NCBI RefSeq assembly: GCF_900167095.1
Contig: NZ_FUXG01000004.1
Span: 1 to 64,000, forward strand
Source of the DNA: Oceanospirillum multiglobuliferum
GTDB lineage: Bacteria; Pseudomonadota; Gammaproteobacteria; Pseudomonadales; Halomonadaceae
Reading direction: 5' to 3'
DNA: 64,000 nucleotides
The notes beneath the pieces were generated by a model, which was not told the DNA's origin, did not search any database, and saw nothing but the letters and a program-made list of their open reading frames with translations. Made by a program: the position numbers and the translations under genes. Below are positions 1 through 64,000 of this stretch, in pieces. The number at the start of each line of letters is the position of its first letter. Positions within the stretch are counted from its first letter, which is position 1.

Positions 1-438
1 GATAAGTCTGATAAAGGCGATAAGTCAGATAAGGGCGACACTGATAAAGGTCCACAAGGCAATAATGGTCACGGTAACGGTGACCAAGATGCTCCGGGCA
101 ACTCTGCTGATAACAACAATGCAGAGAATAGCGATAACTCGGGTCAGGGCAACAGTGGTAGCTCTGATGATTGGGGCGGAGATGCCGACGATACTGATGA
201 TGCGGTAAATGATGACTTCACATTTAGTGGAGTATCAGATGGTGCTGATTCAGGCTGGACCGATCAAGTTGAAAATGGCGTTAGTGATGCTACTGATTCT
301 GATAGCTGGGTTGATCAAACCGAGAATGCTGATGATTCAAGTGGTAGTGAGTCAGACTTCTTTAGTGACTCTAGTTCAGACTTTGGCGGCGGAGAGGAGG
401 ATTTATTTGATGCGTCAAATGACACTGTAGATTGGTAA
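1..438 (+). CDS. C-terminal part of an Asp/Ser/Gly-rich repetitive protein (5' partial)
   Basis: The reading frame is open from the first base and ends with TAA at 436-438; the start lies upstream of the window. The 145 visible residues are low complexity: a tandem Asp-Lys-Ser/Gly-Asp-Lys-Gly unit (18-bp DNA repeat GATAAG...GGC at 1-36), then an Asn/Gly/Asp stretch, then an acidic Ser/Asp tail ending in Val-Asp-Trp. There are no Cys residues, no membrane segment and no recognisable domain in this part. Such strongly acidic repetitive tails occur in secreted or surface proteins of salt-adapted bacteria, but function cannot be assigned from the tail. A strong hairpin follows the stop codon, so it is the last gene of its transcript. 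It converges on a kinase gene. Confidence 0.75.
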   Translation, partial: DKSDKGDKSDKGDTDKGPQGNNGHGNGDQDAPGNSADNNNAENSDNSGQGNSGSSDDWGGDADDTDDAVNDDFTFSGVSDGADSGWTDQVENGVSDATDSDSWVDQTENADDSSGSESDFFSDSSSDFGGGEEDLFDASNDTVDW

Positions 439-449
439 AATAAATCTGT

Positions 450-490
450 ATAAGGCTTTAGCACGAGAGTGCTAGAGCCTTATAATTTTG
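450..490. terminator. Bidirectional hairpin terminator
   Basis: A 15-bp inverted repeat (450-464 with 469-483, one G-T wobble) closes on a GAGA tetraloop and is followed by AATTTTG. It lies between two convergent genes and probably ends both transcripts. Confidence 0.75.
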
Positions 491-499
491 AAGATTTGG

Positions 500-1555
500 T
501 TAGGGCTGACTTGCCCTTGAATACCAAATGGAACTTCGGTCTGAAGCCCCTTGTAATAGTGGATGAGTTACGTATTTACTTGCCAAGATATGCTGACTCT
601 CTTTATCGCCGAGGTAAGATAAAATCAGCTCGTGAGCCAAAATTAAACTTTGGCTACGGTTATCAGAGTTCTTCTGATACTTTTGTATCCTGCTCAAAGA
701 TTTTTCTCTGCATGCTTGAGCGTATGCTGGCTCAATCATTTCAGGTACAGATTCATAAATGTCGCAGAGAGTCAAAGGTTCAGGCTCAACTCTTCCGGAC
801 AGGTAGCTCATTACATCAGCGAGCGTTGCTCTGTGGTTCGGGTTTTTAACCATCATACTTCTAATGAGTGTACTCAAATTTACACCGCATTTTCCTGATG
901 GTATCTCATAGTTTTTTTCAAGGTGTGCAAAAATATTTTCATGAGGAAAGCTTGTACTAGTAAGACCATAAGCCCTCTTGCCGAAAAGGCAGTAGTGCAT
1001 TAAACAACCTAAACTATAAATATCAGAGTTTTCATGTAACTGCCCAAGTATAACCTCAGGTGCCATAGCTAGGCTTGAGCCATAATGCATACTGATCTTC
1101 AACTGATGAGAATGTCGAGCTAAGTCCCAGTCAGCAAGTATAAAATCCTTCGGAGTCTTGATAAGTATGTTTTCAGGCTTTAAATCGCAGTGGAAAAACC
1201 CATGATTTCTTGCATGCTGAAGAGCATTTGTAATTTGAGCTAATAAAGATACGGCCTGACTTTCGGTAAAAGGGCCATTTTTTTTAATATAATGAAATAG
1301 ATCTCCTAGGGGATAATATTCGTATACTAAAAAACCATTATCCTTAAATATAAATCCATCTATTAACTTAATAATATTAGGGTGGCTTGATATTGATGTA
1401 AGAGCTTCTAATTCAGTTTCTATATTATCAATGTCGTTTTTGTCAATTAATTGTTTTACAACAACATAGACGCCAGTCTTGTGGTTAATGCTGCATAAAT
1501 TTAGCTCAGTGCCTGCACCGGTGGCTATTTTTTTCTCAAAAATGTATCTGTTCAT
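500..1555 (-). CDS. Hanks-type serine/threonine protein kinase with DWD in place of DFG
   Basis: A 351-residue cytoplasmic protein with the eukaryotic-like kinase fold over residues 5-260. Visible landmarks: Gly-rich loop GAG near 13-15, ATP-anchoring Lys34, a C-helix Glu at 48 or 50, catalytic loop HCDLKPEN at 122-129 (Asp124, Lys126, Asn129), metal-binding Asp142 inside an ADWD motif where DFG is usual, and APE at 165-167. The C-terminal ~90 residues have no recognised domain, and no transmembrane helix is seen. Catalytic residues are all present, so activity is plausible although DFG-Phe and Gly are replaced. No phosphatase, FHA or secretion-system gene is visible nearby, and its substrate is unknown. 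It is convergent with the acidic repetitive protein at 1-438. Confidence 0.85.
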   Translation of the reverse strand: MNRYIFEKKIATGAGTELNLCSINHKTGVYVVVKQLIDKNDIDNIETELEALTSISSHPNIIKLIDGFIFKDNGFLVYEYYPLGDLFHYIKKNGPFTESQAVSLLAQITNALQHARNHGFFHCDLKPENILIKTPKDFILADWDLARHSHQLKISMHYGSSLAMAPEVILGQLHENSDIYSLGCLMHYCLFGKRAYGLTSTSFPHENIFAHLEKNYEIPSGKCGVNLSTLIRSMMVKNPNHRATLADVMSYLSGRVEPEPLTLCDIYESVPEMIEPAYAQACREKSLSRIQKYQKNSDNRSQSLILAHELILSYLGDKESQHILASKYVTHPLLQGASDRSSIWYSRASQP

Positions 1556-1813
1556 AATTCAAAAAATAACACTCAAAAAGTAGGCTATAAACATAAGAAT
1601 AGGCGGGCGCCCCTACTCTTCCTTCTCTCCTTCGGTAAACCCCAGTCTACCGGAGTATCATCATAACCACTAAAGGTGAGTCATTAATTTTTGGTATATG
1701 TTTTTTCTTTCTGGTCATGATGTTAAATTTAAATGATCATCGCATTGGAGCAGTTTTAATGCACCGAGTACAATGCTAAAAAAATTGTAATGTCTTAAGG
1801 TCAAGGTTATTTA

Positions 1814-2857
1814 ATGAAAAAAATTGCTATAGCATCTTGTTTGACAGCTTTTCTCTCAACCCCTGTTTTGGCTGGTTCAGAAGGCTATTTTGTGAGTGGT
1901 TTTTTAGAAAAAAACTTCACAGATGATAAGAAAAGTACAGATTCAGCTTATGATTTTATCGATGGCGGTAGTGGTTTGGGTCTTGAGTTAGGTTATTTTT
2001 TCAGCCCGAACTGGGGGGCGCGTTTGGAGTGGTCAGGTTTGGAGTTTGATCGCTCTGGCGGTTTAGGTTCTGTTGATGAGTTTCGTTTTGGTGCTGATGT
2101 GCTATATCGCCTGACTGATACTTCAAATTTTTATGCTTTAGCTGGAATTAAAGGGCTTAGCCCAGGCGTAAGTCATACCGCTTTTGATTTAGGCCTAGGT
2201 GGCAGCTTACCTATAAACAATCATTGGGCGGTATTCTCAGAGGGTGCGGCTTATTTAGGTACAGGCAGCCGATTTACTGATTTCAGTATTAAGCTTGGCT
2301 TACGTTATCAGTTTTTTGAGAGTGAGATCTCTTTTATTAACCCTCATGTACCCGTGCGTACAGAGCTGTTGCACAAGCCGGAGACGGATTTAGATCAGGA
2401 TGGTGTTATCGACCGCTTAGACCAGTGCCCTGATACTCCTCAGAAATATGCGGTTAACTCTCAGGGTTGCACTATTGCAGAGCAGCAGATGACGGCTTTG
2501 GACTTATTTATTCAATTCCCTAATGATTCTGCTGTGCTTAATGAACTGTATTACCCAGAGATAGGTAAAGTTGCTGATTTGATGCGCTTACATCCCGATA
2601 CTCTAGTTGAAATAGGTGGACATACTTCAGCGCCAGCTTCAGCAAGTTACAATCAGAAGCTTTCAGAGCGAAGAGCCAAGTCGGTAGCGGATGTATTGGT
2701 GCAAAAGTTTGGTATCGCTTCAAACCGGGTGTTTTATGTGGGTTATGGTGAGTCGCGCTTGCTTGATCCTGCCAATACACCGGAAGCTGATAAGATAAAT
2801 CGTCGTATAGAGGCGGTTATTTATGCAATTGAGCTAAAACCAATATTACGTAAGTAA
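1814..2857 (+). CDS. OmpA-family outer membrane protein with thrombospondin type 3 linker
   Basis: A 347-residue protein with a Sec signal peptide (MKK..., hydrophobic core, cleavage after ALA near residue 20). An OmpA-like eight-strand beta-barrel is expected over about 25-175. A calcium-binding thrombospondin type 3 repeat follows (DLDQDGVIDRLDQCPDTP near 193-210). A C-terminal OmpA peptidoglycan-binding domain ends the protein, with a GHTSAPAS segment and an NQKLSERRAKSV helix. It should link outer membrane to peptidoglycan, like OprF/OmpA. AAGG precedes the ATG. It is transcribed alone, with a terminator hairpin at 2911-2947. Confidence 0.88.
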   Translation: MKKIAIASCLTAFLSTPVLAGSEGYFVSGFLEKNFTDDKKSTDSAYDFIDGGSGLGLELGYFFSPNWGARLEWSGLEFDRSGGLGSVDEFRFGADVLYRLTDTSNFYALAGIKGLSPGVSHTAFDLGLGGSLPINNHWAVFSEGAAYLGTGSRFTDFSIKLGLRYQFFESEISFINPHVPVRTELLHKPETDLDQDGVIDRLDQCPDTPQKYAVNSQGCTIAEQQMTALDLFIQFPNDSAVLNELYYPEIGKVADLMRLHPDTLVEIGGHTSAPASASYNQKLSERRAKSVADVLVQKFGIASNRVFYVGYGESRLLDPANTPEADKINRRIEAVIYAIELKPILRK

Positions 2858-2910
2858 GTTTAACGGTGTGTGTCGCTTCTAGTCGTTGTACACTTGCAGT
2901 ATGGCATTTC

Positions 2911-2947
2911 AACCGCTGGTGCTTGTTTAGCAGCAGCGGTTTTTATT
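2911..2947 (+). terminator. Rho-independent terminator after the OmpA-like gene
   Basis: AACCGCTG (2911-2918) pairs with CAGCGGTT (2934-2941); an inner TGCT/AGCA stem extends it past a single G-G mismatch. TTTTTATT follows on the plus strand. Confidence 0.75.
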
Positions 2948-2970
2948 AGAGTTTGGATAAGGGGGGGACG

Positions 2971-4071
2971 ATGTTCTTTGATGAATCTTTGCTTGATGCT
3001 CAATTGCTCGTGGTTGATGATGAGCAGGTCAATGTCAATATTGTTAAAGCAGCATTGAAGAAAGCAGGCTGTCGACAAGTAGCCTCTCTAACTGATCCAC
3101 GGGAGGTATTGGGTTGGTGCCAAAACAATTCTGTTGATTTGATCCTACTTGATCTGAATATGCCACATCTTCATGGTTTAGATTTAATGGCGCTTTTGCA
3201 AGAAGAGTTGACACCCTCACCTCAAATAGTGGTGTTGACGGCCATGACATCCTCTGATGACAAATTAGATGCACTGTCTTTAGGTGCGGTTGACTATTTA
3301 ACAAAACCCTTTGATATCAATGAGCTGTTGTTGCGTGTACGTAATAGCTTGCGGTTAGTGGTACTAACACAGGCGCTAAAAAAAGAACGTGATAATTTAG
3401 ACCTAGAGGTAAAACAGCAAACACAGCAGCTTGAAATTACCCAAAATGAAATCCTGCATCGTTTAGGGCGAGCTGCTGAGTATCGTGATAATGAAACGGG
3501 TGCTCATGTATTACGTATGAGTGAGAGCTGCGGTATTTTGGCGCTTTATGCGACTGAGGATGAGGTGTTCTCGGAGAAAGTAAAGCGCGCATCACAGATG
3601 CATGATGTTGGTAAAATTGGCATACCAGATGGCGTGTTATTAAAGCAAGGTAAGCTAAATGAAAGAGAGTGGGATATTATGCGCTCCCATTCTCGTATTG
3701 GTTATGAAATTTTAAGCGAGACTGACACGCCTTTATTGCAGATGGCCGCCCAAATCGCTTTGACTCACCACGAGCGTTGGGATGGAAAAGGCTATCCTAA
3801 CGGCTTGAAAGGAAAAGATATTCCATTAGAAAGTCGTATCGTTGCGCTCTGTGATGTATATGATGCTTTGCGCTCTGAACGGCCCTATAAACAGCCTTGG
3901 AGTAAAGAAGATACTTGTAGCTTGATACAAAAAGAAGCAGGGCAACACTTTGATCCAGAGTTAACAAAAGTATTTTTAACCATTGTGGATCAGATTGAAG
4001 AGATTAGGGAGCGTCACCCTGACGAGCACGAAAATGGAGAGTCTCTGTTAGAGTCTCTTTTGCATTACTGA
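2971..4071 (+). CDS. Response regulator with HD-GYP domain (RpfG-like c-di-GMP phosphodiesterase)
   Basis: A 366-residue protein. An N-terminal receiver domain (about 10-125) carries the acidic pair Asp16-Asp17, phospho-acceptor Asp61, Thr90 and Lys112. A coiled-coil-like linker (about 135-165) leads to an HD-GYP domain with His211-Asp212 and the signature HHERWDGKGYP at 266-276. All hallmark residues are present, so c-di-GMP hydrolysis is expected. The ATG at 2971 is preferred over an in-frame TTG at 2953 because GGGGGG lies just upstream of it and the receiver domain begins immediately after. No histidine kinase is adjacent. The LysR gene follows 32 bp later. Confidence 0.9.
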   Translation: MFFDESLLDAQLLVVDDEQVNVNIVKAALKKAGCRQVASLTDPREVLGWCQNNSVDLILLDLNMPHLHGLDLMALLQEELTPSPQIVVLTAMTSSDDKLDALSLGAVDYLTKPFDINELLLRVRNSLRLVVLTQALKKERDNLDLEVKQQTQQLEITQNEILHRLGRAAEYRDNETGAHVLRMSESCGILALYATEDEVFSEKVKRASQMHDVGKIGIPDGVLLKQGKLNEREWDIMRSHSRIGYEILSETDTPLLQMAAQIALTHHERWDGKGYPNGLKGKDIPLESRIVALCDVYDALRSERPYKQPWSKEDTCSLIQKEAGQHFDPELTKVFLTIVDQIEEIRERHPDEHENGESLLESLLHY

Positions 4072-4103
4072 TATGGTTGTTCAAGCTTATTTTGAGCTAA
4101 ATA

Positions 4104-5078
4104 ATGAGTGAGCGTACTCCCTCTCTTAAAAGTTTACACATTTTTGCAGTGGCTGCTGAACTTGGTAGCTTCAAGCAAGCTGCTGAGCATTTATGTGTAA
4201 CACCGCAAGCAGTTAGCTTGCAGATACGCTCACTCGAAGAACAACTTAATCTGGCCTTGTTCATACGTCACCCCTCTGGTATTGAATTGAGCCTTGCTGG
4301 AGAGCAGTTGTTGGGTTACGTGCAGCGTGGTGTCGCTCTGATAGAGCAGGGCGTAAAAGAAGTAAAAAAGCAGCAGCAGAAAATACAGCTGCGTGTGAGC
4401 GCATCGCCTTGGTTTGCAGTTCACTGCTTACTGCCTCGACTTCCCGAATTTGAATCTCAGTACCCTAATTTTGATGTCAGAGTCACGACCTCTGTGCCGT
4501 TCCCAGATTTTACTGCTCAACACTTAGATCTAGCTGTGCAATGGGGCTTTGGTCAGTGGCCTTTTAGCCATAAGCAGTTGTTATTAACAGATGACAAATT
4601 GTTAGTATGTGCGCCAAGTTTATTGCGACATAAACCTCTATTAGTAAAAGAGGATTTAGTCCAGCATCGACTGCTTTGCACAGCGCTTTCAGTTGAGTTG
4701 TGGCGTAAATTGCTCAATACGATGGGGGTTGATGCTTTAATAGAGAAGCAAACTTTACCTTTAGACAGTCATGCTGGCTTGCTTGAGGCCGCAGTTAAAG
4801 GTTTAGGTGTGGCGCTAATTTCTGTGGCTGATGCGCGTCAGGCTATTGCGGATGGGCGTTTAGTTGCGCCTTTAGGTGATAGGCCTATAAGTGAGCTAAA
4901 CCCAGCATTAATGCCGGGCTATTGGTTGGTGCAGAGAGAGGGTGCCTTGCAAAGCCCATCTGTAGCGCTATTTGTACACGCAATTTTTGACTGGCTTAAA
5001 AATCACCCTAGAAGAGTAAAGTCAGACCTTAATACAGCTAAGATGGGTTTTGATATAAGTCATTCTGAAAGTAAGTAG
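4104..5078 (+). CDS. LysR-family transcriptional regulator (GcvA-like)
   Basis: A 324-residue protein. The N-terminal winged helix-turn-helix (about 6-65) carries the typical ALS-like pattern GSFKQAAEHLCVTPQAVSLQI. A periplasmic-binding-like effector domain spans about 90-300, with a segment reading DLAVQWGFGQWP that resembles the GcvA subgroup. LysR regulators usually control a divergent neighbour, but here the gene runs in the same direction as the HD-GYP gene and faces mnmA, so no target is evident. It may be co-transcribed with the HD-GYP gene. A hairpin overlapping its stop codon ends the transcript. Confidence 0.88.
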   Translation: MSERTPSLKSLHIFAVAAELGSFKQAAEHLCVTPQAVSLQIRSLEEQLNLALFIRHPSGIELSLAGEQLLGYVQRGVALIEQGVKEVKKQQQKIQLRVSASPWFAVHCLLPRLPEFESQYPNFDVRVTTSVPFPDFTAQHLDLAVQWGFGQWPFSHKQLLLTDDKLLVCAPSLLRHKPLLVKEDLVQHRLLCTALSVELWRKLLNTMGVDALIEKQTLPLDSHAGLLEAAVKGLGVALISVADARQAIADGRLVAPLGDRPISELNPALMPGYWLVQREGALQSPSVALFVHAIFDWLKNHPRRVKSDLNTAKMGFDISHSESK

Positions 5079-5103
5079 GCCAGCTGAGTAGCTGGCCTAT
5101 TGA
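5076..5103. terminator. Hairpin terminator between convergent LysR gene and mnmA
   Basis: A perfect 10-bp stem TAGGCCAGCT (5076-5085) / AGCTGGCCTA (5090-5099) with a GAGT loop begins inside the LysR stop codon. It has little T-tract on the plus strand, so efficiency is uncertain. Confidence 0.6.
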
Positions 5104-5126
5104 GCTGAAACAGCAATCTATCTTTC

Positions 5127-6245
5127 TCAGTCGTGCCAAGTGCGCTCAATTACTGCACCACCTAAGCAAAGGTCATCAAGATAAAATACTGCTGATTGTC
5201 CCGGTGTTACCGCACGCTGAGGCTCATCAAAAATCACCTCAAAACGATTATTTCCCAGTGGTCTGACTAAACAGGCTTGGTCATCTTGACGATAACGTGT
5301 TTTGGCACGGCAGCGGAACTCTGTTGCTACTGGTGGCTCGCCCGCAACCCAGTCAACAGACTCTGTTGTGAGTCCTCGGCTGAATAAAAGGTCGTGATCA
5401 GTGCCTTGCACTGCTACGAGAATATTGTTTTCAAGATCTTTTTCAGCTACAAACCAAGGATCTTCAGAATAGTCTTTTAAACCGCCAATACCCAAGCCTT
5501 GTCTCTGGCCTATGGTGTAGTACATTAAACCTTGGTGCTGGCCAATGACATCGCCCTCTGGCGTACAAATTTTACCGGGTTGGGCAGGCAAATATTGTTG
5601 AAGAAAATCACGAAAACGGCGTTCGCCAATAAAACAGATACCTGTACTGTCCTTTTTACGAGCAGTAATTAGGTCATGCTTTTCTGCAATACGGCGTACT
5701 TCTGGTTTTTCTATTTCACCGATAGGGAACAGGGTTTTACCGATCTCTTTATGGCCAACGGCATGTAAGAAATAGCTTTGGTCTTTGTTACTGTCCAAGC
5801 CTTTTAGTAGCGTTGCTTTACCGTCTGTTTTGCCTTTGCGTACGTAATGACCTGTGGCGATTAAATCAGCTCCTAGCATCTCTGCGTACTCTAAGAAAGC
5901 TTTAAATTTAATCTCTTTATTACACAGAATGTCAGGATTAGGTGTGCGTCCCGCTTTGTACTCGGCAAGGAAGTGCTCAAATACATTATCCCAATACTCC
6001 GCTGCAAAGTTAGCGGTATGCAGTTTGATGCCAATACGATCACAGACGGCCTGAGCATCAGCAAGATCTTCTTTAGCGGTGCAATACTCCGTGCCGTCAT
6101 CTTCATCCCAGTTTTTCATGAACAGGCCTTCAACCTGATAGCCCTGCTCTTTTAGCAATACGGCTGACACGGATGAATCTACACCGCCGGACATGCCAAC
6201 GATAACTTTTGTATTGTGATGAGAATCAGTATGAGTACTAGACAT
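5127..6245 (-). CDS. mnmA: tRNA-specific 2-thiouridylase MnmA
   Basis: A 372-residue cytoplasmic enzyme that thiolates U34 of the glutamate, glutamine and lysine tRNAs, using sulfur relayed by the Tus system. The PP-loop GMSGGVDSS (17-25) binds ATP. Catalytic Cys108 sits in [13 protein letters not shown], and the second catalytic Cys204 in [12 protein letters not shown]. Length matches the family (about 360-370). It is last of the minus-strand set rluE-nudJ-mnmA, the same order as in Escherichia coli. Confidence 0.97.
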
Positions 6246-6337
6246 GGTGTTCTGCTGTATTTATGGCTCTAAAAAGCAAAATGGAAAAATGAGGCTCACG
6301 CCTTGCTTGGCAGTATAACTGATCTGGTCGATAAACT

Positions 6338-6814
6338 TTAGCGACGAGTCTCTGGATGACTGAGGTCAGTGATAAACTCTAACGGGAAGGATCGACCTGC
6401 TCGATAGTCTTCTATACAGAGTAGTACCGCCTCACTTCGCATTCTTTCGGGCTGAGCCTGAATCTCTTCCCATGTTAGCCATACCGCTTGTTCTATCCCT
6501 TCGTCCAATGGTTGGAATGGGTCGTAGCTTAAAGGCTCTGCGATAAATGCGTGTCTATGATAAGTCACCTCTTCTGAGGCTTTATTGATATACAAACCTA
6601 GCAGCGCAGTAATACGAACCGTCCATCCGGTTTCTTCACGTGTTTCTCTAATCGCGGCTTCAATGAGGCTCTCATCTTTTTCTAAGTGCCCAGCGGGCTG
6701 GTTATAAACCAACTGCCCTTGACTCCATTCCTCTACTAAAAGATAGCGGTCCTCTTTTACAACAATCGTTGCGACAGTGCTGTTTGGCTTCCAAACATCT
6801 GAGCGTACAGTCAT
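6338..6814 (-). CDS. nudJ: NUDIX hydrolase, NudJ-like phosphatase
   Basis: A 158-residue protein with an intact Nudix box at 42-64 (G-x5-E-x7-REExxEEx-G-W form: GHLEKDESL... RETREETGW). The family hydrolyses nucleoside di- and triphosphates and HMP-pyrophosphate. The placement between rluE and mnmA matches the E. coli nudJ locus, which supports the name. Its start overlaps the end of rluE by four bases, indicating translational coupling. A 92-bp gap separates it from mnmA. Confidence 0.88.
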   Translation of the reverse strand: MTVRSDVWKPNSTVATIVVKEDRYLLVEEWSQGQLVYNQPAGHLEKDESLIEAAIRETREETGWTVRITALLGLYINKASEEVTYHRHAFIAEPLSYDPFQPLDEGIEQAVWLTWEEIQAQPERMRSEAVLLCIEDYRAGRSFPLEFITDLSHPETRR

Positions 6815-7476
6815 CGGCTGGTCCTTTTGGGTGAGTGGCGCTTCTGATTGGGCGCATGTCGTTTAGTGGTTGTTGTACTGTTATTGCTAGCCTTATTGTT
6901 GGGGCGTTGTACATTTTTTCTAGGGGGTACTGGCAAGTTTACTTGTATGCTTTGATATTGCCCTTCGTTTATTCCCTCTAAAGACCAAGGGCCTATCTTG
7001 ATGCGCACGAGGCGTAATGTCGGAAAACCGACAGCCGCGCTCATGCGCCTGACTTGGCGATTACGCCCCTCTGTAATCGTTAGCTCAACCCAACTTGTTG
7101 GAATACTGTCACGTTTACGCACTGGCGGTATGCGCTCGGCAAAACCTGGGTCGGCAATTTTGCGTGCTTTTGCAGGCTTGGTTGGACCATCTTTCAGTAT
7201 CACACCGTTGCGTAACTGTTTTAGTGCATCTTCTGTGACATCACCTTCAACCTGAATGACATAGGTTTTAGGTAACTTCATTTCAGGGGATGCTATTCTG
7301 TGCTGTAGCTGGCCATCATCAGTGAGCAGTAACAGCCCCTCGGAATCGTAATCAAGTCGACCAGCGGGATAAATATTTGGCTCTGTAATAAAGCTGGCCA
7401 AAGTTTGACGGCCATCCTGATCAGTAAATTGAGAAAGCACCTGATAAGGTTTGTTGAACAGAAAGAGTCGGCTCAT
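6811..7476 (-). CDS. rluE: 23S rRNA pseudouridine synthase RluE (RsuA family)
   Basis: About 221 residues. The RsuA/RluB/E/F catalytic motif GRLDYDSEGLLLLTDDG holds the nucleophilic Asp; RluE modifies U2457 of 23S rRNA. The C-terminus is a basic Lys/Arg/Asn-rich tail of about 40 residues, longer than in E. coli RluE and probably unstructured and RNA-binding. The ATG at 7476 (MSRLFLFNKPYQVL) is preferred over an upstream in-frame ATG at 7512, because family members begin at this hydrophobic strand. There is no N-terminal S4 domain, which fits RluE rather than RsuA/RluB. Confidence 0.88.
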   Translation of the reverse strand: MSRLFLFNKPYQVLSQFTDQDGRQTLASFITEPNIYPAGRLDYDSEGLLLLTDDGQLQHRIASPEMKLPKTYVIQVEGDVTEDALKQLRNGVILKDGPTKPAKARKIADPGFAERIPPVRKRDSIPTSWVELTITEGRNRQVRRMSAAVGFPTLRLVRIKIGPWSLEGINEGQYQSIQVNLPVPPRKNVQRPNNKASNNSTTTTKRHAPNQKRHSPKRTSR

Positions 7477-7870
7477 GGTCAAAAGGCATCTGTATCGATC
7501 GCATCTATTCAATAAACGCGGAGTGGTTTTAAGGCGTTAAATTCTACAGGATTAGATGGAACAACACGAATCTATACCCTGAGCAACTCATTTTGATAGC
7601 TAAGGATTGCTGAGTGTTGATTGTGTTTCTGCTTTTTTTGATTATTCTTACTTTAGAAGTAGGCTTTTAACCCCATATAGCGTGTATGGGTTGTGCCTTG
7701 TAGTTTGTGAGGCGTAACTGATTTAGTGCTAAATGGCACAAGAGATGAGAATTTTGCTATATATTTTAATAGATTGCGTTTGATTCCTTGTGTTTACTCG
7801 AATCTGTGCTTATTTTTTAGATTAAGCGCATCTTAAACTAAACTTAAAAATAGAGGATTAACGGTACGCT
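7477..7870. other. Divergent intergenic region rluE / clpS
   Basis: 394 bp without a credible gene. It is A+T rich, particularly 7740-7860, and must hold the divergent promoters of rluE-nudJ-mnmA and clpS-clpA. I see no convincing repeat or operator in it; cspD, a frequent neighbour of clpS in other gammaproteobacteria, is absent. Confidence 0.6.
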
Positions 7871-8227
7871 ATGGCTGACCCTTATCTAAACATCGTTAAT
7901 CAGGCGGATTATCAGGAACATGGGGACGAGGAAGGAGGGCTTGCTGTAGCGCCAGCAAAACCTGAACTTAAACGACCATCAATGTACAAAGTTATTATGT
8001 TGAATGATGACTATACCCCCATGGAGTTTGTGATAGAGGTGCTGACCATGTTTTTTAACATGGATGAAGAAAAAGCAACGCAAGTGATGCTTGCAGTACA
8101 TACTCAAGGGCGTGGAGTCTGCGGAGTATTTACAAAAGATGTAGCAGAAACAAAATGTGTCCAAGTCAATCAGTATTCAAGAGAGTGTCAGCATCCGCTG
8201 CTGTGTGAAATTGATCAGGTTGACTGA
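7871..8227 (+). CDS. clpS: ATP-dependent Clp protease adaptor ClpS
   Basis: A 118-residue adaptor that recognises N-degron residues (Leu, Phe, Tyr, Trp) and hands substrates to ClpAP. After a charged, flexible N-terminal ~30 residues comes the core with [17 protein letters not shown] (the [10 protein letters not shown] motif lines the N-degron pocket) and the second pocket segment [17 protein letters not shown]. The length is slightly above the E. coli protein (106) because of the N-terminal extension. It lies 54 bp upstream of clpA and is probably co-transcribed with it. Confidence 0.96.
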
Positions 8228-8281
8228 TTTAACAAGTTGATTGTTTGCATAGTTATTAGAGCGGCAAGTGAGGGTAGTCCC

Positions 8282-10561
8282 ATGTTAAGCAAAGACCTCG
8301 AAACAACACTAAATGCTGCCTTTACGGTAGCGAGAAGCCGCCGCCATGAGTTTATGACGGTTGAACATCTTCTGCTGGCGCTGCTAGACAACGATTCTGC
8401 AGCTCGTGTTTTAAATGCCTGTGGTGCCGATTTAAATAAGCTAAGAGTCGACCTGCAAGATTTCATTAACAGTACAACGCCGTTGATCCCTGATGATCAG
8501 CTTGATCGTGAAACCCAGCCTACTTTAGGTTTTCAACGAGTCTTACAGCGTGCCGTATTTCATGTGCAGTCTTCAGGTAAAAATGAAGTTACGGGCGCCA
8601 ATGTTTTGGTCGCTATTTTTAGTGAACAGGAAAGCCAAGCGGTCTATTTCCTACGTCAACAGAATGTTGCCCGAGTGGATGCAGTAAACTATCTTTCCCA
8701 TGGTATTTCTAAAGTGTCAGGCCATGATGCGCCTGGTATTGGTCACTCCGACCAACAGTCTGACGATATTGATGAGACTGCAGCAGATAGCGGGGGGAAT
8801 CACCCTCTAACAGGTTATGCCACTAACCTGAATGAACAAGCACGCTTAGGGCGTATTGATCCTTTGGTGGGGCGTGAGCATGAAGTTGAGCGTGTCATCC
8901 AAATTTTGGCACGTCGCCGTAAAAATAACCCACTATTAGTTGGTGAGGCGGGAGTGGGTAAAACGGCAATTGCAGAGGGCTTAGCTAAGCGCATTATTGA
9001 TGGTGAAGTGCCTGATGTGATCGAAAATAGCATTGTATACTCTTTAGATATGGGAGCATTACTTGCCGGCACTAAGTATCGCGGTGATTTTGAAAAACGT
9101 CTAAAAGCATTGCTTGGTGAGCTTAAAAAACAGCCTAATGCAATTCTGTTTATTGATGAAATTCACACCATTATTGGGGCGGGTGCTGCTTCAGGTGGAG
9201 TGATGGACGCTTCTAATCTGCTGAAGCCGCTATTAAGCTCCGGTGAGATGCGTTGTATTGGCTCGACTACCTTTCAAGAGTTCCGTGGCATTTTTGAAAA
9301 AGACCGTGCATTGGCGCGCCGCTTCCAAAAAGTCGATGTCATGGAGCCATCGGTACAAGATACCATTGAAATTCTAAAGGGCTTACGCAGTCGTTTTGAG
9401 AAGCACCACAACCTAAGCTATAGCAACGAAGCTCTTGAGGCTGCCGCTAAACTGGCTGATCGCTATATTAATGATCGCCATATGCCTGATAAAGCCATTG
9501 ATGTTATCGATGAGGCAGGGGCTTACCAGCGCTTATTACCTATCGAAAAACGGGTTGAAGTGATAGGCGTAGAACAAGTTGAAGCTATTGTTGCCAAAAT
9601 AGCCCGAATTCCAGCAAAAAGCGTTAATACCTCTGATAAGAAAGTATTGCGTGATCTGGAGAAAAACTTACAGATGCTGGTGTTTGGTCAAGATGATGCC
9701 ATTACCTCGCTTTCAAATGCGATCAAGCTATCACGTGCAGGCTTAAAAGCGCCTGAAAAACCAATAGGCTCATTCCTGTTTGCAGGCCCTACTGGGGTCG
9801 GTAAGACCGAGGTCAGTAAACAGCTTGCGAATATTATGGGGATCGAGCTGATTCGGTTTGATATGTCGGAGTATATGGAGCGTCACACTGTATCACGTTT
9901 AATCGGTGCGCCTCCGGGTTATGTGGGTTATGACCAAGGTGGTTTGTTAACTGAAGCCGTTACGAAAAATCCTCATTGTGTACTACTACTTGATGAGATC
10001 GAAAAAGCACATCCAGAGGTTTTCAACTTACTTTTGCAAGTGATGGATCATGGTACTTTGACAGACAACAATGGTCGCAAAGCAGATTTTCGTAATGTTG
10101 TGATCATCATGACTACTAACGCAGGGGCGGAGGCGATTAGTCGGCGCTCTATAGGCTTCTCACATCAAGATCATAGTACTGATGGTATGGAGGTAATTCG
10201 TAAAACCTTCTCACCTGAGTTCCGTAACCGCTTGGATGGCATTATTCAGTTTGGTGCGCTTAGCTTTGAGATGATTAAAAGCGTGGTGGATAAATTCCTT
10301 ACTGAACTGCAAGCGCAGTTGGATGACAAAAAAGTTCAGCTGGTGGTTGATGATGCTGCTAAAACTTGGTTGGCAACCAACGGTTATGACCCAGAGATGG
10401 GTGCACGGCCAATGGCACGTCTAATCCAAGAGAAAATCAAAAAGCCTCTCGCAGAAATCATTTTATTTGGTGAGCTTGCAGAGGGTGGTGGTGAAGTTGA
10501 CATCACTGTTGATGACGAAGGCGAGTTGATCTTAGTCGCAGAAAGAACAGAGGCAGCCTAA
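8282..10561 (+). CDS. clpA: ATP-dependent Clp protease ATP-binding subunit ClpA
   Basis: A 759-residue AAA+ unfoldase partner of ClpP. It has an N-terminal Clp repeat domain (1-140), which is the ClpS docking site. The first AAA module has Walker A GEAGVGKT and Walker B ILFIDEIHT; the second has Walker A GPTGVGKT, Walker B VLLLDEIEKAH and an RRSIGFSHQ segment corresponding to the ClpP-binding IGF/L loop. The ATG at 8282 is chosen over TTG 8237 because GAGGG precedes it and MLSKDLE is the family N-terminus. A hairpin spanning the stop codon and a second one further downstream end the transcript. Confidence 0.97.
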   Translation: MLSKDLETTLNAAFTVARSRRHEFMTVEHLLLALLDNDSAARVLNACGADLNKLRVDLQDFINSTTPLIPDDQLDRETQPTLGFQRVLQRAVFHVQSSGKNEVTGANVLVAIFSEQESQAVYFLRQQNVARVDAVNYLSHGISKVSGHDAPGIGHSDQQSDDIDETAADSGGNHPLTGYATNLNEQARLGRIDPLVGREHEVERVIQILARRRKNNPLLVGEAGVGKTAIAEGLAKRIIDGEVPDVIENSIVYSLDMGALLAGTKYRGDFEKRLKALLGELKKQPNAILFIDEIHTIIGAGAASGGVMDASNLLKPLLSSGEMRCIGSTTFQEFRGIFEKDRALARRFQKVDVMEPSVQDTIEILKGLRSRFEKHHNLSYSNEALEAAAKLADRYINDRHMPDKAIDVIDEAGAYQRLLPIEKRVEVIGVEQVEAIVAKIARIPAKSVNTSDKKVLRDLEKNLQMLVFGQDDAITSLSNAIKLSRAGLKAPEKPIGSFLFAGPTGVGKTEVSKQLANIMGIELIRFDMSEYMERHTVSRLIGAPPGYVGYDQGGLLTEAVTKNPHCVLLLDEIEKAHPEVFNLLLQVMDHGTLTDNNGRKADFRNVVIIMTTNAGAEAISRRSIGFSHQDHSTDGMEVIRKTFSPEFRNRLDGIIQFGALSFEMIKSVVDKFLTELQAQLDDKKVQLVVDDAAKTWLATNGYDPEMGARPMARLIQEKIKKPLAEIILFGELAEGGGEVDITVDDEGELILVAERTEAA

Positions 10562-10570
10562 GCTGCCTCT
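10549..10570 (+). other. Hairpin enclosing the clpA stop codon
   Basis: AGAGGCAGC (10549-10557) and GCTGCCTCT (10562-10570) form a perfect 9-bp stem. The four-base loop CTAA contains the clpA TAA stop. No T-tract follows, so it is probably not itself a terminator; it may protect the mRNA 3' end. Confidence 0.6.
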
Positions 10571-10582
10571 TGAAATCGTTCC

Positions 10583-10606
10583 AAGCCCAGTTCGCTGGGC
10601 TTTTTT
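10583..10606 (+). terminator. clpA Rho-independent terminator
   Basis: AAGCCCA (10583-10589) pairs with TGGGCTT (10596-10602) around GTTCGC, followed by a run of T on the plus strand. Confidence 0.85.
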
Positions 10607-10630
10607 GTGTCGGTCAGACCGATACCACGA

Positions 10631-10849
10631 TTAACGTGCGCGGTATACGATTCGGCCTTTGGTCAGGTCATAAGGTGTCAGTTCAACTTTCACCTTATCG
10701 CCCGTTAGAATGCGGATATAGTTCTTACGCATTTTTCCGGAGATGTGTGCGGTTACAATGTGTCCGTTTTCAAGTTCTACGCGGAACATTGTATTTGGCA
10801 ACGTGTCGACCACGGTGCCTTCCATCTCGATAGAGTCTTCTTTTGCCAT
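10631..10849 (-). CDS. infA: Translation initiation factor IF-1
   Basis: A 72-residue single S1/OB-fold protein ([13 protein letters not shown]...), the exact family length, occupying the ribosomal A site during initiation. Conserved segments are [22 protein letters not shown] and the C-terminal GRIVYR. It is convergent with clpA and downstream of bpt and aat on the same strand, a standard gammaproteobacterial arrangement. About 206 bp separate it from bpt, enough for its own promoter. Confidence 0.98.
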
Positions 10850-11055
10850 GCAGGAATTACCTCGGGTGCTTCTGCTGTCTTATCGCGGGTTATAATAACC
10901 AGTTGTTTGCTAAAAGTTGCCTGAGGCTTCGTTTTAGCTGCAAATTTTGATGAAGCCATACACAAAAAATAAGCGGACGTATTTTGCCTTATTTTGATGC
11001 TCTAATCAAAACAGTTAGACAAAAAAATGGTTCCAATTCAAAAAATAGCGGTAAT

Positions 11056-11799
11056 TTATTCATTTTCAGTGATTATTAGCGGCTGCCAGTGGTTATCCTG
11101 AAGCTGTTCAAGGGGTTGATATTGTGTTTTGTAGCTCATTTTTTTACAAGACTCGACCCAATAGCCCAAATACAGATAAGGAGAATCTATAGATCGACAG
11201 TAAACCAGTAGCCATAGTACGACATATACGCCTAGGGAACGACGGGAAAGATTAGGGTCGTAGAAAGTGTAGATGGCGGATAGCCCATGGCTCAACTCGT
11301 CCATGGCTGATACTGCAACTAATTGCCCAGAGGGTTCTCTAAACTCAACCAAATGGGTAAATTCACAATCAATATTTAAGAACGAACGGAATTGATCCTC
11401 TGACGGCGGATACATATCACCATCGGCGTGACGTTCATTGATATAACGCTCGTAGAGCGCATAATGTTCAGCGCTAAACTGAGCGGGTACAATACGCCAG
11501 CTTAAATCAGAGTTTCGGTGAGCGATTTTTCGATATTTTCTTTTGAAGATAAAATCATTCACCGGAATGCGCACGGAGATGCAAGCGTTACAGCCTTTAC
11601 AGTTAGGGCGGTAAAGATGGCTGCCGCTGCGCCGAAAACCGACAAGGCTGAGTAGATCGTACACAGATTGATTTAATGGGTGTTCAGGGTCTAAGAACAG
11701 GGTTGAGGCTTCTTTATCCGCCAAATAGCTACAAGGGTGTGGTACGGTCATATAAAAGCGTAACTGTGGTTCTGACCTAAATTGGGTATCACTGCTCAA
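11056..11799 (-). CDS. bpt: Aspartate/glutamate leucyltransferase Bpt (bacterial ATE-like)
   Basis: A 247-residue aminoacyl-tRNA-protein transferase. It adds Leu to proteins with N-terminal Asp or Glu, creating N-degrons that ClpS recognises. It has the ATE N-terminal Cys cluster (PCSYLADKEASTLF, then CKGCNACISVR) and the C-terminal GNAT-like part with HADGDMYPPSEDQF and LYLGYWVESCKKMSYK. Together with aat, clpS and clpA in this window it makes a complete N-degron branch. It lies 102 bp downstream of aat on the same strand. Confidence 0.94.
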   Translation of the reverse strand: MSSDTQFRSEPQLRFYMTVPHPCSYLADKEASTLFLDPEHPLNQSVYDLLSLVGFRRSGSHLYRPNCKGCNACISVRIPVNDFIFKRKYRKIAHRNSDLSWRIVPAQFSAEHYALYERYINERHADGDMYPPSEDQFRSFLNIDCEFTHLVEFREPSGQLVAVSAMDELSHGLSAIYTFYDPNLSRRSLGVYVVLWLLVYCRSIDSPYLYLGYWVESCKKMSYKTQYQPLEQLQDNHWQPLIITENE

Positions 11800-11901
11800 T
11801 GTATTGGATCCTATTCAGACCTAATGGCTAGGGGTTGCGATCAAGCATCTCTCTGTTTTAGATGCCTAAGATAGAGCGTTTTAAAGCGCTAAGACAACTG
11901 T

Positions 11902-12645
11902 CTATTGGTGTGAGTCCAATCGTTCTAACACCGCTTCACTGGTTGCACATAGCTCGCCCTGCCAAGCATCCAGCGGTAAAACTGCTGCGCCATATAGTTT
12001 AAGATAGTCCATAAACTCCGTTCTACCTATCTCTGCGGCACCTAAGCTGGCAAGGTGATCGGTATACACTTGGCAGTCGATCAACTGGTAATCCCAGCGT
12101 TTTAAATGGGTAGCCAAATACACGAAGGCTGCTTTAGACGCATCTGAGACATGGCTGAACATCGACTCGCCACAGAATATTTTGCCAACAGATACGCCAT
12201 AGAGCCCTCCTACTAATTTGCCGTCGCACCAGGTCTCAATTGAGTGCGCATAGCCTTTTTGATGCAACTCGATATAGGCCGCTTTGATGTCATCGGTAAT
12301 CCAAGTGAGATGGGTATAGTTTCTAGCCCCTGCACATTGGTGCATCACCTGTTCAAACGCTTGGTCAACGGTAAAGCTAAAGTGTTGCTTACGTAATGTT
12401 TTTTTCAAACTGCGATGCACTTTGACCGCTTCAGGCTTTACTACCATGCGAGGGTCTGGCGACCACCATAAGATCGGCTCATCAGGGTTGAACCACGGGA
12501 AAATACCTGAACGATAAGCCACCTGTAACCAATGAGCATTAAGTTTTCCGCCAAAAGCCAGTAAGCCCGAGGGGTCTTTTAACGCATGAGCAGTGGGTGG
12601 AAACTCTGGCGGAAGGTCTGGGTCTAACCAGGGCAGTGTAATCAT
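11902..12645 (-). CDS. aat: Leucyl/phenylalanyl-tRNA-protein transferase
   Basis: A 247-residue cytoplasmic enzyme that attaches Leu or Phe from aminoacyl-tRNA to N-terminal Lys or Arg, making substrates for ClpS-ClpAP. Family signatures: GLLAFGGKL, YRSGIFPWFNPDEPILWWSPDPR, THLTWITDD, GLYGVSVGKIFCGESMFS and the C-terminal DCQVYTDHLASLGA. Length is typical (about 230-250). It is divergent from the ftsK-type gene 92 bp away. Confidence 0.97.
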   Translation of the reverse strand: MITLPWLDPDLPPEFPPTAHALKDPSGLLAFGGKLNAHWLQVAYRSGIFPWFNPDEPILWWSPDPRMVVKPEAVKVHRSLKKTLRKQHFSFTVDQAFEQVMHQCAGARNYTHLTWITDDIKAAYIELHQKGYAHSIETWCDGKLVGGLYGVSVGKIFCGESMFSHVSDASKAAFVYLATHLKRWDYQLIDCQVYTDHLASLGAAEIGRTEFMDYLKLYGAAVLPLDAWQGELCATSEAVLERLDSHQ

Positions 12646-12737
12646 GGATATTTATTGTCCTTCATTTATTAAACTGCGTTTTGCTTAGCGGTTTGCTCAG
12701 GTATTATAGAGTCTTAATAGACAAGGGTATCGATATC

Positions 12738-14006
12738 ATGGCTACAAACCCAAAATTGTCACCAGAGCCTCAAGAGTTGGCGCAGGCTCAGATGCTGTCA
12801 AAAATACTACAAGACAGCCAGCAAGTTTTGTCATTTCTACTGGCATCTGCTGTGATGCTGGCACTGCTCAGTCACGACTTACAAGATGGCGGCTGGTCTA
12901 TAACCGCAGAAAATGCTACTCCTCAGAACTGGCTGGGTAGTATAGGTGTGTATCTTTCCGATCTACTGTTAAGCATCATGGGATATGCTGCTTACTGGTT
13001 GCCTATTGCCTTATATTACAAGGTGCTACGCTACTTAATGCAACATTATAATTTTGCACCAAACTTTGCACATTGCTTGAATGATTGCTTAAAACCACCT
13101 CATCAAGCTATCGCTTCATTTGCTTTTATCTTACTTTTGGTCGCAACCGCTTCATTGGCAGGGCTACATTTCTATCATCCTAACCATGGCCTCCCTCATG
13201 CTGTGGGTGGCATTGTGGGGGAAAGTCTTACTGTATTGTTATTGCATTCTGTCGGTGCTGTTGTTGCTACATTGTTTGTACTTGCACTTTGGCTTACGGG
13301 TTTAACCTTCAGTATTGGCATACCTTGGTTAAGGTTGATGGATGAAATAGGTTTTTATGCGGAAAAAAGTGTGCTTCATCTTTTTAGGTGGGGGCAAACT
13401 GAATCGCGAGAGTCTAGAGCAGGATTGCCAGAAAACTATGCTGTAGATGATCAACTTTCACCCTTTTCTCACTTCAAAGTTGAGGAGGATGAGGACGCTG
13501 ATAACCGTCGCCGTCCATATTCCAAACAGAAAAAGTCTTCACCTTCATCTGAGAATCTGTCGGCCAAAGAGTCGGAAAGTATCAGTGCAGATGAATATTT
13601 CGGGGCAGAGGCTTCTGAATCAGAGCGATCAAGCAGCCCTACGCAAGGTTTCTGGCAACAGTTATCTCCTCTGTTTAAAGGCACTTCGTCCTCTGATAGA
13701 AATACTCGTTTTGAGCGTGTGGAACCGGATTTTAGCTTAGATGAGAGCCTCACCTTTGATGCCTCCACTTTTGCAGAGCCTAAACTGTCTGAAATAACGC
13801 CAAAAGCAGAACCATTATCAAGCGTAATACTCGAAGAAAATAATGATGATAGGCCATCTTCTAACGGTGCAGAAACAATAGAAATGCCTGACCCTACGCA
13901 AAGTACAAAGCAAGCTGAAGACAGCTTGCAGCAAGCACTCACACAACTGATTCAACAACAAGCACCACGGTCTGAAGCTGAAGATAGAAATAAACATTCA
14001 AAGTAA
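12738..14006 (+). CDS. ftsK: FtsK N-terminal membrane domain and linker only; motor domain missing
   Basis: A 422-residue protein matching only the first part of DNA translocase FtsK. Four membrane segments are visible (about 29-46, 70-93, 124-146, 163-195), with family motifs NWLGSIGVYLSDLLLSIMGY and the WLTGLTF...PWLRLMDEIG exit of helix 4. An acidic Ser/Glu/Gln-rich linker (about 210-422) follows, then a TAA stop. The RecA-like motor with Walker A/B and the gamma DNA-reading domain, normally another ~450-500 residues, are absent. Only 22 bp separate the stop from lolA, so a simple frameshift cannot explain the loss. The membrane domain is the part essential for septum assembly in E. coli; chromosome pumping would need a motor encoded elsewhere. 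ATG 12738 is chosen over TTG 12681 because the shorter form begins like the family and AAGGG lies upstream. Confidence 0.85.
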   Translation: MATNPKLSPEPQELAQAQMLSKILQDSQQVLSFLLASAVMLALLSHDLQDGGWSITAENATPQNWLGSIGVYLSDLLLSIMGYAAYWLPIALYYKVLRYLMQHYNFAPNFAHCLNDCLKPPHQAIASFAFILLLVATASLAGLHFYHPNHGLPHAVGGIVGESLTVLLLHSVGAVVATLFVLALWLTGLTFSIGIPWLRLMDEIGFYAEKSVLHLFRWGQTESRESRAGLPENYAVDDQLSPFSHFKVEEDEDADNRRRPYSKQKKSSPSSENLSAKESESISADEYFGAEASESERSSSPTQGFWQQLSPLFKGTSSSDRNTRFERVEPDFSLDESLTFDASTFAEPKLSEITPKAEPLSSVILEENNDDRPSSNGAETIEMPDPTQSTKQAEDSLQQALTQLIQQQAPRSEAEDRNKHSK

Positions 14007-14028
14007 AAAGCTGAATATAGGATTTTTT

Positions 14029-14685
14029 GTGATTAGCACTCTGTATAGCAAGTTAGCGGTATTATTTATTGGCCTTTTTTTACTGCAATCTCCGGCAGTT
14101 GCAGAGGTGAATGCCAGCGCTCAACTGAACCAACTGTTAACTGAGATGAACTCGCTAGACGCTGACTTTCAGCAACGTATTTTAGATGCACGAGGCAGCA
14201 GATTACAGGAAGTCTCAGGGCATTTAACACTAAAACGGCCAGGACGATTTTATTGGCAAACGAAAGCGCCTTACTCTCAAACTATCGTTTCAGATGGTGA
14301 GACGTTATGGCTATACGACCCAGACTTAGAGCAAGTCACCGTACAAACCCTTGACGACAACCTGTCTAGAACCCCTGCGATGTTATTGAGTGGTGACATT
14401 GACTCTTTAGATCAGCGTTTTCAGGTTGCTCTGGTTCGCTCAACTACAGCCGCGAAAGGTATCGCAGCAATACAAGAGTTTGTTCTCAAGCCGAAAGAGC
14501 AAGATTCACTATTTGAAGAGCTGCAACTTAGCTTTTACGACCACAAGTTAGCGGCTTTACTCTTGGTTGACAGCTTGGGTCAACGTACCTCCATAGAGCT
14601 ATTTGATGCTCGGTTTAATACTCAAACCGATGAAACCCTTTTCAACTTTAAAGTACCAGATGACGTAGATGTTGTGCTGCAATAA
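14029..14685 (+). CDS. lolA: Outer-membrane lipoprotein carrier protein LolA
   Basis: A 218-residue periplasmic chaperone that carries lipoproteins from LolCDE to LolB. The signal peptide covers about the first 25 residues (LAVLFIGLFLLQSPAVAE). The mature part shows the LolA pattern: DADFQQ near the start, GHLTLKRPGRFYWQT, SDGETLWLYDPDLEQVTV, and a C-terminal VPDDVDVV. Translation starts at GTG 14029, preceded by AGGA. It keeps its usual place between ftsK and rarA. Confidence 0.94.
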   Translation: MISTLYSKLAVLFIGLFLLQSPAVAEVNASAQLNQLLTEMNSLDADFQQRILDARGSRLQEVSGHLTLKRPGRFYWQTKAPYSQTIVSDGETLWLYDPDLEQVTVQTLDDNLSRTPAMLLSGDIDSLDQRFQVALVRSTTAAKGIAAIQEFVLKPKEQDSLFEELQLSFYDHKLAALLLVDSLGQRTSIELFDARFNTQTDETLFNFKVPDDVDVVLQ

Positions 14686-14731
14686 GCAACAGGCTATTCG
14701 TTATATTGAAGCTATTTTATGAAGGACGTGA

Positions 14732-16084
14732 ATGGATCTTTTTTCGCAAACGCTTGAAACGAGTCATCAACCCTTAGCGGCAAGAATGCGTCCCAAGACA
14801 TTAGATGAGTATTGTGGTCAGCAGCATCTATTGTCCAAAGATGGCTCTTTGCGTAAAGCGATTGAGAGAGATCAGCTGCACTCTATGATTCTTTGGGGGC
14901 CGCCTGGCGTAGGTAAAACCTCTTTAGCCAAATTAATTGCTGAGCTAACACAAGCCCGCTTTGAGGTGATTTCAGCAGTTTTAGCAGGTGTGAAAGAGAT
15001 CAGAGCCGCTGTTGAGCGTGCCCAGCAAAGTCGAGTACAAGGGCAGCGTACTCTGCTATTTGTAGATGAAGTCCACCGTTTTAATAAGTCGCAACAAGAT
15101 GCCTTTTTACCCTACGTTGAAGATGGCACTTTTGTTTTTATCGGTGCGACCACCGAAAACCCCTCTTTTGAGCTCAATAATGCCTTGTTGTCTCGCGCAA
15201 GAGTTTATCTGCTTAAACCTTTGTCTACAGAGGTCTTAGTGACTGTTTTAAAACATGCACTACAAGATGTTGAGCGAGGCTTAGGTGAGCAGGCGCTCCA
15301 CGTTGAAGGCAATAGCTTGCAACTATTAGCACAAGCAGCTGATGGGGATGCTCGCCGAGCATTAAATCTTTTAGAAATTGCAGCAGACTTGGCTGTAGAT
15401 ACCGCTCAAGGTCGAATGATTACCCTTGCTAGTTTGCAAGAGGTATTAAGTGAAAGTACCCGCAGAATGGATAAAGGTGGCGATCTGTTTTATGAGCAGA
15501 TATCAGCTTTACACAAGTCTGTTCGAGGCTCATCGCCTGATGCTGCGCTGTATTGGTTTTGTCGGATGCTAGATGGTGGATGTGATCCGCTTTACATTGC
15601 TCGTCGAGTGGTGCGAATGGCAAGTGAAGAGATTGGCAATGCTGATCCTAGAGCTTTGCAGCTCAGTCTAAATGCATGGGATGTACAGGAACGATTAGGG
15701 AGCCCTGAGGGAGAGTTAGCCATTGCTCAGGCTATTGTTTATATCGCTTGTGCGCCGAAAAGTAATGCGGTTTATACCGCATATAAGCAGGCTCGCGCCC
15801 ATGTGCAAGCCACAAGTCATTATGATGTGCCAGAGCATTTACGCAATGCGCCTACCGCATTGATGCGTGAGATGGGATTTGGTCAGGCTTATCGCTATGC
15901 CCACGACGAGCCAGATGCCTATGCGGCGGGAGAGTGTTACTTTCCAGAGGCTCTTGCCGATACGACTTATTATCAACCTGTACCAAGAGGGCTAGAACAA
16001 AAAATAGCGCAGAAGCTGAACTGGTTAGCTGAACAAGACCGTAATAGCCCCTCCAAAAGATACGATATAGATCAACAGAGTTAA
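14732..16084 (+). CDS. rarA: Replication-associated recombination protein A (RarA/MgsA AAA+ ATPase)
   Basis: A 450-residue AAA+ ATPase of the clamp-loader group that acts at stalled forks. The N-terminus is [15 protein letters not shown]; Walker A is GPPGVGKTS, Walker [26 protein letters not shown], sensor 1 GATTENPSF, and the tetramerisation region includes [16 protein letters not shown]. The C-terminal part has the usual [13 protein letters not shown]...YFPE segment. Length matches E. coli RarA (447). GAAGGACG precedes the ATG. It follows lolA by 46 bp, probably in one operon. Confidence 0.96.
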
Positions 16085-16243
16085 GTCTTTGTGTAAACAA
16101 GTTCGTGAAAGTTACAAGAAGTTGATTTACATCATGCAGCCGCTGATAAGCTCTGACTATATTCAAAGACATAGACTTTTTATAGGTTCATCAGCGCAGT
16201 TAGCTTGATCGACTACTTTCATCTTAACTCTCTGGAGGTGCGC

Positions 16244-16798
16244 ATGGCGACAATCATGGCACAGCTACATCAAGATCATCTTAACTTGAGTCGTCTACTT
16301 GGTGTATTGAAGCATAAGCTGGCTCTGCTTAAAGGGGGCGAGCGTCCTAACTATTTGTTAGTGCAAGATGTAGTGGCATATATAGTGGATTATGCCGATA
16401 CCTACCACCATCCTCTTGAAGATGTGATCTATCAGTATTCAGCAGAACATTACCCAGAGTATCAAGAAATATTTAATGAGGTTGAACAAGAGCACCAGAA
16501 AATTGCTCAAGATACTCGTGCATTTCAGGAGCTAGTACAAAATATCTTGTTGGATGCTATAGTGCCAATGGCTCAATTTATTGAGCGTCTAGAGCAGTTT
16601 GTGAACCAACAATATGCGCACTTAAATCGTGAAGAAGGCCGTGTGTTCCCATTGCTAGAGCGCACGATTAGCACCGCTCAGTGGCAAGAAATAGAACAAC
16701 GTTTACAAAGTCGAGAAGACCCGCTTTTTGGTGAAAATGTTGCCGATGAATACAAGCGGCTTTACCGAGAGCTTATATCAGAAAGCGAGATTATTTGA
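16244..16798 (+). CDS. Hemerythrin-like HHE domain protein
   Basis: A 184-residue all-helical cytoplasmic protein. Iron-ligand-type motifs are present: LHQDHLNLSRLL near the N-terminus, YHHPLEDVIYQY in the second helix, EHQKI in the third and NREEGRVFPLLER in the last. This is the HHE cation-binding pattern of hemerythrin-like proteins that bind O2 or NO or act in iron-sulfur protection. Which of these applies cannot be read from the sequence. ATG 16244 with GGAGG eight bases upstream is preferred over TTG 16205. It is inserted between rarA and crcB. Confidence 0.85.
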   Translation: MATIMAQLHQDHLNLSRLLGVLKHKLALLKGGERPNYLLVQDVVAYIVDYADTYHHPLEDVIYQYSAEHYPEYQEIFNEVEQEHQKIAQDTRAFQELVQNILLDAIVPMAQFIERLEQFVNQQYAHLNREEGRVFPLLERTISTAQWQEIEQRLQSREDPLFGENVADEYKRLYRELISESEII

Positions 16799-16839
16799 CC
16801 TTACCGCTATTATTAAGCCATCAAATGACTAGCCACAAA

Positions 16840-16958
16840 TAAATGCCCTATTTTCTGGCTGATGAGCGAAGTAACCGGAATGCAAGAGCTAGGTTGTTTC
16901 GTAGGGTAAAACTTCAATATCTCCTGCTTTGCCCACTTCTACAGTGGGCTTTTTCCTT
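16840..16958 (+). ncRNA. Candidate structured RNA ending in a terminator, upstream of crcB
   Basis: CCCTAT near 16847 can pair with GTAGGG near 16901, enclosing a ~50-nt purine-rich stretch with TGATGAGCGAAG and CCGGAATG. Immediately downstream is a clear Rho-independent terminator (16931-16956). Nothing in it encodes a protein. The layout suits a small RNA, a leader element, or merely the 3' UTR of the hemerythrin-like gene. I compared it mentally with fluoride, TPP and hammerhead consensus sequences and did not find a convincing match. Confidence 0.22.
16931..16956 (+). terminator. Rho-independent terminator upstream of crcB
   Basis: GCCCACT (16931-16937) pairs with AGTGGGC (16943-16949) around TCTAC, followed by TTTTTCC. 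It separates the hemerythrin-like transcript or a small RNA from crcB. Confidence 0.85.
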
Positions 16959-17109
16959 TTGTGTTCTATTTGAACAGGCTTAAGCGCGCTATAAAACGTT
17001 ATTTTCAGTGAAAATTAGAGTCTAGGGCTTTGGTTGCCACAGAGTTTTCTCTACAATATCCGCTTGAATTTCAGATGCATATCGAAATATCCGTTTTAAG
17101 GGAGGCCTC

Positions 17110-17487
17110 ATGGGATCAATGCTTGCCGTTGCCATTGGTGGCGCATTTGGCGCAATGGGGCGTTACTGGGTTGTAGGTATGGTCACACAGTGGTTTGGCC
17201 GAGGTTTTCCTTACGGCACTCTGGCGGTGAATATCATAGGCTCAGTTCTGATTGGCTTTTTATATACCCTGTTAATTCAGAACTTAAAATTAGAGCCGCA
17301 CTGGCAAGCTATTTTGATGGCGGGTTTTACAGGTGCATTCACTACATTTTCGACCTTTGCACTGGAATCGCTCAATCTTTTCCAAAGTGGACGACCAACA
17401 GCTGCACTACTCTATATTGGTTTAAGTGTTTTGTGTTGTTTGGCTGCGGTGGCGGTTGGTATGGCAGTAGGTAAGCAGTTCGCCTAA
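17110..17487 (+). CDS. crcB: Fluoride ion transporter CrcB/Fluc
   Basis: A 125-residue inner-membrane protein with four hydrophobic helices, typical of the dual-topology fluoride channel. Conserved features: GGAFGAMGRYW in helix 1, GTLAVNIIGSVLIGF in helix 2 (pore Asn), and GFTGAFTTFSTFALE in helix 3 (central Phe/Thr track and Na site). It exports fluoride as a dimer. AAGGGAGG precedes the ATG. It stands between rarA and serS as in Pseudomonas, with its own upstream region of about 150 bp after the terminator at 16956. Confidence 0.95.
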   Translation: MGSMLAVAIGGAFGAMGRYWVVGMVTQWFGRGFPYGTLAVNIIGSVLIGFLYTLLIQNLKLEPHWQAILMAGFTGAFTTFSTFALESLNLFQSGRPTAALLYIGLSVLCCLAAVAVGMAVGKQFA

Positions 17488-17530
17488 CTCACCGCTTATT
17501 TAAAGAATATAACTGTTAACTAATGGGTAA

Positions 17531-18811
<1,281 letters not shown>

Positions 18812-18867
18812 TTTCTTGATGAGGTGACCCAAAGACTATGCTTAGTCTAGGGAGCCCGTATCGAGAG

Positions 18868-18895
18868 AAAAAAGCGGCCTATTGGTCGCTTTTTT
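18868..18895 (+). terminator. Rho-independent terminator after serS
   Basis: AAAAAAGCGGCC (18868-18879) pairs with GGTCGCTTTTTT (18884-18895) around TATT, one G-T wobble, with U-runs possible on both strands. Confidence 0.85.
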
Positions 18896-18962
18896 ATTCA
18901 TTAGAAACAAGCGTGATAGGGCTGCCCTGTGTATGCGGATCACCCAATAGGACTTCTTTTTT

Positions 18963-20144
18963 ATGAAAATGCTACCTTTGATGGCAAATTCGCCTGAATT
19001 TGGGGCTGTGGTCATAGGGCATAGCCAAATTGCAGTGAGTAAAGTACAGGCTTTATTAAAAGCGGACACTCAATTAGCGGTAGCAGCGCGCCACCCTTTC
19101 TGTGATGAGCTTAGTACGCTGATGCTTCGGTATGATATTACAGAGGTGAGTCTAGAAGAGGCCTTCACCAATAACGCCCGTTTCCCTCTGGTAATCTTGG
19201 CTGAAGATGATTTGGACTGGCTGCAAGCGCAGTCTGCACTTCTAAGGCAGCAAGGGCGTTTGGTCAATGTGGTCAGTCATTCGGAACTGTCCAATATTGA
19301 ATTGCCGTATTTAATTCATCAGCACCCTTTAACAGTCGCAATCAGTTCAGATATCAATACTGCCAATCTCAGTGAAACTCAAGGAGAGGTCTATTTGGTT
19401 GGTGCAGGCCCTGGTGACCCAGAGCTACTGACTCTACGGGCGGTTCGCCTAATTCAACAGGCTGATGTTGTCCTCTATGATCGTTTAGTTGCAGCGGAAA
19501 TTGTTGACCTTTGCCGCCCTGATGCAGAACGCATTTATGTCGGTAAAGCTCGTGCCGATCATGCAGTACCTCAAGGAGAGATTAACCAATTGCTGGCAGA
19601 CCTTGCGCTACAAGGTAAACGTGTTTTACGTTTAAAAGGCGGTGATCCTTTTATTTTTGGTCGTGGTGGTGAAGAAATAGAGACACTGAGCCAGTACCAA
19701 ATCCCCTTCCAAGTGGTGCCCGGTATTACGGCGGCTTCTGGTTGCGCTGCTTATGCAGGTATCCCATTAACCCATCGTGACTATGCTCAATCAGTGCGTT
19801 TTATCACGGGGCATTTAAAAGATGGCTCGACCAACTTGCCATGGGCAGAGCTTGCCTCCCCAGCTCAAACTCTAGTGTTTTACATGGGGCTTGTTGGTTT
19901 ACCTGAAATTTGTGCTCAGTTAGTTGCTCATGGCTTGTCAGCGTCTACACCTATGGCGCTGATCCAGCAAGGTACTACCCGTAATCAGCGCAATATAATC
20001 GCAACGTTGGGCACAATGGCCGCTCATATAAAAGAGATGCGAATAGAACCTCCTACGCTGATTATTGTAGGAGAAGTGGTCGGGCTGCACGATAAGCTAA
20101 ATTGGTTTAAACCTGAGCAGGCCAGTGGCAGCCAAGGTTTTTAA
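18963..20144 (+). CDS. cysG: CysG-type protein: intact uroporphyrinogen-III C-methyltransferase fused to a vestigial dehydrogenase domain
   Basis: A 393-residue protein, versus about 457-470 for bifunctional CysG. Residues about 142-385 are a complete SUMT/CobA domain making precorrin-2 from uroporphyrinogen [65 protein letters not shown] and the final [10 protein letters not shown]. The N-terminal ~135 residues align with the precorrin-2 dehydrogenase/ferrochelatase half, but the GGG-type NAD motif reads [11 protein letters not shown], the catalytic Asp of NVVDAPK is replaced (NVVSHSEL), and the helical dimerisation region of about 60-70 residues after PLTVAISS is gone. The first two steps of the CysG reaction (oxidation, Fe insertion) are probably lost here, needing another enzyme elsewhere. 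Start ATG 18963. It follows serS as in Pseudomonas. Confidence 0.88.
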
Positions 20145-20210
20145 CATCTAAAAATGATTCTGTTGCGTATTGATCAATAGGTCATTAATCCAGAATCTTT
20201 GGAGCGCAAC

Positions 20211-20693
20211 ATGAAACGACGTACCTTTCTACAAAGTCTTATCTGCTTGCCTATTGCACTAACAGTACAGCGTCAAGCTAGCGCACAATCTGCAAGCGTT
20301 AATATTGAGCCATTTGTCTTAACTGAGCAGGAGTGGCGTCAGCGTTTAACCCCAGAACAGTTTTACATTTTAAGAGAGGAGGGTACTGAGCGTGCTTTTT
20401 CTAGTGCGCTTAATGATGAAAAGCGTAAAGGTATCTTTCATTGTGCAGGCTGTGGGCTAGAGCTTTTCAGCTCAGAGATGAAATATGACAGTGGTACAGG
20501 CTGGCCTAGCTTTTTCACTGTTATCGAAGGACATATCGAAACGCAGTTAGACTTCAAGCTGATTTATCCTAGAACAGAGTATCACTGTGCGCGTTGTGGC
20601 GGGCATCAGGGCCATGTTTTTAATGATGGTCCAAAACCCACTGGTCAGCGTTGGTGTAATAATGGCTTAGCATTAAAGTTCGTTGCTAGTTGA
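20211..20693 (+). CDS. msrB: Methionine-R-sulfoxide reductase MsrB with Tat-type signal peptide
   Basis: A 160-residue protein. The N-terminus MKRRTFLQSLICLPIALT...ASA is a twin-arginine signal (RRTFLQ), so the mature enzyme should be periplasmic. The MsrB domain has both zinc pairs (CAGCG and CARCG), YDSGTGWPSF, HCARCGGHQGHVFNDGPKPTGQRWC and the catalytic Cys in RWCNNG. It reduces Met-R-sulfoxide in proteins. ATG 20211 with GGAG upstream is chosen over TTG 20199; it begins at the signal peptide. Most cytoplasmic MsrB proteins lack this signal. Confidence 0.92.
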   Translation: MKRRTFLQSLICLPIALTVQRQASAQSASVNIEPFVLTEQEWRQRLTPEQFYILREEGTERAFSSALNDEKRKGIFHCAGCGLELFSSEMKYDSGTGWPSFFTVIEGHIETQLDFKLIYPRTEYHCARCGGHQGHVFNDGPKPTGQRWCNNGLALKFVAS

Positions 20694-20897
20694 AATGCTG
20701 CAATCGCGAAGTGTAACATCGCGTAAAAAGCCAGCGCTTTTCTTGAAAAACACCACTTTTAACCCCGATTTTCTGCCTTTTTTTGGACTAAAGTAGAGGA
20801 TATGGGGATAGATTCTGCCCGTATCATGGATGAGCTATCCCCCTATATAAAAACAAAAAATAATCATTCTATACAGGCAGGTCGGAGCAGAAAGGGT

Positions 20898-22571
20898 ATG
20901 AGTCAAACGGCTAATGCAAAAGTGGTTGCGCTGATTGCAGGCGTACCATTGGTGGGAGCCATTGTTTATGGCATAACGGCAGGTGAACTATCTATCTCTT
21001 TAGGTGTAATTTTACTGGTAACGGCATTGCTTGCAGTACTATTACCGCTGTTAGTTAAATCAAGTGGCTCTGGTATGTCCTCATTACAGCAGCTATTGAG
21101 CAATGAAGACTTGAGTGCTGAAGACCTAAAACAATTTAGAGAACGCTTGCAGCGCAATGGTGCAGAGGCTAGCCCTTTAGCGCGCTTTGTGGGTAACTTT
21201 GCTAAGTTACAACAGATGGCAAAATCTTTGGGTGGAATTGCCAGCAGTACCGCAATCTCTACAGCCGAGGTTTCACATCTCGCAGATCAAATGAATAAGC
21301 GCATTGACCGTCAACAAGTTGAAGTTGAAAAGGTAGCGACTCGTGTTGAATCTATTACGGTGATGATGCATCAGGTATCTGTTAACGCAGGTAGCGTAAC
21401 TGAGTTAGCGACACAAGCTAAACAGCAAAGCTTTGCTGGTCGAGATGAGTTACAAGAAGCGATAATGCAAATGCAAGACATCAGTGCGCGCACAGATCAT
21501 ACCTTAAGCCTGATTAATCAGTTGAATGAAAAGTCAGCGCGCATTCAAGATGTGACCAAAGTGATTGAAGGGATCGCAGAGCAAACCAATTTATTGGCGC
21601 TCAATGCTGCGATTGAAGCTGCTCGTGCAGGTGAGCATGGCCGAGGCTTTGCCGTTGTAGCAGATGAAGTGCGTGGTTTAGCCAGTCGTACTTCAGACTC
21701 AACACAACAGGTTGCAGTGATTGTACAAGAGATCCAATCTAGTACTCATGAGGTAGTGTCTACCATTGAGGATTTGGTCTCACGCATTAACTTTGGTTCT
21801 GAGAAAGTTGGCACTGTAGGCAATCGCTTAGGCGAAATGGCTAACCAGTTTGACGAAGTAGAACAACAAATCAGCGGAATTGCGGAAGCTGTTATTTCAA
21901 GCCATGAGCATGTTGAAGATATTTCAGCTTCTATCCAATCACTTAAAGACGAAGTGATTTCTAGTAACGCTCAAATGCACAATCTTTCATCTCAAGCTGC
22001 AAAATTAATGGGTGGCGCTGAGAAAATTACCGCTGAACTTGCACGTCAAGCGGTAGACGGTCAACATCGAGACGCTTACCAAGCTTGCCGAGAGGGTGCT
22101 AAGCGTATACAGGAAGCCTTTGAACAAGCCGTAAGCTCTAACACGCTAAGCATGGACGATCTATTTGATCGTGACTATAAGCCTATTGCTGGTACTAGCC
22201 CTCAAAAATATTCAACACGCTTTGATCAATTTACAGATCGTGTTTTACCCCCTATACAAGAAGATGTGTTGAAAACAAATGGCTTTGGTTATGCCATCAT
22301 GATTGATGATCATGGTTATGTGCCAACCCACAACAATCAATACTCCCACAAAGAAACGGGAGATCCGGAAGTGGATCTGGTGAAAAGCCGCAGTAAGCGA
22401 ATTTTTAATGATCCAACGGGTATCCGAGGTGGTCAGAATAAAGAGAAGTTATTGCTGCAAACTTACAAGCGAGATACCGGAGAGATACTACATGACTTAT
22501 CAGTGCCTGTTATCGTGAATGGGCGTCATTGGGGTGGCTTCCGTGTCGGTTATATACCTAAAGGTAATTAA
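20898..22571 (+). CDS. Methyl-accepting chemotaxis protein with C-terminal sensory domain
   Basis: About 557 residues. Two closely spaced hydrophobic helices (about 8-25 and 33-55) anchor it with almost no periplasmic loop. The signalling region follows, with the conserved hairpin tip around [23 protein letters not shown] and [16 protein letters not shown]. Unlike classical receptors it continues into a C-terminal ~125-residue domain (DRDYKPI...[57 protein letters not shown]) of Cache/PAS-like character, probably the cytoplasmic sensor. The ATG at 20802 is an alternative start adding 32 polar residues; both have purine-rich sequences upstream. Confidence 0.88.
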
Positions 22572-22592
22572 CCTCAGTCGATAAGACTAAAG

Positions 22593-22626
22593 CGCTGGCC
22601 TAATCATAGGCTGGCGTTTTTTTTTG
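22593..22626 (+). terminator. Rho-independent terminator after the chemoreceptor gene
   Basis: CGCTGGCCT (22593-22601) pairs with AGGCTGGCG (22608-22616), including two G-T pairs, followed by ten T. Confidence 0.88.
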
Positions 22627-22746
22627 ATTTATAGTTCATTAAGCTTGAAAGGAGCTTTATCGCCAAAGATTACTTTGAATTTGTAATCAGATTTATCTAT
22701 TCTGCCTACTTATTAAGCCTTATTTCGTATATGTTTCGAGATCATC

Positions 22747-23547
22747 ATGTTCAAAAAAACTACGCAGCTGTTTTTGATTATGGCGGCCATCTTTCTTGCA
22801 GCCTGTAGTAGTGTCTCATCAACTCCTTCAGTTAGTGATTTACATCAGGTTCAACCGGGAGAAACCTTTTATAGTATTGCTCGGCGCTATGGTGTCAGTA
22901 CGCAAACACTTGCGCTTTATAATCCAAAGGTTGTGCCACACCGTTTAAGAGCCGGCACAGAGTTACGCATCCCGCTAACAGATGATTTTAAGCGAGAAGG
23001 TATTGCACGTTATACCGTGCAAACTGGTGATACGCTAAGTAAATTGTCTGATCACTTTGCAGTGTCATTGGCACAGCTGAAGCAAAGCAATCCAACCATT
23101 GATCATGATCGTATTCTACCGGGCCAGCAAATCATTATTCCAATTCGTAACCGAGGTGCGACAGGTTACATTTGGCCTATTACACAGCCTAATTTGATCA
23201 GTGGTTTTGGGGAGGCGGACTGGGGTTTGCAAAAAGGGGTGAATTTATCTGCAAGCCAAGGCCAAACGGTGTTTGCCGCTAAAGCAGGACTGGTTAGCTT
23301 TGCTGGTGAAATGCGTAGTTTGGGAAAAGTGATCATTATTCAGCATGAAGGTGATCAGCAAACAGTATATGCCAGTTGTGCTGATCTTATTATCAATGAA
23401 GGTGATCAAGTCAAAACAGGGCAGCCTATAGCCACAGTTGGTTTCAACTCTCTGGTTAATGATACAGCTCTACATTTTCAGTTTCGTGACCGTGGTACAC
23501 CGCTGCCGCCGGAAAACTACTTACCCCTAATTGTCTCTTCAGACTGA
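22747..23547 (+). CDS. NlpD/EnvC-like lipoprotein: two LysM domains and a degenerate LytM (M23) domain
   Basis: A 266-residue lipoprotein with lipobox LAAC (lipidated Cys20). Two LysM peptidoglycan-binding repeats (about 33-76 and 88-132) both begin HQV/YTVQxGDT-like and end in xLRIP/IIIP. The M23 domain (about 150-262) lacks the zinc ligands: the usual H-x3-D site reads QKGVNLSA, the YAHL site reads YASCADL, and only the last ALHFQFR keeps a His. This is the pattern of catalytically dead LytM factors (NlpD, EnvC) that activate the amidases AmiA/B/C during septum splitting. The true nlpD usually lies beside rpoS, so this may be a paralogue. Its last nine bases overlap convergent eda. Confidence 0.88.
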   Translation: MFKKTTQLFLIMAAIFLAACSSVSSTPSVSDLHQVQPGETFYSIARRYGVSTQTLALYNPKVVPHRLRAGTELRIPLTDDFKREGIARYTVQTGDTLSKLSDHFAVSLAQLKQSNPTIDHDRILPGQQIIIPIRNRGATGYIWPITQPNLISGFGEADWGLQKGVNLSASQGQTVFAAKAGLVSFAGEMRSLGKVIIIQHEGDQQTVYASCADLIINEGDQVKTGQPIATVGFNSLVNDTALHFQFRDRGTPLPPENYLPLIVSSD

Positions 23548-24168
23548 GACTGTCAGCTGTCCTTGCAGGGATGCAAAGTTACTTTCGATTTGCTGCCAGT
23601 TCCCAGCTTGAATTTGCGCCAACGGCGCAAGCCATGTTCCGCCAACAACCGCTACGTTATTTAAAGCCAAATAATCGGCCATATTGTTAGGGTTAACACC
23701 ACCTGTTGGGCAAAAAAGCAACTCGGAGAATGGTCCCGAAAAAGCTTTTAACAACTCAACGCCTCCTGCAACTTGTGCTGGAAATAGCTTTTGTAACTTA
23801 AAGCCATAACCTTGAGCCTGCATCGTTTCAGATGCGGTCATCACCCCTGGAATAAATGTCATTTCTGAACGGGCTGCTTTGGCTAATAATGGTTCAGTTG
23901 CGCCCGGAGAGATTGCAAAACTGGCTCCCGCCTGCTGAACCTGATCGAACTGCTCTACGTTTAATACTGTGCCAGCACCAATAATCAGTTCAGGATATTG
24001 TCGTGCTAAGTAGTTTAATACCTGTAATGCACTGCGCGTGCGTAAGGTGATTTCGATACAGTTTAATTGATATTTCAGTAACAGCTCGGCTAAAGGTGCA
24101 GCCTGCTCAATTGTTTCTATCACCAAAACAGGCAAAACTTGCTGGGCTTTCAGTTGCTCTATCAACAC
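23539..24168 (-). CDS. eda: KDPG/KHG aldolase (Entner-Doudoroff)
   Basis: A 209-residue class I aldolase that splits 2-keto-3-deoxy-6-phosphogluconate into pyruvate and glyceraldehyde-3-phosphate. Schiff-base Lys127 (KLQKLFPA), catalytic Glu39 and Arg43 (CIEITLRT) and the phosphate-binding CPTGGVNP are present; each sits six positions before its E. coli counterpart. No edd, zwf or pgl is next to it, so it is separated from the usual pathway operon. It lies 12 bp downstream of the esterase gene on the same strand, suggesting co-transcription. Confidence 0.94.
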   Translation of the reverse strand: MLIEQLKAQQVLPVLVIETIEQAAPLAELLLKYQLNCIEITLRTRSALQVLNYLARQYPELIIGAGTVLNVEQFDQVQQAGASFAISPGATEPLLAKAARSEMTFIPGVMTASETMQAQGYGFKLQKLFPAQVAGGVELLKAFSGPFSELLFCPTGGVNPNNMADYLALNNVAVVGGTWLAPLAQIQAGNWQQIESNFASLQGQLTVSV

Positions 24169-24180
24169 CTTGAATAGTCC

Positions 24181-24960
24181 TTATGCGCTTAAAAATTCGC
24201 TAACCTGTTGCAGAAACTCCAGTGGCTTTTCTGCATGTAGCCAATGGCCTGTGCCAGATAGGGTTGCAAGCGTACTGGCTGGAAATAGCTTTAGCATGAC
24301 CTCTTGATACTCATCAAGCACATACTCAGAGAGTTCGCCGCGAATAAACAAGGTGTCGCCTGTGAATACCTCGCCCTCAGGGGCTTTAATCACATCAGCA
24401 TATCCCTGTTTGATTTGAGCTAAACCAACGCGCCAGCCTAGTTTGCCGTCGACTTTCTTCTCTAAATTGGTCATTAAAAACTGACGTATGCCCAAGCTGT
24501 CAACGTGAGCACTCATCACTTCATCTGCTTCTTTGCGAGAAGCGACGCCACCCAGTGCTTGTACCGCATCAAAAGCAGCCAATACATCGGTGTGGCCGTG
24601 TTGATAAGCGACAGGTGCTATGTCCGCAACAACCAAGTGTTCTACCCGTTCAGCATGATTTAATGCGAACTGCATCGCTACTTTGCCCCCCATTGAGTGG
24701 CCAATAATGTGGGCTTTGCTGATCGCCTGTTGATCCATAAAACTGAGTAAGTCAGCCGCCATTTCGTTATAACTCATGCCGTCGACATGAGGTGAGCGAC
24801 CATGGTTTCGTAAATCAATACAAAACACTTGATAATTCTCGGCAAACTTTTTAGCCAAAGTGCGCCAGTTATCCGCTGAACCAAATAGACCATGAATTAT
24901 AATGAGCGGTTTACCTTCACCTTGAACCGTAAAATAAAGAGCGGTGCTGTTTGCTGACAT
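24181..24960 (-). CDS. Alpha/beta-fold hydrolase, YbfF-type esterase
   Basis: A 259-residue cytoplasmic hydrolase. Oxyanion-hole HGLFGSADNW (23-32), DLRNHGRSPH, nucleophile Ser89 in GHSMGG and the C-terminal catalytic His in GTGHWLHAEKP match the YbfF acyl-CoA/ester hydrolase group. The acidic triad member is less clear, since the expected strand reads FIRGELSEYV. It is followed 12 bp later by eda on the minus strand. Physiological substrate is unknown; YbfF of E. coli acts on short and medium acyl esters and acyl-CoA. Confidence 0.88.
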   Translation of the reverse strand: MSANSTALYFTVQGEGKPLIIIHGLFGSADNWRTLAKKFAENYQVFCIDLRNHGRSPHVDGMSYNEMAADLLSFMDQQAISKAHIIGHSMGGKVAMQFALNHAERVEHLVVADIAPVAYQHGHTDVLAAFDAVQALGGVASRKEADEVMSAHVDSLGIRQFLMTNLEKKVDGKLGWRVGLAQIKQGYADVIKAPEGEVFTGDTLFIRGELSEYVLDEYQEVMLKLFPASTLATLSGTGHWLHAEKPLEFLQQVSEFLSA

Positions 24961-25141
24961 ACTAAATAGGCTCCTAAATAAAAACAGATGGAAATGGAAA
25001 TAGTCACGACTAGGCTACAGCCTAATTGATAACCTAAAGTTAACATTGATTTAAGATAACCTCTGTTTTTAGCAATAGAGATAGCTTATATACTGGGCGA
25101 AACCAATATTAATTATGTGGATATCAATTTGGAGATCCGCT

Positions 25142-25921
25142 ATGCAACCCAGTTTATTTATTTCTCATGGCTCTCCTGCCCTGATTTTACAGGATACGCC
25201 CGCAAAAACCTTCTTATCTGAGTTAGGACAGCAACTGACGCGTCCTGATGCCATTGTTGTGGTCTCGGCACACTGGGAAACCCCTGCGCCCATTGTCGGT
25301 ATTACCCATAGCGCACAGCCTGAAACTATTTATGATTTTTATGGTTTCCCTCAAGCCCTCTATGACATGGATTACCCTGCCAGCGGTGCGCCAGCCTTAG
25401 CCGAGCAGATCCAGAGTTTGCTCAGTGGGAAGTCTTTTGATGTTCGTTTACACCCCAGTCGAGGTTTAGATCATGGTGCTTGGTCACCGCTTAAGCTGAT
25501 CTATCCAGAAGCTGATATACCTGTATTGCAAGTCTCGATTCCAAGAAATGTACCCATAAGTTTCTATTGGCAGTTAGGGCAAGCATTGAGGCCCTTGAGG
25601 GCGCAAAATATTTTGATTATGGGCAGTGGAGCGGCAACCCATAACCTGAGCTACTTCAATCCTCGTATGGGCATTGATCAACCGATTATGCCAATGGCTG
25701 AGCAGTTTATCCGCTGGCTTAACCAAACGGTAACAGAGGGTAATAGAGAAGGGTTGGAACAATATTTACAAGCCCCTTTCGGTAGAGAGAATCACCCAAG
25801 CCCTGAGCATTATGTGCCACTTTTGGTTTCTGCGGGTGCTGCTCATGATCCTAAAGGATATGTACTGCATGACAGTATTGAGTATGGCTTTCTCTCAATG
25901 GCAGCTTATCAATGGCAGTAA
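25142..25921 (+). CDS. DODA-type extradiol aromatic ring-opening dioxygenase (YgiD family)
   Basis: A 259-residue protein of the LigB/DODA superfamily. It begins MQPSLFISHGSPALIL, carries the metal-site histidines in SHGSP, SAHWETP and LDHGAWSP, and ends with EHYVPLLVSAGAA and YGFLSMAAY. The E. coli homologue YgiD is a zinc-dependent 4,5-DOPA extradiol dioxygenase; the natural substrate in bacteria is uncertain. ATG 25142 with GGAG eight bases upstream is chosen over ATG 25115. It is an isolated gene. Confidence 0.9.
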   Translation: MQPSLFISHGSPALILQDTPAKTFLSELGQQLTRPDAIVVVSAHWETPAPIVGITHSAQPETIYDFYGFPQALYDMDYPASGAPALAEQIQSLLSGKSFDVRLHPSRGLDHGAWSPLKLIYPEADIPVLQVSIPRNVPISFYWQLGQALRPLRAQNILIMGSGAATHNLSYFNPRMGIDQPIMPMAEQFIRWLNQTVTEGNREGLEQYLQAPFGRENHPSPEHYVPLLVSAGAAHDPKGYVLHDSIEYGFLSMAAYQWQ

Positions 25922-26099
25922 AGCTGAATACTGGGCTCTAATAAGCGCTTAAAAGCTAGGCTTATTGCATCAAAAAAATTTCATGTTATGCTCTTTTACA
26001 TCCTTAGCGCTTGTCTAATAGCAGTAATTTTTTATACAAATTTGACTGTAAACAACAACTTAAGCAAGCTCAGAACGCTAAACAGATGAGGCAGCATTA

Positions 26100-26801
26100 A
26101 TGCGAATACATGTTCTTCAACATGTTGCTTATGAAGGTCTAGGCAGTATCGCCCGTTGGGCAGAAAAAAAGGGTTATCCGTTGTCTTACACCCGCTTCTT
26201 TGAAGACGACGGATTGCCAGATCACGAGAGTTATGACTTACTGCTGATTTTAGGCGGCCCAATGAGCGCCAACGACGATTACAACGTCAGTTGGTTGCAG
26301 ACTGAAAAAAGCTTTATCAGTGAAGCGATTGAGCAGGGCAAGATGGTCATGGGCATCTGTCTAGGTGCGCAACTGATCGCTCGCGTACTAGGGGCTAGAG
26401 TTTACCGTAATACACACCGTGAAATAGGCTGGTTTCCGATTACAACGACACCGAATGCGATGGTGTTGGGATTGCCACAGCAGTTTCAGGCGTTTCACTG
26501 GCATGGCGATACTTATGATCTGCCTGATGGCGCTATTGCTATTGGTAAAAGTGAAGGTTGTGCCAATCAAGGCTTTATTTATCAAGATCGAGTGATTGGT
26601 CTACAGTTTCACTTAGAAACCACGCCAAGTGCCGCCAAAGAACTGGTTGATGCCTGCGCTCATGAAATTGATGATGGCCCTCATACTCAGCCCGCAGAGG
26701 CAATGTTGGTTGACCTAGAGCTATTTGCAGAGGCTAATCAGCGTATGGAGTTGATTATGGGTTATATGGCGGATCAGCTTGAAACCAATTGGTATATGTA
26801 G
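26100..26801 (+). CDS. Class I glutamine amidotransferase-like protein
   Basis: A 233-residue protein with the complete GATase triad: nucleophile Cys87 in GICLGAQLI, His171 and Glu173 in LQFHLETT. The oxyanion segment LGGPMSAND precedes it. It resembles the stand-alone GMP-synthase-like amidotransferase group that lacks a synthase domain. No partner synthase lies nearby and the acceptor substrate is unknown. Gamma-glutamyl compound hydrolysis (PuuD-like) is less likely, because the order of motifs is that of the GuaA/YfeJ type. A terminator follows. Confidence 0.85.
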   Translation: MRIHVLQHVAYEGLGSIARWAEKKGYPLSYTRFFEDDGLPDHESYDLLLILGGPMSANDDYNVSWLQTEKSFISEAIEQGKMVMGICLGAQLIARVLGARVYRNTHREIGWFPITTTPNAMVLGLPQQFQAFHWHGDTYDLPDGAIAIGKSEGCANQGFIYQDRVIGLQFHLETTPSAAKELVDACAHEIDDGPHTQPAEAMLVDLELFAEANQRMELIMGYMADQLETNWYM

Positions 26802-26835
26802 CTCTAGTCGCGAAATGGCTTACTAGCTAGAGAAC

Positions 26836-26867
26836 AAAAGGCTGCTTTCATGCAGCCTTTTTTATTT
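26836..26867. terminator. Terminator between convergent amidotransferase and aminotransferase genes
   Basis: AAAAGGCTGC (26836-26845) pairs with GCAGCCTTTT (26852-26861) around TTTCAT, with T-rich sequence on the plus strand and A-rich upstream; it may serve both strands. Confidence 0.85.
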
Positions 26868-26876
26868 TGATCAAGT

Positions 26877-28115
26877 TTACTCGGTTTGTGCAGAATAGCG
26901 CGGTTGATACATCTCAATTGAGCGCTCTAATGCGGCAACACCGGCAGGGATGTCCACCTGCTGACCCAAACCTTTCAAGCTAGAGCCTAGCGCGTGAATT
27001 GTGCGGAAGATGTTGTGGGTGCGGCACTGCTCACCCATCTGACCAATACGCACAATGTCTAAGCCGAAAGATCCAGCGATTTCAACACCGTATTCACTGG
27101 AGATAAAACGTAGCAGCTCTTTCTGATTTAGACCCTCGGGTAGTTTGATTCCGACTACAGAGTTCAGGCGTGATGGCTGATCCACATACAGCTCCAAACC
27201 TAAGCCTTCAATGCCCGCCTGTAGTGCCAAGGAGCATTTTAGGTGGCGATCAAAGCGGCGAGGTAAAGTCTCCTTGCAGACCAGATGCAAGGCTTCATGT
27301 AGAGCCAGAATGCCAGATACTGGCGCGGTATAATGATACGACTTTTTGTACCAGAACTGATCTGCCAGCTTCGCGTCTAAACACCAGTGGCGCAGTATAT
27401 CTTGACGGCTGGAGATTAAATCCCAAGCCAGCTCAGAGAAAGCCACCAGAGATACACCCGGAATCGAGCTTAACCCTTTCTGCCCGCCAGTGATCACCGC
27501 ATCAACGCCCCAGTCGTCCATGTTCAGTGGCATGGTGCTGAGTGTACACACTGCATCGACCACCACTAAACACTCCAGCTCATGAGCCACTCGGCAGATC
27601 TCGGGTAGGCAGCCGTTGTAGACGGTATTCGAAGTTTCCCCCTGCACAATGGTCAACACCTGTGGGCGGTGCTCTCGAATGGCCGTGATTACCTCGTCAG
27701 CATTAGCCGCTTGACCACAAGGTATGTTAATACGCACCACTTCAGCGCCTAGGCGCTCAGACATTTCTGCCAAGCGTGAGCTGAAAAAGCCATTGCACAC
27801 GCACAGCACTTTGCTGCCCGGAATAACTAAGTTGGCTGCCGCCATTTCCATCGCAGCAGAGCCTGGCCCCGCGACCCCTAGGATATGTTGTGATTCAGTT
27901 TGAAACACATAGCGCGCCATCATCTTCATCTGCTCAATCACGCGTGCCATGGTGTCGCCAAGGTGGTTGATCACAATGCCGTTGGCGGCGGCAACTTTTG
28001 CAGGAATAGGCACCGGGCCAGCACCCATCATCAGCAAAGGTTCGTCGGGAAGAATAGCATCTAATGTAGCAATAACGGGAACTGGGTGGTGCATTTGCAA
28101 CTCCGTGGTTTGCAA
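26877..28115 (-). CDS. Class V pyridoxal-phosphate aminotransferase (serine/alanine-glyoxylate type)
   Basis: A 412-residue fold-type I PLP enzyme. PLP Lys213 lies in ITGGQKGLSSIPG, preceded by VVVDAVCTLSTMPLNMDDWGVD (cofactor Asp) and GPGSAAMEMAAANL near the N-terminus. This is the AGXT/serine-glyoxylate/2-aminoethylphosphonate aminotransferase group. It is divergent from betI, with 234 bp between, so it could share control with choline oxidation, perhaps handling glyoxylate, serine or another small amine. No glycine-betaine demethylation genes are present, so the link is inference. Substrate cannot be read from the sequence. Confidence 0.8.
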   Translation of the reverse strand: MQTTELQMHHPVPVIATLDAILPDEPLLMMGAGPVPIPAKVAAANGIVINHLGDTMARVIEQMKMMARYVFQTESQHILGVAGPGSAAMEMAAANLVIPGSKVLCVCNGFFSSRLAEMSERLGAEVVRINIPCGQAANADEVITAIREHRPQVLTIVQGETSNTVYNGCLPEICRVAHELECLVVVDAVCTLSTMPLNMDDWGVDAVITGGQKGLSSIPGVSLVAFSELAWDLISSRQDILRHWCLDAKLADQFWYKKSYHYTAPVSGILALHEALHLVCKETLPRRFDRHLKCSLALQAGIEGLGLELYVDQPSRLNSVVGIKLPEGLNQKELLRFISSEYGVEIAGSFGLDIVRIGQMGEQCRTHNIFRTIHALGSSLKGLGQQVDIPAGVAALERSIEMYQPRYSAQTE

Positions 28116-28306
28116 GAAAAAAACAGCCCTCGATTATGCGACAACCCAATTAAAAACAACAGTGCCGCCTGTGCGGCTATGGCCTTAAATTAATAAAAAA
28201 ACACTGGAAGGTACTGGGGTATAAGGGATGGGTGAAAAAATATTACGACAATAATCATTAGTGAGCTAAATATTTTTACCTTGCCATTGGTGCTTTTTTC
28301 TGTCAT

Positions 28307-28329
28307 TTTTAATTAAACATTCATTTAAG
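28307..28329. promoter_or_regulatory. Candidate BetI operator upstream of betI
   Basis: TTTTAATTAAACATTCATTTAAG resembles, as I recall it, the BetI site of enteric bacteria and Vibrio (core ATTGATTGGACGTTCAATA), with about two thirds of positions matching. It is an imperfect palindrome centred about 32 bp upstream of the betI ATG, where autoregulation by BetI would act. Confidence 0.45.
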
Positions 28330-28349
28330 AAAAAATTGAGTGCGACCGA

Positions 28350-28955
28350 ATGCCTAAAGTTGGAATGCCGGAAATTAGAAAGCCACAATTGATTGACGCC
28401 ACAATGAAGGCGATCAATGACGTGGGCTTGCACAAAGCCAGTGTGGCGATGATTGGGGCTTATGCGGGGGTTTCTCCAGCCATTATTAATCACTACTTTG
28501 GCGGAAAAGATGGCTTGTTAGAAGCGACCATGCGCTCAGTTTTGCAAGACTTAGCTAAGGCTATTCAATCAAGGCTGGCGGAAACTGACCGAAGCTCTGT
28601 TGTAAAACGTATTGTTGCTGTGGTGGATGGTAATTTTGATCCTAAACAATTAGACAGCAAAGTGGTGAAAACATGGCTGACATTTTGGTCGTATGCGATG
28701 CACAAACCTCAGTTGCATCGTTTACAGCGTGTGAATGAAAAACGCCTGCTGTCTTATCTACGTTATGAGCTAAAACAGGTAATGCCCCATGACGAGGCGG
28801 TCTTTGTAGCGCAAGGGGTGGCGGCCTTGATTGATGGTATTTGGCTACGCGGGGCGCTCTCACCTCATGGTATTGATCAAGCACTGGCACAGGCTTTGAT
28901 TCTGGATTACCTACGTCAACGTATTCCTAGCCAGTATTGGCCGCAAGACCTATAA
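28350..28955 (+). CDS. betI: Choline-responsive TetR-family repressor BetI
   Basis: A 201-residue regulator. The N-terminal helix-turn-helix (about 8-55) reads RKPQLIDATMKAINDVGLHK...GVSPAIINHYFGGKDGLLEAT, characteristic of BetI. The C-terminal ligand domain senses choline and relieves repression of bet genes. It is first in the plus-strand cluster betI-betB-betA-choXWV, the common order in Pseudomonas and marine relatives. A candidate operator lies just upstream. Confidence 0.94.
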   Translation: MPKVGMPEIRKPQLIDATMKAINDVGLHKASVAMIGAYAGVSPAIINHYFGGKDGLLEATMRSVLQDLAKAIQSRLAETDRSSVVKRIVAVVDGNFDPKQLDSKVVKTWLTFWSYAMHKPQLHRLQRVNEKRLLSYLRYELKQVMPHDEAVFVAQGVAALIDGIWLRGALSPHGIDQALAQALILDYLRQRIPSQYWPQDL

Positions 28956-29024
28956 GCAAAAACCTCATGCTCCACTGTTGCGCCCATTGTTGAGCGCTAT
29001 TTTTCAAGATTCAGGTTTTCATTT

Positions 29025-30482
29025 ATGTCAGTTGTTCAACATTATATTAATGGCGCTTATTACACTGCGCCTGCTGAAGAAACATTTACCACGCTTAACC
29101 CTGCTACGGGAGCTGTATTGGCAACCGTCGCGCAGGCCGATCAAACCGCAATGGCACAGGCGGTAGACTCTGCCAAAATCGGACAAGCCCAATGGGCTGC
29201 ACTACCTGCCATTGAACGCGCGCGCATTTTGCACAAAGCGGTGGCGTTATTACGCGAGCGTAATGATGAATTGGCGATGTTAGAGGTGCAGGACACGGGC
29301 AAACCCTATCAAGAGGCGGTTGCGGTTGATATTGTCACGGGCGCAGATGTCATTGAGTACTACGCAGGCCTTGCCGATAAAATTCAGGGTGACTATCAAG
29401 ACCTCAGCCAAGACAGTTTCTTCTATACACGACGTGAGCCACTGGGCATCTGTGCGGGCATTGGCGCGTGGAACTATCCAATTCAAATTGCGTGCTGGAA
29501 ATCAGCCCCTGCTTTAGCCGCAGGCAATGCGATGATTTTTAAACCCTCTGAAGAAACCCCGTTGTCAGTTTTGAAGCTGGCTGAAATTTATACCGAAGCG
29601 GGTGTGCCCGATGGCGTATTCAATGTGGTGCAAGGGGATTACCGCGTCGGTCAAATGCTTACCGCGCATCCTGAAATTGCCAAAGTCTCTTTCACGGGTG
29701 AGTGCGGCACAGGCAAAACGGTGATGGCGGATGCGGCCTCGACCTTAAAGTCCGTCACAATGGAGTTAGGCGGTAAATCACCTCTTATTATCTTCCCCGA
29801 TACGCCCATTGAGCAGGCGGTGTCTGCGGCCATGTTGGCGAACTTCTACACCCAGGGCGAAGTGTGCACTAACGGCACTCGAGTGTTTGTGCATAGCGAC
29901 ATTTATGACGCTTTTCTTGCCGAACTGAAAACCCGCACCGAGCAGATGATTGTGGGCGACCCCACTCAGCCAGACACACAGGTGGGCGCACTGATCTCTG
30001 AGGCGCATCTGCAAAAAGTGCTTTCTTTTATCGAGCAGGCCAAACAAGCGGGCGCACGCCTAGTCTGTGGGGGTGAGCGTGTACTCACTAATGGTTTAGA
30101 CAAAGGGGCTTTTGTGCAGCCGACCGTATTTGCCGACTGCCATGATCAGATGCCGAATGTACGTGAAGAGATCTTTGGCCCTGTGATGTCGGTTTTGAAA
30201 TTTACCGATGAGCAAGAGGTGATCAAACGCGCCAATGACACGCGCTTCGGCCTAGCGGCAGGGGTATTCACTAAGGAGATCAGCCGTGCTCATCGGGTGA
30301 TTCACCAGCTACAGGCGGGCATTTGCTGGATCAACACTTGGGGGGCATCGCCAGCAGAAATGCCCGTGGGAGGCTATAAAGCCTCAGGTTTAGGTCGTGA
30401 AAACGGTATTGAAACCCTCAAACAGTACACGCAATTGAAAAGCGTCATGGTGGCGCTGTCAGACCTTGAACGGCCTTACTGA
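29025..30482 (+). CDS. betB: Betaine aldehyde dehydrogenase
   Basis: A 485-residue NAD(P)-dependent aldehyde dehydrogenase that oxidises betaine aldehyde to glycine betaine. Catalytic Cys281 ([10 protein letters not shown]) and Glu247 (TMELGGKSP), the cofactor segment [22 protein letters not shown] and the FTGECGTG motif are all intact. Length equals typical BetB (about 490). It follows betI by 69 bp and precedes betA by 60 bp. Confidence 0.97.
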
Positions 30483-30542
30483 ATTAAACGGTTTGATCGG
30501 TTTTTTCAGGTTTTACTTTTATCGAGCGGTTAGCAATAAATT

Positions 30543-32219
30543 ATGAATCAAGAATACGACTACATCATCATTGGTGCAGGTTCAGCAGGTTGCGTTTTAG
30601 CGGATCGGCTGACGGCCTGTGGCGAGTTCAACGTGTTATTACTTGAGCGCGGTGGTAGTGATCAAAGTATTTTTGTACAGATGCCCACCGCACTGTCGTA
30701 CCCGATGAACACCGAGCGTTTGTGCTGGCAGTTTCACACCGAACCAGAAGCGGGTATCAACGGCAGATCGTTACACACGCCTAGGGGCAAAACCTTAGGC
30801 GGCTCCTCCTCTATTAATGGCATGGTGTATGTGCGCGGCCATGCTTGTGATTTTGATCAATGGGTTGAGCAGGGTGCAACAGGTTGGGATTATCAAAGCT
30901 GCCTGCCGTACTTCAAAAAAGCAGAAACTTGGATTGGTGGCGCAAATCAATACCGAGGTGGCAATGGCCCTGTTGGCACTTGTAATGGCAACAACATGAG
31001 CCTCAACCCGCTCTATCAAGCCTTTATCGACAGTGGGGTTGCCGCAGGTTATCCCGCTACCGAGGATTACAACGGCTACCAGCAAGAAGGCTTTGGTGCT
31101 ATGCACATGACCGTTAGAAACGGTGTGCGTAGTTCAACCTCTAACGCTTACCTGCGCCGTGCGATGAAACGCTCGAACTTAACAGTGCTAACAGGCGTAC
31201 TGACGCGCAAAATCCAGCTCGAAGCCAGCGCTGAAGGCCTAAAAGCCACAGGGGTTGAGTTTGAAAAAAATGGGCAAGTTCAGCAAGTCAGCGCCTATCG
31301 AGAGGTGATCTCTTGCGCGGGGGCTATTGGCTCTCCCCATCTATTACAACTCTCAGGTATTGGCCCTAAAGCGGTGTTGGAACAAGCGGGCGTGCCAGTA
31401 TTGCACGATTTAGCAGGGGTGGGCGAAAACCTACAAGATCACCTTGAGGTGTATTTTCAATACCAGTGCAAGCAGCCGATCTCGCTGAACAGCAAGCTGA
31501 ACTTCGTCAGTATGGGCTTGATAGGTGCACAGTGGCTGTTTTTCAAAAATGGATTGGGGGCAACCAACCACTTTGAGTCTTGTGCTTTTATTCGCTCAAA
31601 AGCAGGAGTGAAGTGGCCGGATATTCAATACCACTTTTTACCTGCCGCCATGCGTTACGACGGCAAAGCTGCGTTTAAAGGACATGGCTTTCAGGTGCAT
31701 GTTGGCCCAAATAAACCCGCCAGCCGTGGCCGTATCTGGATCACCAGTGCCGACCCCAAACAGCCGCCTAAAATTCAGTTTAACTACCTAAGCCACCCGC
31801 AAGATGTTGAGGACTGGCGCGCTTGCATTCGGCTAACCCGCGAAATTTTGCAGCAAGCACCTCTTGAGTCATACCGTGGAGATGAGATTCAGCCGGGGCT
31901 ATCGGTCAGCACTGATGCCGAAATTGATACTTGGGTGCGCGATAACGTCGAGAGCGCTTACCACCCCTCTTGTAGCTGCAAAATGGGCGCTGATACTGAC
32001 CCAATGGCGGTGTTGGATGAACAATGCCAAGTGCGAGGTGTTGATGGGCTGCGAGTGGTGGACGCCTCTATTTTCCCCATCATCACCAATGGCAACTTAA
32101 ATGCACCCACCATTATGGTCGCTGAAAAAGCCGCAGATCTGATTTTGGGCAACAAGCCTTTGCCTAAAGCCAAGGTTGCGGTTTGGCTTCATCCCCACTA
32201 CGCAGAACAGCAGCGTTAA
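30543..32219 (+). CDS. betA: Choline dehydrogenase
   Basis: A 558-residue membrane-associated GMC oxidoreductase that oxidises choline to betaine aldehyde, with electrons to the respiratory chain. The N-terminal FAD dinucleotide fold is [22 protein letters not shown] signatures are [19 protein letters not shown] and [16 protein letters not shown]; active-site His lies in [13 protein letters not shown], and a C-terminal Asn-containing [17 protein letters not shown] closes the family pattern. It is downstream of betB in one operon. Confidence 0.97.
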
Positions 32220-32262
32220 ACGCCGCTGTTCTACAGGCTAAATGAAAACGCACGATTTCAGC

Positions 32263-32317
32263 ATTTCCAAGCCAGCCCAGCGGTGAAAATATCATCTGGC
32301 CGGTTTGCCTTGGAAAT
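32263..32317 (+). other. Intercistronic inverted repeat between betA and choX
   Basis: ATTTCCAAG (32263-32271) is complementary to CTTGGAAAT (32309-32317), with partial continuation of the stem inward (CCAGCCC versus GGTTTGC). No T-tract follows, so it is more likely a processing, mRNA-stability or partial attenuation element between the enzyme and transporter genes than a full terminator. Confidence 0.4.
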
Positions 32318-32356
32318 ACAGAAGTCTTTAATCACGCAATTGAAAGGTTAATCTGT

Positions 32357-33307
32357 ATGTCTTTTACACCCAAAAAGTTCGCTCGTACCACCCTTGCCAC
32401 TCTTGGCTTAACCCTATTGGCGACCAGTGCTGCTCAAGCGGCAAGCTGCGAAACCGTGCGCTTTGCCGATGTTGGTTGGACGGATATTACTGCCACTACC
32501 GCCATCACCTCTGAAATTGTCAAAGGTTTGGGCTACCAACCTAAAACACAACTGTTGTCTGTACCCGTGACTTACGCCTCTTTGGCCTCTGGCGATTTAG
32601 ATCTCTTTCTGGGTAACTGGATGCCCACAATGGAAGGCGACATCGCCAAATACCGTGAAGAGGGCCGCGTTGAAACTGTACGTGCCAACCTAGAGGGCGC
32701 TAAATACACCTTAGCGGTGAACAAGGCTGCCTATGATGCAGGTGTGCGTAGCTTTGCTGATATTGAAAAGTTCAGCCGCAAGTTCAACAAGCGTATTTAC
32801 GGTATCGAACCGGGTAATGATGGTAACCGCCTGATTCAAGAGATGATCGACAAAAACGCCTTTAACCTAAAAGGCTTTAAACTGGTGGAGTCTTCTGAAG
32901 CAGGTATGTTGTCTGAGGTCAAACGTGCGGAGCGTCGTAACAAATGGGTGCTGTTTTTAGGCTGGGAACCACACCCGATGAACAGCAACTTTGAGATCGC
33001 CTATCTAGATGGCGGTGATGATTGGTTTGGCCCCAACTATGGTGGCGCAACTATTTACACCAACACCCGTAAAAACTACACAACCGAGTGCCCGAATATG
33101 GGCAAACTGCTGACCAATTTACAGTTCTCTCTTGAGATGGAAAACCAAGTGATGGCGGCCATTCTAGATGAAGGCCAAAAACCACAAAAAGCCGCAATGA
33201 CATGGTTGCAGAATAACCCCGAGGTGCTGAATCGCTGGTTAGAGGGTGTTACCACTATTGATGGCAAACCCGCACTGCCTGCGGTGAAGCAGCATCTTAA
33301 GCTCTAA
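32357..33307 (+). CDS. choX: Choline ABC transporter periplasmic binding protein
   Basis: A 316-residue protein with a Sec signal peptide (about 1-28, ending AQAAS). The mature part is an OpuAC/ProX-type substrate-binding domain: CETVRFADVGWTDITATTAITSEIV, FLGNWMPTMEGD, KRIYGIEPGNDGN and VLFLGWEPHPMNSNF, with the aromatic residues that cage the choline trimethylammonium group (Trp-rich segments). It belongs to the ChoX/CbcX group, in an operon with choW and choV. AAAGG lies upstream of the ATG. Confidence 0.95.
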   Translation: MSFTPKKFARTTLATLGLTLLATSAAQAASCETVRFADVGWTDITATTAITSEIVKGLGYQPKTQLLSVPVTYASLASGDLDLFLGNWMPTMEGDIAKYREEGRVETVRANLEGAKYTLAVNKAAYDAGVRSFADIEKFSRKFNKRIYGIEPGNDGNRLIQEMIDKNAFNLKGFKLVESSEAGMLSEVKRAERRNKWVLFLGWEPHPMNSNFEIAYLDGGDDWFGPNYGGATIYTNTRKNYTTECPNMGKLLTNLQFSLEMENQVMAAILDEGQKPQKAAMTWLQNNPEVLNRWLEGVTTIDGKPALPAVKQHLKL

Positions 33308-33455
33308 CCCTATCATCGACATCCTCTGAGAAAAATAACCTTAAGTTAAACAAAGTGTTTGGCTTTGCAGGCAGGGTAAAGCCCTTGCCTGCCCTTTGAT
33401 TTTAAGTGTTTTTTTAGCGGTTCTTCCGCCGATAATCGTCATTGAGAAAGCTATT

Positions 33456-34295
33456 ATGAACTGGTTAACCGATCAAAAAGTCCCGTTAGGGCAGTGGGTA
33501 GAAGCTTTTGTCGATTGGCTGATCGGCAATGCGTCAGGTTTCTTTGATGCCATTGCGTTTTCCTTAGAGTGGCTGATCTTAGGTGCCACAGACCTCATTC
33601 TATTCATTCCTGCATTACTCTTCACTGCCTTAGTCGCGGGCTTTGCGTGGTGGTTGCACCGCTCACTTGGCTTAGTGGCCTTTGTGGTGTTTTCATTATT
33701 GCTCATCATCAACCTAGGCTACTGGGTTGAGATGATTGAAACCCTAGTGCTGGTGCTAACGGCCACCTTCTTGTGTGTGTTATTTGGTATTCCGATTGGC
33801 ATAATGGCCGCGCATTACCCCAAATTTAATACCGCCCTGCGTCCAGTCTTAGACTTGATGCAAACCATCCCCACCTTTGTATATCTGATTCCCACCCTGA
33901 TTTTATTCGGTTTGGGCGTCGTACCGGGGCTGATCTCCACCATTATCTTTGCCATTGCAGCGCCCATTCGTCTTACCGCCTTGGGGATTGGTAGCGTGCC
34001 GCAAGAGCTGATCGAGGCCGGTAAAGCCTTTGGTGCCACTCGCGCTAAGTTACTGTTTAAAGTCGAACTGCCTGCCGCCATGCCCAACATTATGGCGGGT
34101 GTCACCCAATGCATCATGTTATCGCTGTCGATGGTGGTAATCTCTGCCCTAGTAGGGGCCGATGGTTTAGGTAAACCAGTGGTGCGGGCGTTGAACACCG
34201 TTAACATCGCACAAGGTTTTGAAGCGGGTCTGGCCATTGTATTGGTGGCCATCATGCTAGACCGTCTCTGCAAACAACCCGAATCAAAGGCTTAA
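33456..34295 (+). CDS. choW: Choline ABC transporter permease
   Basis: A 279-residue inner-membrane permease with at least six hydrophobic helices. The EAA-type loop that contacts the ATPase reads ELIEAGKAFGATRAKLLFKVELPAAMPNIMAGV. It belongs to the ProW/OpuAB type. ATG 33456, with GAGAAAG upstream, is chosen over an in-frame TTG at 33396, which would add an unusual hydrophobic leader; that leader cannot be excluded. Only four bases separate its stop from choV. Confidence 0.93.
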   Translation: MNWLTDQKVPLGQWVEAFVDWLIGNASGFFDAIAFSLEWLILGATDLILFIPALLFTALVAGFAWWLHRSLGLVAFVVFSLLLIINLGYWVEMIETLVLVLTATFLCVLFGIPIGIMAAHYPKFNTALRPVLDLMQTIPTFVYLIPTLILFGLGVVPGLISTIIFAIAAPIRLTALGIGSVPQELIEAGKAFGATRAKLLFKVELPAAMPNIMAGVTQCIMLSLSMVVISALVGADGLGKPVVRALNTVNIAQGFEAGLAIVLVAIMLDRLCKQPESKA

Positions 34296-34299
34296 TCTT

Positions 34300-35478
34300 A
34301 TGAATGTCATCAATATTGAAAACCTAGATGTGGTGTTTGGTGATCCGCAGCAGCAAACACAAGCCTTGGCGTTGTTAGATCAAGGCTTATCACGCCAAGA
34401 AATTATCGAACAAACAGGTGCTGTTGTTGGGGTGCAAAACGCCAATATTCGCGTTCAAGAGGGCGAGATCTGTGTATTAATGGGGCTGTCAGGTTCTGGT
34501 AAATCCAGCCTGCTACGGGCGATTAATGGCCTAAACAGCATCAGCCGTGGCAAGTTAGAAGTGAAAGATGGTAATGAGACGATCGACCTTGCCAATTGTG
34601 ACGAAAACACCCTGCGTCACCTGCGTACTAATCGAATCTCAATGGTGTTTCAGAAATTTGCCTTGATGCCTTGGCTGACTGTATTAGAAAACGTCGCCTT
34701 TGGTTTAGAGATGAAAGGCATCGACAAAAAAGAGCGCCACAACAGCGCTCTTGAGAAACTAGAAATGGTCGGCCTAAGCGAATGGGCCAACGCCCTACCC
34801 CATGAGCTTTCAGGGGGGATGCAGCAGCGCGTAGGTTTGGCGCGAGCCTTTGCGATGGACTCGGATATCTTGCTGATGGACGAACCCTTCTCCGCCCTAG
34901 ACCCTCTGATTCGCGCACAACTACAAGATGAACTGCTAGAGCTACAGCGTAACCTGAAAAAAACTATCGTATTTGTCAGCCATGACCTAGACGAAGCCCT
35001 AAAAATTGGTAGCCATATCGCCATTATGGAATCGGCCAAAATCATACAACATGGCGAACCCGAACAGATTGTACTGAACCCTGAAACCGCCTACGTGGAA
35101 GACTTTGTCGCCCACACCAACCCGCTGAATGTACTGGGTGGCCGAACCCTAATGAGCCAAAAAGACCAGCTCAAACAAGAGGGTGAGCGCATCATCATCG
35201 ACCAAAACCACCAGTATTGGGTGCAACTGGCGCAGGGCAGAATTGTACAAGCAGGCAAAGGCGATACCCCATTGAACACCCAAACTTGGCAAGAGGGTGA
35301 CGCCACCCGTGGCACCTTCGCCATCGCCAGCCCCGACATCAACATGCGTGACGCCATCAACCTACGCTACAGCAGCCGCCTACCCGTGTTGTTGGTTGAA
35401 AACGAACAGTTTGTGGGGGTATTAAACGACAGCAACTTCTACTACGCCCTACTGGGCAAACACTTCGTAGCGGACTGA
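34300..35478 (+). CDS. choV: Choline ABC transporter ATP-binding protein
   Basis: A 392-residue ATPase of the ProV/OpuAA type. Walker A MGLSGSGKSS, Q-loop VFQKFALMPW, signature LSGGMQQRVGLARA, Walker B ILLMDEPFSALDP and switch His in FVSHDLDEAL are intact. An N-terminal extension of about 50 residues precedes the ABC core, as in ProV. The C-terminal ~110 residues have CBS-like character (MRDAINLRYSSRLPVLLVENEQFVGVLND), the region that senses ionic strength in OpuA. It is the last gene of the bet-cho cluster. Confidence 0.95.
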   Translation: MNVINIENLDVVFGDPQQQTQALALLDQGLSRQEIIEQTGAVVGVQNANIRVQEGEICVLMGLSGSGKSSLLRAINGLNSISRGKLEVKDGNETIDLANCDENTLRHLRTNRISMVFQKFALMPWLTVLENVAFGLEMKGIDKKERHNSALEKLEMVGLSEWANALPHELSGGMQQRVGLARAFAMDSDILLMDEPFSALDPLIRAQLQDELLELQRNLKKTIVFVSHDLDEALKIGSHIAIMESAKIIQHGEPEQIVLNPETAYVEDFVAHTNPLNVLGGRTLMSQKDQLKQEGERIIIDQNHQYWVQLAQGRIVQAGKGDTPLNTQTWQEGDATRGTFAIASPDINMRDAINLRYSSRLPVLLVENEQFVGVLNDSNFYYALLGKHFVAD

Positions 35479-35514
35479 TTAGAAAAATACCGCAGTAACA
35501 CAGCAGGGCAAAGA

Positions 35515-35793
35515 CTAAAAAATCTTATCGCCCTGTTGATCAATCATCTGCTTTGCCTTACGTACCACCTCTTTAGCGCACTCCTCCGCAGTGGGTAATA
35601 TATCTGCCCGAATAAACTGATGGCTTAACTCGCCTTTAGTAATCAAACCGTTGACCCGAAAGCCCAACTCCTCACGAACAGGCGCTGGCGTAATGGTGTA
35701 GCCGTTGTAGGCTTCAGACGGCAGCGACTCAGGGGCTTTATCGGTGGAACGCTCGCCAGAGAACAGCGACTTAATGGAAGAAAAAAGACTCAT
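35515..35793 (-). CDS. HlyU-like protein
   Basis: A 92-residue protein beginning MSLFSSIKSLFSGE. The core YNGYTITPAPVREELGFRVNGLI and HQFIRADILPTAEECAKEVVRKAKQMIDQQG match the small HlyU family named after a Vibrio gene for a haemolysin activator; the family is broad and no DNA-binding motif is visible here. The ATG at 35793 has AAGG upstream and is favoured over an upstream in-frame ATG at 35961, which would add 56 residues unrelated to the family. It is convergent with choV. Confidence 0.75.
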   Translation of the reverse strand: MSLFSSIKSLFSGERSTDKAPESLPSEAYNGYTITPAPVREELGFRVNGLITKGELSHQFIRADILPTAEECAKEVVRKAKQMIDQQGDKIF

Positions 35794-36088
35794 AGCTTGC
35801 CTTAATGGGTTGATCGCGGAAAAGTTGCTTATCTTAACATGGCGTAAGGGGAATGGGATTGTTGAGGTTGTTACTAGCGCATCAGAAAAGAACTTTATTA
35901 GAGTATCACTGACAGATGGCCACCCAGTTACACTGATTACATGCAGCACCAAGTACGGCAAACAAATCTATAACCTCATTGGTCATCCTAACTAGATAAA
36001 AGTTTAAACATGGTGCGTGTCGAAAATATTCAATACCTGTTTTAAGCCATAAGTTATCTTAGCTCTGACAATTCTAAGGAGATAAGAT

Positions 36089-36550
36089 ATGACTTTACGT
36101 GCAAACTACTTCGAACTAGCATCCAAAGCAATGCAAATTCTGATGAGCCAGGAAAGCTATTTGCGAGAGCAATTTTGCGTTTCAGAAACATTGACAGTCT
36201 CTATCTGGGAGTTGGTTAAACTGAGAGTGTCACAAATCAATCAGTGTGCCTTTTGTATCGATATGCATAGCAAAGATGCGCTGAGTCAGGGTGAGAATCA
36301 AGAACGTATTATTGGCTTAAGTGCGTGGCGTGACATGCCTTTTTACTCAGGGGCAGAGATTGCGGCACTGGATTGGGCTGAGCAATTGACCTCTGGTAAA
36401 GCAGTGGATGATCATAGCTATCAGAAAGTGGTAGAGACATTAGGTGAAAAAGCCGTAGTGGACTTGACCATTGCGATTAATGCCATCAACAGCTGGAACC
36501 GGATTGCTAAAACATTTAAGCCTGAGGTAGGAAGTTATAGACCGACATAA
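36089..36550 (+). CDS. AhpD-like alkylhydroperoxidase / carboxymuconolactone decarboxylase family protein
   Basis: A 153-residue all-helical protein. The redox motif CAFCIDMH (CxxC plus nearby His) with the preceding WELVKLRVSQINQ defines the AhpD/CMD fold; the C-terminal part contains the typical DLTIAINAINSWNRIA. Such proteins reduce peroxides or are uncharacterised redox enzymes. AAGGAGA precedes the ATG. The AraC-type gene starts 13 bp downstream and is probably co-transcribed. This pair, common in many bacteria, lies in the patch bordered by an integrase remnant. Confidence 0.85.
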   Translation: MTLRANYFELASKAMQILMSQESYLREQFCVSETLTVSIWELVKLRVSQINQCAFCIDMHSKDALSQGENQERIIGLSAWRDMPFYSGAEIAALDWAEQLTSGKAVDDHSYQKVVETLGEKAVVDLTIAINAINSWNRIAKTFKPEVGSYRPT

Positions 36551-36563
36551 ATCAGTTAAAACA

Positions 36564-37328
36564 GTGTTAGATTTTCAGCTGTCTCAGCCGTCTGGACAGC
36601 TGTCTGCGCTTATTCAGGGAATATGGTCTGCATCTGTGTCTCAATCAAATTCGATAGTGAAGCCACTGTATTCCGATGCAGGCAGCGGCATTATTTTTAA
36701 TTTTGCTGGTGACGTAATGATTGGTAGTGAAACTCTACCGAAAGGTGTAATCATGCTCCCAGTAAAGAAGAAGGCGGAGAACATTATTCTGTTTTCTGGC
36801 ACGAAACTCGCGGGCATTCGCTTCCATCCTGCAATTGGTTATGGTGTTTTAGGGCATCATTACGACAAGCCAACGTTATTATTACCAGAACAAGATAAAC
36901 GGTATAACCTCTACCAGATTTATTCTGAACTCAAAGACAGCGATAGACAGATTGAAGCTCTGTATCTATGGGCAGAAACAAACTTGGATCTTACAAATGC
37001 GATTCCAAACCCTCTTGAAAAAGCGCTAGAATGTATCAAAAAAGATGGGGCCATTGGCCAACTAAGTGAAAGCATTGAGCTGAGCCAGAGACAAATCGAG
37101 CGCCTTTTTAAACTCTGGCTTGGGATGGCTCCAAAGCATTATCAAAGAATTTTGAGAATTAAAAAAACAATCAGTTTTTTACGACTGCACAAAAATGTGA
37201 GTCTGGCGGACACTGCCCAACAATTCGGATTCAGTGATCAAGCCCATATGACAAGGGAATTCCGCACTATTGCCTGTATTACACCTGCAAAAATTCGGCT
37301 ACCCATTCATTTATATCTGAAAAATTAA
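36564..37328 (+). CDS. AraC-family transcriptional regulator
   Basis: A 254-residue protein read from a GTG start. The C-terminal ~95 residues hold the double helix-turn-helix: IELSQRQIERLFKLWLGMAPKHYQRILRIKK and VSLADTAQQFGFSDQAHMTREFR. The N-terminal ~130 residues form a beta-rich sensor similar to the DUF6597 type (SGIIFNFAGDV, FSGTKLAGIRFHPAIGYGVLG). It is coupled to the AhpD-like gene and probably controls it. The start codon has a weak ribosome site, so the N-terminus is uncertain by a few residues. Confidence 0.83.
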   Translation: MLDFQLSQPSGQLSALIQGIWSASVSQSNSIVKPLYSDAGSGIIFNFAGDVMIGSETLPKGVIMLPVKKKAENIILFSGTKLAGIRFHPAIGYGVLGHHYDKPTLLLPEQDKRYNLYQIYSELKDSDRQIEALYLWAETNLDLTNAIPNPLEKALECIKKDGAIGQLSESIELSQRQIERLFKLWLGMAPKHYQRILRIKKTISFLRLHKNVSLADTAQQFGFSDQAHMTREFRTIACITPAKIRLPIHLYLKN

Positions 37329-37371
37329 CATATTATACCGCCATGATATAAATGCTTAAGTTGCGCCTCAC

Positions 37372-37700
37372 CATAGCAAGGCCAATGAGTGGTTCCAAAT
37401 CGCTATGGATCTCGCATTGCTAACCTGCCAAGATCGCAAAGAGATAGTCTCTATGCACTATGATCAGATTAAAGACGACGTTCTATTCGTGGTCAGAAAG
37501 AAAACATACCGTAAAAGCGCAATCAGGCTATCAGAGCGTTGGGGGCACACTTGATAGAAAAAAGCAGTGCAAGTAAGCAAGCCGTTCAAGCCTTGATGGG
37601 AGATGCTGACCAAGAGATGACAGATCATTATTTGTCAGGTCATGAGCAGCGATGGGTTACTGCCCAAACCTCAAATATTGACCGCACTCAGCACCACTAA
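37372..37700 (+). pseudogene. Decayed tyrosine-recombinase (phage integrase) remnant
   Basis: Two reading frames of one integrase survive. Frame A (37372-37554) encodes ANEWFQIAMDLALLTCQDRK then MHYDQIKDDVLFVVRKKT, the core strand region with the first catalytic Arg displaced (TGQR-type motif reads TCQDR), and ends at TGA. Frame B (37551-37700) encodes SKQAVQALMGDADQEMTDHY and LSGHEQRW, the C-terminal end carrying the nucleophilic Tyr. The stretch between them, including the HxxR box, is deleted, and GHAD reads GDAD. It lies directly downstream of the 3' end of tRNA-Pro, the usual integration site, and marks an old prophage or island end. Confidence 0.82.
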
Positions 37701-37732
37701 ACCACATTATTTTTGAAAAATATTTGAAACGG

Positions 37733-37772
37733 CAAGGCAAAAAAAACAGCACCTTGTCTAAGGTGCTGTTTT
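37733..37772 (-). terminator. tRNA-Pro Rho-independent terminator
   Basis: A perfect 13-bp stem (37743-37755 with 37760-37772) around GTCT, followed on the minus strand by a long T-run (plus-strand A-run 37739-37746). Confidence 0.9.
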
Positions 37773-37785
37773 CTTTGGTATTTTT

Positions 37786-37862
37786 TGGTCGGGATGACTG
37801 GATTCGAACCAGCGACCCCTACAACCCCATTGTAGTGCGCTACCAAGCTGCGCTACATCCCG
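37786..37862 (-). tRNA. tRNA-Pro (anticodon GGG)
   Basis: 77 nt with the CCA end encoded. The acceptor stem CGGGATG/CATCCCG pairs fully, discriminator A. The D-arm AGCGCAGCTTGGTAGCGC and the T-arm with GGTTCGAATCC are canonical. The anticodon stem CTACA/TGTAG encloses ATGGGGT, giving anticodon GGG, which reads CCC and CCU. It lies alone, with its own terminator. An integrase fragment sits just beyond its 3' end. Confidence 0.97.
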
Positions 37863-37989
37863 ATATACGATTATTATAACCTCGTATATTTTCTTCGCAA
37901 CCCCTTATTGATAGCGATACTTTAGCATTATCAACAAGTTAGCTAGATCCAAAAGAGATTAACGGCTGCATTAACCAATTAACCGAAGT

Positions 37990-38301
37990 TTATCGGCGCT
38001 GAAACTCCACCTCTTCAAAGGTTTCTACTCGCGATTTAAGTTTTTGACCTGGACGGAATGTCACCACTCTACGGGCAGAAATAGGAATTTCTTCTCCAGT
38101 TTTGGGGTTTCGACCGGGCCGCTGACGCTTATCACGCAAATCAAAGTTGCCAAAGCCTGACAATTTAACTTGCTCATTATCTTTCAAGCATTCGCGAATT
38201 TCTTCAAAGAAAAGCTCTACCATATCCTTGGCTTCGCGTTTGCTAAGACCCAATTCTACATATAGCTTTTCTGCCATTTCAGCTTTAGTTAACGCAGTCA
38301 T
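37990..38301 (-). CDS. ihfA: Integration host factor subunit alpha
   Basis: A 103-residue HU/IHF-family DNA-bending protein. It has [21 protein letters not shown] at the N-terminus, the DNA-arm motif [29 protein letters not shown] and a short C-terminal helix. IHF-alpha pairs with IHF-beta (encoded elsewhere) and shapes promoters, origins and attachment sites. It is five bases after pheT, as in E. coli and Pseudomonas, and ends the translation operon. Confidence 0.97.
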
Positions 38302-38306
38302 CTCTA

Positions 38307-40685
38307 TCAGCTCCTCAGGCTTGCTCCAAATCTATCCTGAAGCGTGCAAACAATCTGATCAACAAGGCTGTTGATTTCCTCATCATTTAGAGTGCGCGAA
38401 GCATGCTGCCACGTCAAGCCCAAAGCAACACTTTTTCTTTGTTCTTCAACGCCTTTGCCTTGATAAACATCAAATAAGCGCAACTCTTGTAGCCATTCAC
38501 CTGCACAGTCTTTTGCTGCAGCCATCATATGAGCGACAGGGGTTGACTCATCAACGATAAAGGCAAGGTCACGGCGTACTTCAGGATATTTTGAAAGCTG
38601 TTGGAAATGAGCCACTTTACCAGCCTGAACCGCAGACAGTTTGATTTCAAAAGCAAATACGCTGCCCTTTAAGCTCAACTCTTTCTGTACCTGAGGGTGT
38701 AAGGCGCCAATGTAACCTACAGTTTCACCTGCACGTACAATTTTTGCAGTTTGCCCAGGGTGCAAAGCGCTGTGCTCTGCTGGCTCAAATTGGCAGTCAT
38801 TTAGAATACCAGCATCATCTAACAATGCTTCTAAATCACCCTTTAGGTCAAAAAAGTCTATAGACTCTGTTTTACCTGTCCAACCTTCAGGCTGACGGCT
38901 ACCCGTTGCAATAACAGCCAGCATTGGGTCTTGCGCGATCTCATCATTTTGTTGGATAAAACATTGCCCAACTTCAAATAAGCGTACTCGACTTTGCTGA
39001 CGGTTCTGGTTGTATTGCACAGTTTTGGCCAAACCTGCCAGCAATGTCGTACGCATGACAGATAGCTCAGCAGAGATCGGATTTGCCAACGCAACAGGTG
39101 TGTTCTCTGGGTCAAATAGCGCAGATAGATTTGGCTCAATAAAGCTAAAAGTAATCGCTTCTTGGTAGCCTCTTGAAATCAATGACTGACGCACCAAACG
39201 TACAGGCTTAATTGCCTCTGGTTTAGCTTCGATACCCAACGCCATGGTAGGACTTTTAACGGGTAGATTATCGTAGCCGTAAACGCGAGCCACTTCTTCA
39301 ATCAAGTCGGGTTCAATGCTGATATCAAAACGATAGCTTGGTACTTTGGCACGCCAAGCACCATTCGCTTCAATGCTCAATTGCAAACCTAAGCGCGTTA
39401 AAATATCTTCAACTTTATCCGCAGGCATTTCCATAGCAAGCATTTGATTTAAACGCTCAGGACGTAAGATCACATCGTTACGTACTGGCAGAGCTGAAGC
39501 CTCGACCGCTTCAACGACAGGGCCTGCTTGACCGCCTACAATCTCTAGCAAAAGATTGGTTGCGTACTCCATCGCTTTGGCTTGTAGGTTAAAGTCAACA
39601 CCGCGTTCATAGCGATGCGATGAGTCTGTATGCAAACCATAAGAGCGGGCGCGACCTGCAATTGAAATTGGATCAAAGTAAGCACACTCAAGGAAGATAT
39701 CTTGTGTTGAGTCACTCACTTTTGACTGCTCACCACCCATGATGCCCGCCATTGCTAACGCTTTTTCTTGATCAGCAATTACGAGTGTATCGGCGTTTAG
39801 CTTAACTTCAGAGCCATCTAACAATTGTAGGCTTTCATCCTGAGTTGCAAGACGCACCTGAATACCACCAGATAGCTTTGCCAAGTCAAAAGCATGCATT
39901 GGCTGACCCAATTCCATCAGCACATAGTTAGTGACGTCAACAATTGGGTCGATGGCGCGTACGCCACTACGACGTAAGCGCTCAACCATCCATAAAGGAG
40001 TCTTCGCTTGAGTATTTACGCCTGAAATAACACGACCTAAATAACGTGGACATGCATCAGGGTTTTGCAAGCTTACGGCAAAGGTTAGATCGCTTGTAAT
40101 AGGTGCTGCTGCAACTTCTTTTTCGACAACAGGTGTCTGGGTCAACACACCAACTTCGCGCGCAAGGCCTGCAACACTTAAGCAGTCACTACGATTTGGT
40201 GTCAGGTCAACTTCAATGATAGCGTCATTCAGGTTGAGATATTCACGCAAATCAGCACCCACTGGCGCGTCTGCAGGCAGCTCCATAATACCGCCATGAT
40301 CGTCTGAAATGCCAAGCTCATCCTCAGCGCATAGCATGCCAAATGATTCGACTTGACGTAGCTTAGCTTTCTTAATCTTAAAATCGCCCGGCAGTACCGC
40401 ACCGACTTGGGCAAAAGCAGTCTTCAAGCCAGCACGAGCATTGCTTGCGCCACACACAACTTGTGTGAGCTCTATACCATTATTTACTGTACAGACCTGC
40501 AACTTATCGGCGTTAGGGTGTGGTTCTGCATTAACAATTTCACCCACTATTACACCGGTAAACTCTCCCGCTGCTTTTTCGATACCATCTACTTCTAAAC
40601 CTGCAAGAGAAAGCAGGCTCTCTAACTGCTCTGTCGTGATAGATGGATTCACCCACTCACGCAGCCACTGTTCGCTGAATTTCAT
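38307..40685 (-). CDS. pheT: Phenylalanyl-tRNA synthetase beta subunit
   Basis: A 792-residue protein, the family length. Order of domains: N-terminal [14 protein letters not shown], tRNA-binding OB (about 40-150), B3/B4 editing region (about 200-370), B5 (about 400-475), a catalytic-like core, and the C-terminal anticodon-binding ferredoxin-like domain (from about 695, beginning [19 protein letters not shown]). It forms the (alpha-beta)2 enzyme with PheS. It starts 58 bp after pheS. Confidence 0.97.
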
Positions 40686-40743
40686 CTTAGATTCCTGAAT
40701 TTTGCACTATGGGTCGAGTTGCCTGCTTGGCAAAACATATTGA

Positions 40744-41779
<1,036 letters not shown>

Positions 41780-41836
41780 AAGACTAATGCATTATGCACT
41801 TGTCATCATGACCTTGAATATTAACAAGGCACGATC

Positions 41837-42193
41837 TTAAGCTAGCGCTGCTTTCGCTTTTTCAACGATGGCAGCAAAAACTGTTTTTTCGTATACCGCT
41901 AAATCAGCCAGTACTTTACGGTCGATTTCAATGCTTGCTTTTTTCAAGCCAGCGATGAAACGGCTGTAAGACATACCGTTGATGCGAGCTGCAGCGTTGA
42001 TACGTGCAATCCACAGAGCGCGGAATTGACGTTTACGCTGACGGCGGTCGCGATACGCGTACTGACCCGCTTTGATAACGGCTTGTTTAGCTACACGGAA
42101 TACACGGCTACGAGCACCGTAGTAACCTTTAGCTTGCTTAAGAACTTTCTTATGACGACGACGCGCCACTACACCACGTTTTACGCGAGCCAT
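41837..42193 (-). CDS. rplT: 50S ribosomal protein L20
   Basis: A 118-residue basic protein that binds 23S rRNA early in assembly and, in E. coli, represses translation of rpmI-rplT. The N-terminus [26 protein letters not shown] and [23 protein letters not shown] are diagnostic. It lies 31 bp downstream of rpmI. Confidence 0.98.
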
Positions 42194-42224
42194 TACTCAC
42201 TCCTGACGTTAGAATTCAAAAAAA

Positions 42225-42419
42225 TTACAGATTAGGCAGCATGCGTTGTACTAACACCATGTCTGAAGCACACAGCTGCTTCATTGGGCGAAGTTGACGC
42301 TTACGCTTGGTCGTTTTTTTGGTCAGAATGTGGCTACGGAATGATTGCTTATGCTTGATTCCGTTAGCAGTTTTGCGAAAACGCTTTTTAGCGCCGCTGT
42401 GCGATTTGATTTTAGGCAT
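42225..42419 (-). CDS. rpmI: 50S ribosomal protein L35
   Basis: A 64-residue basic protein ([20 protein letters not shown]...) of exact family length. It lies in the standard infC-rpmI-rplT string. About 98 bp separate it from infC; in E. coli this spacer helps form the L20 translational operator. Confidence 0.98.
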
Positions 42420-42517
42420 TTTTAAAAATACTCCGCATTCAAATTATTAAAAACTGAATACAACAACAAACCACCTGCATTTAATAATACAGATGGTTTA
42501 ACGCTGAAGATTCAGAG

Positions 42518-43057
42518 TCACTTTTTCTTCTTCGGTGACAACACCATAACCATTTGGCGGCCTTCAAGCCTTGGACGGCTCTCAACCACTACAAGCTCAC
42601 CTAGGTCTGCCTCGATGCGATTCATCAATTTCATACCTAGCTCTTGGTGTGCCATTTCACGACCACGGAAACGTAGTGTGATTTTGGCTTTGTCACCCTC
42701 TTCTAGGAAACGTATCAGGTTGCGCAGTTTTACCTGATAATCCCCATCTTCCGTACCCGGACGGAACTTGACTTCCTTGACTTTCACTTGAATCTGGTTC
42801 TTTTTCTGAGCTGCTTTTTGCTTCTTCAGCTCATACTGATACTTACCATAGTCCATAACTTTACAGACAATAGGATCAGCTTTTGAAATTTGAACCAGAT
42901 CTAAGCCTGCTTCTTGTGCGGCAGCTAATGCTTGAGTAATAGATACAACACCTATTTGCTCGCCATCAGCACCAATTAACCGCACTTCCTTAGCACGAAT
43001 GTTCTCATTAATCGGAGCAACGTCTACATTGCGTCCTCTTGGGTTATTCCGCTTAAT
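42518..43057 (-). CDS. infC: Translation initiation factor IF-3 (ATT start codon)
   Basis: A 179-residue factor. The gene starts at ATT (complement of 43055-43057), with GGAG nine bases upstream. The next residues [28 protein letters not shown] match the family N-terminus. A first ATG appears only at codon level far inside the conserved domain, so ATG-only annotation would drop about 24 residues or more. The C-domain has the conserved [41 protein letters not shown]. Rare starts (ATT/ATA/ATC) of infC permit IF-3 to repress itself. It begins 25 bp after thrS. Confidence 0.95.
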
Positions 43058-43082
43058 AGCTAAATCTCCAATAACTGCAATC

Positions 43083-44978
43083 TTAGCGGCCAGAACTTAG
43101 CAGCTCAATGACCTGCTCGATACTCATGCTACCCAGGTCTTCACCTGTACGGGTACGCACTGCAACGGTTCCAGACTCTACTTCCTTATCGCCAATAACG
43201 GCTAGATAAGGAACCTTATGAATCGTGTGCTCACGGATTTTAAATCCGATCTTCTCGTTTCTCAAGTCCGAAGACGCACGGAAGTCCGCATTTCGTAAGC
43301 TTTTTTCAATTTCTCGACAATAATCTGCCTGTTTATCGGTGATATTCATAATCACCAGCTGTTTTGGCGCCAACCAAGCGGGCAACGCACCAGCATAGTG
43401 CTCAATCAAGATACCGATAAAACGTTCAAACGAACCTAAAATAGCTCGGTGTAACATGACAGGTGTCTTACGCTCGCCAGCATGATCAACATACTCAGCG
43501 CCAAGACGACCCGGCATTGAAAAATCGACCTGTATAGTACCACACTGCCACACGCGACCCAAACAATCCCTTAAAGAGAATTCAATTTTAGGGCCATAAA
43601 ATGCACCTTCACCTGGTAGCATTTCCCATTTCAGGTTTTTAGCGTCAAGCGCGTCAGCTAATGCTTTTTCAGATTTATCCCAAACTTCATCAGATCCTAC
43701 ACGCTGCTCTGGGCGAGTAGACAGTTTGTACTCAATCTCTGTGAAACCAAAATCAGTATAAACCTGATGCAAGAAGTCAATGAAGCTCGATACTTCATTT
43801 TGAATCTGCTCTTCAGTACAGAAAATATGAGCGTCATCTTGAGTAAAGCCGCGCACGCGCATCAAGCCATGCAAAGAGCCCGAGAACTCATTACGGTGAC
43901 AAGAGCCAAACTCCGCTAAACGCAAAGGCAGGTCACGGTAAGACTTCAAGCCTTGATTAAACACTTGAATATGGCAAGGGCAGTTCATTGGTTTTACAGC
44001 GTAATCACGATGCTCAGAATGGGTTGTAAACATCTGATCATGGAATTTATCCCAGTGCCCTGATTTCTCCCAAAGCGTTCTTTCAACGACTTGAGGTGTT
44101 TTAATCTCTTTGTAATCGTGCTGATCCAAACGCTTACGCATGTAAGTTTCAATTGTTTGATACAAAGACCAGCCTTCAGGATGCCAGAACACCATGCCTG
44201 GTGCCTCTTCCTGCATATGAAACAGATTCAGCTGCTTGCCTAGCTTACGGTGATCACGTTTTTCAGCTTCTTCTAGGCGGTGCAGATACTCTTTAAGATC
44301 TTTTTTATCCGTCCAAGCCGTACCATAAATACGCTGAAGCATTTCATTTTTCGAATCACCGCGCCAATACGCACCTGCAACCTTCATCAATTTAACGGCT
44401 TTAATATGCCCTGTTGACGGCACGTGAGGACCGCGACAAAGATCTATAAAGTCGCCTTGCTTATAGAATGAAAGCGGTTGATCGCCTGGAATATCCTGAA
44501 TGATTTCAACCTTGTAGCGCTCACCTTTGGCTTCAAATAGCGCAATAGCTTCCTCTCGAGATAAGATTGAGCGCTCTACTTTAAGATCTTTTTTGGCAAG
44601 ATCTTTCATGCGAGCTTCGATCAACTCTAAATCTTCAGGTGTAAACGGACGCTCATAAGCGAAGTCATAATAAAAGCCATTTTCAATCACAGGGCCGATG
44701 GTGACCTGAGCCGTAGGAAACAACTCTTGTACAGCCATTGCCATCAAGTGAGCGCTAGAGTGGCGAATAACCTCAAGACCCTCTGCATCACGTGTTGTCA
44801 CAATAGCTAAGTTTGTATCTGCTTCAATTAAATGAGAAACATCAACAAGCTCACCATCAACCTTTCCAGCAAGCGCTGCTTTAGCTAAACCCGCGCCTAT
44901 ATCCGCGGCAACATCGTAAACAGTTACCGCATGATTGAATGATCTTTGACTGCCATCAGGCAGAGTTATAACAGGCAT
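43083..44978 (-). CDS. thrS: Threonyl-tRNA synthetase
   Basis: A 631-residue class II synthetase. The N-terminal TGS domain starts [14 protein letters not shown]; the editing domain has [16 protein letters not shown] and GFYYDF; the catalytic core has the zinc-site Cys in [12 protein letters not shown] and motif 2 [31 protein letters not shown]; motif 3 and the anticodon domain complete it. It is the first gene of the thrS-infC-rpmI-rplT set. Confidence 0.98.
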
Positions 44979-45138
44979 GATACCGTCCTATACCATTGAA
45001 TTTTGACCCCTACGATGGGTCAAAATAATTTGATTAGAAAATACAGGTTAAAAAAGACGCAGTATGATAGCACCCGTCTAATCAGGATGCTACGCATACT
45101 GCCGCTTGGGTTGTAGCATTTGGTATTTTTGCAAAAAA

Positions 45139-46365
45139 TTAAACTACCTCCCCCGCAACCCAGCCGCTGGCCCAGGCCCATTGGAAGTTAAAGCCACCTA
45201 AGTGGCCTGATACATCCACCACTTCACCGATAAAGTGAAGATTGGGTACTTTCTTGGCTTCCATGGTTTTGGAGGAAAGTTCATTTGTGTCGACGCCGCC
45301 CAAGGTAACTTCTGCAGTACGATAACCTTCTGTACCATTTAGATTAGGTATCCAGCGTTGTATTCTATTAGCGATATTGTTGATTTGAGCATTACTTAAA
45401 TCACCCACACTAATACCTTTCTCACCTGCTTCTAATACGGGCTGTTTTAACCATTGTTCCAGTATCGCTTTTGCCAGTCTGCTTGGTAAATACTCATTTA
45501 TAACCGTTCGCAGCTCTGTTTTCGGCTTACTGTGACGTAGTGATTTCAAATGTTCTTCAAGATCTAACTCTGGTATCAGATTTATTTCCAGTTGGTCGCC
45601 AGCTGTCCAGTAAGACGATACTTGCAATACGGCAGGGCCACTTAAGCCTCTATGGGTAAACAGCAAGCCACCCAAGAAGCTTACACCATTACAACTCAAG
45701 CGAGCGGGAGTGCTCAGCCCTGACAATGGTTCAGTGAATGCTTTCTCATCTGGCTGCAATGTAAAAGGCACTAGCGCAGGAGTGCGTGGCAATAGGTTCA
45801 AACCAAACTGCTCTGCTACTTGGTAGCCAAAACCGCTAGCCCCCATTGTTGGCATAGATAAGCCACCTGTGGCAATAACCAAAGACTCACACTGATAAGC
45901 GCCTTTGCTGGTGATGAGCTGAAAGCGGTTAGGCGCTTCAGATAAGTCTAACTGTCGGATTTTTTCGACCACAGTCTCAAGCTGAATCTGCGCCTTAACC
46001 TCGCTAACCTCTTGCAGCATCATATCTAAGATTGCTTTTGCTTTCTGATCAGAAAACAGCTGCCCCTCTTCTTTTTCGCTATAAGGTAAGCCGTGTTTAT
46101 CGACCATGGCGATAAAGTCCCATTGGGTATAGCGGCTTAGAGCAGACTTACAAAAGTGTGGATTCTGTGAAATATAGCGATTTGGCTCAACATAGTAGTT
46201 AGTAAAGTTGCAGCGCCCACCACCCGACACCATGATCTTATTACCCGCTTTTCGGCTATGATCAAGCACCAGCACGTTACGGCCGCGCTTACCTGCGCTA
46301 ATCGCGCACATTAAACCGGCGGCTCCGGCTCCAATAATAATGACATCATGCTGGCTTATGGCCAT
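45139..46365 (-). CDS. HI0933/BaiN-family flavoprotein (NAD(P)/FAD-dependent oxidoreductase)
   Basis: A 408-residue FAD protein. The N-terminal dinucleotide fold is VIIIGAGAAGLMCAISAGKRG, followed by the family marker GRKAGNKIMVSGGGRCNFTN-like segment, GLSMPTMGASGFGYQVAEQFG, and the C-terminal FIGEVVDVSGHLGGFNFQWAWASGWVAG. The family (YhiN, HI0933, BaiN) is widely conserved; the physiological substrate in most bacteria is unknown. It lies alone on the minus strand between thrS and a small unknown gene. Confidence 0.9.
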   Translation of the reverse strand: MAISQHDVIIIGAGAAGLMCAISAGKRGRNVLVLDHSRKAGNKIMVSGGGRCNFTNYYVEPNRYISQNPHFCKSALSRYTQWDFIAMVDKHGLPYSEKEEGQLFSDQKAKAILDMMLQEVSEVKAQIQLETVVEKIRQLDLSEAPNRFQLITSKGAYQCESLVIATGGLSMPTMGASGFGYQVAEQFGLNLLPRTPALVPFTLQPDEKAFTEPLSGLSTPARLSCNGVSFLGGLLFTHRGLSGPAVLQVSSYWTAGDQLEINLIPELDLEEHLKSLRHSKPKTELRTVINEYLPSRLAKAILEQWLKQPVLEAGEKGISVGDLSNAQINNIANRIQRWIPNLNGTEGYRTAEVTLGGVDTNELSSKTMEAKKVPNLHFIGEVVDVSGHLGGFNFQWAWASGWVAGEVV

Positions 46366-46502
46366 TGGGCAACTACTCTCAATAATGATTAAACAGAAAA
46401 ACTGAAGGGCAAAAAACGCAGAGCGGGAACTCTAGTGAAATGCTGGCAGGCTGTAAAGCGGCTATTGCAGGCACGTAAAGAAGATATAGCGCAAAGGATA
46501 AA

Positions 46503-46530
46503 TAATAGCGCCCACAATTAGGCGCTATTA
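46503..46530 (-). terminator. Hairpin after the 54-residue gene
   Basis: TAATAGCGCC (46503-46512) pairs perfectly with GGCGCTATTA (46521-46530) around CACAATTA; TTATTTATCC follows on the minus strand. Confidence 0.65.
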
Positions 46531-46535
46531 TCTAC

Positions 46536-46700
46536 TTAACTAAACAAAGGATATTGCTTCCGATAGATTTCTGCCAGCTTAGTGAGCTGAAACAGCTCCG
46601 TTAAACTGATCACTTCTGTAACGGTTAAAAGTAAACGTACGCCGTCTAGAAGATCGTTATTATCCCACTTTTGCAAAACTTCAAACTGTGAGAGCGACAT
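46536..46700 (-). CDS. Small unknown protein, 54 residues
   Basis: The reading frame from ATG 46700 (AGGA nine bases upstream) encodes 54 residues beginning MSLSQFEVLQKWDNNDLLDG, with a hydrophobic Leu/Val-rich middle (VRLLLTVTEVISLTELFQLTKLAEIY) that looks like amphipathic helices rather than a membrane span. It has a good ribosome site and a following terminator, which favour a real gene. An upstream in-frame TTG at 46730 would add ten residues. No family recognised. Confidence 0.55.
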   Translation of the reverse strand: MSLSQFEVLQKWDNNDLLDGVRLLLTVTEVISLTELFQLTKLAEIYRKQYPLFS

Positions 46701-46783
46701 AGCTGCATCCTGTGCGTGGATATTGGACAATCGGGACTATACGCCCCGTTATTTTGCACTGCAATAACAGTTTTGTGACATTG

Positions 46784-47911
46784 CTAATATTTAATTGATC
46801 TGAGGATTACAAACTTCTGATTACTGGCCACCATTTCACAATTACCTAGCAGCTTTCTCAAGCTGACGTGATAGCCCAAATGTCTGTTGCCAATTACCCA
46901 AAGCTCTCCCCCTGTTTTGAGCACATTTTTAGCTTCTCTAAACATTTGCTGAGCAATAAAGTCGCCCACAGTATTATTTTGATGAAACGGCGGGTTATTG
47001 AGTATCAAGTCAGCACTGTTAGGTTCAACACCTGCTAGGCAATCTGTTGCCAAAAAACATGCTCTACGCTCTGGAAAAGCTTTTTCAAAATTGGTTTTTG
47101 CCGAGTCTACAGCCATAAAAGACTCATCAACAAAACTGATATAGGCCTCAGGGTTACGCTCTGCTGCAATCAAGCCAACCACACCATTCCCGCAACCTAG
47201 GTCAACAATATGTTGTGCGTTATTGCGAGGCAGGTGCTGTAAAAAGAAGCGTGTGCCAATATCTAAGCGCTCACGAGAAAATACATTGGCATGATTACAA
47301 AGTTGATAGGCTGTATTTTCCAGCGCTAGTGTTAATGGGTAAGGATTTTCACCTACGGATAGAGTTAAGTTCGGAGCTGCAAATATCAAACGAGCTTTTT
47401 TCACAGCAAGAGAGGTTTTGGTCTCGCCAATTAAACGCTCAAAGTGATTTAACGTTGAGGTATGGATCAGCTTTGCCATGGCCGCAGCAATTATAACGGT
47501 GTCAGATTTTAACAACGGCCTAATACGATGCAGCTGCTCTTCAAGCATTGATAAGCTTTTGGGCACTTTCATAACAACCAAGTCCATTTGCTCAGTTGGA
47601 TACTCTAAACTTGAGCACAACTTGATAGGCTTGGCATCTATTTTGTTTCTCTCTAAATTTGCTTTTGCACCTTCCTGCGCCAAGTACGAATCTGACAACG
47701 ACCAAGGCTGATAGCCAGCCAGCGCAGTTGTTAATGCACCAAAACTGTCATTTAAAATCAGTATATTCATACTTGGTTTGCATAGCTGCTGCTCATGAAT
47801 ATGATTCAGCAAGTACTCGTCCGCAGCATCCCATGCTCGCAGCAAGTCATTCTTTCGGATAGGGTAACGAGCAAGAGAAAAGCGCCCTTGAGGTACGTTC
47901 AGTTGTTCCAT
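46784..47911 (-). CDS. rlmG: 23S rRNA (guanine1835-N2)-methyltransferase RlmG
   Basis: About 375 residues with two methyltransferase-like halves. The N-terminal pseudo-domain carries AWDAADEYLL, NDSFGALTTAL and MKVPKSLSMLEEQLHRI. The catalytic C-terminal half has HANVFSRERLDIGTRFFLQHLP, SAM motif I IVDLGCGNGVVGL and the base-flipping NPPFHQ. Alignment of these with E. coli RlmG is close. ATG 47911 gives the family length; an in-frame TTG at 47959 would extend it 16 residues. It follows the MarR-type gene by 61 bp. Confidence 0.92.
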   Translation of the reverse strand: MEQLNVPQGRFSLARYPIRKNDLLRAWDAADEYLLNHIHEQQLCKPSMNILILNDSFGALTTALAGYQPWSLSDSYLAQEGAKANLERNKIDAKPIKLCSSLEYPTEQMDLVVMKVPKSLSMLEEQLHRIRPLLKSDTVIIAAAMAKLIHTSTLNHFERLIGETKTSLAVKKARLIFAAPNLTLSVGENPYPLTLALENTAYQLCNHANVFSRERLDIGTRFFLQHLPRNNAQHIVDLGCGNGVVGLIAAERNPEAYISFVDESFMAVDSAKTNFEKAFPERRACFLATDCLAGVEPNSADLILNNPPFHQNNTVGDFIAQQMFREAKNVLKTGGELWVIGNRHLGYHVSLRKLLGNCEMVASNQKFVILRSIKY

Positions 47912-47972
47912 GATGGGTTTTAATACTCTTAAAAACTGTAATTCAGGACGATCTTTCAATAAGGCAAGAATA

Positions 47973-48485
47973 TCAAACGTTCTTATCTAAGCCGCTACTG
48001 TTATCGGGAACAAAACTGCTGACCTCTAAGTACGGTGCAGCATCTAATTTTTCGGCATTCATCATTTGGGCTAAACGCTGAACCGATGACAGTAGAAGGT
48101 TTTGCTCCCAGGTCTCTAGGCTTTGATACTTGGTGATAAACTCATCCTGAAGGGCTTGCGGCGAATCTGAAAGTAAGCGCTTACCTTCATCCGTTAATAA
48201 AACATGAACTTTGCGCTTATCAACATGACTACGCTGACGCACAACGAGTTGCTTCACCTCTAACCTATCTAGAATGGTAGTTACGGTGGCTTGGCTTAAG
48301 TTAACTTTGCTTGAAAGCTCTCGAATAGTGAAGGATTCACCTCCCTGTTCTAAGCCTTGCAAAATAACAAGCTGAGGCCCGGTTAAACCAGTACTTTTAT
48401 TTAACTTACGGGAGTGCAAGTCAATTGCGCGGATGATTTGACGGATAGCAACAAGCACTTCTTCGTATGATTGCATGGGCGGCAT
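47973..48485 (-). CDS. ectR: MarR-family regulator, probable EctR
   Basis: A 170-residue regulator with the MarR winged helix (about 30-140): GLTGPQLVILQGLEQGG, FTIRELSSKVNLSQATVTTILDRLEVKQLVVRQRSHVDKRKVHVLLTDEG. EctR regulators of ectoine operons in halotolerant methylotrophs belong to this family and are usually encoded beside ectABC. Here the gene is 199 bp downstream of ectC on the same strand rather than divergent, so regulation of ectABC is likely but inferred. It may be co-transcribed with rlmG. Confidence 0.82.
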   Translation of the reverse strand: MPPMQSYEEVLVAIRQIIRAIDLHSRKLNKSTGLTGPQLVILQGLEQGGESFTIRELSSKVNLSQATVTTILDRLEVKQLVVRQRSHVDKRKVHVLLTDEGKRLLSDSPQALQDEFITKYQSLETWEQNLLLSSVQRLAQMMNAEKLDAAPYLEVSSFVPDNSSGLDKNV

Positions 48486-48684
48486 TTCAGTATAAAAGTT
48501 GAATAGAGGGCGGCATGCGCCACTGATGTCAGAACTAATGGCTAATGATAGCGGCTTTGTGATTCTGTTTCATCGAAGAATCTGACTTACGATGCACTCG
48601 CTAGCCTATAAAGCCGTGTCGAAAGCCAGAATATGTAGTGGAGAGATCAAATATGCGTGTATTTTTTCATAAGCTTAGACGAGC

Positions 48685-49086
48685 TTAATCAACCTCTTCT
48701 GCTTCTAAAGGATAAACACCATTTTCATCATGGGTTTCCTTGCCATTCAAAGGAGGATTAAATACACAAGCAAAAACAATATCTTGCCCATCATGAGCGC
48801 GTAATAAGTGCTTATCGTGCTGATCTAAAATATAAATAGTACCGGGGCTGATAGGGTACACTTTACCATCCGCACAAGTCTCTACCTCACCAAAACCACT
48901 GATGCAATACACTGATTCAAGGTGGTTTTGGTAATGTATAGGCGTCTCAGTACCCGCAAAAATAGTTGTGATATGGAATGAAAAACCCATGTTGTCATTT
49001 TTTAGCAACATGCGCACACTTTGCCAGTTATCTGCACGCACACAGCGCTCTGTTTGCTCTAAGTCTTGTAATTGTCTAACGATCAT
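48685..49086 (-). CDS. ectC: L-ectoine synthase
   Basis: A 133-residue cupin that cyclises N-gamma-acetyl-diaminobutyrate to ectoine. Family landmarks: [51 protein letters not shown], and [14 protein letters not shown] with metal-binding His and Tyr. It is the last enzyme of the pathway and the last gene of ectABC, 83 bp after ectB. Confidence 0.97.
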
Positions 49087-49169
49087 ATATGAGTGGCTCT
49101 ATGATTAGCTTTCGGTTTAATAACATTAAATGCACCATCCTTGGCACCCCACAAATAACAAGTTTCAAC

Positions 49170-50447
49170 TTAGCTAACAGCTTTTAGCTTGACCTCATTA
49201 TTGGCGTAATATTCGCTAAAGGCGTCATTTAATATCGCCAAACCTTGATCAAGCTCTTCTTCGGTGATTGTCAACGGAGGAAAGCATTTCACAACCTCAC
49301 CCTCTGGGCCGCTGGTTTCAATAATCAGCTTGCTCTCAAAGCAGAGCGAGGTAATTGCATCAGCGATGTCACCATTCGGGCAAGATACACCCTGCATCAA
49401 GCCACGCCCTTTACGGAAAAGCTTTGGATGCTGGTCACATATTTTATTTAGCTTATGCTTAAGCTGTTCGCTACGAGCATGAATATGACTAGAAAACTTC
49501 TCATCAGCCCAGTAGGTTTTAAGCGCTTTTGTTGCCGTAATAAAAGCGTGATTATTACCACGGAACGTACCATTGTGTTCACCGGGCTTCCAAATATCTA
49601 ACTTACGATCAAATAAGGTGATGGCAAAAGGTAAGCCAAAACCGCTGAGTGATTTTGATAGCGTGATAATGTCAGGTTTAATTTCAAAAGGATCAAAACT
49701 GAAGAATGTGCCAGTGCGACCACAACCTGCTTGGATATCATCCGCGATAAACAAGATACCATGCGCTTTGCAAAGCAATGACAGCTCTTGCAGCCATTTA
49801 CCTGTTGCCGTATTCAAGCCGCCTTCACCCTGCACAATCTCAACAATTACAGCCGCAGGTGCATCAAGACCGCTTGACTTATCTGTCAGCATCTTCTTGA
49901 ACAAGGTAAGTGTATTAAAGTCTTTACCTAGATAACCATCGTAAGGCAAACGGGTTACGCCGCTTAACGCCTGACCTGCGCCTCCACGGTGATGGCTATT
50001 ACCTGTTGCGGCTAATGCACCAAGAGTCACCCCGTGAAAGCCATTAGTGAAAGAAACAATATTATGGCGACCTGTCACTTTACGCGCCAGCTTCATGGCT
50101 GCTTCTACCGCGTTTGCTCCAGTAGGTCCTGTGAACTGCACGACATGATCTAAACCTCTTGGCTTTAAGATCAATTCTGCAAAAGTGCTTAAAAACGCAG
50201 CCTTTGCCTCGGTATGCATATCAAGGCCATGCGTAATGCCATCGCTTTGAATGTAATCTACAAGCGCTTCTTTTAGCTCGGGGTTGTTGTGCCCATAGTT
50301 AAGAGAGCCTGCACCCGCAAGAAAATCAAGATATTGCTGACCTTTTTCATCAAATAGGTGCGCACCTTTAGCCTGAGTAAACACGACAGGAAATGAGCGA
50401 GAGTAGCTTTTTACTTCAGATTCGTATTGCTTAAAAATCATGGGCAT
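49170..50447 (-). CDS. ectB: L-2,4-diaminobutyrate:2-oxoglutarate transaminase
   Basis: A 425-residue class III PLP transaminase that converts aspartate semialdehyde to diaminobutyrate. PLP Lys lies in TLSKSLSGFGLPFA; FTGPTGANAVEAAMKLARKVTGR, NGFHGVTLGALAATGN and ADDIQAGCGRTGTFFSFD are standard EctB segments. It is the second gene of ectABC, 65 bp after ectA. Confidence 0.97.
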   Translation of the reverse strand: MPMIFKQYESEVKSYSRSFPVVFTQAKGAHLFDEKGQQYLDFLAGAGSLNYGHNNPELKEALVDYIQSDGITHGLDMHTEAKAAFLSTFAELILKPRGLDHVVQFTGPTGANAVEAAMKLARKVTGRHNIVSFTNGFHGVTLGALAATGNSHHRGGAGQALSGVTRLPYDGYLGKDFNTLTLFKKMLTDKSSGLDAPAAVIVEIVQGEGGLNTATGKWLQELSLLCKAHGILFIADDIQAGCGRTGTFFSFDPFEIKPDIITLSKSLSGFGLPFAITLFDRKLDIWKPGEHNGTFRGNNHAFITATKALKTYWADEKFSSHIHARSEQLKHKLNKICDQHPKLFRKGRGLMQGVSCPNGDIADAITSLCFESKLIIETSGPEGEVVKCFPPLTITEEELDQGLAILNDAFSEYYANNEVKLKAVS

Positions 50448-50512
50448 TTATCCGTTATGCTGAAATTGAGAAAGAGTCTAAATAGATCAAGATGATATTG
50501 AGAGATTGTGAG

Positions 50513-51046
50513 TCAGGCCGCAGGAGGAGGGTTCAAGAATGGACCTATAATAAAGAGTAGTTCAGACTCATGTAGTCCATTGAAATGCAGCTCTTTATCT
50601 AAAAAGTTTTCGGTGCGCGATGGGCAGTCAAGCTGTGCTGCCAATGCATTAAAGGTGCGCCAAGAGGCTTTATTGTCAGGCGATATAGTGGTTTGCACTT
50701 CTTCAACCTGTGCGCAAGCTGGACGCTGGAGCAGAGCATTCAGCATTTGCCTCGCTAAGCCGTTGCCACGAGCAGACTCTGCAACAGCTACCTGCCAAAC
50801 AAAAAGTGAACGCTCCTGATCTGGACGAATAAACGCTGAAATAAAACCGACCAGCTGAGCTTTTGAACTTTCACCGTTTTTTTGCCAAACGCAAATAGAC
50901 GTTCTAGCCCATAAGGTACAGCACAACATATAGCAGTAACTAGAGTTTAGGTCTAAGGGAGGGCATTGTTGAATAAGATCCTGCACCAGCAATCCATCTT
51001 CTGGTGTTGGCTGCTTAAAAATGAATTTCTTTTCAAATGAAGTCAT
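50513..51046 (-). CDS. ectA: L-2,4-diaminobutyrate N-gamma-acetyltransferase
   Basis: A 177-residue GNAT enzyme that acetylates diaminobutyrate. The acetyl-CoA loop is VAVAESARGNGLARQML; PPLDLNSSYCYMLCC and TTISPDNKASWRTFNALA are typical of EctA. ATG 51046 is preferred over an upstream ATG at 51106, because the shorter form fits family length. No dedicated aspartokinase (ask_ect) follows ectC, so precursor supply must come from the housekeeping pathway. Confidence 0.95.
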   Translation of the reverse strand: MTSFEKKFIFKQPTPEDGLLVQDLIQQCPPLDLNSSYCYMLCCTLWARTSICVWQKNGESSKAQLVGFISAFIRPDQERSLFVWQVAVAESARGNGLARQMLNALLQRPACAQVEEVQTTISPDNKASWRTFNALAAQLDCPSRTENFLDKELHFNGLHESELLFIIGPFLNPPPAA

Positions 51047-51077
51047 AAAAATGTTTAGTGTTAAAAGTATCTTTATT

Positions 51078-51106
51078 ACCATACATTTATGAGAATGATT
51101 GATCAA
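51078..51106 (-). promoter_or_regulatory. Candidate sigma70-type promoter of ectABC
   Basis: On the minus strand TTGATC (51106-51101) and TATGGT (51083-51078) are separated by 17 bp, about 32 bp before the ectA ATG. The match to the sigma70 consensus is fair (-35 four of six; -10 four of six). Confidence 0.5.
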
Positions 51107-51228
51107 CCCCTAATTTGTTGGCTTTTAGTGTTAAACCTATGTACTCCACACTAAATATTTGTTTTGCTCAGTAATGAAATTGAAACACTCTTATACAGCG
51201 TTAAGCAGTGCTTTGTCTTTTGTTCAGG

Positions 51229-51270
51229 CAAAAAAATAGGTGCTCATTAATCTGGTAATGAGCACCTATT
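51229..51270 (-). terminator. pyk Rho-independent terminator
   Basis: A perfect 15-bp stem AATAGGTGCTCATTA (51235-51249)/TAATGAGCACCTATT (51256-51270), followed on the minus strand by seven T. Confidence 0.92.
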
Positions 51271-51309
51271 GCTGACCACTAGAGCGTAATGCGCTCTATG
51301 ATTCAAACG

Positions 51310-52725
51310 CTAGCTAATGCGAACAATCGTCATAGTGTTAGTACCAGCTTGACCGCCACGGGTTACAATAACTGAGTCCCCTATCTCGACTAATTGACGA
51401 ACTTTAAGCTCATCAATGGCTTTCTGTAGTGCGTCTGGGTCAGTGCTGACTGTGTTGAACGGAATCGTGGTAACACCACGATACAGTGCAACGCGGTGCT
51501 GTGTCTTCACGTTACTGGTAAAGGCAAAAATAGGAATACCTGAGCGAATGCGCGACATTAACAGCGGGGTTAGTCCAGTGCGCGTCATGCAGACGATGGC
51601 TTTTAGGCCTTTTAAATGGTTGGCGGCATACATGGCGGACAGTGCAACCGCTTCATTGATGTGGCCAAAGTTTTCATGCATGCGGTGGTTTGACTTGGTT
51701 GAGACACGCTCTAGTTCCGCGCCTCGGCAGAGCCGATCCATCGCTTGCACAGTTTCCAGTGGGAACTGACCCACAGCGGTTTCTGCCGAAAGCATTACTG
51801 CATCAGTACCATCTAAAACGGCATTGGCAACATCAAACACTTCGGCGCGTGTCGGCAGCGGACTGCTGATCATCGACTCCATCATCTGAGTTGCAGTGAT
51901 CACCACTTTATTCAGGCTACGCGCACGTTGAATTAATCGCTTTTGCACGCCAATCAACTGAGCATCACCGATTTCAACGCCTAGATCACCTCGTGCAACC
52001 ATGACACCTTCAGAGGCGCTGATCAGGTCATTCATAATTTCATCGCTAGATACAGACTCAGCACGCTCAACCTTGGCAATCAGGCCAATCTCTTTGCCAG
52101 CTTCGCCTAATAATGCGCGGGCTTCGCGCATATCATCACCTGTACGAGGAAACGAAACCGCCAGATAATCCATTTTCAACGCGATTGCGGTTTGTAGATC
52201 ACGCTTATCTTTTTCAGTCAAAGCCGCTGCTGATAAGCCACCACCTTGTTTGTTAATCCCTTTATTATTAGATAACTTACCGCCAACAGTTACGGTACAG
52301 CGCACCTCTGGCTTAACCACCTCGTCGACCTTTAATTGGATGCGACCATCGTCCAGTAGCAAAGTGTCACCAGCGACAACATCGTCAGCCAGTTGAGGAT
52401 AATCCACGCCTACCTGTTGCTGATCACCTGCATCGCGAGACAGCGTCATATTCAGCGTAAAACGATCACCTACAGCCAGCTTGATTGGGCCATTGGCAAA
52501 GCGCGCGACTCGAATTTTAGGCCCTTGCAGATCACCTAACACCGCCACATAACGACCAATTCTAGCAGCAGTGGCGCGCACGGCTTCTACGCGCGCCTGA
52601 TGTTCTTCTGGCTCACCGTGTGAAAAATTAACGCGTACAACATCAATATACTTGAGCACCTGCTCCAGCATCTCTGGAGCATCGGTTGCCGGACCAAGGG
52701 TGGCAACAATTTTGGTTCTGCGCAT
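51310..52725 (-). CDS. pyk: Pyruvate kinase
   Basis: A 471-residue glycolytic enzyme making pyruvate and ATP from phosphoenolpyruvate and ADP. It starts MRRTKIVATLGPATD; VVRVNFSHGEP, LGDLQGPKIRVARF, the catalytic Lys/metal segment LIAKVERAESV, VARGDLGVEIG and ATQMMESMISSPLPTRAEVFDVANAVLDGTDAVMLS follow. The pattern resembles PykA (type II, AMP-activated) of gammaproteobacteria. It is downstream of gap on the same strand, 52 bp apart, and ends at a strong terminator. Confidence 0.96.
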   Translation of the reverse strand: MRRTKIVATLGPATDAPEMLEQVLKYIDVVRVNFSHGEPEEHQARVEAVRATAARIGRYVAVLGDLQGPKIRVARFANGPIKLAVGDRFTLNMTLSRDAGDQQQVGVDYPQLADDVVAGDTLLLDDGRIQLKVDEVVKPEVRCTVTVGGKLSNNKGINKQGGGLSAAALTEKDKRDLQTAIALKMDYLAVSFPRTGDDMREARALLGEAGKEIGLIAKVERAESVSSDEIMNDLISASEGVMVARGDLGVEIGDAQLIGVQKRLIQRARSLNKVVITATQMMESMISSPLPTRAEVFDVANAVLDGTDAVMLSAETAVGQFPLETVQAMDRLCRGAELERVSTKSNHRMHENFGHINEAVALSAMYAANHLKGLKAIVCMTRTGLTPLLMSRIRSGIPIFAFTSNVKTQHRVALYRGVTTIPFNTVSTDPDALQKAIDELKVRQLVEIGDSVIVTRGGQAGTNTMTIVRIS

Positions 52726-52777
52726 TCTTGAGCGTTCCTTAACGGAAAAAATTAATATCCAGCTCTAGCAAATAATA

Positions 52778-53785
52778 CTAGTGCCCAGCGCGCATAAGCG
52801 CTTCTGTGGTATCCAACATACGGTTGGAGAACCCCCACTCATTGTCATACCACGCCATTATTTTTATTAGATTACCCTGCACGCGGGTGTGATTTGCATC
52901 AAATACAGATGATGCTGGGCAGTGGTTAAAATCAACGGAGACAAGGGGGAGGTCATTGTACATCATGACCAATGAGTCACGAGAGGCCTTTTGCATAAAA
53001 TCATTAATCTGCTGAGCCGTTTGAGGACGCTCAACAATCACACTTAAATCGACCAACGATACGTTGTTAGTCGGTACTCGAACCGCCAAGCCATCAAGTC
53101 TACCCTCTAGCTCTGGCAGTACTTGACCAATGGCAGCAGCAGCTCCTGTTTTAGTTGGAATCATCGACTGAGTTGCCGAGCGCGCACGAAATGGATCCGT
53201 GTGATAAACATCGGTAAGATGCTGATCATTGGTATAAGCATGAATAGTCGTCATCATGCCGCTGACCACGCCCATCTGCTCATGTAGCATTTGTACAACG
53301 GGCGCTAAACAGTTTGTGGTACAGGATGCATTTGATACCACTTGGTGCTCTGCTTTTAAGACTGCTTCGTTAACACCAAATACAACAGTGGCATCCGCAT
53401 CAGGCGAAGGTGCAGAGATGAGTACTTTTTTCGCCCCCGCAACAATATGAGCTGCTGCTTTTTCACGTTTAGTAAATAATCCTGTGCATTCTAGTACCAC
53501 ATCAATTTCAAGTGATTGCCAAGGTAGCTTGCTTGGATCACGCTCACTTAAAACTTCAATATGATGTCGGTCTACAGTAAGCGAGCGCTCATCATGTTCA
53601 ACGGTGTATGAGAAACGACCATGCACTGAGTCGTACTGTAATAAATGTGCGTTAATCGCAGCATCACCAAGGTCATTGATCGCAACAATTTCGATGCGGT
53701 CGGTATAACCTCCCTCGAAATAAGCTCGTAAAATATTACGGCCTATGCGGCCAAAGCCATTAATTGCAACACGAATTGGTTTCAT
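52778..53785 (-). CDS. gap: Glyceraldehyde-3-phosphate dehydrogenase (type I; partly Epd-like)
   Basis: A 335-residue NAD-dependent dehydrogenase. N-terminal [16 protein letters not shown] binds NAD; catalytic Cys lies in [12 protein letters not shown] with the His in [10 protein letters not shown]; substrate segment [21 protein letters not shown] is of GAPDH type. The C-terminal [15 protein letters not shown] and [22 protein letters not shown] resemble erythrose-4-phosphate dehydrogenase (Epd) as well as some GapB forms, so the preferred substrate is not certain. Grouping with pyk supports a glycolytic or gluconeogenic role. It is divergent from topA across a 553-bp region. Confidence 0.9.
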
Positions 53786-54338
53786 AAGACATTCTCCGTA
53801 CCAATGGCAAACCTGTGCAACTCATTAACCTTCTCTGCTAATGATGACACTACAACTTAAGATTGGTTGCTAAGCTATGGAAAATCAATGCATTTTTAAA
53901 ACACAGCGCAATTTAAAGTGTACGCAAAATCTAACCAGAGCTATTTTTTTATGATCAAAGCTGGAACTCTATGAGTTGCTAAGGTAGGTTATACGCCTTT
54001 TTTCGCCTAGGTAAGGGTTTCATAGGGTAATATGACAAGTAAAACCGTGTTTTACTTGTGTTTATACACTTGCCGTGGCATACGGGTAGCCCATTAAGGA
54101 CTATCGAGTAATTGATTTGTTAAGTAAGCATTCGTTATAAATTAAAGAGAAGCTTGCTATAAATAATTGAAAAACGGCTGCAATCGGTAGATTCAAGTAC
54201 AGCATGTTTATTTTCACCTTGTGAAAAACTCATGTGAACAACCAAAATCAATGAGTAGGTAAGTTGTGTTTCACTCCTGCGTCAATGACCATTTTAGACC
54301 AAACTGTTAACAGGCAGCCTTAGATAAAGAGACGTTAT
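53786..54338. other. Long divergent intergenic region gap / topA
   Basis: 553 bp without a credible gene on either strand. It is A+T rich and must hold promoters for gap-pyk and topA. A 25-bp perfect inverted repeat lies at 54035-54059. I see no RNA gene signature; it is longer than most gaps in this window. Confidence 0.6.
54035..54059. promoter_or_regulatory. Perfect 25-bp inverted repeat between gap and topA
   Basis: ACAAGTAAAAC (54035-54045), CGT spacer, GTTTTACTTGT (54049-54059): an exact 11-bp inverted repeat. It is about 250 bp from gap and 280 bp from topA. It could be a protein-binding operator or a small hairpin at the end of an unrecognised short transcript. It does not match the HexR site known from central carbon genes as I recall it. 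Confidence 0.5.
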
Positions 54339-56996
54339 ATGGGAAAATCGTTAGTCATCGTCGAGTCTCCAGCCAAGGCTAAAACCATCAATAAATATCT
54401 GGGCAGCAATTTTATTGTGAAGTCCAGTGTTGGCCATATCCGCGACCTACCTACAAGTGGCGGTAACAAAGAGCCTATTGACGCTAAAGCACGAGCACAA
54501 GCTGCAGCCATTACGCGCAAGATGAGCGCAGATGAAAAGGTTGAGCACAAGAAACGTAAAGCTAAAGAGCAACTGATTGGTCGAATGGGCATTGATCCAG
54601 AAAACGACTGGACAGCAAGCTATCAAATTCTACCCGGCAAAGAAAAAGTTGTATCAGAATTACAAAAATTAGCAGCCGATGCTGATGAAATCTATCTCGC
54701 AACCGATTTGGATCGCGAAGGAGAGGCAATTGCTTGGCACTTGCGGGAAACAATTGGTGGAGATGACAGCCGTTACCATCGGGTAGTATTTAACGAAATC
54801 ACCAAGAATGCGATCCAAGAAGCGTTTAAAGAGCCTGGTCGCCTAGACATGAGCCGCGTTAATGCTCAGCAAGCCCGCCGCTTTTTAGATCGTGTTGTGG
54901 GCTATATGGTCTCGCCTTTGCTATGGTCAAAAGTTGCCCGAGGCTTATCCGCAGGGCGTGTACAGTCTGTAGCCGTACGCTTAATTGTTGAGCGTGAGCG
55001 TGAGATTCGCGCCTTCGTGCCAGAAGAGTTTTGGGACATTCACGCAGAATTTGCCCGTGACCAAATGCCTGCCTTCCAATGCGAAGTAACCAAGCAAGCA
55101 GGCAAAGCCTTTCGTCCTATAAATAAAAGCCAAGCGGATGCAGCATTGGCATTGTTACAGGCTGCAACTTATGCCGTCAGTAAGCGTGAAGATAAGCCTA
55201 CGACTACTAAGCCAACAGCCCCGTTTATTACCTCAACGTTGCAACAGGCTGCAAGTACACGCTTAGGCTTTAGCGTTAAGAAAACCATGATGTTGGCACA
55301 GCGTTTGTACGAGGCGGGTTACATCACCTACATGCGTACAGACTCAACAAACTTGAGCCAAGAAGCGGTTGAGAACTGCCGAATTTATATCGAAAAGAAC
55401 TTTGGCACTCGCTACCTTCCTGAAGCCGCCAATAGCTATTCAAGCAAAGAAGGCGCACAGGAAGCTCACGAGGCGATACGCCCCTCGGATGTGTCACAAA
55501 AAGGCGCTGACCTAGCCGGAATGGAGCGTGATGCAGAGCGTTTATACGAACTGATTTGGCGTCAATTCGTAGCCTGTCAAATGATGCCAGCAGAGTACAT
55601 GAGTTCCTCTCTTGTCGTCAGTGCGGGTGATTTTGAGCTACGCGCCCGTGGCCGTGTGATGCAATTTGACGGTTTTACCCGTGTAATGCCGTCAAACAGC
55701 AAGAAAGATGAAGATCAAACGTTACCGGATTTAAGCGTCGGCGATACTCTGGACTTGCAGCAGCTGTTACCCAAACAACACTTCACCAAACCTGTTGCAC
55801 GTTTTACTGAAGCCAGTTTAGTTAAAGAACTCGAAAAGCGCGGTATAGGCCGGCCATCAACCTACGCAGCCATTATCTCAACTATTCAAGATCGTGGTTA
55901 TGCTCGCGTTGAAAACCGTCGTTTTTATGCTGAAAAAATGGGCGACATCGTTACAGATCGTTTGGCAGAAAGCTTCAGTGATTTGATGGATTATAGCTTC
56001 ACTGCTCGCATGGAAGAGAGTTTAGATAATGTCGCTGAGGGCAAGAACGACTGGAAAAACCTGCTGAATGATTTCTATAAAGATTTCAAAACGCAGTTGG
56101 TTCAGGCGGAGTCAGAAGATGCGGGGATGCGTCCAAATCAAGCCGTAGAAACCTCTATTCCATGCCCAACTTGTCAACGCCCAATGCAAATTCGTACTGC
56201 CAGCACAGGGGTATTTTTAGGCTGTTCAGGTTATGCGCTGCCACCTAAAGAGCGCTGCAAAACCACGATCAACTTAACCTCAGGCGAAGAAGCAATCAGT
56301 GCAGATGCTGATGAAGAGGCAGAAACACAGGCGCTACGGGCTAAACATCGTTGTAAAAAATGTGGCACCGCGATGGATAGCTATCTGATAGACGCTCACC
56401 GAAAACTTCATGTTTGCGGCAACAACCCTGACTGTGATGGTTACGAGATTGAGGAAGGCGAGTACAAGATCAAAGGCTACGATGGCCCAGTACTAGAGTG
56501 CGACAAATGCGGCTCTGAAATGCAGTTAAAAACTGGACGCTTCGGCAAGTATTTTGGCTGCACCGCCGATGACTGCAAAAATACTCGCAAGCTATTACGT
56601 AGCGGTGACGCTGCACCACCTAAAATGGATGCAGTGCCAATGCCTGAACTAAAGTGCTTAAAAGTTGAGGATCATTATGTGCTACGCGATGGCGCATCTG
56701 GTTTATTCCTAGCTGCAAGCCAGTTTCCAAAGAATCGTGAGACAAGACCACCGTTAGTTCTGGAGTTGCTACCTCATATTGAGCAGATTGACGAAAAATA
56801 TCGTTACTTTGAAAAAGCGCCAACTCAAGATTCAGAAGGAAACCCCACGGTTATTCGCTACAGCCGTAAAAATAAAGAGCAGTATTTAATGACTGAAGTA
56901 GAAGGTAAAGCAACTGGCTGGCAAGCATTTTATGAGGGTGATCAGTGGGTTATCCACGAGAAGAAGAAAACCGTCAAAAAAACGTCAAAAAGCTAG
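54339..56996 (+). CDS. topA: DNA topoisomerase I (type IA)
   Basis: An 885-residue enzyme that relaxes negative supercoils. The TOPRIM domain starts [19 protein letters not shown], with [14 protein letters not shown] metal residues. The active-site Tyr lies in [29 protein letters not shown] and [13 protein letters not shown] follow. C-terminal Cys4 zinc ribbons are visible: CPTC...C, CKKCG...C and CDKCG...C. Length agrees with E. coli TopA (865). It heads the stretch that leads to lexA, as in Pseudomonas. Confidence 0.97.
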
Positions 56997-57100
56997 TTCA
57001 CTTGTTCAAAATACCCGCTACACTATGCATAAATTAAGCATATATAGTTCATTTTTAAGCATCGGTTTTCTACGACATGCCTGAAATGGACAAAGGAAAA

Positions 57101-57130
57101 CAAAGGCCGGCTATACCGGCCTTTGTTTTC
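57101..57130 (+). terminator. Terminator after topA
   Basis: CAAAGGCCGG (57101-57110) pairs exactly with CCGGCCTTTG (57116-57125) around CTATA, followed by TTTTC. Confidence 0.8.
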
Positions 57131-57184
57131 AGCCCTGCTGTGGCTAAAAATTCAATATAATATCTGTCCTTTTGAGAGCATAAC

Positions 57185-57703
57185 ATGGCATCTTTTGCTT
57201 CACGCACGATGCAGAAGCTATTTGCTGCACGTATTTTATTAAAACATCTTGACCAACTGAGTGATCAAGATGAACTGATACAGCCCGCTTTCAAAACAGC
57301 ACATATCGAAGCGGTTGTGTTTCAAATGCAAGGCGCATTACAAGCACTGCTTTATGAAATTGCAGAAGCAGCGCGCATGCCCGCTGGCCAGTGGCATAGC
57401 ATTAATGAGTTACACCAAGCTGCGCTGGAGAACGAACGCACTTTGCCTCAACTGAATATCCTAATAGAACTACAAAAAGACAGCTTCAGTTGGTTAAGCC
57501 AGTTCAGCCGCCGTTATCAGGCCTGCTGGTTACCAGATAAACAAGGGGCAAAAGAGGTGCATCAACAAACGCCGGAATCCTCAGGCGCTATGATGATTGC
57601 AGTTGCTGACGATTCAGTATCAGATCAAGTCCAATTAAATGCATGGCTAGACAGTATGCAGGCGCTTGTGAAAGATCTACGCCTAACCATGCAAGAGTAT
57701 TAA
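57185..57703 (+). CDS. DUF6586-like protein
   Basis: A 172-residue helical cytoplasmic protein of unknown function. Position between topA and lexA, and the helices with LLKHLDQLSDQDELIQPAFKTAHIEAVVFQMQGALQALLYEIAE, match a conserved unknown family of Pseudomonas and relatives (DUF6586 as I recall it). No catalytic motif is visible. It is followed 77 bp downstream by an 80-residue gene on the same strand. Confidence 0.68.
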   Translation: MASFASRTMQKLFAARILLKHLDQLSDQDELIQPAFKTAHIEAVVFQMQGALQALLYEIAEAARMPAGQWHSINELHQAALENERTLPQLNILIELQKDSFSWLSQFSRRYQACWLPDKQGAKEVHQQTPESSGAMMIAVADDSVSDQVQLNAWLDSMQALVKDLRLTMQEY

Positions 57704-57780
57704 ACGCAGGATATTAAGACGTAAGAATACTGAGAAATGCAGGATGCTCAACTTGGCCATTTTTTATAGAGGTTATTATT

Positions 57781-58023
57781 TTGTCTGACAGTCCATTTCT
57801 GGAAATCGTTGAGCTTGCTGACGGCGATGTTATTTTACAATCAGCAGACGATGAAAACGGCGAACCGTTAGTACGTATTCGTTTTGCGCCTGAAATTGTT
57901 GAACACCTGCGCGGAGCCAGTTTTGACATCGCAAGAGAGATGCTTGATAAAGCGATTCAAGATAGCAGGCTCTGGGGAGAAGCAGGAGAGGATGATGTCA
58001 GTGAGGCACGAACTCTACATTAA
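57781..58023 (+). CDS. Conserved small protein, 80 residues (TTG start)
   Basis: It begins at TTG 57781 with GAGG eight bases upstream. The protein starts MSDSPFLEIVELADGDVILQ and is acidic, with a DENGEPLVRIRFAPEIVEHL segment and a helical C-terminus. A small gene of this type sits in the same place in Pseudomonas, between the DUF6586 gene and lexA. No function known; no DNA-binding motif seen. It is convergent with lexA across a strong hairpin. Confidence 0.7.
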   Translation: MSDSPFLEIVELADGDVILQSADDENGEPLVRIRFAPEIVEHLRGASFDIAREMLDKAIQDSRLWGEAGEDDVSEARTLH

Positions 58024-58057
58024 TACTTACAGCCTGATCAGTATATGAATAGAAAAG

Positions 58058-58098
58058 CAGAGGGCCTTTGATTTGTGAAATCAAAGGCCCTCTGGTTA
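58058..58098. terminator. Bidirectional terminator between the 80-residue gene and lexA
   Basis: A perfect 17-bp stem CAGAGGGCCTTTGATTT (58058-58074) / AAATCAAAGGCCCTCTG (58078-58094) with a GTG loop: the longest perfect hairpin in the window. The flanking T-tract is weak on both strands. Confidence 0.75.
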
Positions 58099-58136
58099 GT
58101 TAGCAAGATAAGTGAGTGAGCGGTGAGTTATCAAGC

Positions 58137-58754
58137 TTAACTCAAGCCTTGTCCGTAACCTCCACGAATAACTCCCACTCCCACCCCCTCAATCGCTAGG
58201 TACTCGTGCTCTAAATCTATCACGATTGGTTCAAACTCTTCGTTCTCTGCAATAAGATAAACAATATGACCTTCTTGTTTAAAACGTTTGACGGTCACTT
58301 CATCACCAATTCTGGCGATCACAATCTGACCATTACGTACTTGTGTTGTTTGATGTACCGCTAAAAGATCACCGTCTAAAATGCCAATGTTTTTCATGCT
58401 AAGCCCTTTCACCTTCAGCATGTAATGTGCTTTCGGGTAAAAGAAATCTGCTCCAATCCCGGAGTAACTATCAATATGCTCCTGCGCCAAAATTGGACTA
58501 CCAGCCGCCACTTGTCCTATCACAGGAAGCCCCTGCTGGCTTTGCGTCGGCAAGCGAATCCCTCTGGAGGTTCCCGGAATCATTTCAATGGCGCCTTTAC
58601 GCGCCAATGCACGTAAGTGCTCTTCTGCCGCGTTAGGTGATTTAAAGCCAAGTGCCTTGGCAATTTCTGCACGGGTAGGTGGGTAACCTGTAACCTCCAT
58701 GTGGGAAGTAATGAAGTCGAGCACTTCTTGCTGGCGTTTAGTTAATTTAATCAT
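58137..58754 (-). CDS. lexA: LexA repressor
   Basis: A 205-residue SOS repressor. The N-terminal winged helix reads [15 protein letters not shown]...[15 protein letters not shown]. The Ala84-Gly85 self-cleavage bond, nucleophile Ser119 and general base Lys156 are all present, at the same residue numbers as in E. coli LexA. RecA-filament-stimulated cleavage should induce the SOS genes. Two LexA boxes precede the gene, indicating autoregulation. It is divergent from psrA. Confidence 0.98.
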
Positions 58755-58764
58755 AATGATCCGT

Positions 58765-58780
58765 CTGTCATTTTATACAG
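58765..58780 (-). promoter_or_regulatory. LexA box 1 (SOS box) of lexA
   Basis: CTGTCATTTTATACAG: exact CTG-N10-CAG with A/T-rich interior, 11 bp upstream of the lexA start codon. Confidence 0.9.
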
Positions 58781-58781
58781 C

Positions 58782-58797
58782 GTGTACTTGCATACAG
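58782..58797 (-). promoter_or_regulatory. LexA box 2 (imperfect) of lexA
   Basis: GTGTACTTGCATACAG: GTG-N10-CAG, one mismatch to the consensus. It is adjacent to box 1, the same tandem plan as E. coli lexA. Confidence 0.75.
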
Positions 58798-58939
58798 TTT
58801 ACACCAAAAAAAAGCTTTGTCTTAGAAAGTTATGATTTTTTCTTACTTGTAAGATGGAAAACCTTCATCACTATTTAACGACTTAATTAGCTGCACAATA
58901 GGCTTATAACTTGACTTAAGCTTGAATAATATTTATGTT

Positions 58940-58955
58940 TCAAACATATGTTTGA
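58940..58955. promoter_or_regulatory. PsrA-type operator upstream of psrA
   Basis: TCAAACATATGTTTGA is a perfect 16-bp palindrome. It contains the CAAAC-N4-GTTTG motif reported for PsrA of Pseudomonas. It ends 13 bp before the chosen psrA start, suggesting autorepression. Confidence 0.85.
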
Positions 58956-58968
58956 TAATGAGGTGAGC

Positions 58969-59646
58969 ATGGCTCAGTTAGATACCGTTAGTCGAATTTT
59001 AGATACCGCTGAGACACTGTTTGCAGAAAAAGGTTTTGCTGAGACATCCTTGCGCACGATCACCAGTAAAGCCAAGGTTAACTTAGCTGCGGTGAACTAT
59101 CACTTCGGCTCAAAAAAAGCGTTGATTCAAGCCGTTTTCGCCCGTTATTTAGACCCATTCTCAGAAAGCTTTAATCTGGAAATGGATCGCCTAGAAGCAG
59201 AGTACAGTGGGCAAGAAATTCCGCTAGAGGCTGTACTTCAAACTCTAACTCAAACCGTAATCACAATGCCAAGCCCTACTCGCAATGGTTTATCTGTGTT
59301 TATGCGCCTATTAGGTTTAGCCTACACACAAGCACAAGGCCATATGCGCCGCTATTTACAAGAGCAGTATGGCACTGTTTTTTTTCGTTTCACAACGATG
59401 GTACGAGAGGCTTCTAGTGACCTTCCCGATGTAGAGCGCTTCTGGCGCCTGCATTTTATGTTAGGCTCTGCTGTATTTACCATGTCGAGCTTGGATGCAT
59501 TAAAAGACATTGCAGAGAAAGACTTTGGCGAGCAAACCCGTGTTCGTGACGTGGTACAGCGTTTAATACCATTTGTCAGTGCTGGTATGTCAGCACCCGT
59601 AACAACAATAGCCAGCACCGCAAATGCAGCCTCTGAAAAAATGTAA
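58969..59646 (+). CDS. psrA: TetR-family regulator PsrA
   Basis: A 225-residue regulator. The N-terminal helix-turn-helix is ILDTAETLFAEKGFAETSLRTITSKAKVNLAAVNYHFGSKKAL. Divergent placement next to lexA is the Pseudomonas psrA-lexA arrangement, and a perfect PsrA-type palindrome lies upstream. PsrA senses long-chain fatty acids and controls beta-oxidation and rpoS in Pseudomonas. ATG 58969 has AGGTGAG upstream and is chosen over ATG 58948, which lies inside the operator palindrome. Confidence 0.93.
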   Translation: MAQLDTVSRILDTAETLFAEKGFAETSLRTITSKAKVNLAAVNYHFGSKKALIQAVFARYLDPFSESFNLEMDRLEAEYSGQEIPLEAVLQTLTQTVITMPSPTRNGLSVFMRLLGLAYTQAQGHMRRYLQEQYGTVFFRFTTMVREASSDLPDVERFWRLHFMLGSAVFTMSSLDALKDIAEKDFGEQTRVRDVVQRLIPFVSAGMSAPVTTIASTANAASEKM

Positions 59647-59660
59647 GGTGGTTTTGCTTA

Positions 59661-60209
59661 ATGCATTTGAATGATAGCCACGACCTATGCAATCTGAGCG
59701 CAGCCCCTGATTGGCTCCGCTTTGCCCCCCAGGGTCGGTGGCTACAAATTGATAGCCAACAACAGCATCTCTATGTATTTGAACAAGCAGTGCCTGTGCG
59801 CTGCTTTTCTATTTCAACTGCTCTTAATGGTTTGGGAGAGCAGTCAGGTAGCGGCTGCACACCTAGAGGCTGGCATGTCATCCGTGCCAAAATTGGTGCT
59901 CAACTGCCAGACAATGCGGTACTGGTTGGACGTCGCTGGACTCAAGAATGCTATAGCGAGACTCTAGCCACTCAGCATCCTGAACGTGACTGGATCTTAG
60001 GCCGCATTCTCTGGCTAAGTGGATTGGAGCGAGGTAAAAATCGTTTGGGTCATGTAGATACTATGCAACGCTATATTTACTTACATGGCACACCTGACAG
60101 TGAACCTATGGGGATAGCAAGATCTCACGGCTGTATTCGCATGAGAACAAAAGATATCACACTTCTTTTTGAAGAAATTGCAGTACAAACACCTGTATAT
60201 ATCGCTTAG
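59661..60209 (+). CDS. L,D-transpeptidase (YkuD) family protein
   Basis: A 182-residue protein with the catalytic YkuD signature YIYLHGTPDSEP...GIARSHGCIRM, in which His, Ser, His, Gly and Cys are all present. No signal peptide is evident (the N-terminus is MHLNDSHDLCNLSAAPDWLRF), so export must be by another route, or the protein is cytoplasmic; such forms have been linked to L,D-peptide trimming. It starts 14 bp after psrA and precedes nagZ, which suggests a link to wall turnover. Confidence 0.88.
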   Translation: MHLNDSHDLCNLSAAPDWLRFAPQGRWLQIDSQQQHLYVFEQAVPVRCFSISTALNGLGEQSGSGCTPRGWHVIRAKIGAQLPDNAVLVGRRWTQECYSETLATQHPERDWILGRILWLSGLERGKNRLGHVDTMQRYIYLHGTPDSEPMGIARSHGCIRMRTKDITLLFEEIAVQTPVYIA

Positions 60210-60316
60210 TCAAAATAAGATCCTCTGGGCATAGCTTTTTTGCACCAAAGGTTTTTTTATCCTGCATTCTCTGTTAAATTTCGCGGTTTACTCATCAATA
60301 GGAAATACAGCCCACT

Positions 60317-61345
60317 ATGACGCACGGACCCGTAATGCTTGACCTTGAAGGTTATGAGCTGACCGACGCAGAGCGCGATCTAATAAGCAATCCGCTAGTG
60401 GGTGGCGTGATCTTTTTTACGCGCAACTACCGCGATCCTTATCAGCTACAATCTTTGGTCAAAGATATTCGCGAGCTCCGCCCTGAAATTCTAATTGCAG
60501 TTGATCATGAAGGCGGACGAGTACAGCGATTTCGTCAAGGATTTACTCCTATTCCTGCGATGGCCAAGCTAGGCGCATTATTCTTAAAAGACCCTGAGAG
60601 CGCTCTAGAGCTCGCTTGGGATACAGGTTGGCTAATGGCGTCTGAGCTTTTAGCATTTGGCATCGACTTTACTTTTGCCCCCGTACTTGACTTAAACTAT
60701 GGTACTAGTGAAGTGATTGGCGATCGTGCTTTCTCCAGTCGACCAGAAATTGTGACTCGATTGGCTGATGCGTTAATAGAAGGTCTACATGAAGCAGGTA
60801 TGCCAGCCACAGGCAAGCACTTTCCTGGGCATGGTTATGTTGCAGCAGACTCTCATACTGAGATCCCAGTTGATACCCGAAGCTTTACAGAGATTGATAA
60901 CAACTGCTTAAAGCCTTTCACCGCATTGGCTGGGCAACTGGACGGCATAATGCCAGCTCATGTCATTTACCCTGAAGTTGACCCCAGCCCTGCTGGTTTT
61001 TCAGCTTATTGGCTAAAAGATATTCTACGCCGCCAATTGGGCTTTAAAGGTGTTATTTTCAGTGATGACCTAGGCATGGCAGGCGCAACAATAGCAGGTA
61101 CTTATACGGCACGAGCTCATGCTGCGCTAACAGCTGGCTGCGATATGATTCTCGTTTGTAATGACAGAAAAGGTGCCTTAGAAGTATTAGATGCTCTTGC
61201 GGATTATCCATTCTCACCGCGCTCACAGCAACGCTTAGCCACTCTACAAGTCCACTCTAGACCAACTATCGAATCACTTGATGCTGATCCGCGTTACAAT
61301 CGTATCGCAGACCAATTAGAAGCAATGGCTCAACAACAGCTATAA
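60317..61345 (+). CDS. nagZ: Beta-N-acetylhexosaminidase NagZ
   Basis: A 342-residue cytoplasmic glycoside hydrolase family 3 enzyme that removes GlcNAc from anhydro-muropeptides in wall recycling. It has VAVDHEGGRVQRFRQGF-type loop (IAVDHEGGRVQRFRQG), RAFSSRPEIV, GKHFPGHGYVAADSHTEIP (catalytic Asp/His pair) and nucleophile Asp in GVIFSDDLGM. Length is typical. Its muropeptide products influence AmpR-type beta-lactamase control in relatives. It stands with an L,D-transpeptidase gene upstream. Confidence 0.97.
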   Translation: MTHGPVMLDLEGYELTDAERDLISNPLVGGVIFFTRNYRDPYQLQSLVKDIRELRPEILIAVDHEGGRVQRFRQGFTPIPAMAKLGALFLKDPESALELAWDTGWLMASELLAFGIDFTFAPVLDLNYGTSEVIGDRAFSSRPEIVTRLADALIEGLHEAGMPATGKHFPGHGYVAADSHTEIPVDTRSFTEIDNNCLKPFTALAGQLDGIMPAHVIYPEVDPSPAGFSAYWLKDILRRQLGFKGVIFSDDLGMAGATIAGTYTARAHAALTAGCDMILVCNDRKGALEVLDALADYPFSPRSQQRLATLQVHSRPTIESLDADPRYNRIADQLEAMAQQQL

Positions 61346-61401
61346 CCAATTAATCTCTAAATATTTATTAAGCCACACGATAATTATACAAGCAAAATTA
61401 A

Positions 61402-61424
61402 CCAGCAGCCCAAGCAGGCTGCTG
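61402..61424 (+). other. Hairpin between nagZ and the phosphoribosyltransferase gene
   Basis: CCAGCAGCC (61402-61410) pairs perfectly with GGCTGCTGG around CAAGCA; there is no T-tract, so termination is uncertain. Confidence 0.45.
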
Positions 61425-61463
61425 GGAATTACTGTTATATCATTGACCGTTGGAAATTGAACA

Positions 61464-62027
61464 ATGCCGGTACAAAGTAACCTAGAACGAATCAAAAAAG
61501 TATTTTCTGAAGCAGACTGCCTATGTCCTCAAGAGCAGGTTGATCAAGCTTTAGACAAAATGGCAGCTGAGATCACAGAGCAACTAGGTGAAACACTGCC
61601 AGTGATCTACTGCGTAATGAATGGCGGACTTATTACAACAGGTCATCTACTCACACGATTAGAGTTCCCTCTTGAAGTTGACTATATTCACGCCACTCGC
61701 TATCGCGGTGCCACTACAGGCGGCGAGTTCTACTGGCGCGTACCACCAGAGGTTAACATGGAAGGGCGCACAGTACTTGTTGTCGATGACATTCTGGATG
61801 AAGGCCATACACTAGCTGCCATTTTAGAGTATTGCAAAGAACATGGCGCCAAGGCTGTCTATAGCGCAGTTCTGGTCGACAAGCTTCATGATCGCAAAGC
61901 TTATAAAGGTATGCGCGCCAGCTTCACTGGCTTAGAAGTTGAAGATCGCTACTTGTTTGGTTTTGGTATGGACTATCAAGGCTTCCTACGTAACGCACCA
62001 GGTATTTTCGCACCAAAAGGTATGTAA
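61464..62027 (+). CDS. Hypoxanthine-guanine phosphoribosyltransferase
   Basis: A 187-residue type I phosphoribosyltransferase. The PRPP-binding loop is VLVVDDILDEGHTLAAIL; the PPi loop VIYCVMNGGLITTGHLLTRL and the purine site VDKLHDRK...ASFTGLEVEDRYLFGFGMDYQGFLRNAPGIF are typical of the Hpt/HGPRT group. It probably converts hypoxanthine and guanine to nucleotides. The next gene, a methylthioinosine phosphorylase, releases hypoxanthine, so the pair forms a salvage route. Confidence 0.88.
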   Translation: MPVQSNLERIKKVFSEADCLCPQEQVDQALDKMAAEITEQLGETLPVIYCVMNGGLITTGHLLTRLEFPLEVDYIHATRYRGATTGGEFYWRVPPEVNMEGRTVLVVDDILDEGHTLAAILEYCKEHGAKAVYSAVLVDKLHDRKAYKGMRASFTGLEVEDRYLFGFGMDYQGFLRNAPGIFAPKGM

Positions 62028-62133
62028 TCCAAAACCACAAATGAAGTAGAAAATATGCGTTAGGTTGAAAGTGCTATAGGGGCAAATCTATCTCCCATAG
62101 CACCTCAACTACTATTGGTTATTTAAGCACTAG

Positions 62134-62883
<750 letters not shown>

Positions 62884-63066
62884 AAACCCCTGCACGTATA
62901 CCCAAGGATGGGTAACAATCAACTAAGGGCTATAGGGCTTTAAATAAAATATTAAGCGCTTCTTACGTCATTAAACTGACTACAAGCCTTCATCGAACAG
63001 TCACTTTTCACTTGTAACCTAAAATCAAATTTAATTACAAGAATCAAGAATCAAGAGGGACTTTAA

Positions 63067-63420
63067 ATGAATGCATTATTTATCCAGCGTATGGTTACAC
63101 CTTTCGAGCAACAGCTAAAACTTGTCATACAGCAAACCCTAACCCTATCTCTAAGAGCCAACTTACTGCATGAAGCCAAAAAACTTCATGGCACTATACG
63201 ACAAACGCTACAGCACACATCCTCAGAGCCTGAGCTGACTTTCTTTCTAAGCACACTAGAACACTTTTTCTCATGCGCCCGCTTAGAACACGCAGATAGG
63301 CTACAAGCCTCTTGTGAAGCAATGCAAGATGAAATCAAACGACTGTTATTAAAGCAAGAAGTGGCTAACGACAAACACTGGCTGTATAAGCCTGTACAGG
63401 GGGTGCAACGCAGTGCATAG
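63067..63420 (+). CDS. Unknown helical protein, 117 residues
   Basis: A 117-residue protein with ribosome site AGAGGGAC before the ATG at 63067. It appears all-helical, with Leu/Gln/His-rich segments (MVTPFEQQLKLVIQQTLTLSLR, FLSTLEHFFSCARLEHADRL) and no signal peptide or membrane segment. I do not recognise a family. A perfect 11-bp hairpin (63416-63426 / 63432-63442) overlaps its stop codon. It is convergent with the last gene of the window. Confidence 0.6.
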   Translation: MNALFIQRMVTPFEQQLKLVIQQTLTLSLRANLLHEAKKLHGTIRQTLQHTSSEPELTFFLSTLEHFFSCARLEHADRLQASCEAMQDEIKRLLLKQEVANDKHWLYKPVQGVQRSA

Positions 63421-63442
63421 CAAGCATATTTTGCTTGCTATG
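63416..63442. other. Hairpin overlapping the stop codon of the 117-residue gene
   Basis: CATAGCAAGCA / TGCTTGCTATG, perfect 11 bp with a TATTT loop; the TAG stop lies in the left arm. It has no T-tract but stands between convergent genes. Confidence 0.5.
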
Positions 63443-63501
63443 AGTCAGACTGGGTACGCAAAATTTTATTGAGTACCCATCAGAACGACATATGACCAAT
63501 T

Positions 63502-63999
63502 TTATGCTTCGGCAGCCTTCCCAGATTGAGCACAACCAAAATTAATTTCACGTCGTAGAATTAACATTTTATTAATACCTACTTCCAATGCTTGTAATAC
63601 ATCAAAGTTTGGGAAAGCAGGTGCTAATTTCTTCCGCACTTCTGTAATAGCTGTACCGGAAGTGAACACGCCTATAGGCAGTTTAACTTCTTTAGTCAAT
63701 TTACCACGCTGTAAAGGGATTTTATTGAGTGTTGACCAAGCCAGCGCAAAGCGTTTTTCATCTTCTAAGAGAGGGATTTCAATCACCAGCATTTCACGTA
63801 AAGCACGGTCTAATAATACACCATCTAACAAATGACCATCCGCATGAAGTACCGCCTCTTTTTTCAGAAGAGCTTCTAAACCCTCACGATCATTCAGATT
63901 GCTCAATACTTTATCAGCCACCAATTTCTTGATCACCGCAGTATTGGCAAATACTGCATTTCCATCACAATCCATTACATCGAAGGTTGGCCGGAACAT
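63502..63999 (-). CDS. Unknown protein, possibly truncated at the window edge
   Basis: 165 residues from an ATG one base inside the window, so the true start may lie beyond it. It has no signal peptide. Segments seen are MFRPTFDVMDCDGNAVFANTA, a Leu/Glu-rich middle part with DGHLLDGVLLDRALREMLVIEIPLLEDEKRFALAWSTL-type helices, and a C-terminus with FDVLQALEVGINKMLILRREI. I do not recognise a family. It is convergent with the 117-residue gene. Confidence 0.55.
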   Translation of the reverse strand: MFRPTFDVMDCDGNAVFANTAVIKKLVADKVLSNLNDREGLEALLKKEAVLHADGHLLDGVLLDRALREMLVIEIPLLEDEKRFALAWSTLNKIPLQRGKLTKEVKLPIGVFTSGTAITEVRKKLAPAFPNFDVLQALEVGINKMLILRREINFGCAQSGKAAEA

Positions 64000-64000
64000 C

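Follow-up and report, generated by a model that had tools for sequence, protein, structure and literature searches.

The window analysed here, a 64,000-nucleotide stretch of the Oceanospirillum multiglobuliferum genome, contains an ftsK open reading frame on its forward strand that starts with an ATG codon at position 12,738, ends with a TAA codon at position 14,006 and encodes a protein of 422 residues. The predicted product comprises an FtsK membrane domain, encoded by positions 12,801–13,352 (+ strand) and matching the Pfam FtsK_4TM family (PF13491, E-value 1.1e-34), followed by a cytoplasmic linker (13,353–14,003, + strand) that ends where the full-length FtsK proteins of relatives run on into the motor. 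The other Pfam listing for this protein holds PepSY_TM alone, at an E-value of 0.15 and below the cut-off of that family. Comparison of the protein sequences by eye identified a linker motif, ERVEP (13,713–13,727, + strand), that is common to the window FtsK and to the full-length FtsK of O. linum, O. sanctuarii and O. sediminis and reads ERIEP in O. maris. These data bear out an earlier sequence-only reading of the gene as a membrane domain and linker followed by a stop; the gene end that it had placed at 14,030 overlaps the start codon of lolA and is revised to 14,006.

A gap of 22 bp (14,007–14,028), as previously claimed, separates ftsK from lolA (14,029–14,685, + strand), which starts with GTG at 14,029, and rarA follows at 14,732–16,084 (+ strand). 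On the other side of ftsK lies an aat-type gene on the reverse strand (11,902–12,645, − strand). All three neighbours are intact and occur in each of the six Oceanospirillum genomes compared, and the ftsK–lolA–rarA order is kept. At the position of the gap, relatives carry about 1.5 kb of DNA coding for the motor and gamma domain, the motor part of O. beijerinckii FtsK amounting to 528 residues. The names lolA, rarA and aat, as well as rplS, dsbC, DUF484 and HAD used below, are presumptive, being those of the sequence-only reading or, as for aat, assumed from the sequence; the genes were followed by genome-to-genome comparison, not by assignment to a family library.

In the assembly, a 207-kb contig encloses the locus. 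When the FtsK proteins of relatives (two full-length and one motor part) were compared with the ftsK–lolA DNA of the window using tblastn, motor matches were at chance level only and no motor remnant was seen within ftsK itself. This outcome upholds the view that no motor-like coding DNA remains downstream and disfavours a frameshift.

The FtsK motor and gamma domain across genomes

Profile searches for the FtsK motor (PF01580) and the FtsK_gamma domain (PF09397) matched nothing in the O. multiglobuliferum genome (3.51 Mb in 46 contigs, 98.75% complete), and were positive in E. coli and in four other Oceanospirillum genomes, which served as controls. Both domains are thus missing genome-wide, as the sequence-only reading had proposed for the locus, and there is no motor elsewhere in this assembly. 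The six genomes that we compared are those of O. multiglobuliferum, O. linum, O. beijerinckii, O. sediminis, O. maris and O. sanctuarii, and the motor is missing from two of them, O. multiglobuliferum and O. maris (hereafter the motorless species). The O. maris ftsK gene, inside a 336-kb contig, likewise encodes the 4TM domain and linker and is followed by lolA, and profile searches of that genome detected neither motor nor gamma domain. FtsK is full-length and encoded in a single frame in O. linum, O. sediminis and O. sanctuarii. An apparent split of FtsK in O. beijerinckii was rejected and attributed to an assembly break, since the two pieces, separated within the linker, both stop at contig ends (C38 and C5).

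A short in-frame piece at the C-terminus of O. maris FtsK matches the final part of the motor that precedes the gamma domain (41% identity over 37 residues, E-value 7e-4 in a small tblastn search), which is consistent with the scar of an internal deletion. In O. maris, the 4TM part shows 67–68% identity to those of the sister species, with a pN/pS of 0.25–0.30 (68% and 0.25 against O. sanctuarii, synonymous sites being saturated), and the 4TM part of O. multiglobuliferum is 36–40% identical to the others with a pN/pS of 0.53–0.60, again with saturated synonymous sites.

In a survey of 391 genomes of the order that are at least 95% complete, in which seven candidates per genome were scored and which did not sample O. 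maris, the motor was present in 387. The four motorless genomes are those of O. multiglobuliferum, G047, G118 and G231. G047 has XerC and XerD and lacks FtsK altogether, which is probably a gap because its congener G079 has both FtsK domains. G118 and G231, which belong to one genus, lack the motor, the 4TM domain, XerC and XerD. A smaller survey found the motor in 35 of 38 genomes, the exceptions being O. multiglobuliferum, O. maris and G035 (81% complete).

A tree of nine concatenated proteins (2894 columns, two outgroups) groups O. maris with O. linum and O. sanctuarii with a support of 100/100, and an AU test rejected a sister relationship of O. multiglobuliferum and O. maris (log-likelihood 124 lower, p-AU 2e-36). 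Because the two species are rejected as sisters, the motor was likely lost independently in each, that is, twice; all nine proteins are encoded in the ftsK neighbourhood, so this tree is strictly the history of the ftsK locus.

Loss of XerC, XerD and dif, and retention of recombination functions

Using the XerD model TIGR02225, we detected XerD (336–369 bits, above the model cut-off) and XerC (278–289 bits) in four of the six Oceanospirillum genomes and neither of them in O. multiglobuliferum or O. maris, where the best matches reached 86.9 and 127.7 bits, respectively. The pair devoid of XerC and XerD is therefore exactly the motorless pair. A pattern search for dif, using a 28-bp pattern and allowing up to three mismatches, returned one copy in each of the same four genomes and none in the motorless species; a backward control pattern gave no match. 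The rplS and dsbC genes, which flank xerD in relatives, adjoin each other in both motorless species, and the DUF484 and HAD genes, which flank xerC in relatives, adjoin each other in O. maris, the HAD gene of O. multiglobuliferum having been relocated to another contig. None of the five junction stretches that we examined yielded a xer fossil. The two species have thus very likely co-lost the FtsK motor, the gamma domain, XerC, XerD and dif.

These findings bear on the two possibilities raised from the sequence alone. A split translocase with its motor encoded elsewhere is disfavoured, as the motor is nowhere in two genomes and the one apparent split is a contig break, and resolution of chromosome dimers without an attached motor is strongly favoured, XerC, XerD and dif being gone as well.

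Both motorless species retain RecA, RecB, RecC, RuvB and RuvC (the first 330 residues served as queries for RecA, RecB and RecC), which led us to reject lost homologous recombination as the reason for the loss of the system. Since these proteins are retained, chromosome dimers should still form in both species. An E. coli MatP query had no match in any of the six genomes and is uninformative.

We counted 57 copies of the KOPS octamer GGGNAGGG, where 27 are expected (ratio 2.1), in 528 kb near dif of O. sanctuarii, O. linum and O. beijerinckii, which makes it narrowly the commonest octamer there (57, 55, 49). The 333 kb that surround the 28-bp site (described below) in O. maris and O. multiglobuliferum contain 15 copies, where 14 are expected (ratio 1.05, rank 16 of 42). 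Expected counts come from 41 control octamers of identical composition, O. sediminis lying outside the count, and the contrast in enrichment is significant by Fisher's test (p = 0.021), albeit with small counts. The terminus enrichment present in three dif-bearing genomes is therefore absent from both motorless species, which fits relaxed selection after motor loss. KOPS orientation also differs, with 49 copies directed toward dif and 8 away from it in the dif-bearing set, as compared to 8 toward and 7 away from the 28-bp site in the motorless species (p = 0.011). We attribute this polarity contrast mostly to general strand bias and draw on the enrichment only, because control octamers are almost as polar in dif-bearing genomes (0.75–0.85 toward dif, against 0.83–0.90 for KOPS); strand bias is weak in O. 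multiglobuliferum.

A tyrosine recombinase, a KfrA-like gene and a 28-bp palindrome

All six Oceanospirillum genomes encode, beside conserved genes, a Xer-like tyrosine recombinase of about 400–440 residues, whose copies in the other genomes are 64–69% identical to that of O. multiglobuliferum. The six XerD catalytic residues R-K-H-R-H-Y are all present in each of 15 aligned recombinases (six from Oceanospirillum, those of G231 and G118, and seven from plasmids). The closest solved relatives by sequence are XerD, the Xer-like archaeal entry 4a8e, and XerH. The recombinase gene and a KfrA-like gene are divergently oriented. In the KfrA-like gene, the KfrA_N domain was confirmed for O. multiglobuliferum and O. 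sanctuarii, the two tested, and homologues of this gene occupy the same position in the other four genomes.

Between the two genes, all six genomes carry a 28-bp dif-like palindrome with an 11-6-11 layout, ATTCAYGGTTA-6-TTACCGTGAAW, with conserved arms and a variable 6-bp centre (TTAGAG, TTAAAG, TAGCCG or TATCCG). The two arms mismatch at one of 11 positions in O. linum, O. maris and O. sanctuarii, at two in O. beijerinckii and O. sediminis and at three in O. multiglobuliferum. The site was found at one place per genome, counted within the loci examined. It lies 6.8 kb from dif in O. linum, 10.5 kb in O. sanctuarii, 19.8 kb in O. beijerinckii and 38 kb in O. sediminis. In the stretches read, dif itself is 24 kb (O. 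sanctuarii), 2 kb (O. linum) and 16 kb (O. beijerinckii) from the GC-skew maximum. In O. maris, cumulative GC skew forms a high plateau that includes the site, and its maximum at 1-kb steps is 15.7 kb away; the site of O. multiglobuliferum, in which GC skew is weak, is 14.6 kb from the maximum. We consider the palindrome a candidate crossover site.

Outside the genus, the sole XerD-model match of G118 and of G231 is a recombinase 25–26% identical to the Oceanospirillum candidate, too distant for an ortholog call from its sequence, and the surrounding stretches examined hold no 11-6-11 palindrome with fewer than two mismatches. No convincing ortholog of the module was found among the regions of XerD-model matches that were read (four of 10 in G008, two of 15 in G027 and one of five in G047, all being neither XerC nor XerD), the best of them being on contig C8 of G008 (28% identity over 224 residues, E-value 4e-7).

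The site recurs in phage DNA. One phage contig (L178) carries 28 of its 28 bases, and two contigs that represent one phage with the same DNA at this place (L177 and L179) carry 27 of 28; the centre in both phages is TTAGAG, as in O. linum and O. sanctuarii. No credible recombinase match was found in the phage DNA compared, which covered 7 kb of one 78-kb contig (best E-value 0.009, over 14–57 residues). A BLAST search with a 38-base version of the site returned weak phage matches only (E-value 6 for the 20 listed of 26) and no plasmid match. A relaxed pattern picked out three more viral contigs, which we did not use as evidence: contigs of 543 kb and 19 kb share the same genes and have the site inside an open reading frame, and one of 21 kb has it between open reading frames with a different centre.

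Plasmids often carry recombinases of this group, which matches 2130 of 72,556 plasmid records (tblastn, E-value 1e-5) and 1636 of them over at least 80% of the query, a count that takes in distant relatives since all matches are below 60% identity. At seven plasmid loci that we retrieved, the recombinase is 37–46% identical to that of Oceanospirillum. A divergent KfrA_N gene was confirmed at three of the seven, where the recombinase is 37–43% identical to the O. multiglobuliferum and O. maris copies. An upstream 11-6-11 palindrome with at most one mismatch is present at three of the seven loci, those of Halioglobus (perfect), Comamonas and Variovorax, a result that 0 to 1.3% of shuffled sequences reached, depending on the locus. 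The C. malaysiensis and C. basilensis loci have palindromes with two mismatches only, and the Paraburkholderia and Polaromonas loci have no 11-6-11 palindrome. The arms of the plasmid sites differ in sequence from those of Oceanospirillum.

Possible routes to a motorless FtsK and comparison with known systems

FtsK joins two jobs, building of the divisome and pumping of DNA to XerCD at dif, and division in E. coli requires its membrane part. Our data suggest that the motor and gamma domain were deleted from ftsK separately in O. multiglobuliferum and O. maris, that XerC, XerD and dif were also lost in both, and that the 4TM domain and linker were kept, most likely for building the divisome. 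Dimers would most likely be resolved by the resident module of all six genomes, probably near the terminus and of a type known from large plasmids, with its Xer-like recombinase acting at the 28-bp palindrome beside its own gene and next to the divergent gene for a KfrA-like DNA-binding protein. With such a second resolution system in place, the FtsK motor, XerCD and dif would have become dispensable and could then be lost repeatedly. We assign a probability of roughly 0.57 to the reading that FtsK was reduced to its division role and that the resident single-recombinase module made the motor, XerCD and dif dispensable. As regards its parts, a takeover by the KfrA/Xer module is slightly favoured; the recombinase would cut the 28-bp site and resolve dimers with no need for a translocase, and the FtsK remnant would work in division. 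The fuller statement, in which this module resolves dimers without any translocase and thereby twice let FtsK shrink to a divisome protein, is tentative, at a little below even odds. Several observations count against these proposals. The 28-bp site sits within a divergent promoter region, where it may act as an operator, and its arms mismatch at three of 11 positions in O. multiglobuliferum. GC skew is weak in that species, and the skew maximum is 14.6 kb away from the site there and 15.7 kb away in O. maris. Of the seven plasmid loci, four have no 11-6-11 palindrome with fewer than two mismatches, and XerS, a known single recombinase, depends on FtsK. Both motorless genomes, moreover, are draft assemblies.

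That no replacement exists and unresolved dimers are tolerated, through slow growth, few crossovers or the loss of some cells, is unlikely in our view. Larger-genome free-living proteobacteria without dif/Xer have been reported by Carnoy and Roten (PMC2731167), and PMC9765430 describes dif and xer mutants as viable in other species. The KfrA/recombinase module would then serve another role, for instance as a plasmid remnant, an account that overlaps with the operator function considered next. However, RecA, RecB, RecC, RuvB and RuvC are kept, the recombinase is conserved at 64–69% identity with its six catalytic residues intact in both motorless species, and it lies near dif in the relatives that have dif. 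We likewise doubt that the palindrome acts as an operator, whether for the KfrA-like regulator or for the recombinase, instead of a crossover site: its location in a divergent intergenic region in all six genomes would suit an operator, but a separate conserved element lies near the kfrA start, the arms are conserved around a variable 6-bp centre, two phages carry the site with the TTAGAG centre and no credible recombinase match in the DNA compared, and the 11-6-11 layout recurs with other arms at three of the seven plasmid loci.

The job could fall to a further resolvase that escaped recognition, be it a mobile integrase, a diverged Xer protein or a serine recombinase, and O. maris does have further XerD-model matches (six in all); we hold this to be quite improbable, as the XerD-model matches of O. 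multiglobuliferum are the candidate recombinase, one phage-type integrase and nothing else. A linear chromosome with hairpin ends would form no dimers, and the need for a resolution system would presumably vanish, but no protelomerase (PF16684) scored above cut-off in the six genomes, a weak match in O. multiglobuliferum being antisense to or outside open reading frames of annotated size, and we regard this possibility as extremely improbable. The two motorless genomes are draft assemblies of 46 and about 40 contigs, which might favour a motor hidden elsewhere or lost by the assemblers; yet the ftsK–lolA junction lies inside long contigs in two assemblies, the motor, gamma domain, XerC, XerD and dif are all missing from the same two genomes, and the excision sites are closed, which leaves this explanation a very slim chance.

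If FtsK was indeed reduced to its division role, its two jobs seem to have been naturally separated in both species, probably twice, with the division part kept. The retained 4TM domain, for which a role in division is predicted, fits the natural separation of the division and DNA-pumping roles envisaged in the sequence-only reading. The solo role of the FtsK membrane part, and chromosome monomerisation without a septal DNA pump, could accordingly be tested in cultured bacteria. Should the KfrA/Xer module be the resolver, it would be a new chromosomal system with a single recombinase and plasmid ancestry, and would point to what this recombinase group, so common on plasmids, plausibly does. 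In a literature search that took in few subscription papers, no title or abstract described (i) a natural motorless FtsK or (ii) the plasmid KfrA/recombinase pair as a resolution system, and nothing connected Oceanospirillum with FtsK or a tyrosine recombinase.

E. coli FtsK likewise has a 4TM domain and linker, and its gene is followed by lolA and rarA in the same order, but the window FtsK lacks the RecA-like motor and the gamma domain that the E. coli protein possesses. It thereby resembles the N-terminal-only FtsK constructs made in the laboratory, here as a natural protein. The KfrA/tyrosine recombinase pairs of large plasmids (megaplasmids) share with the Oceanospirillum module a related recombinase and, at three of seven loci each, a divergent KfrA_N gene and an 11-6-11 palindrome with no more than one mismatch, whereas the Oceanospirillum module is chromosomal and probably near the terminus.

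Replacement of dif has been asked about before, 12.2% of the proteobacterial species studied having no dif motif according to Carnoy and Roten (PMC2731167). As described in PMC9765430, the XerL/dif system of the Legionellales is also based on a single diverged Xer protein in gammaproteobacteria without XerCD, and its site is mimicked by a mobile element, such as LME-1 of Legionella, which the phage copies of the 28-bp site recall. In contrast, the Legionellales keep an FtsK homologue (lpg1766) and have the XerL site more than 400 kb from the gene, whereas the Oceanospirillum site is beside its gene. XerS/difSL and XerH/difH similarly rely on a lone tyrosine recombinase whose gene lies close to a dif-like site (PMC9765430), and XerH is among the nearest solved structures of the candidate recombinase by sequence. 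The Oceanospirillum module differs from both in its KfrA-like partner, its site sequence and the missing FtsK motor. XerS depends on FtsK (PMC3025954), so that motor-free working of a single recombinase would be unusual. Judged by analogy, XerS is the closest functional analogue of the putative Oceanospirillum system.

Genomes of the same order lacking FtsK parts

In G231 and G118, genomes from a different genus of the same order, the FtsK motor and the four-helix membrane domain are missing together with XerC and XerD. Their sole match to the XerD model is one recombinase (L165:2320-3438 and L166:98-1267), which is 25-26% identical to the Oceanospirillum recombinase. XerC and XerD are present in a third genome, G047, in which neither the motor nor the membrane domain was found; this genome is 96% complete, and the missing FtsK probably reflects an assembly gap. 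Relatives carry a HAD gene after xerC; in the window's genome this gene has moved to a different contig (L171:6230-6943), close to a rearranged stretch.

Phage copies of the 28-bp site

The Oceanospirillum 28-bp site recurs in phage contigs at L178:438-465 (28/28 bases), L177:2495-2522 and L179:5338-5365 (27/28 bases each), the latter two contigs belonging to one phage. No credible recombinase match was detected in the phage DNA examined, and these copies may mimic a host site.

KfrA-associated elements and plasmid counterparts

A second conserved element, of the TACGTAATACATAATACGTA type, lies near the kfrA-like gene start (L062, about 11150-11200) and at the matching place in L056, L057, L061 and L063. 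Compared by eye, it resembles TACGTAATAC...ATTACGTA of the Cupriavidus malaysiensis plasmid and is perhaps the KfrA operator. On large plasmids, recombinases related to the Oceanospirillum one adjoin a confirmed KfrA_N gene (L203, L206 and L207) or an unassigned ORF (L208), with an 11-6-11 palindrome separating recombinase and neighbour in L207 and L208. The plasmid pair and its palindrome form a candidate multimer-resolution module.
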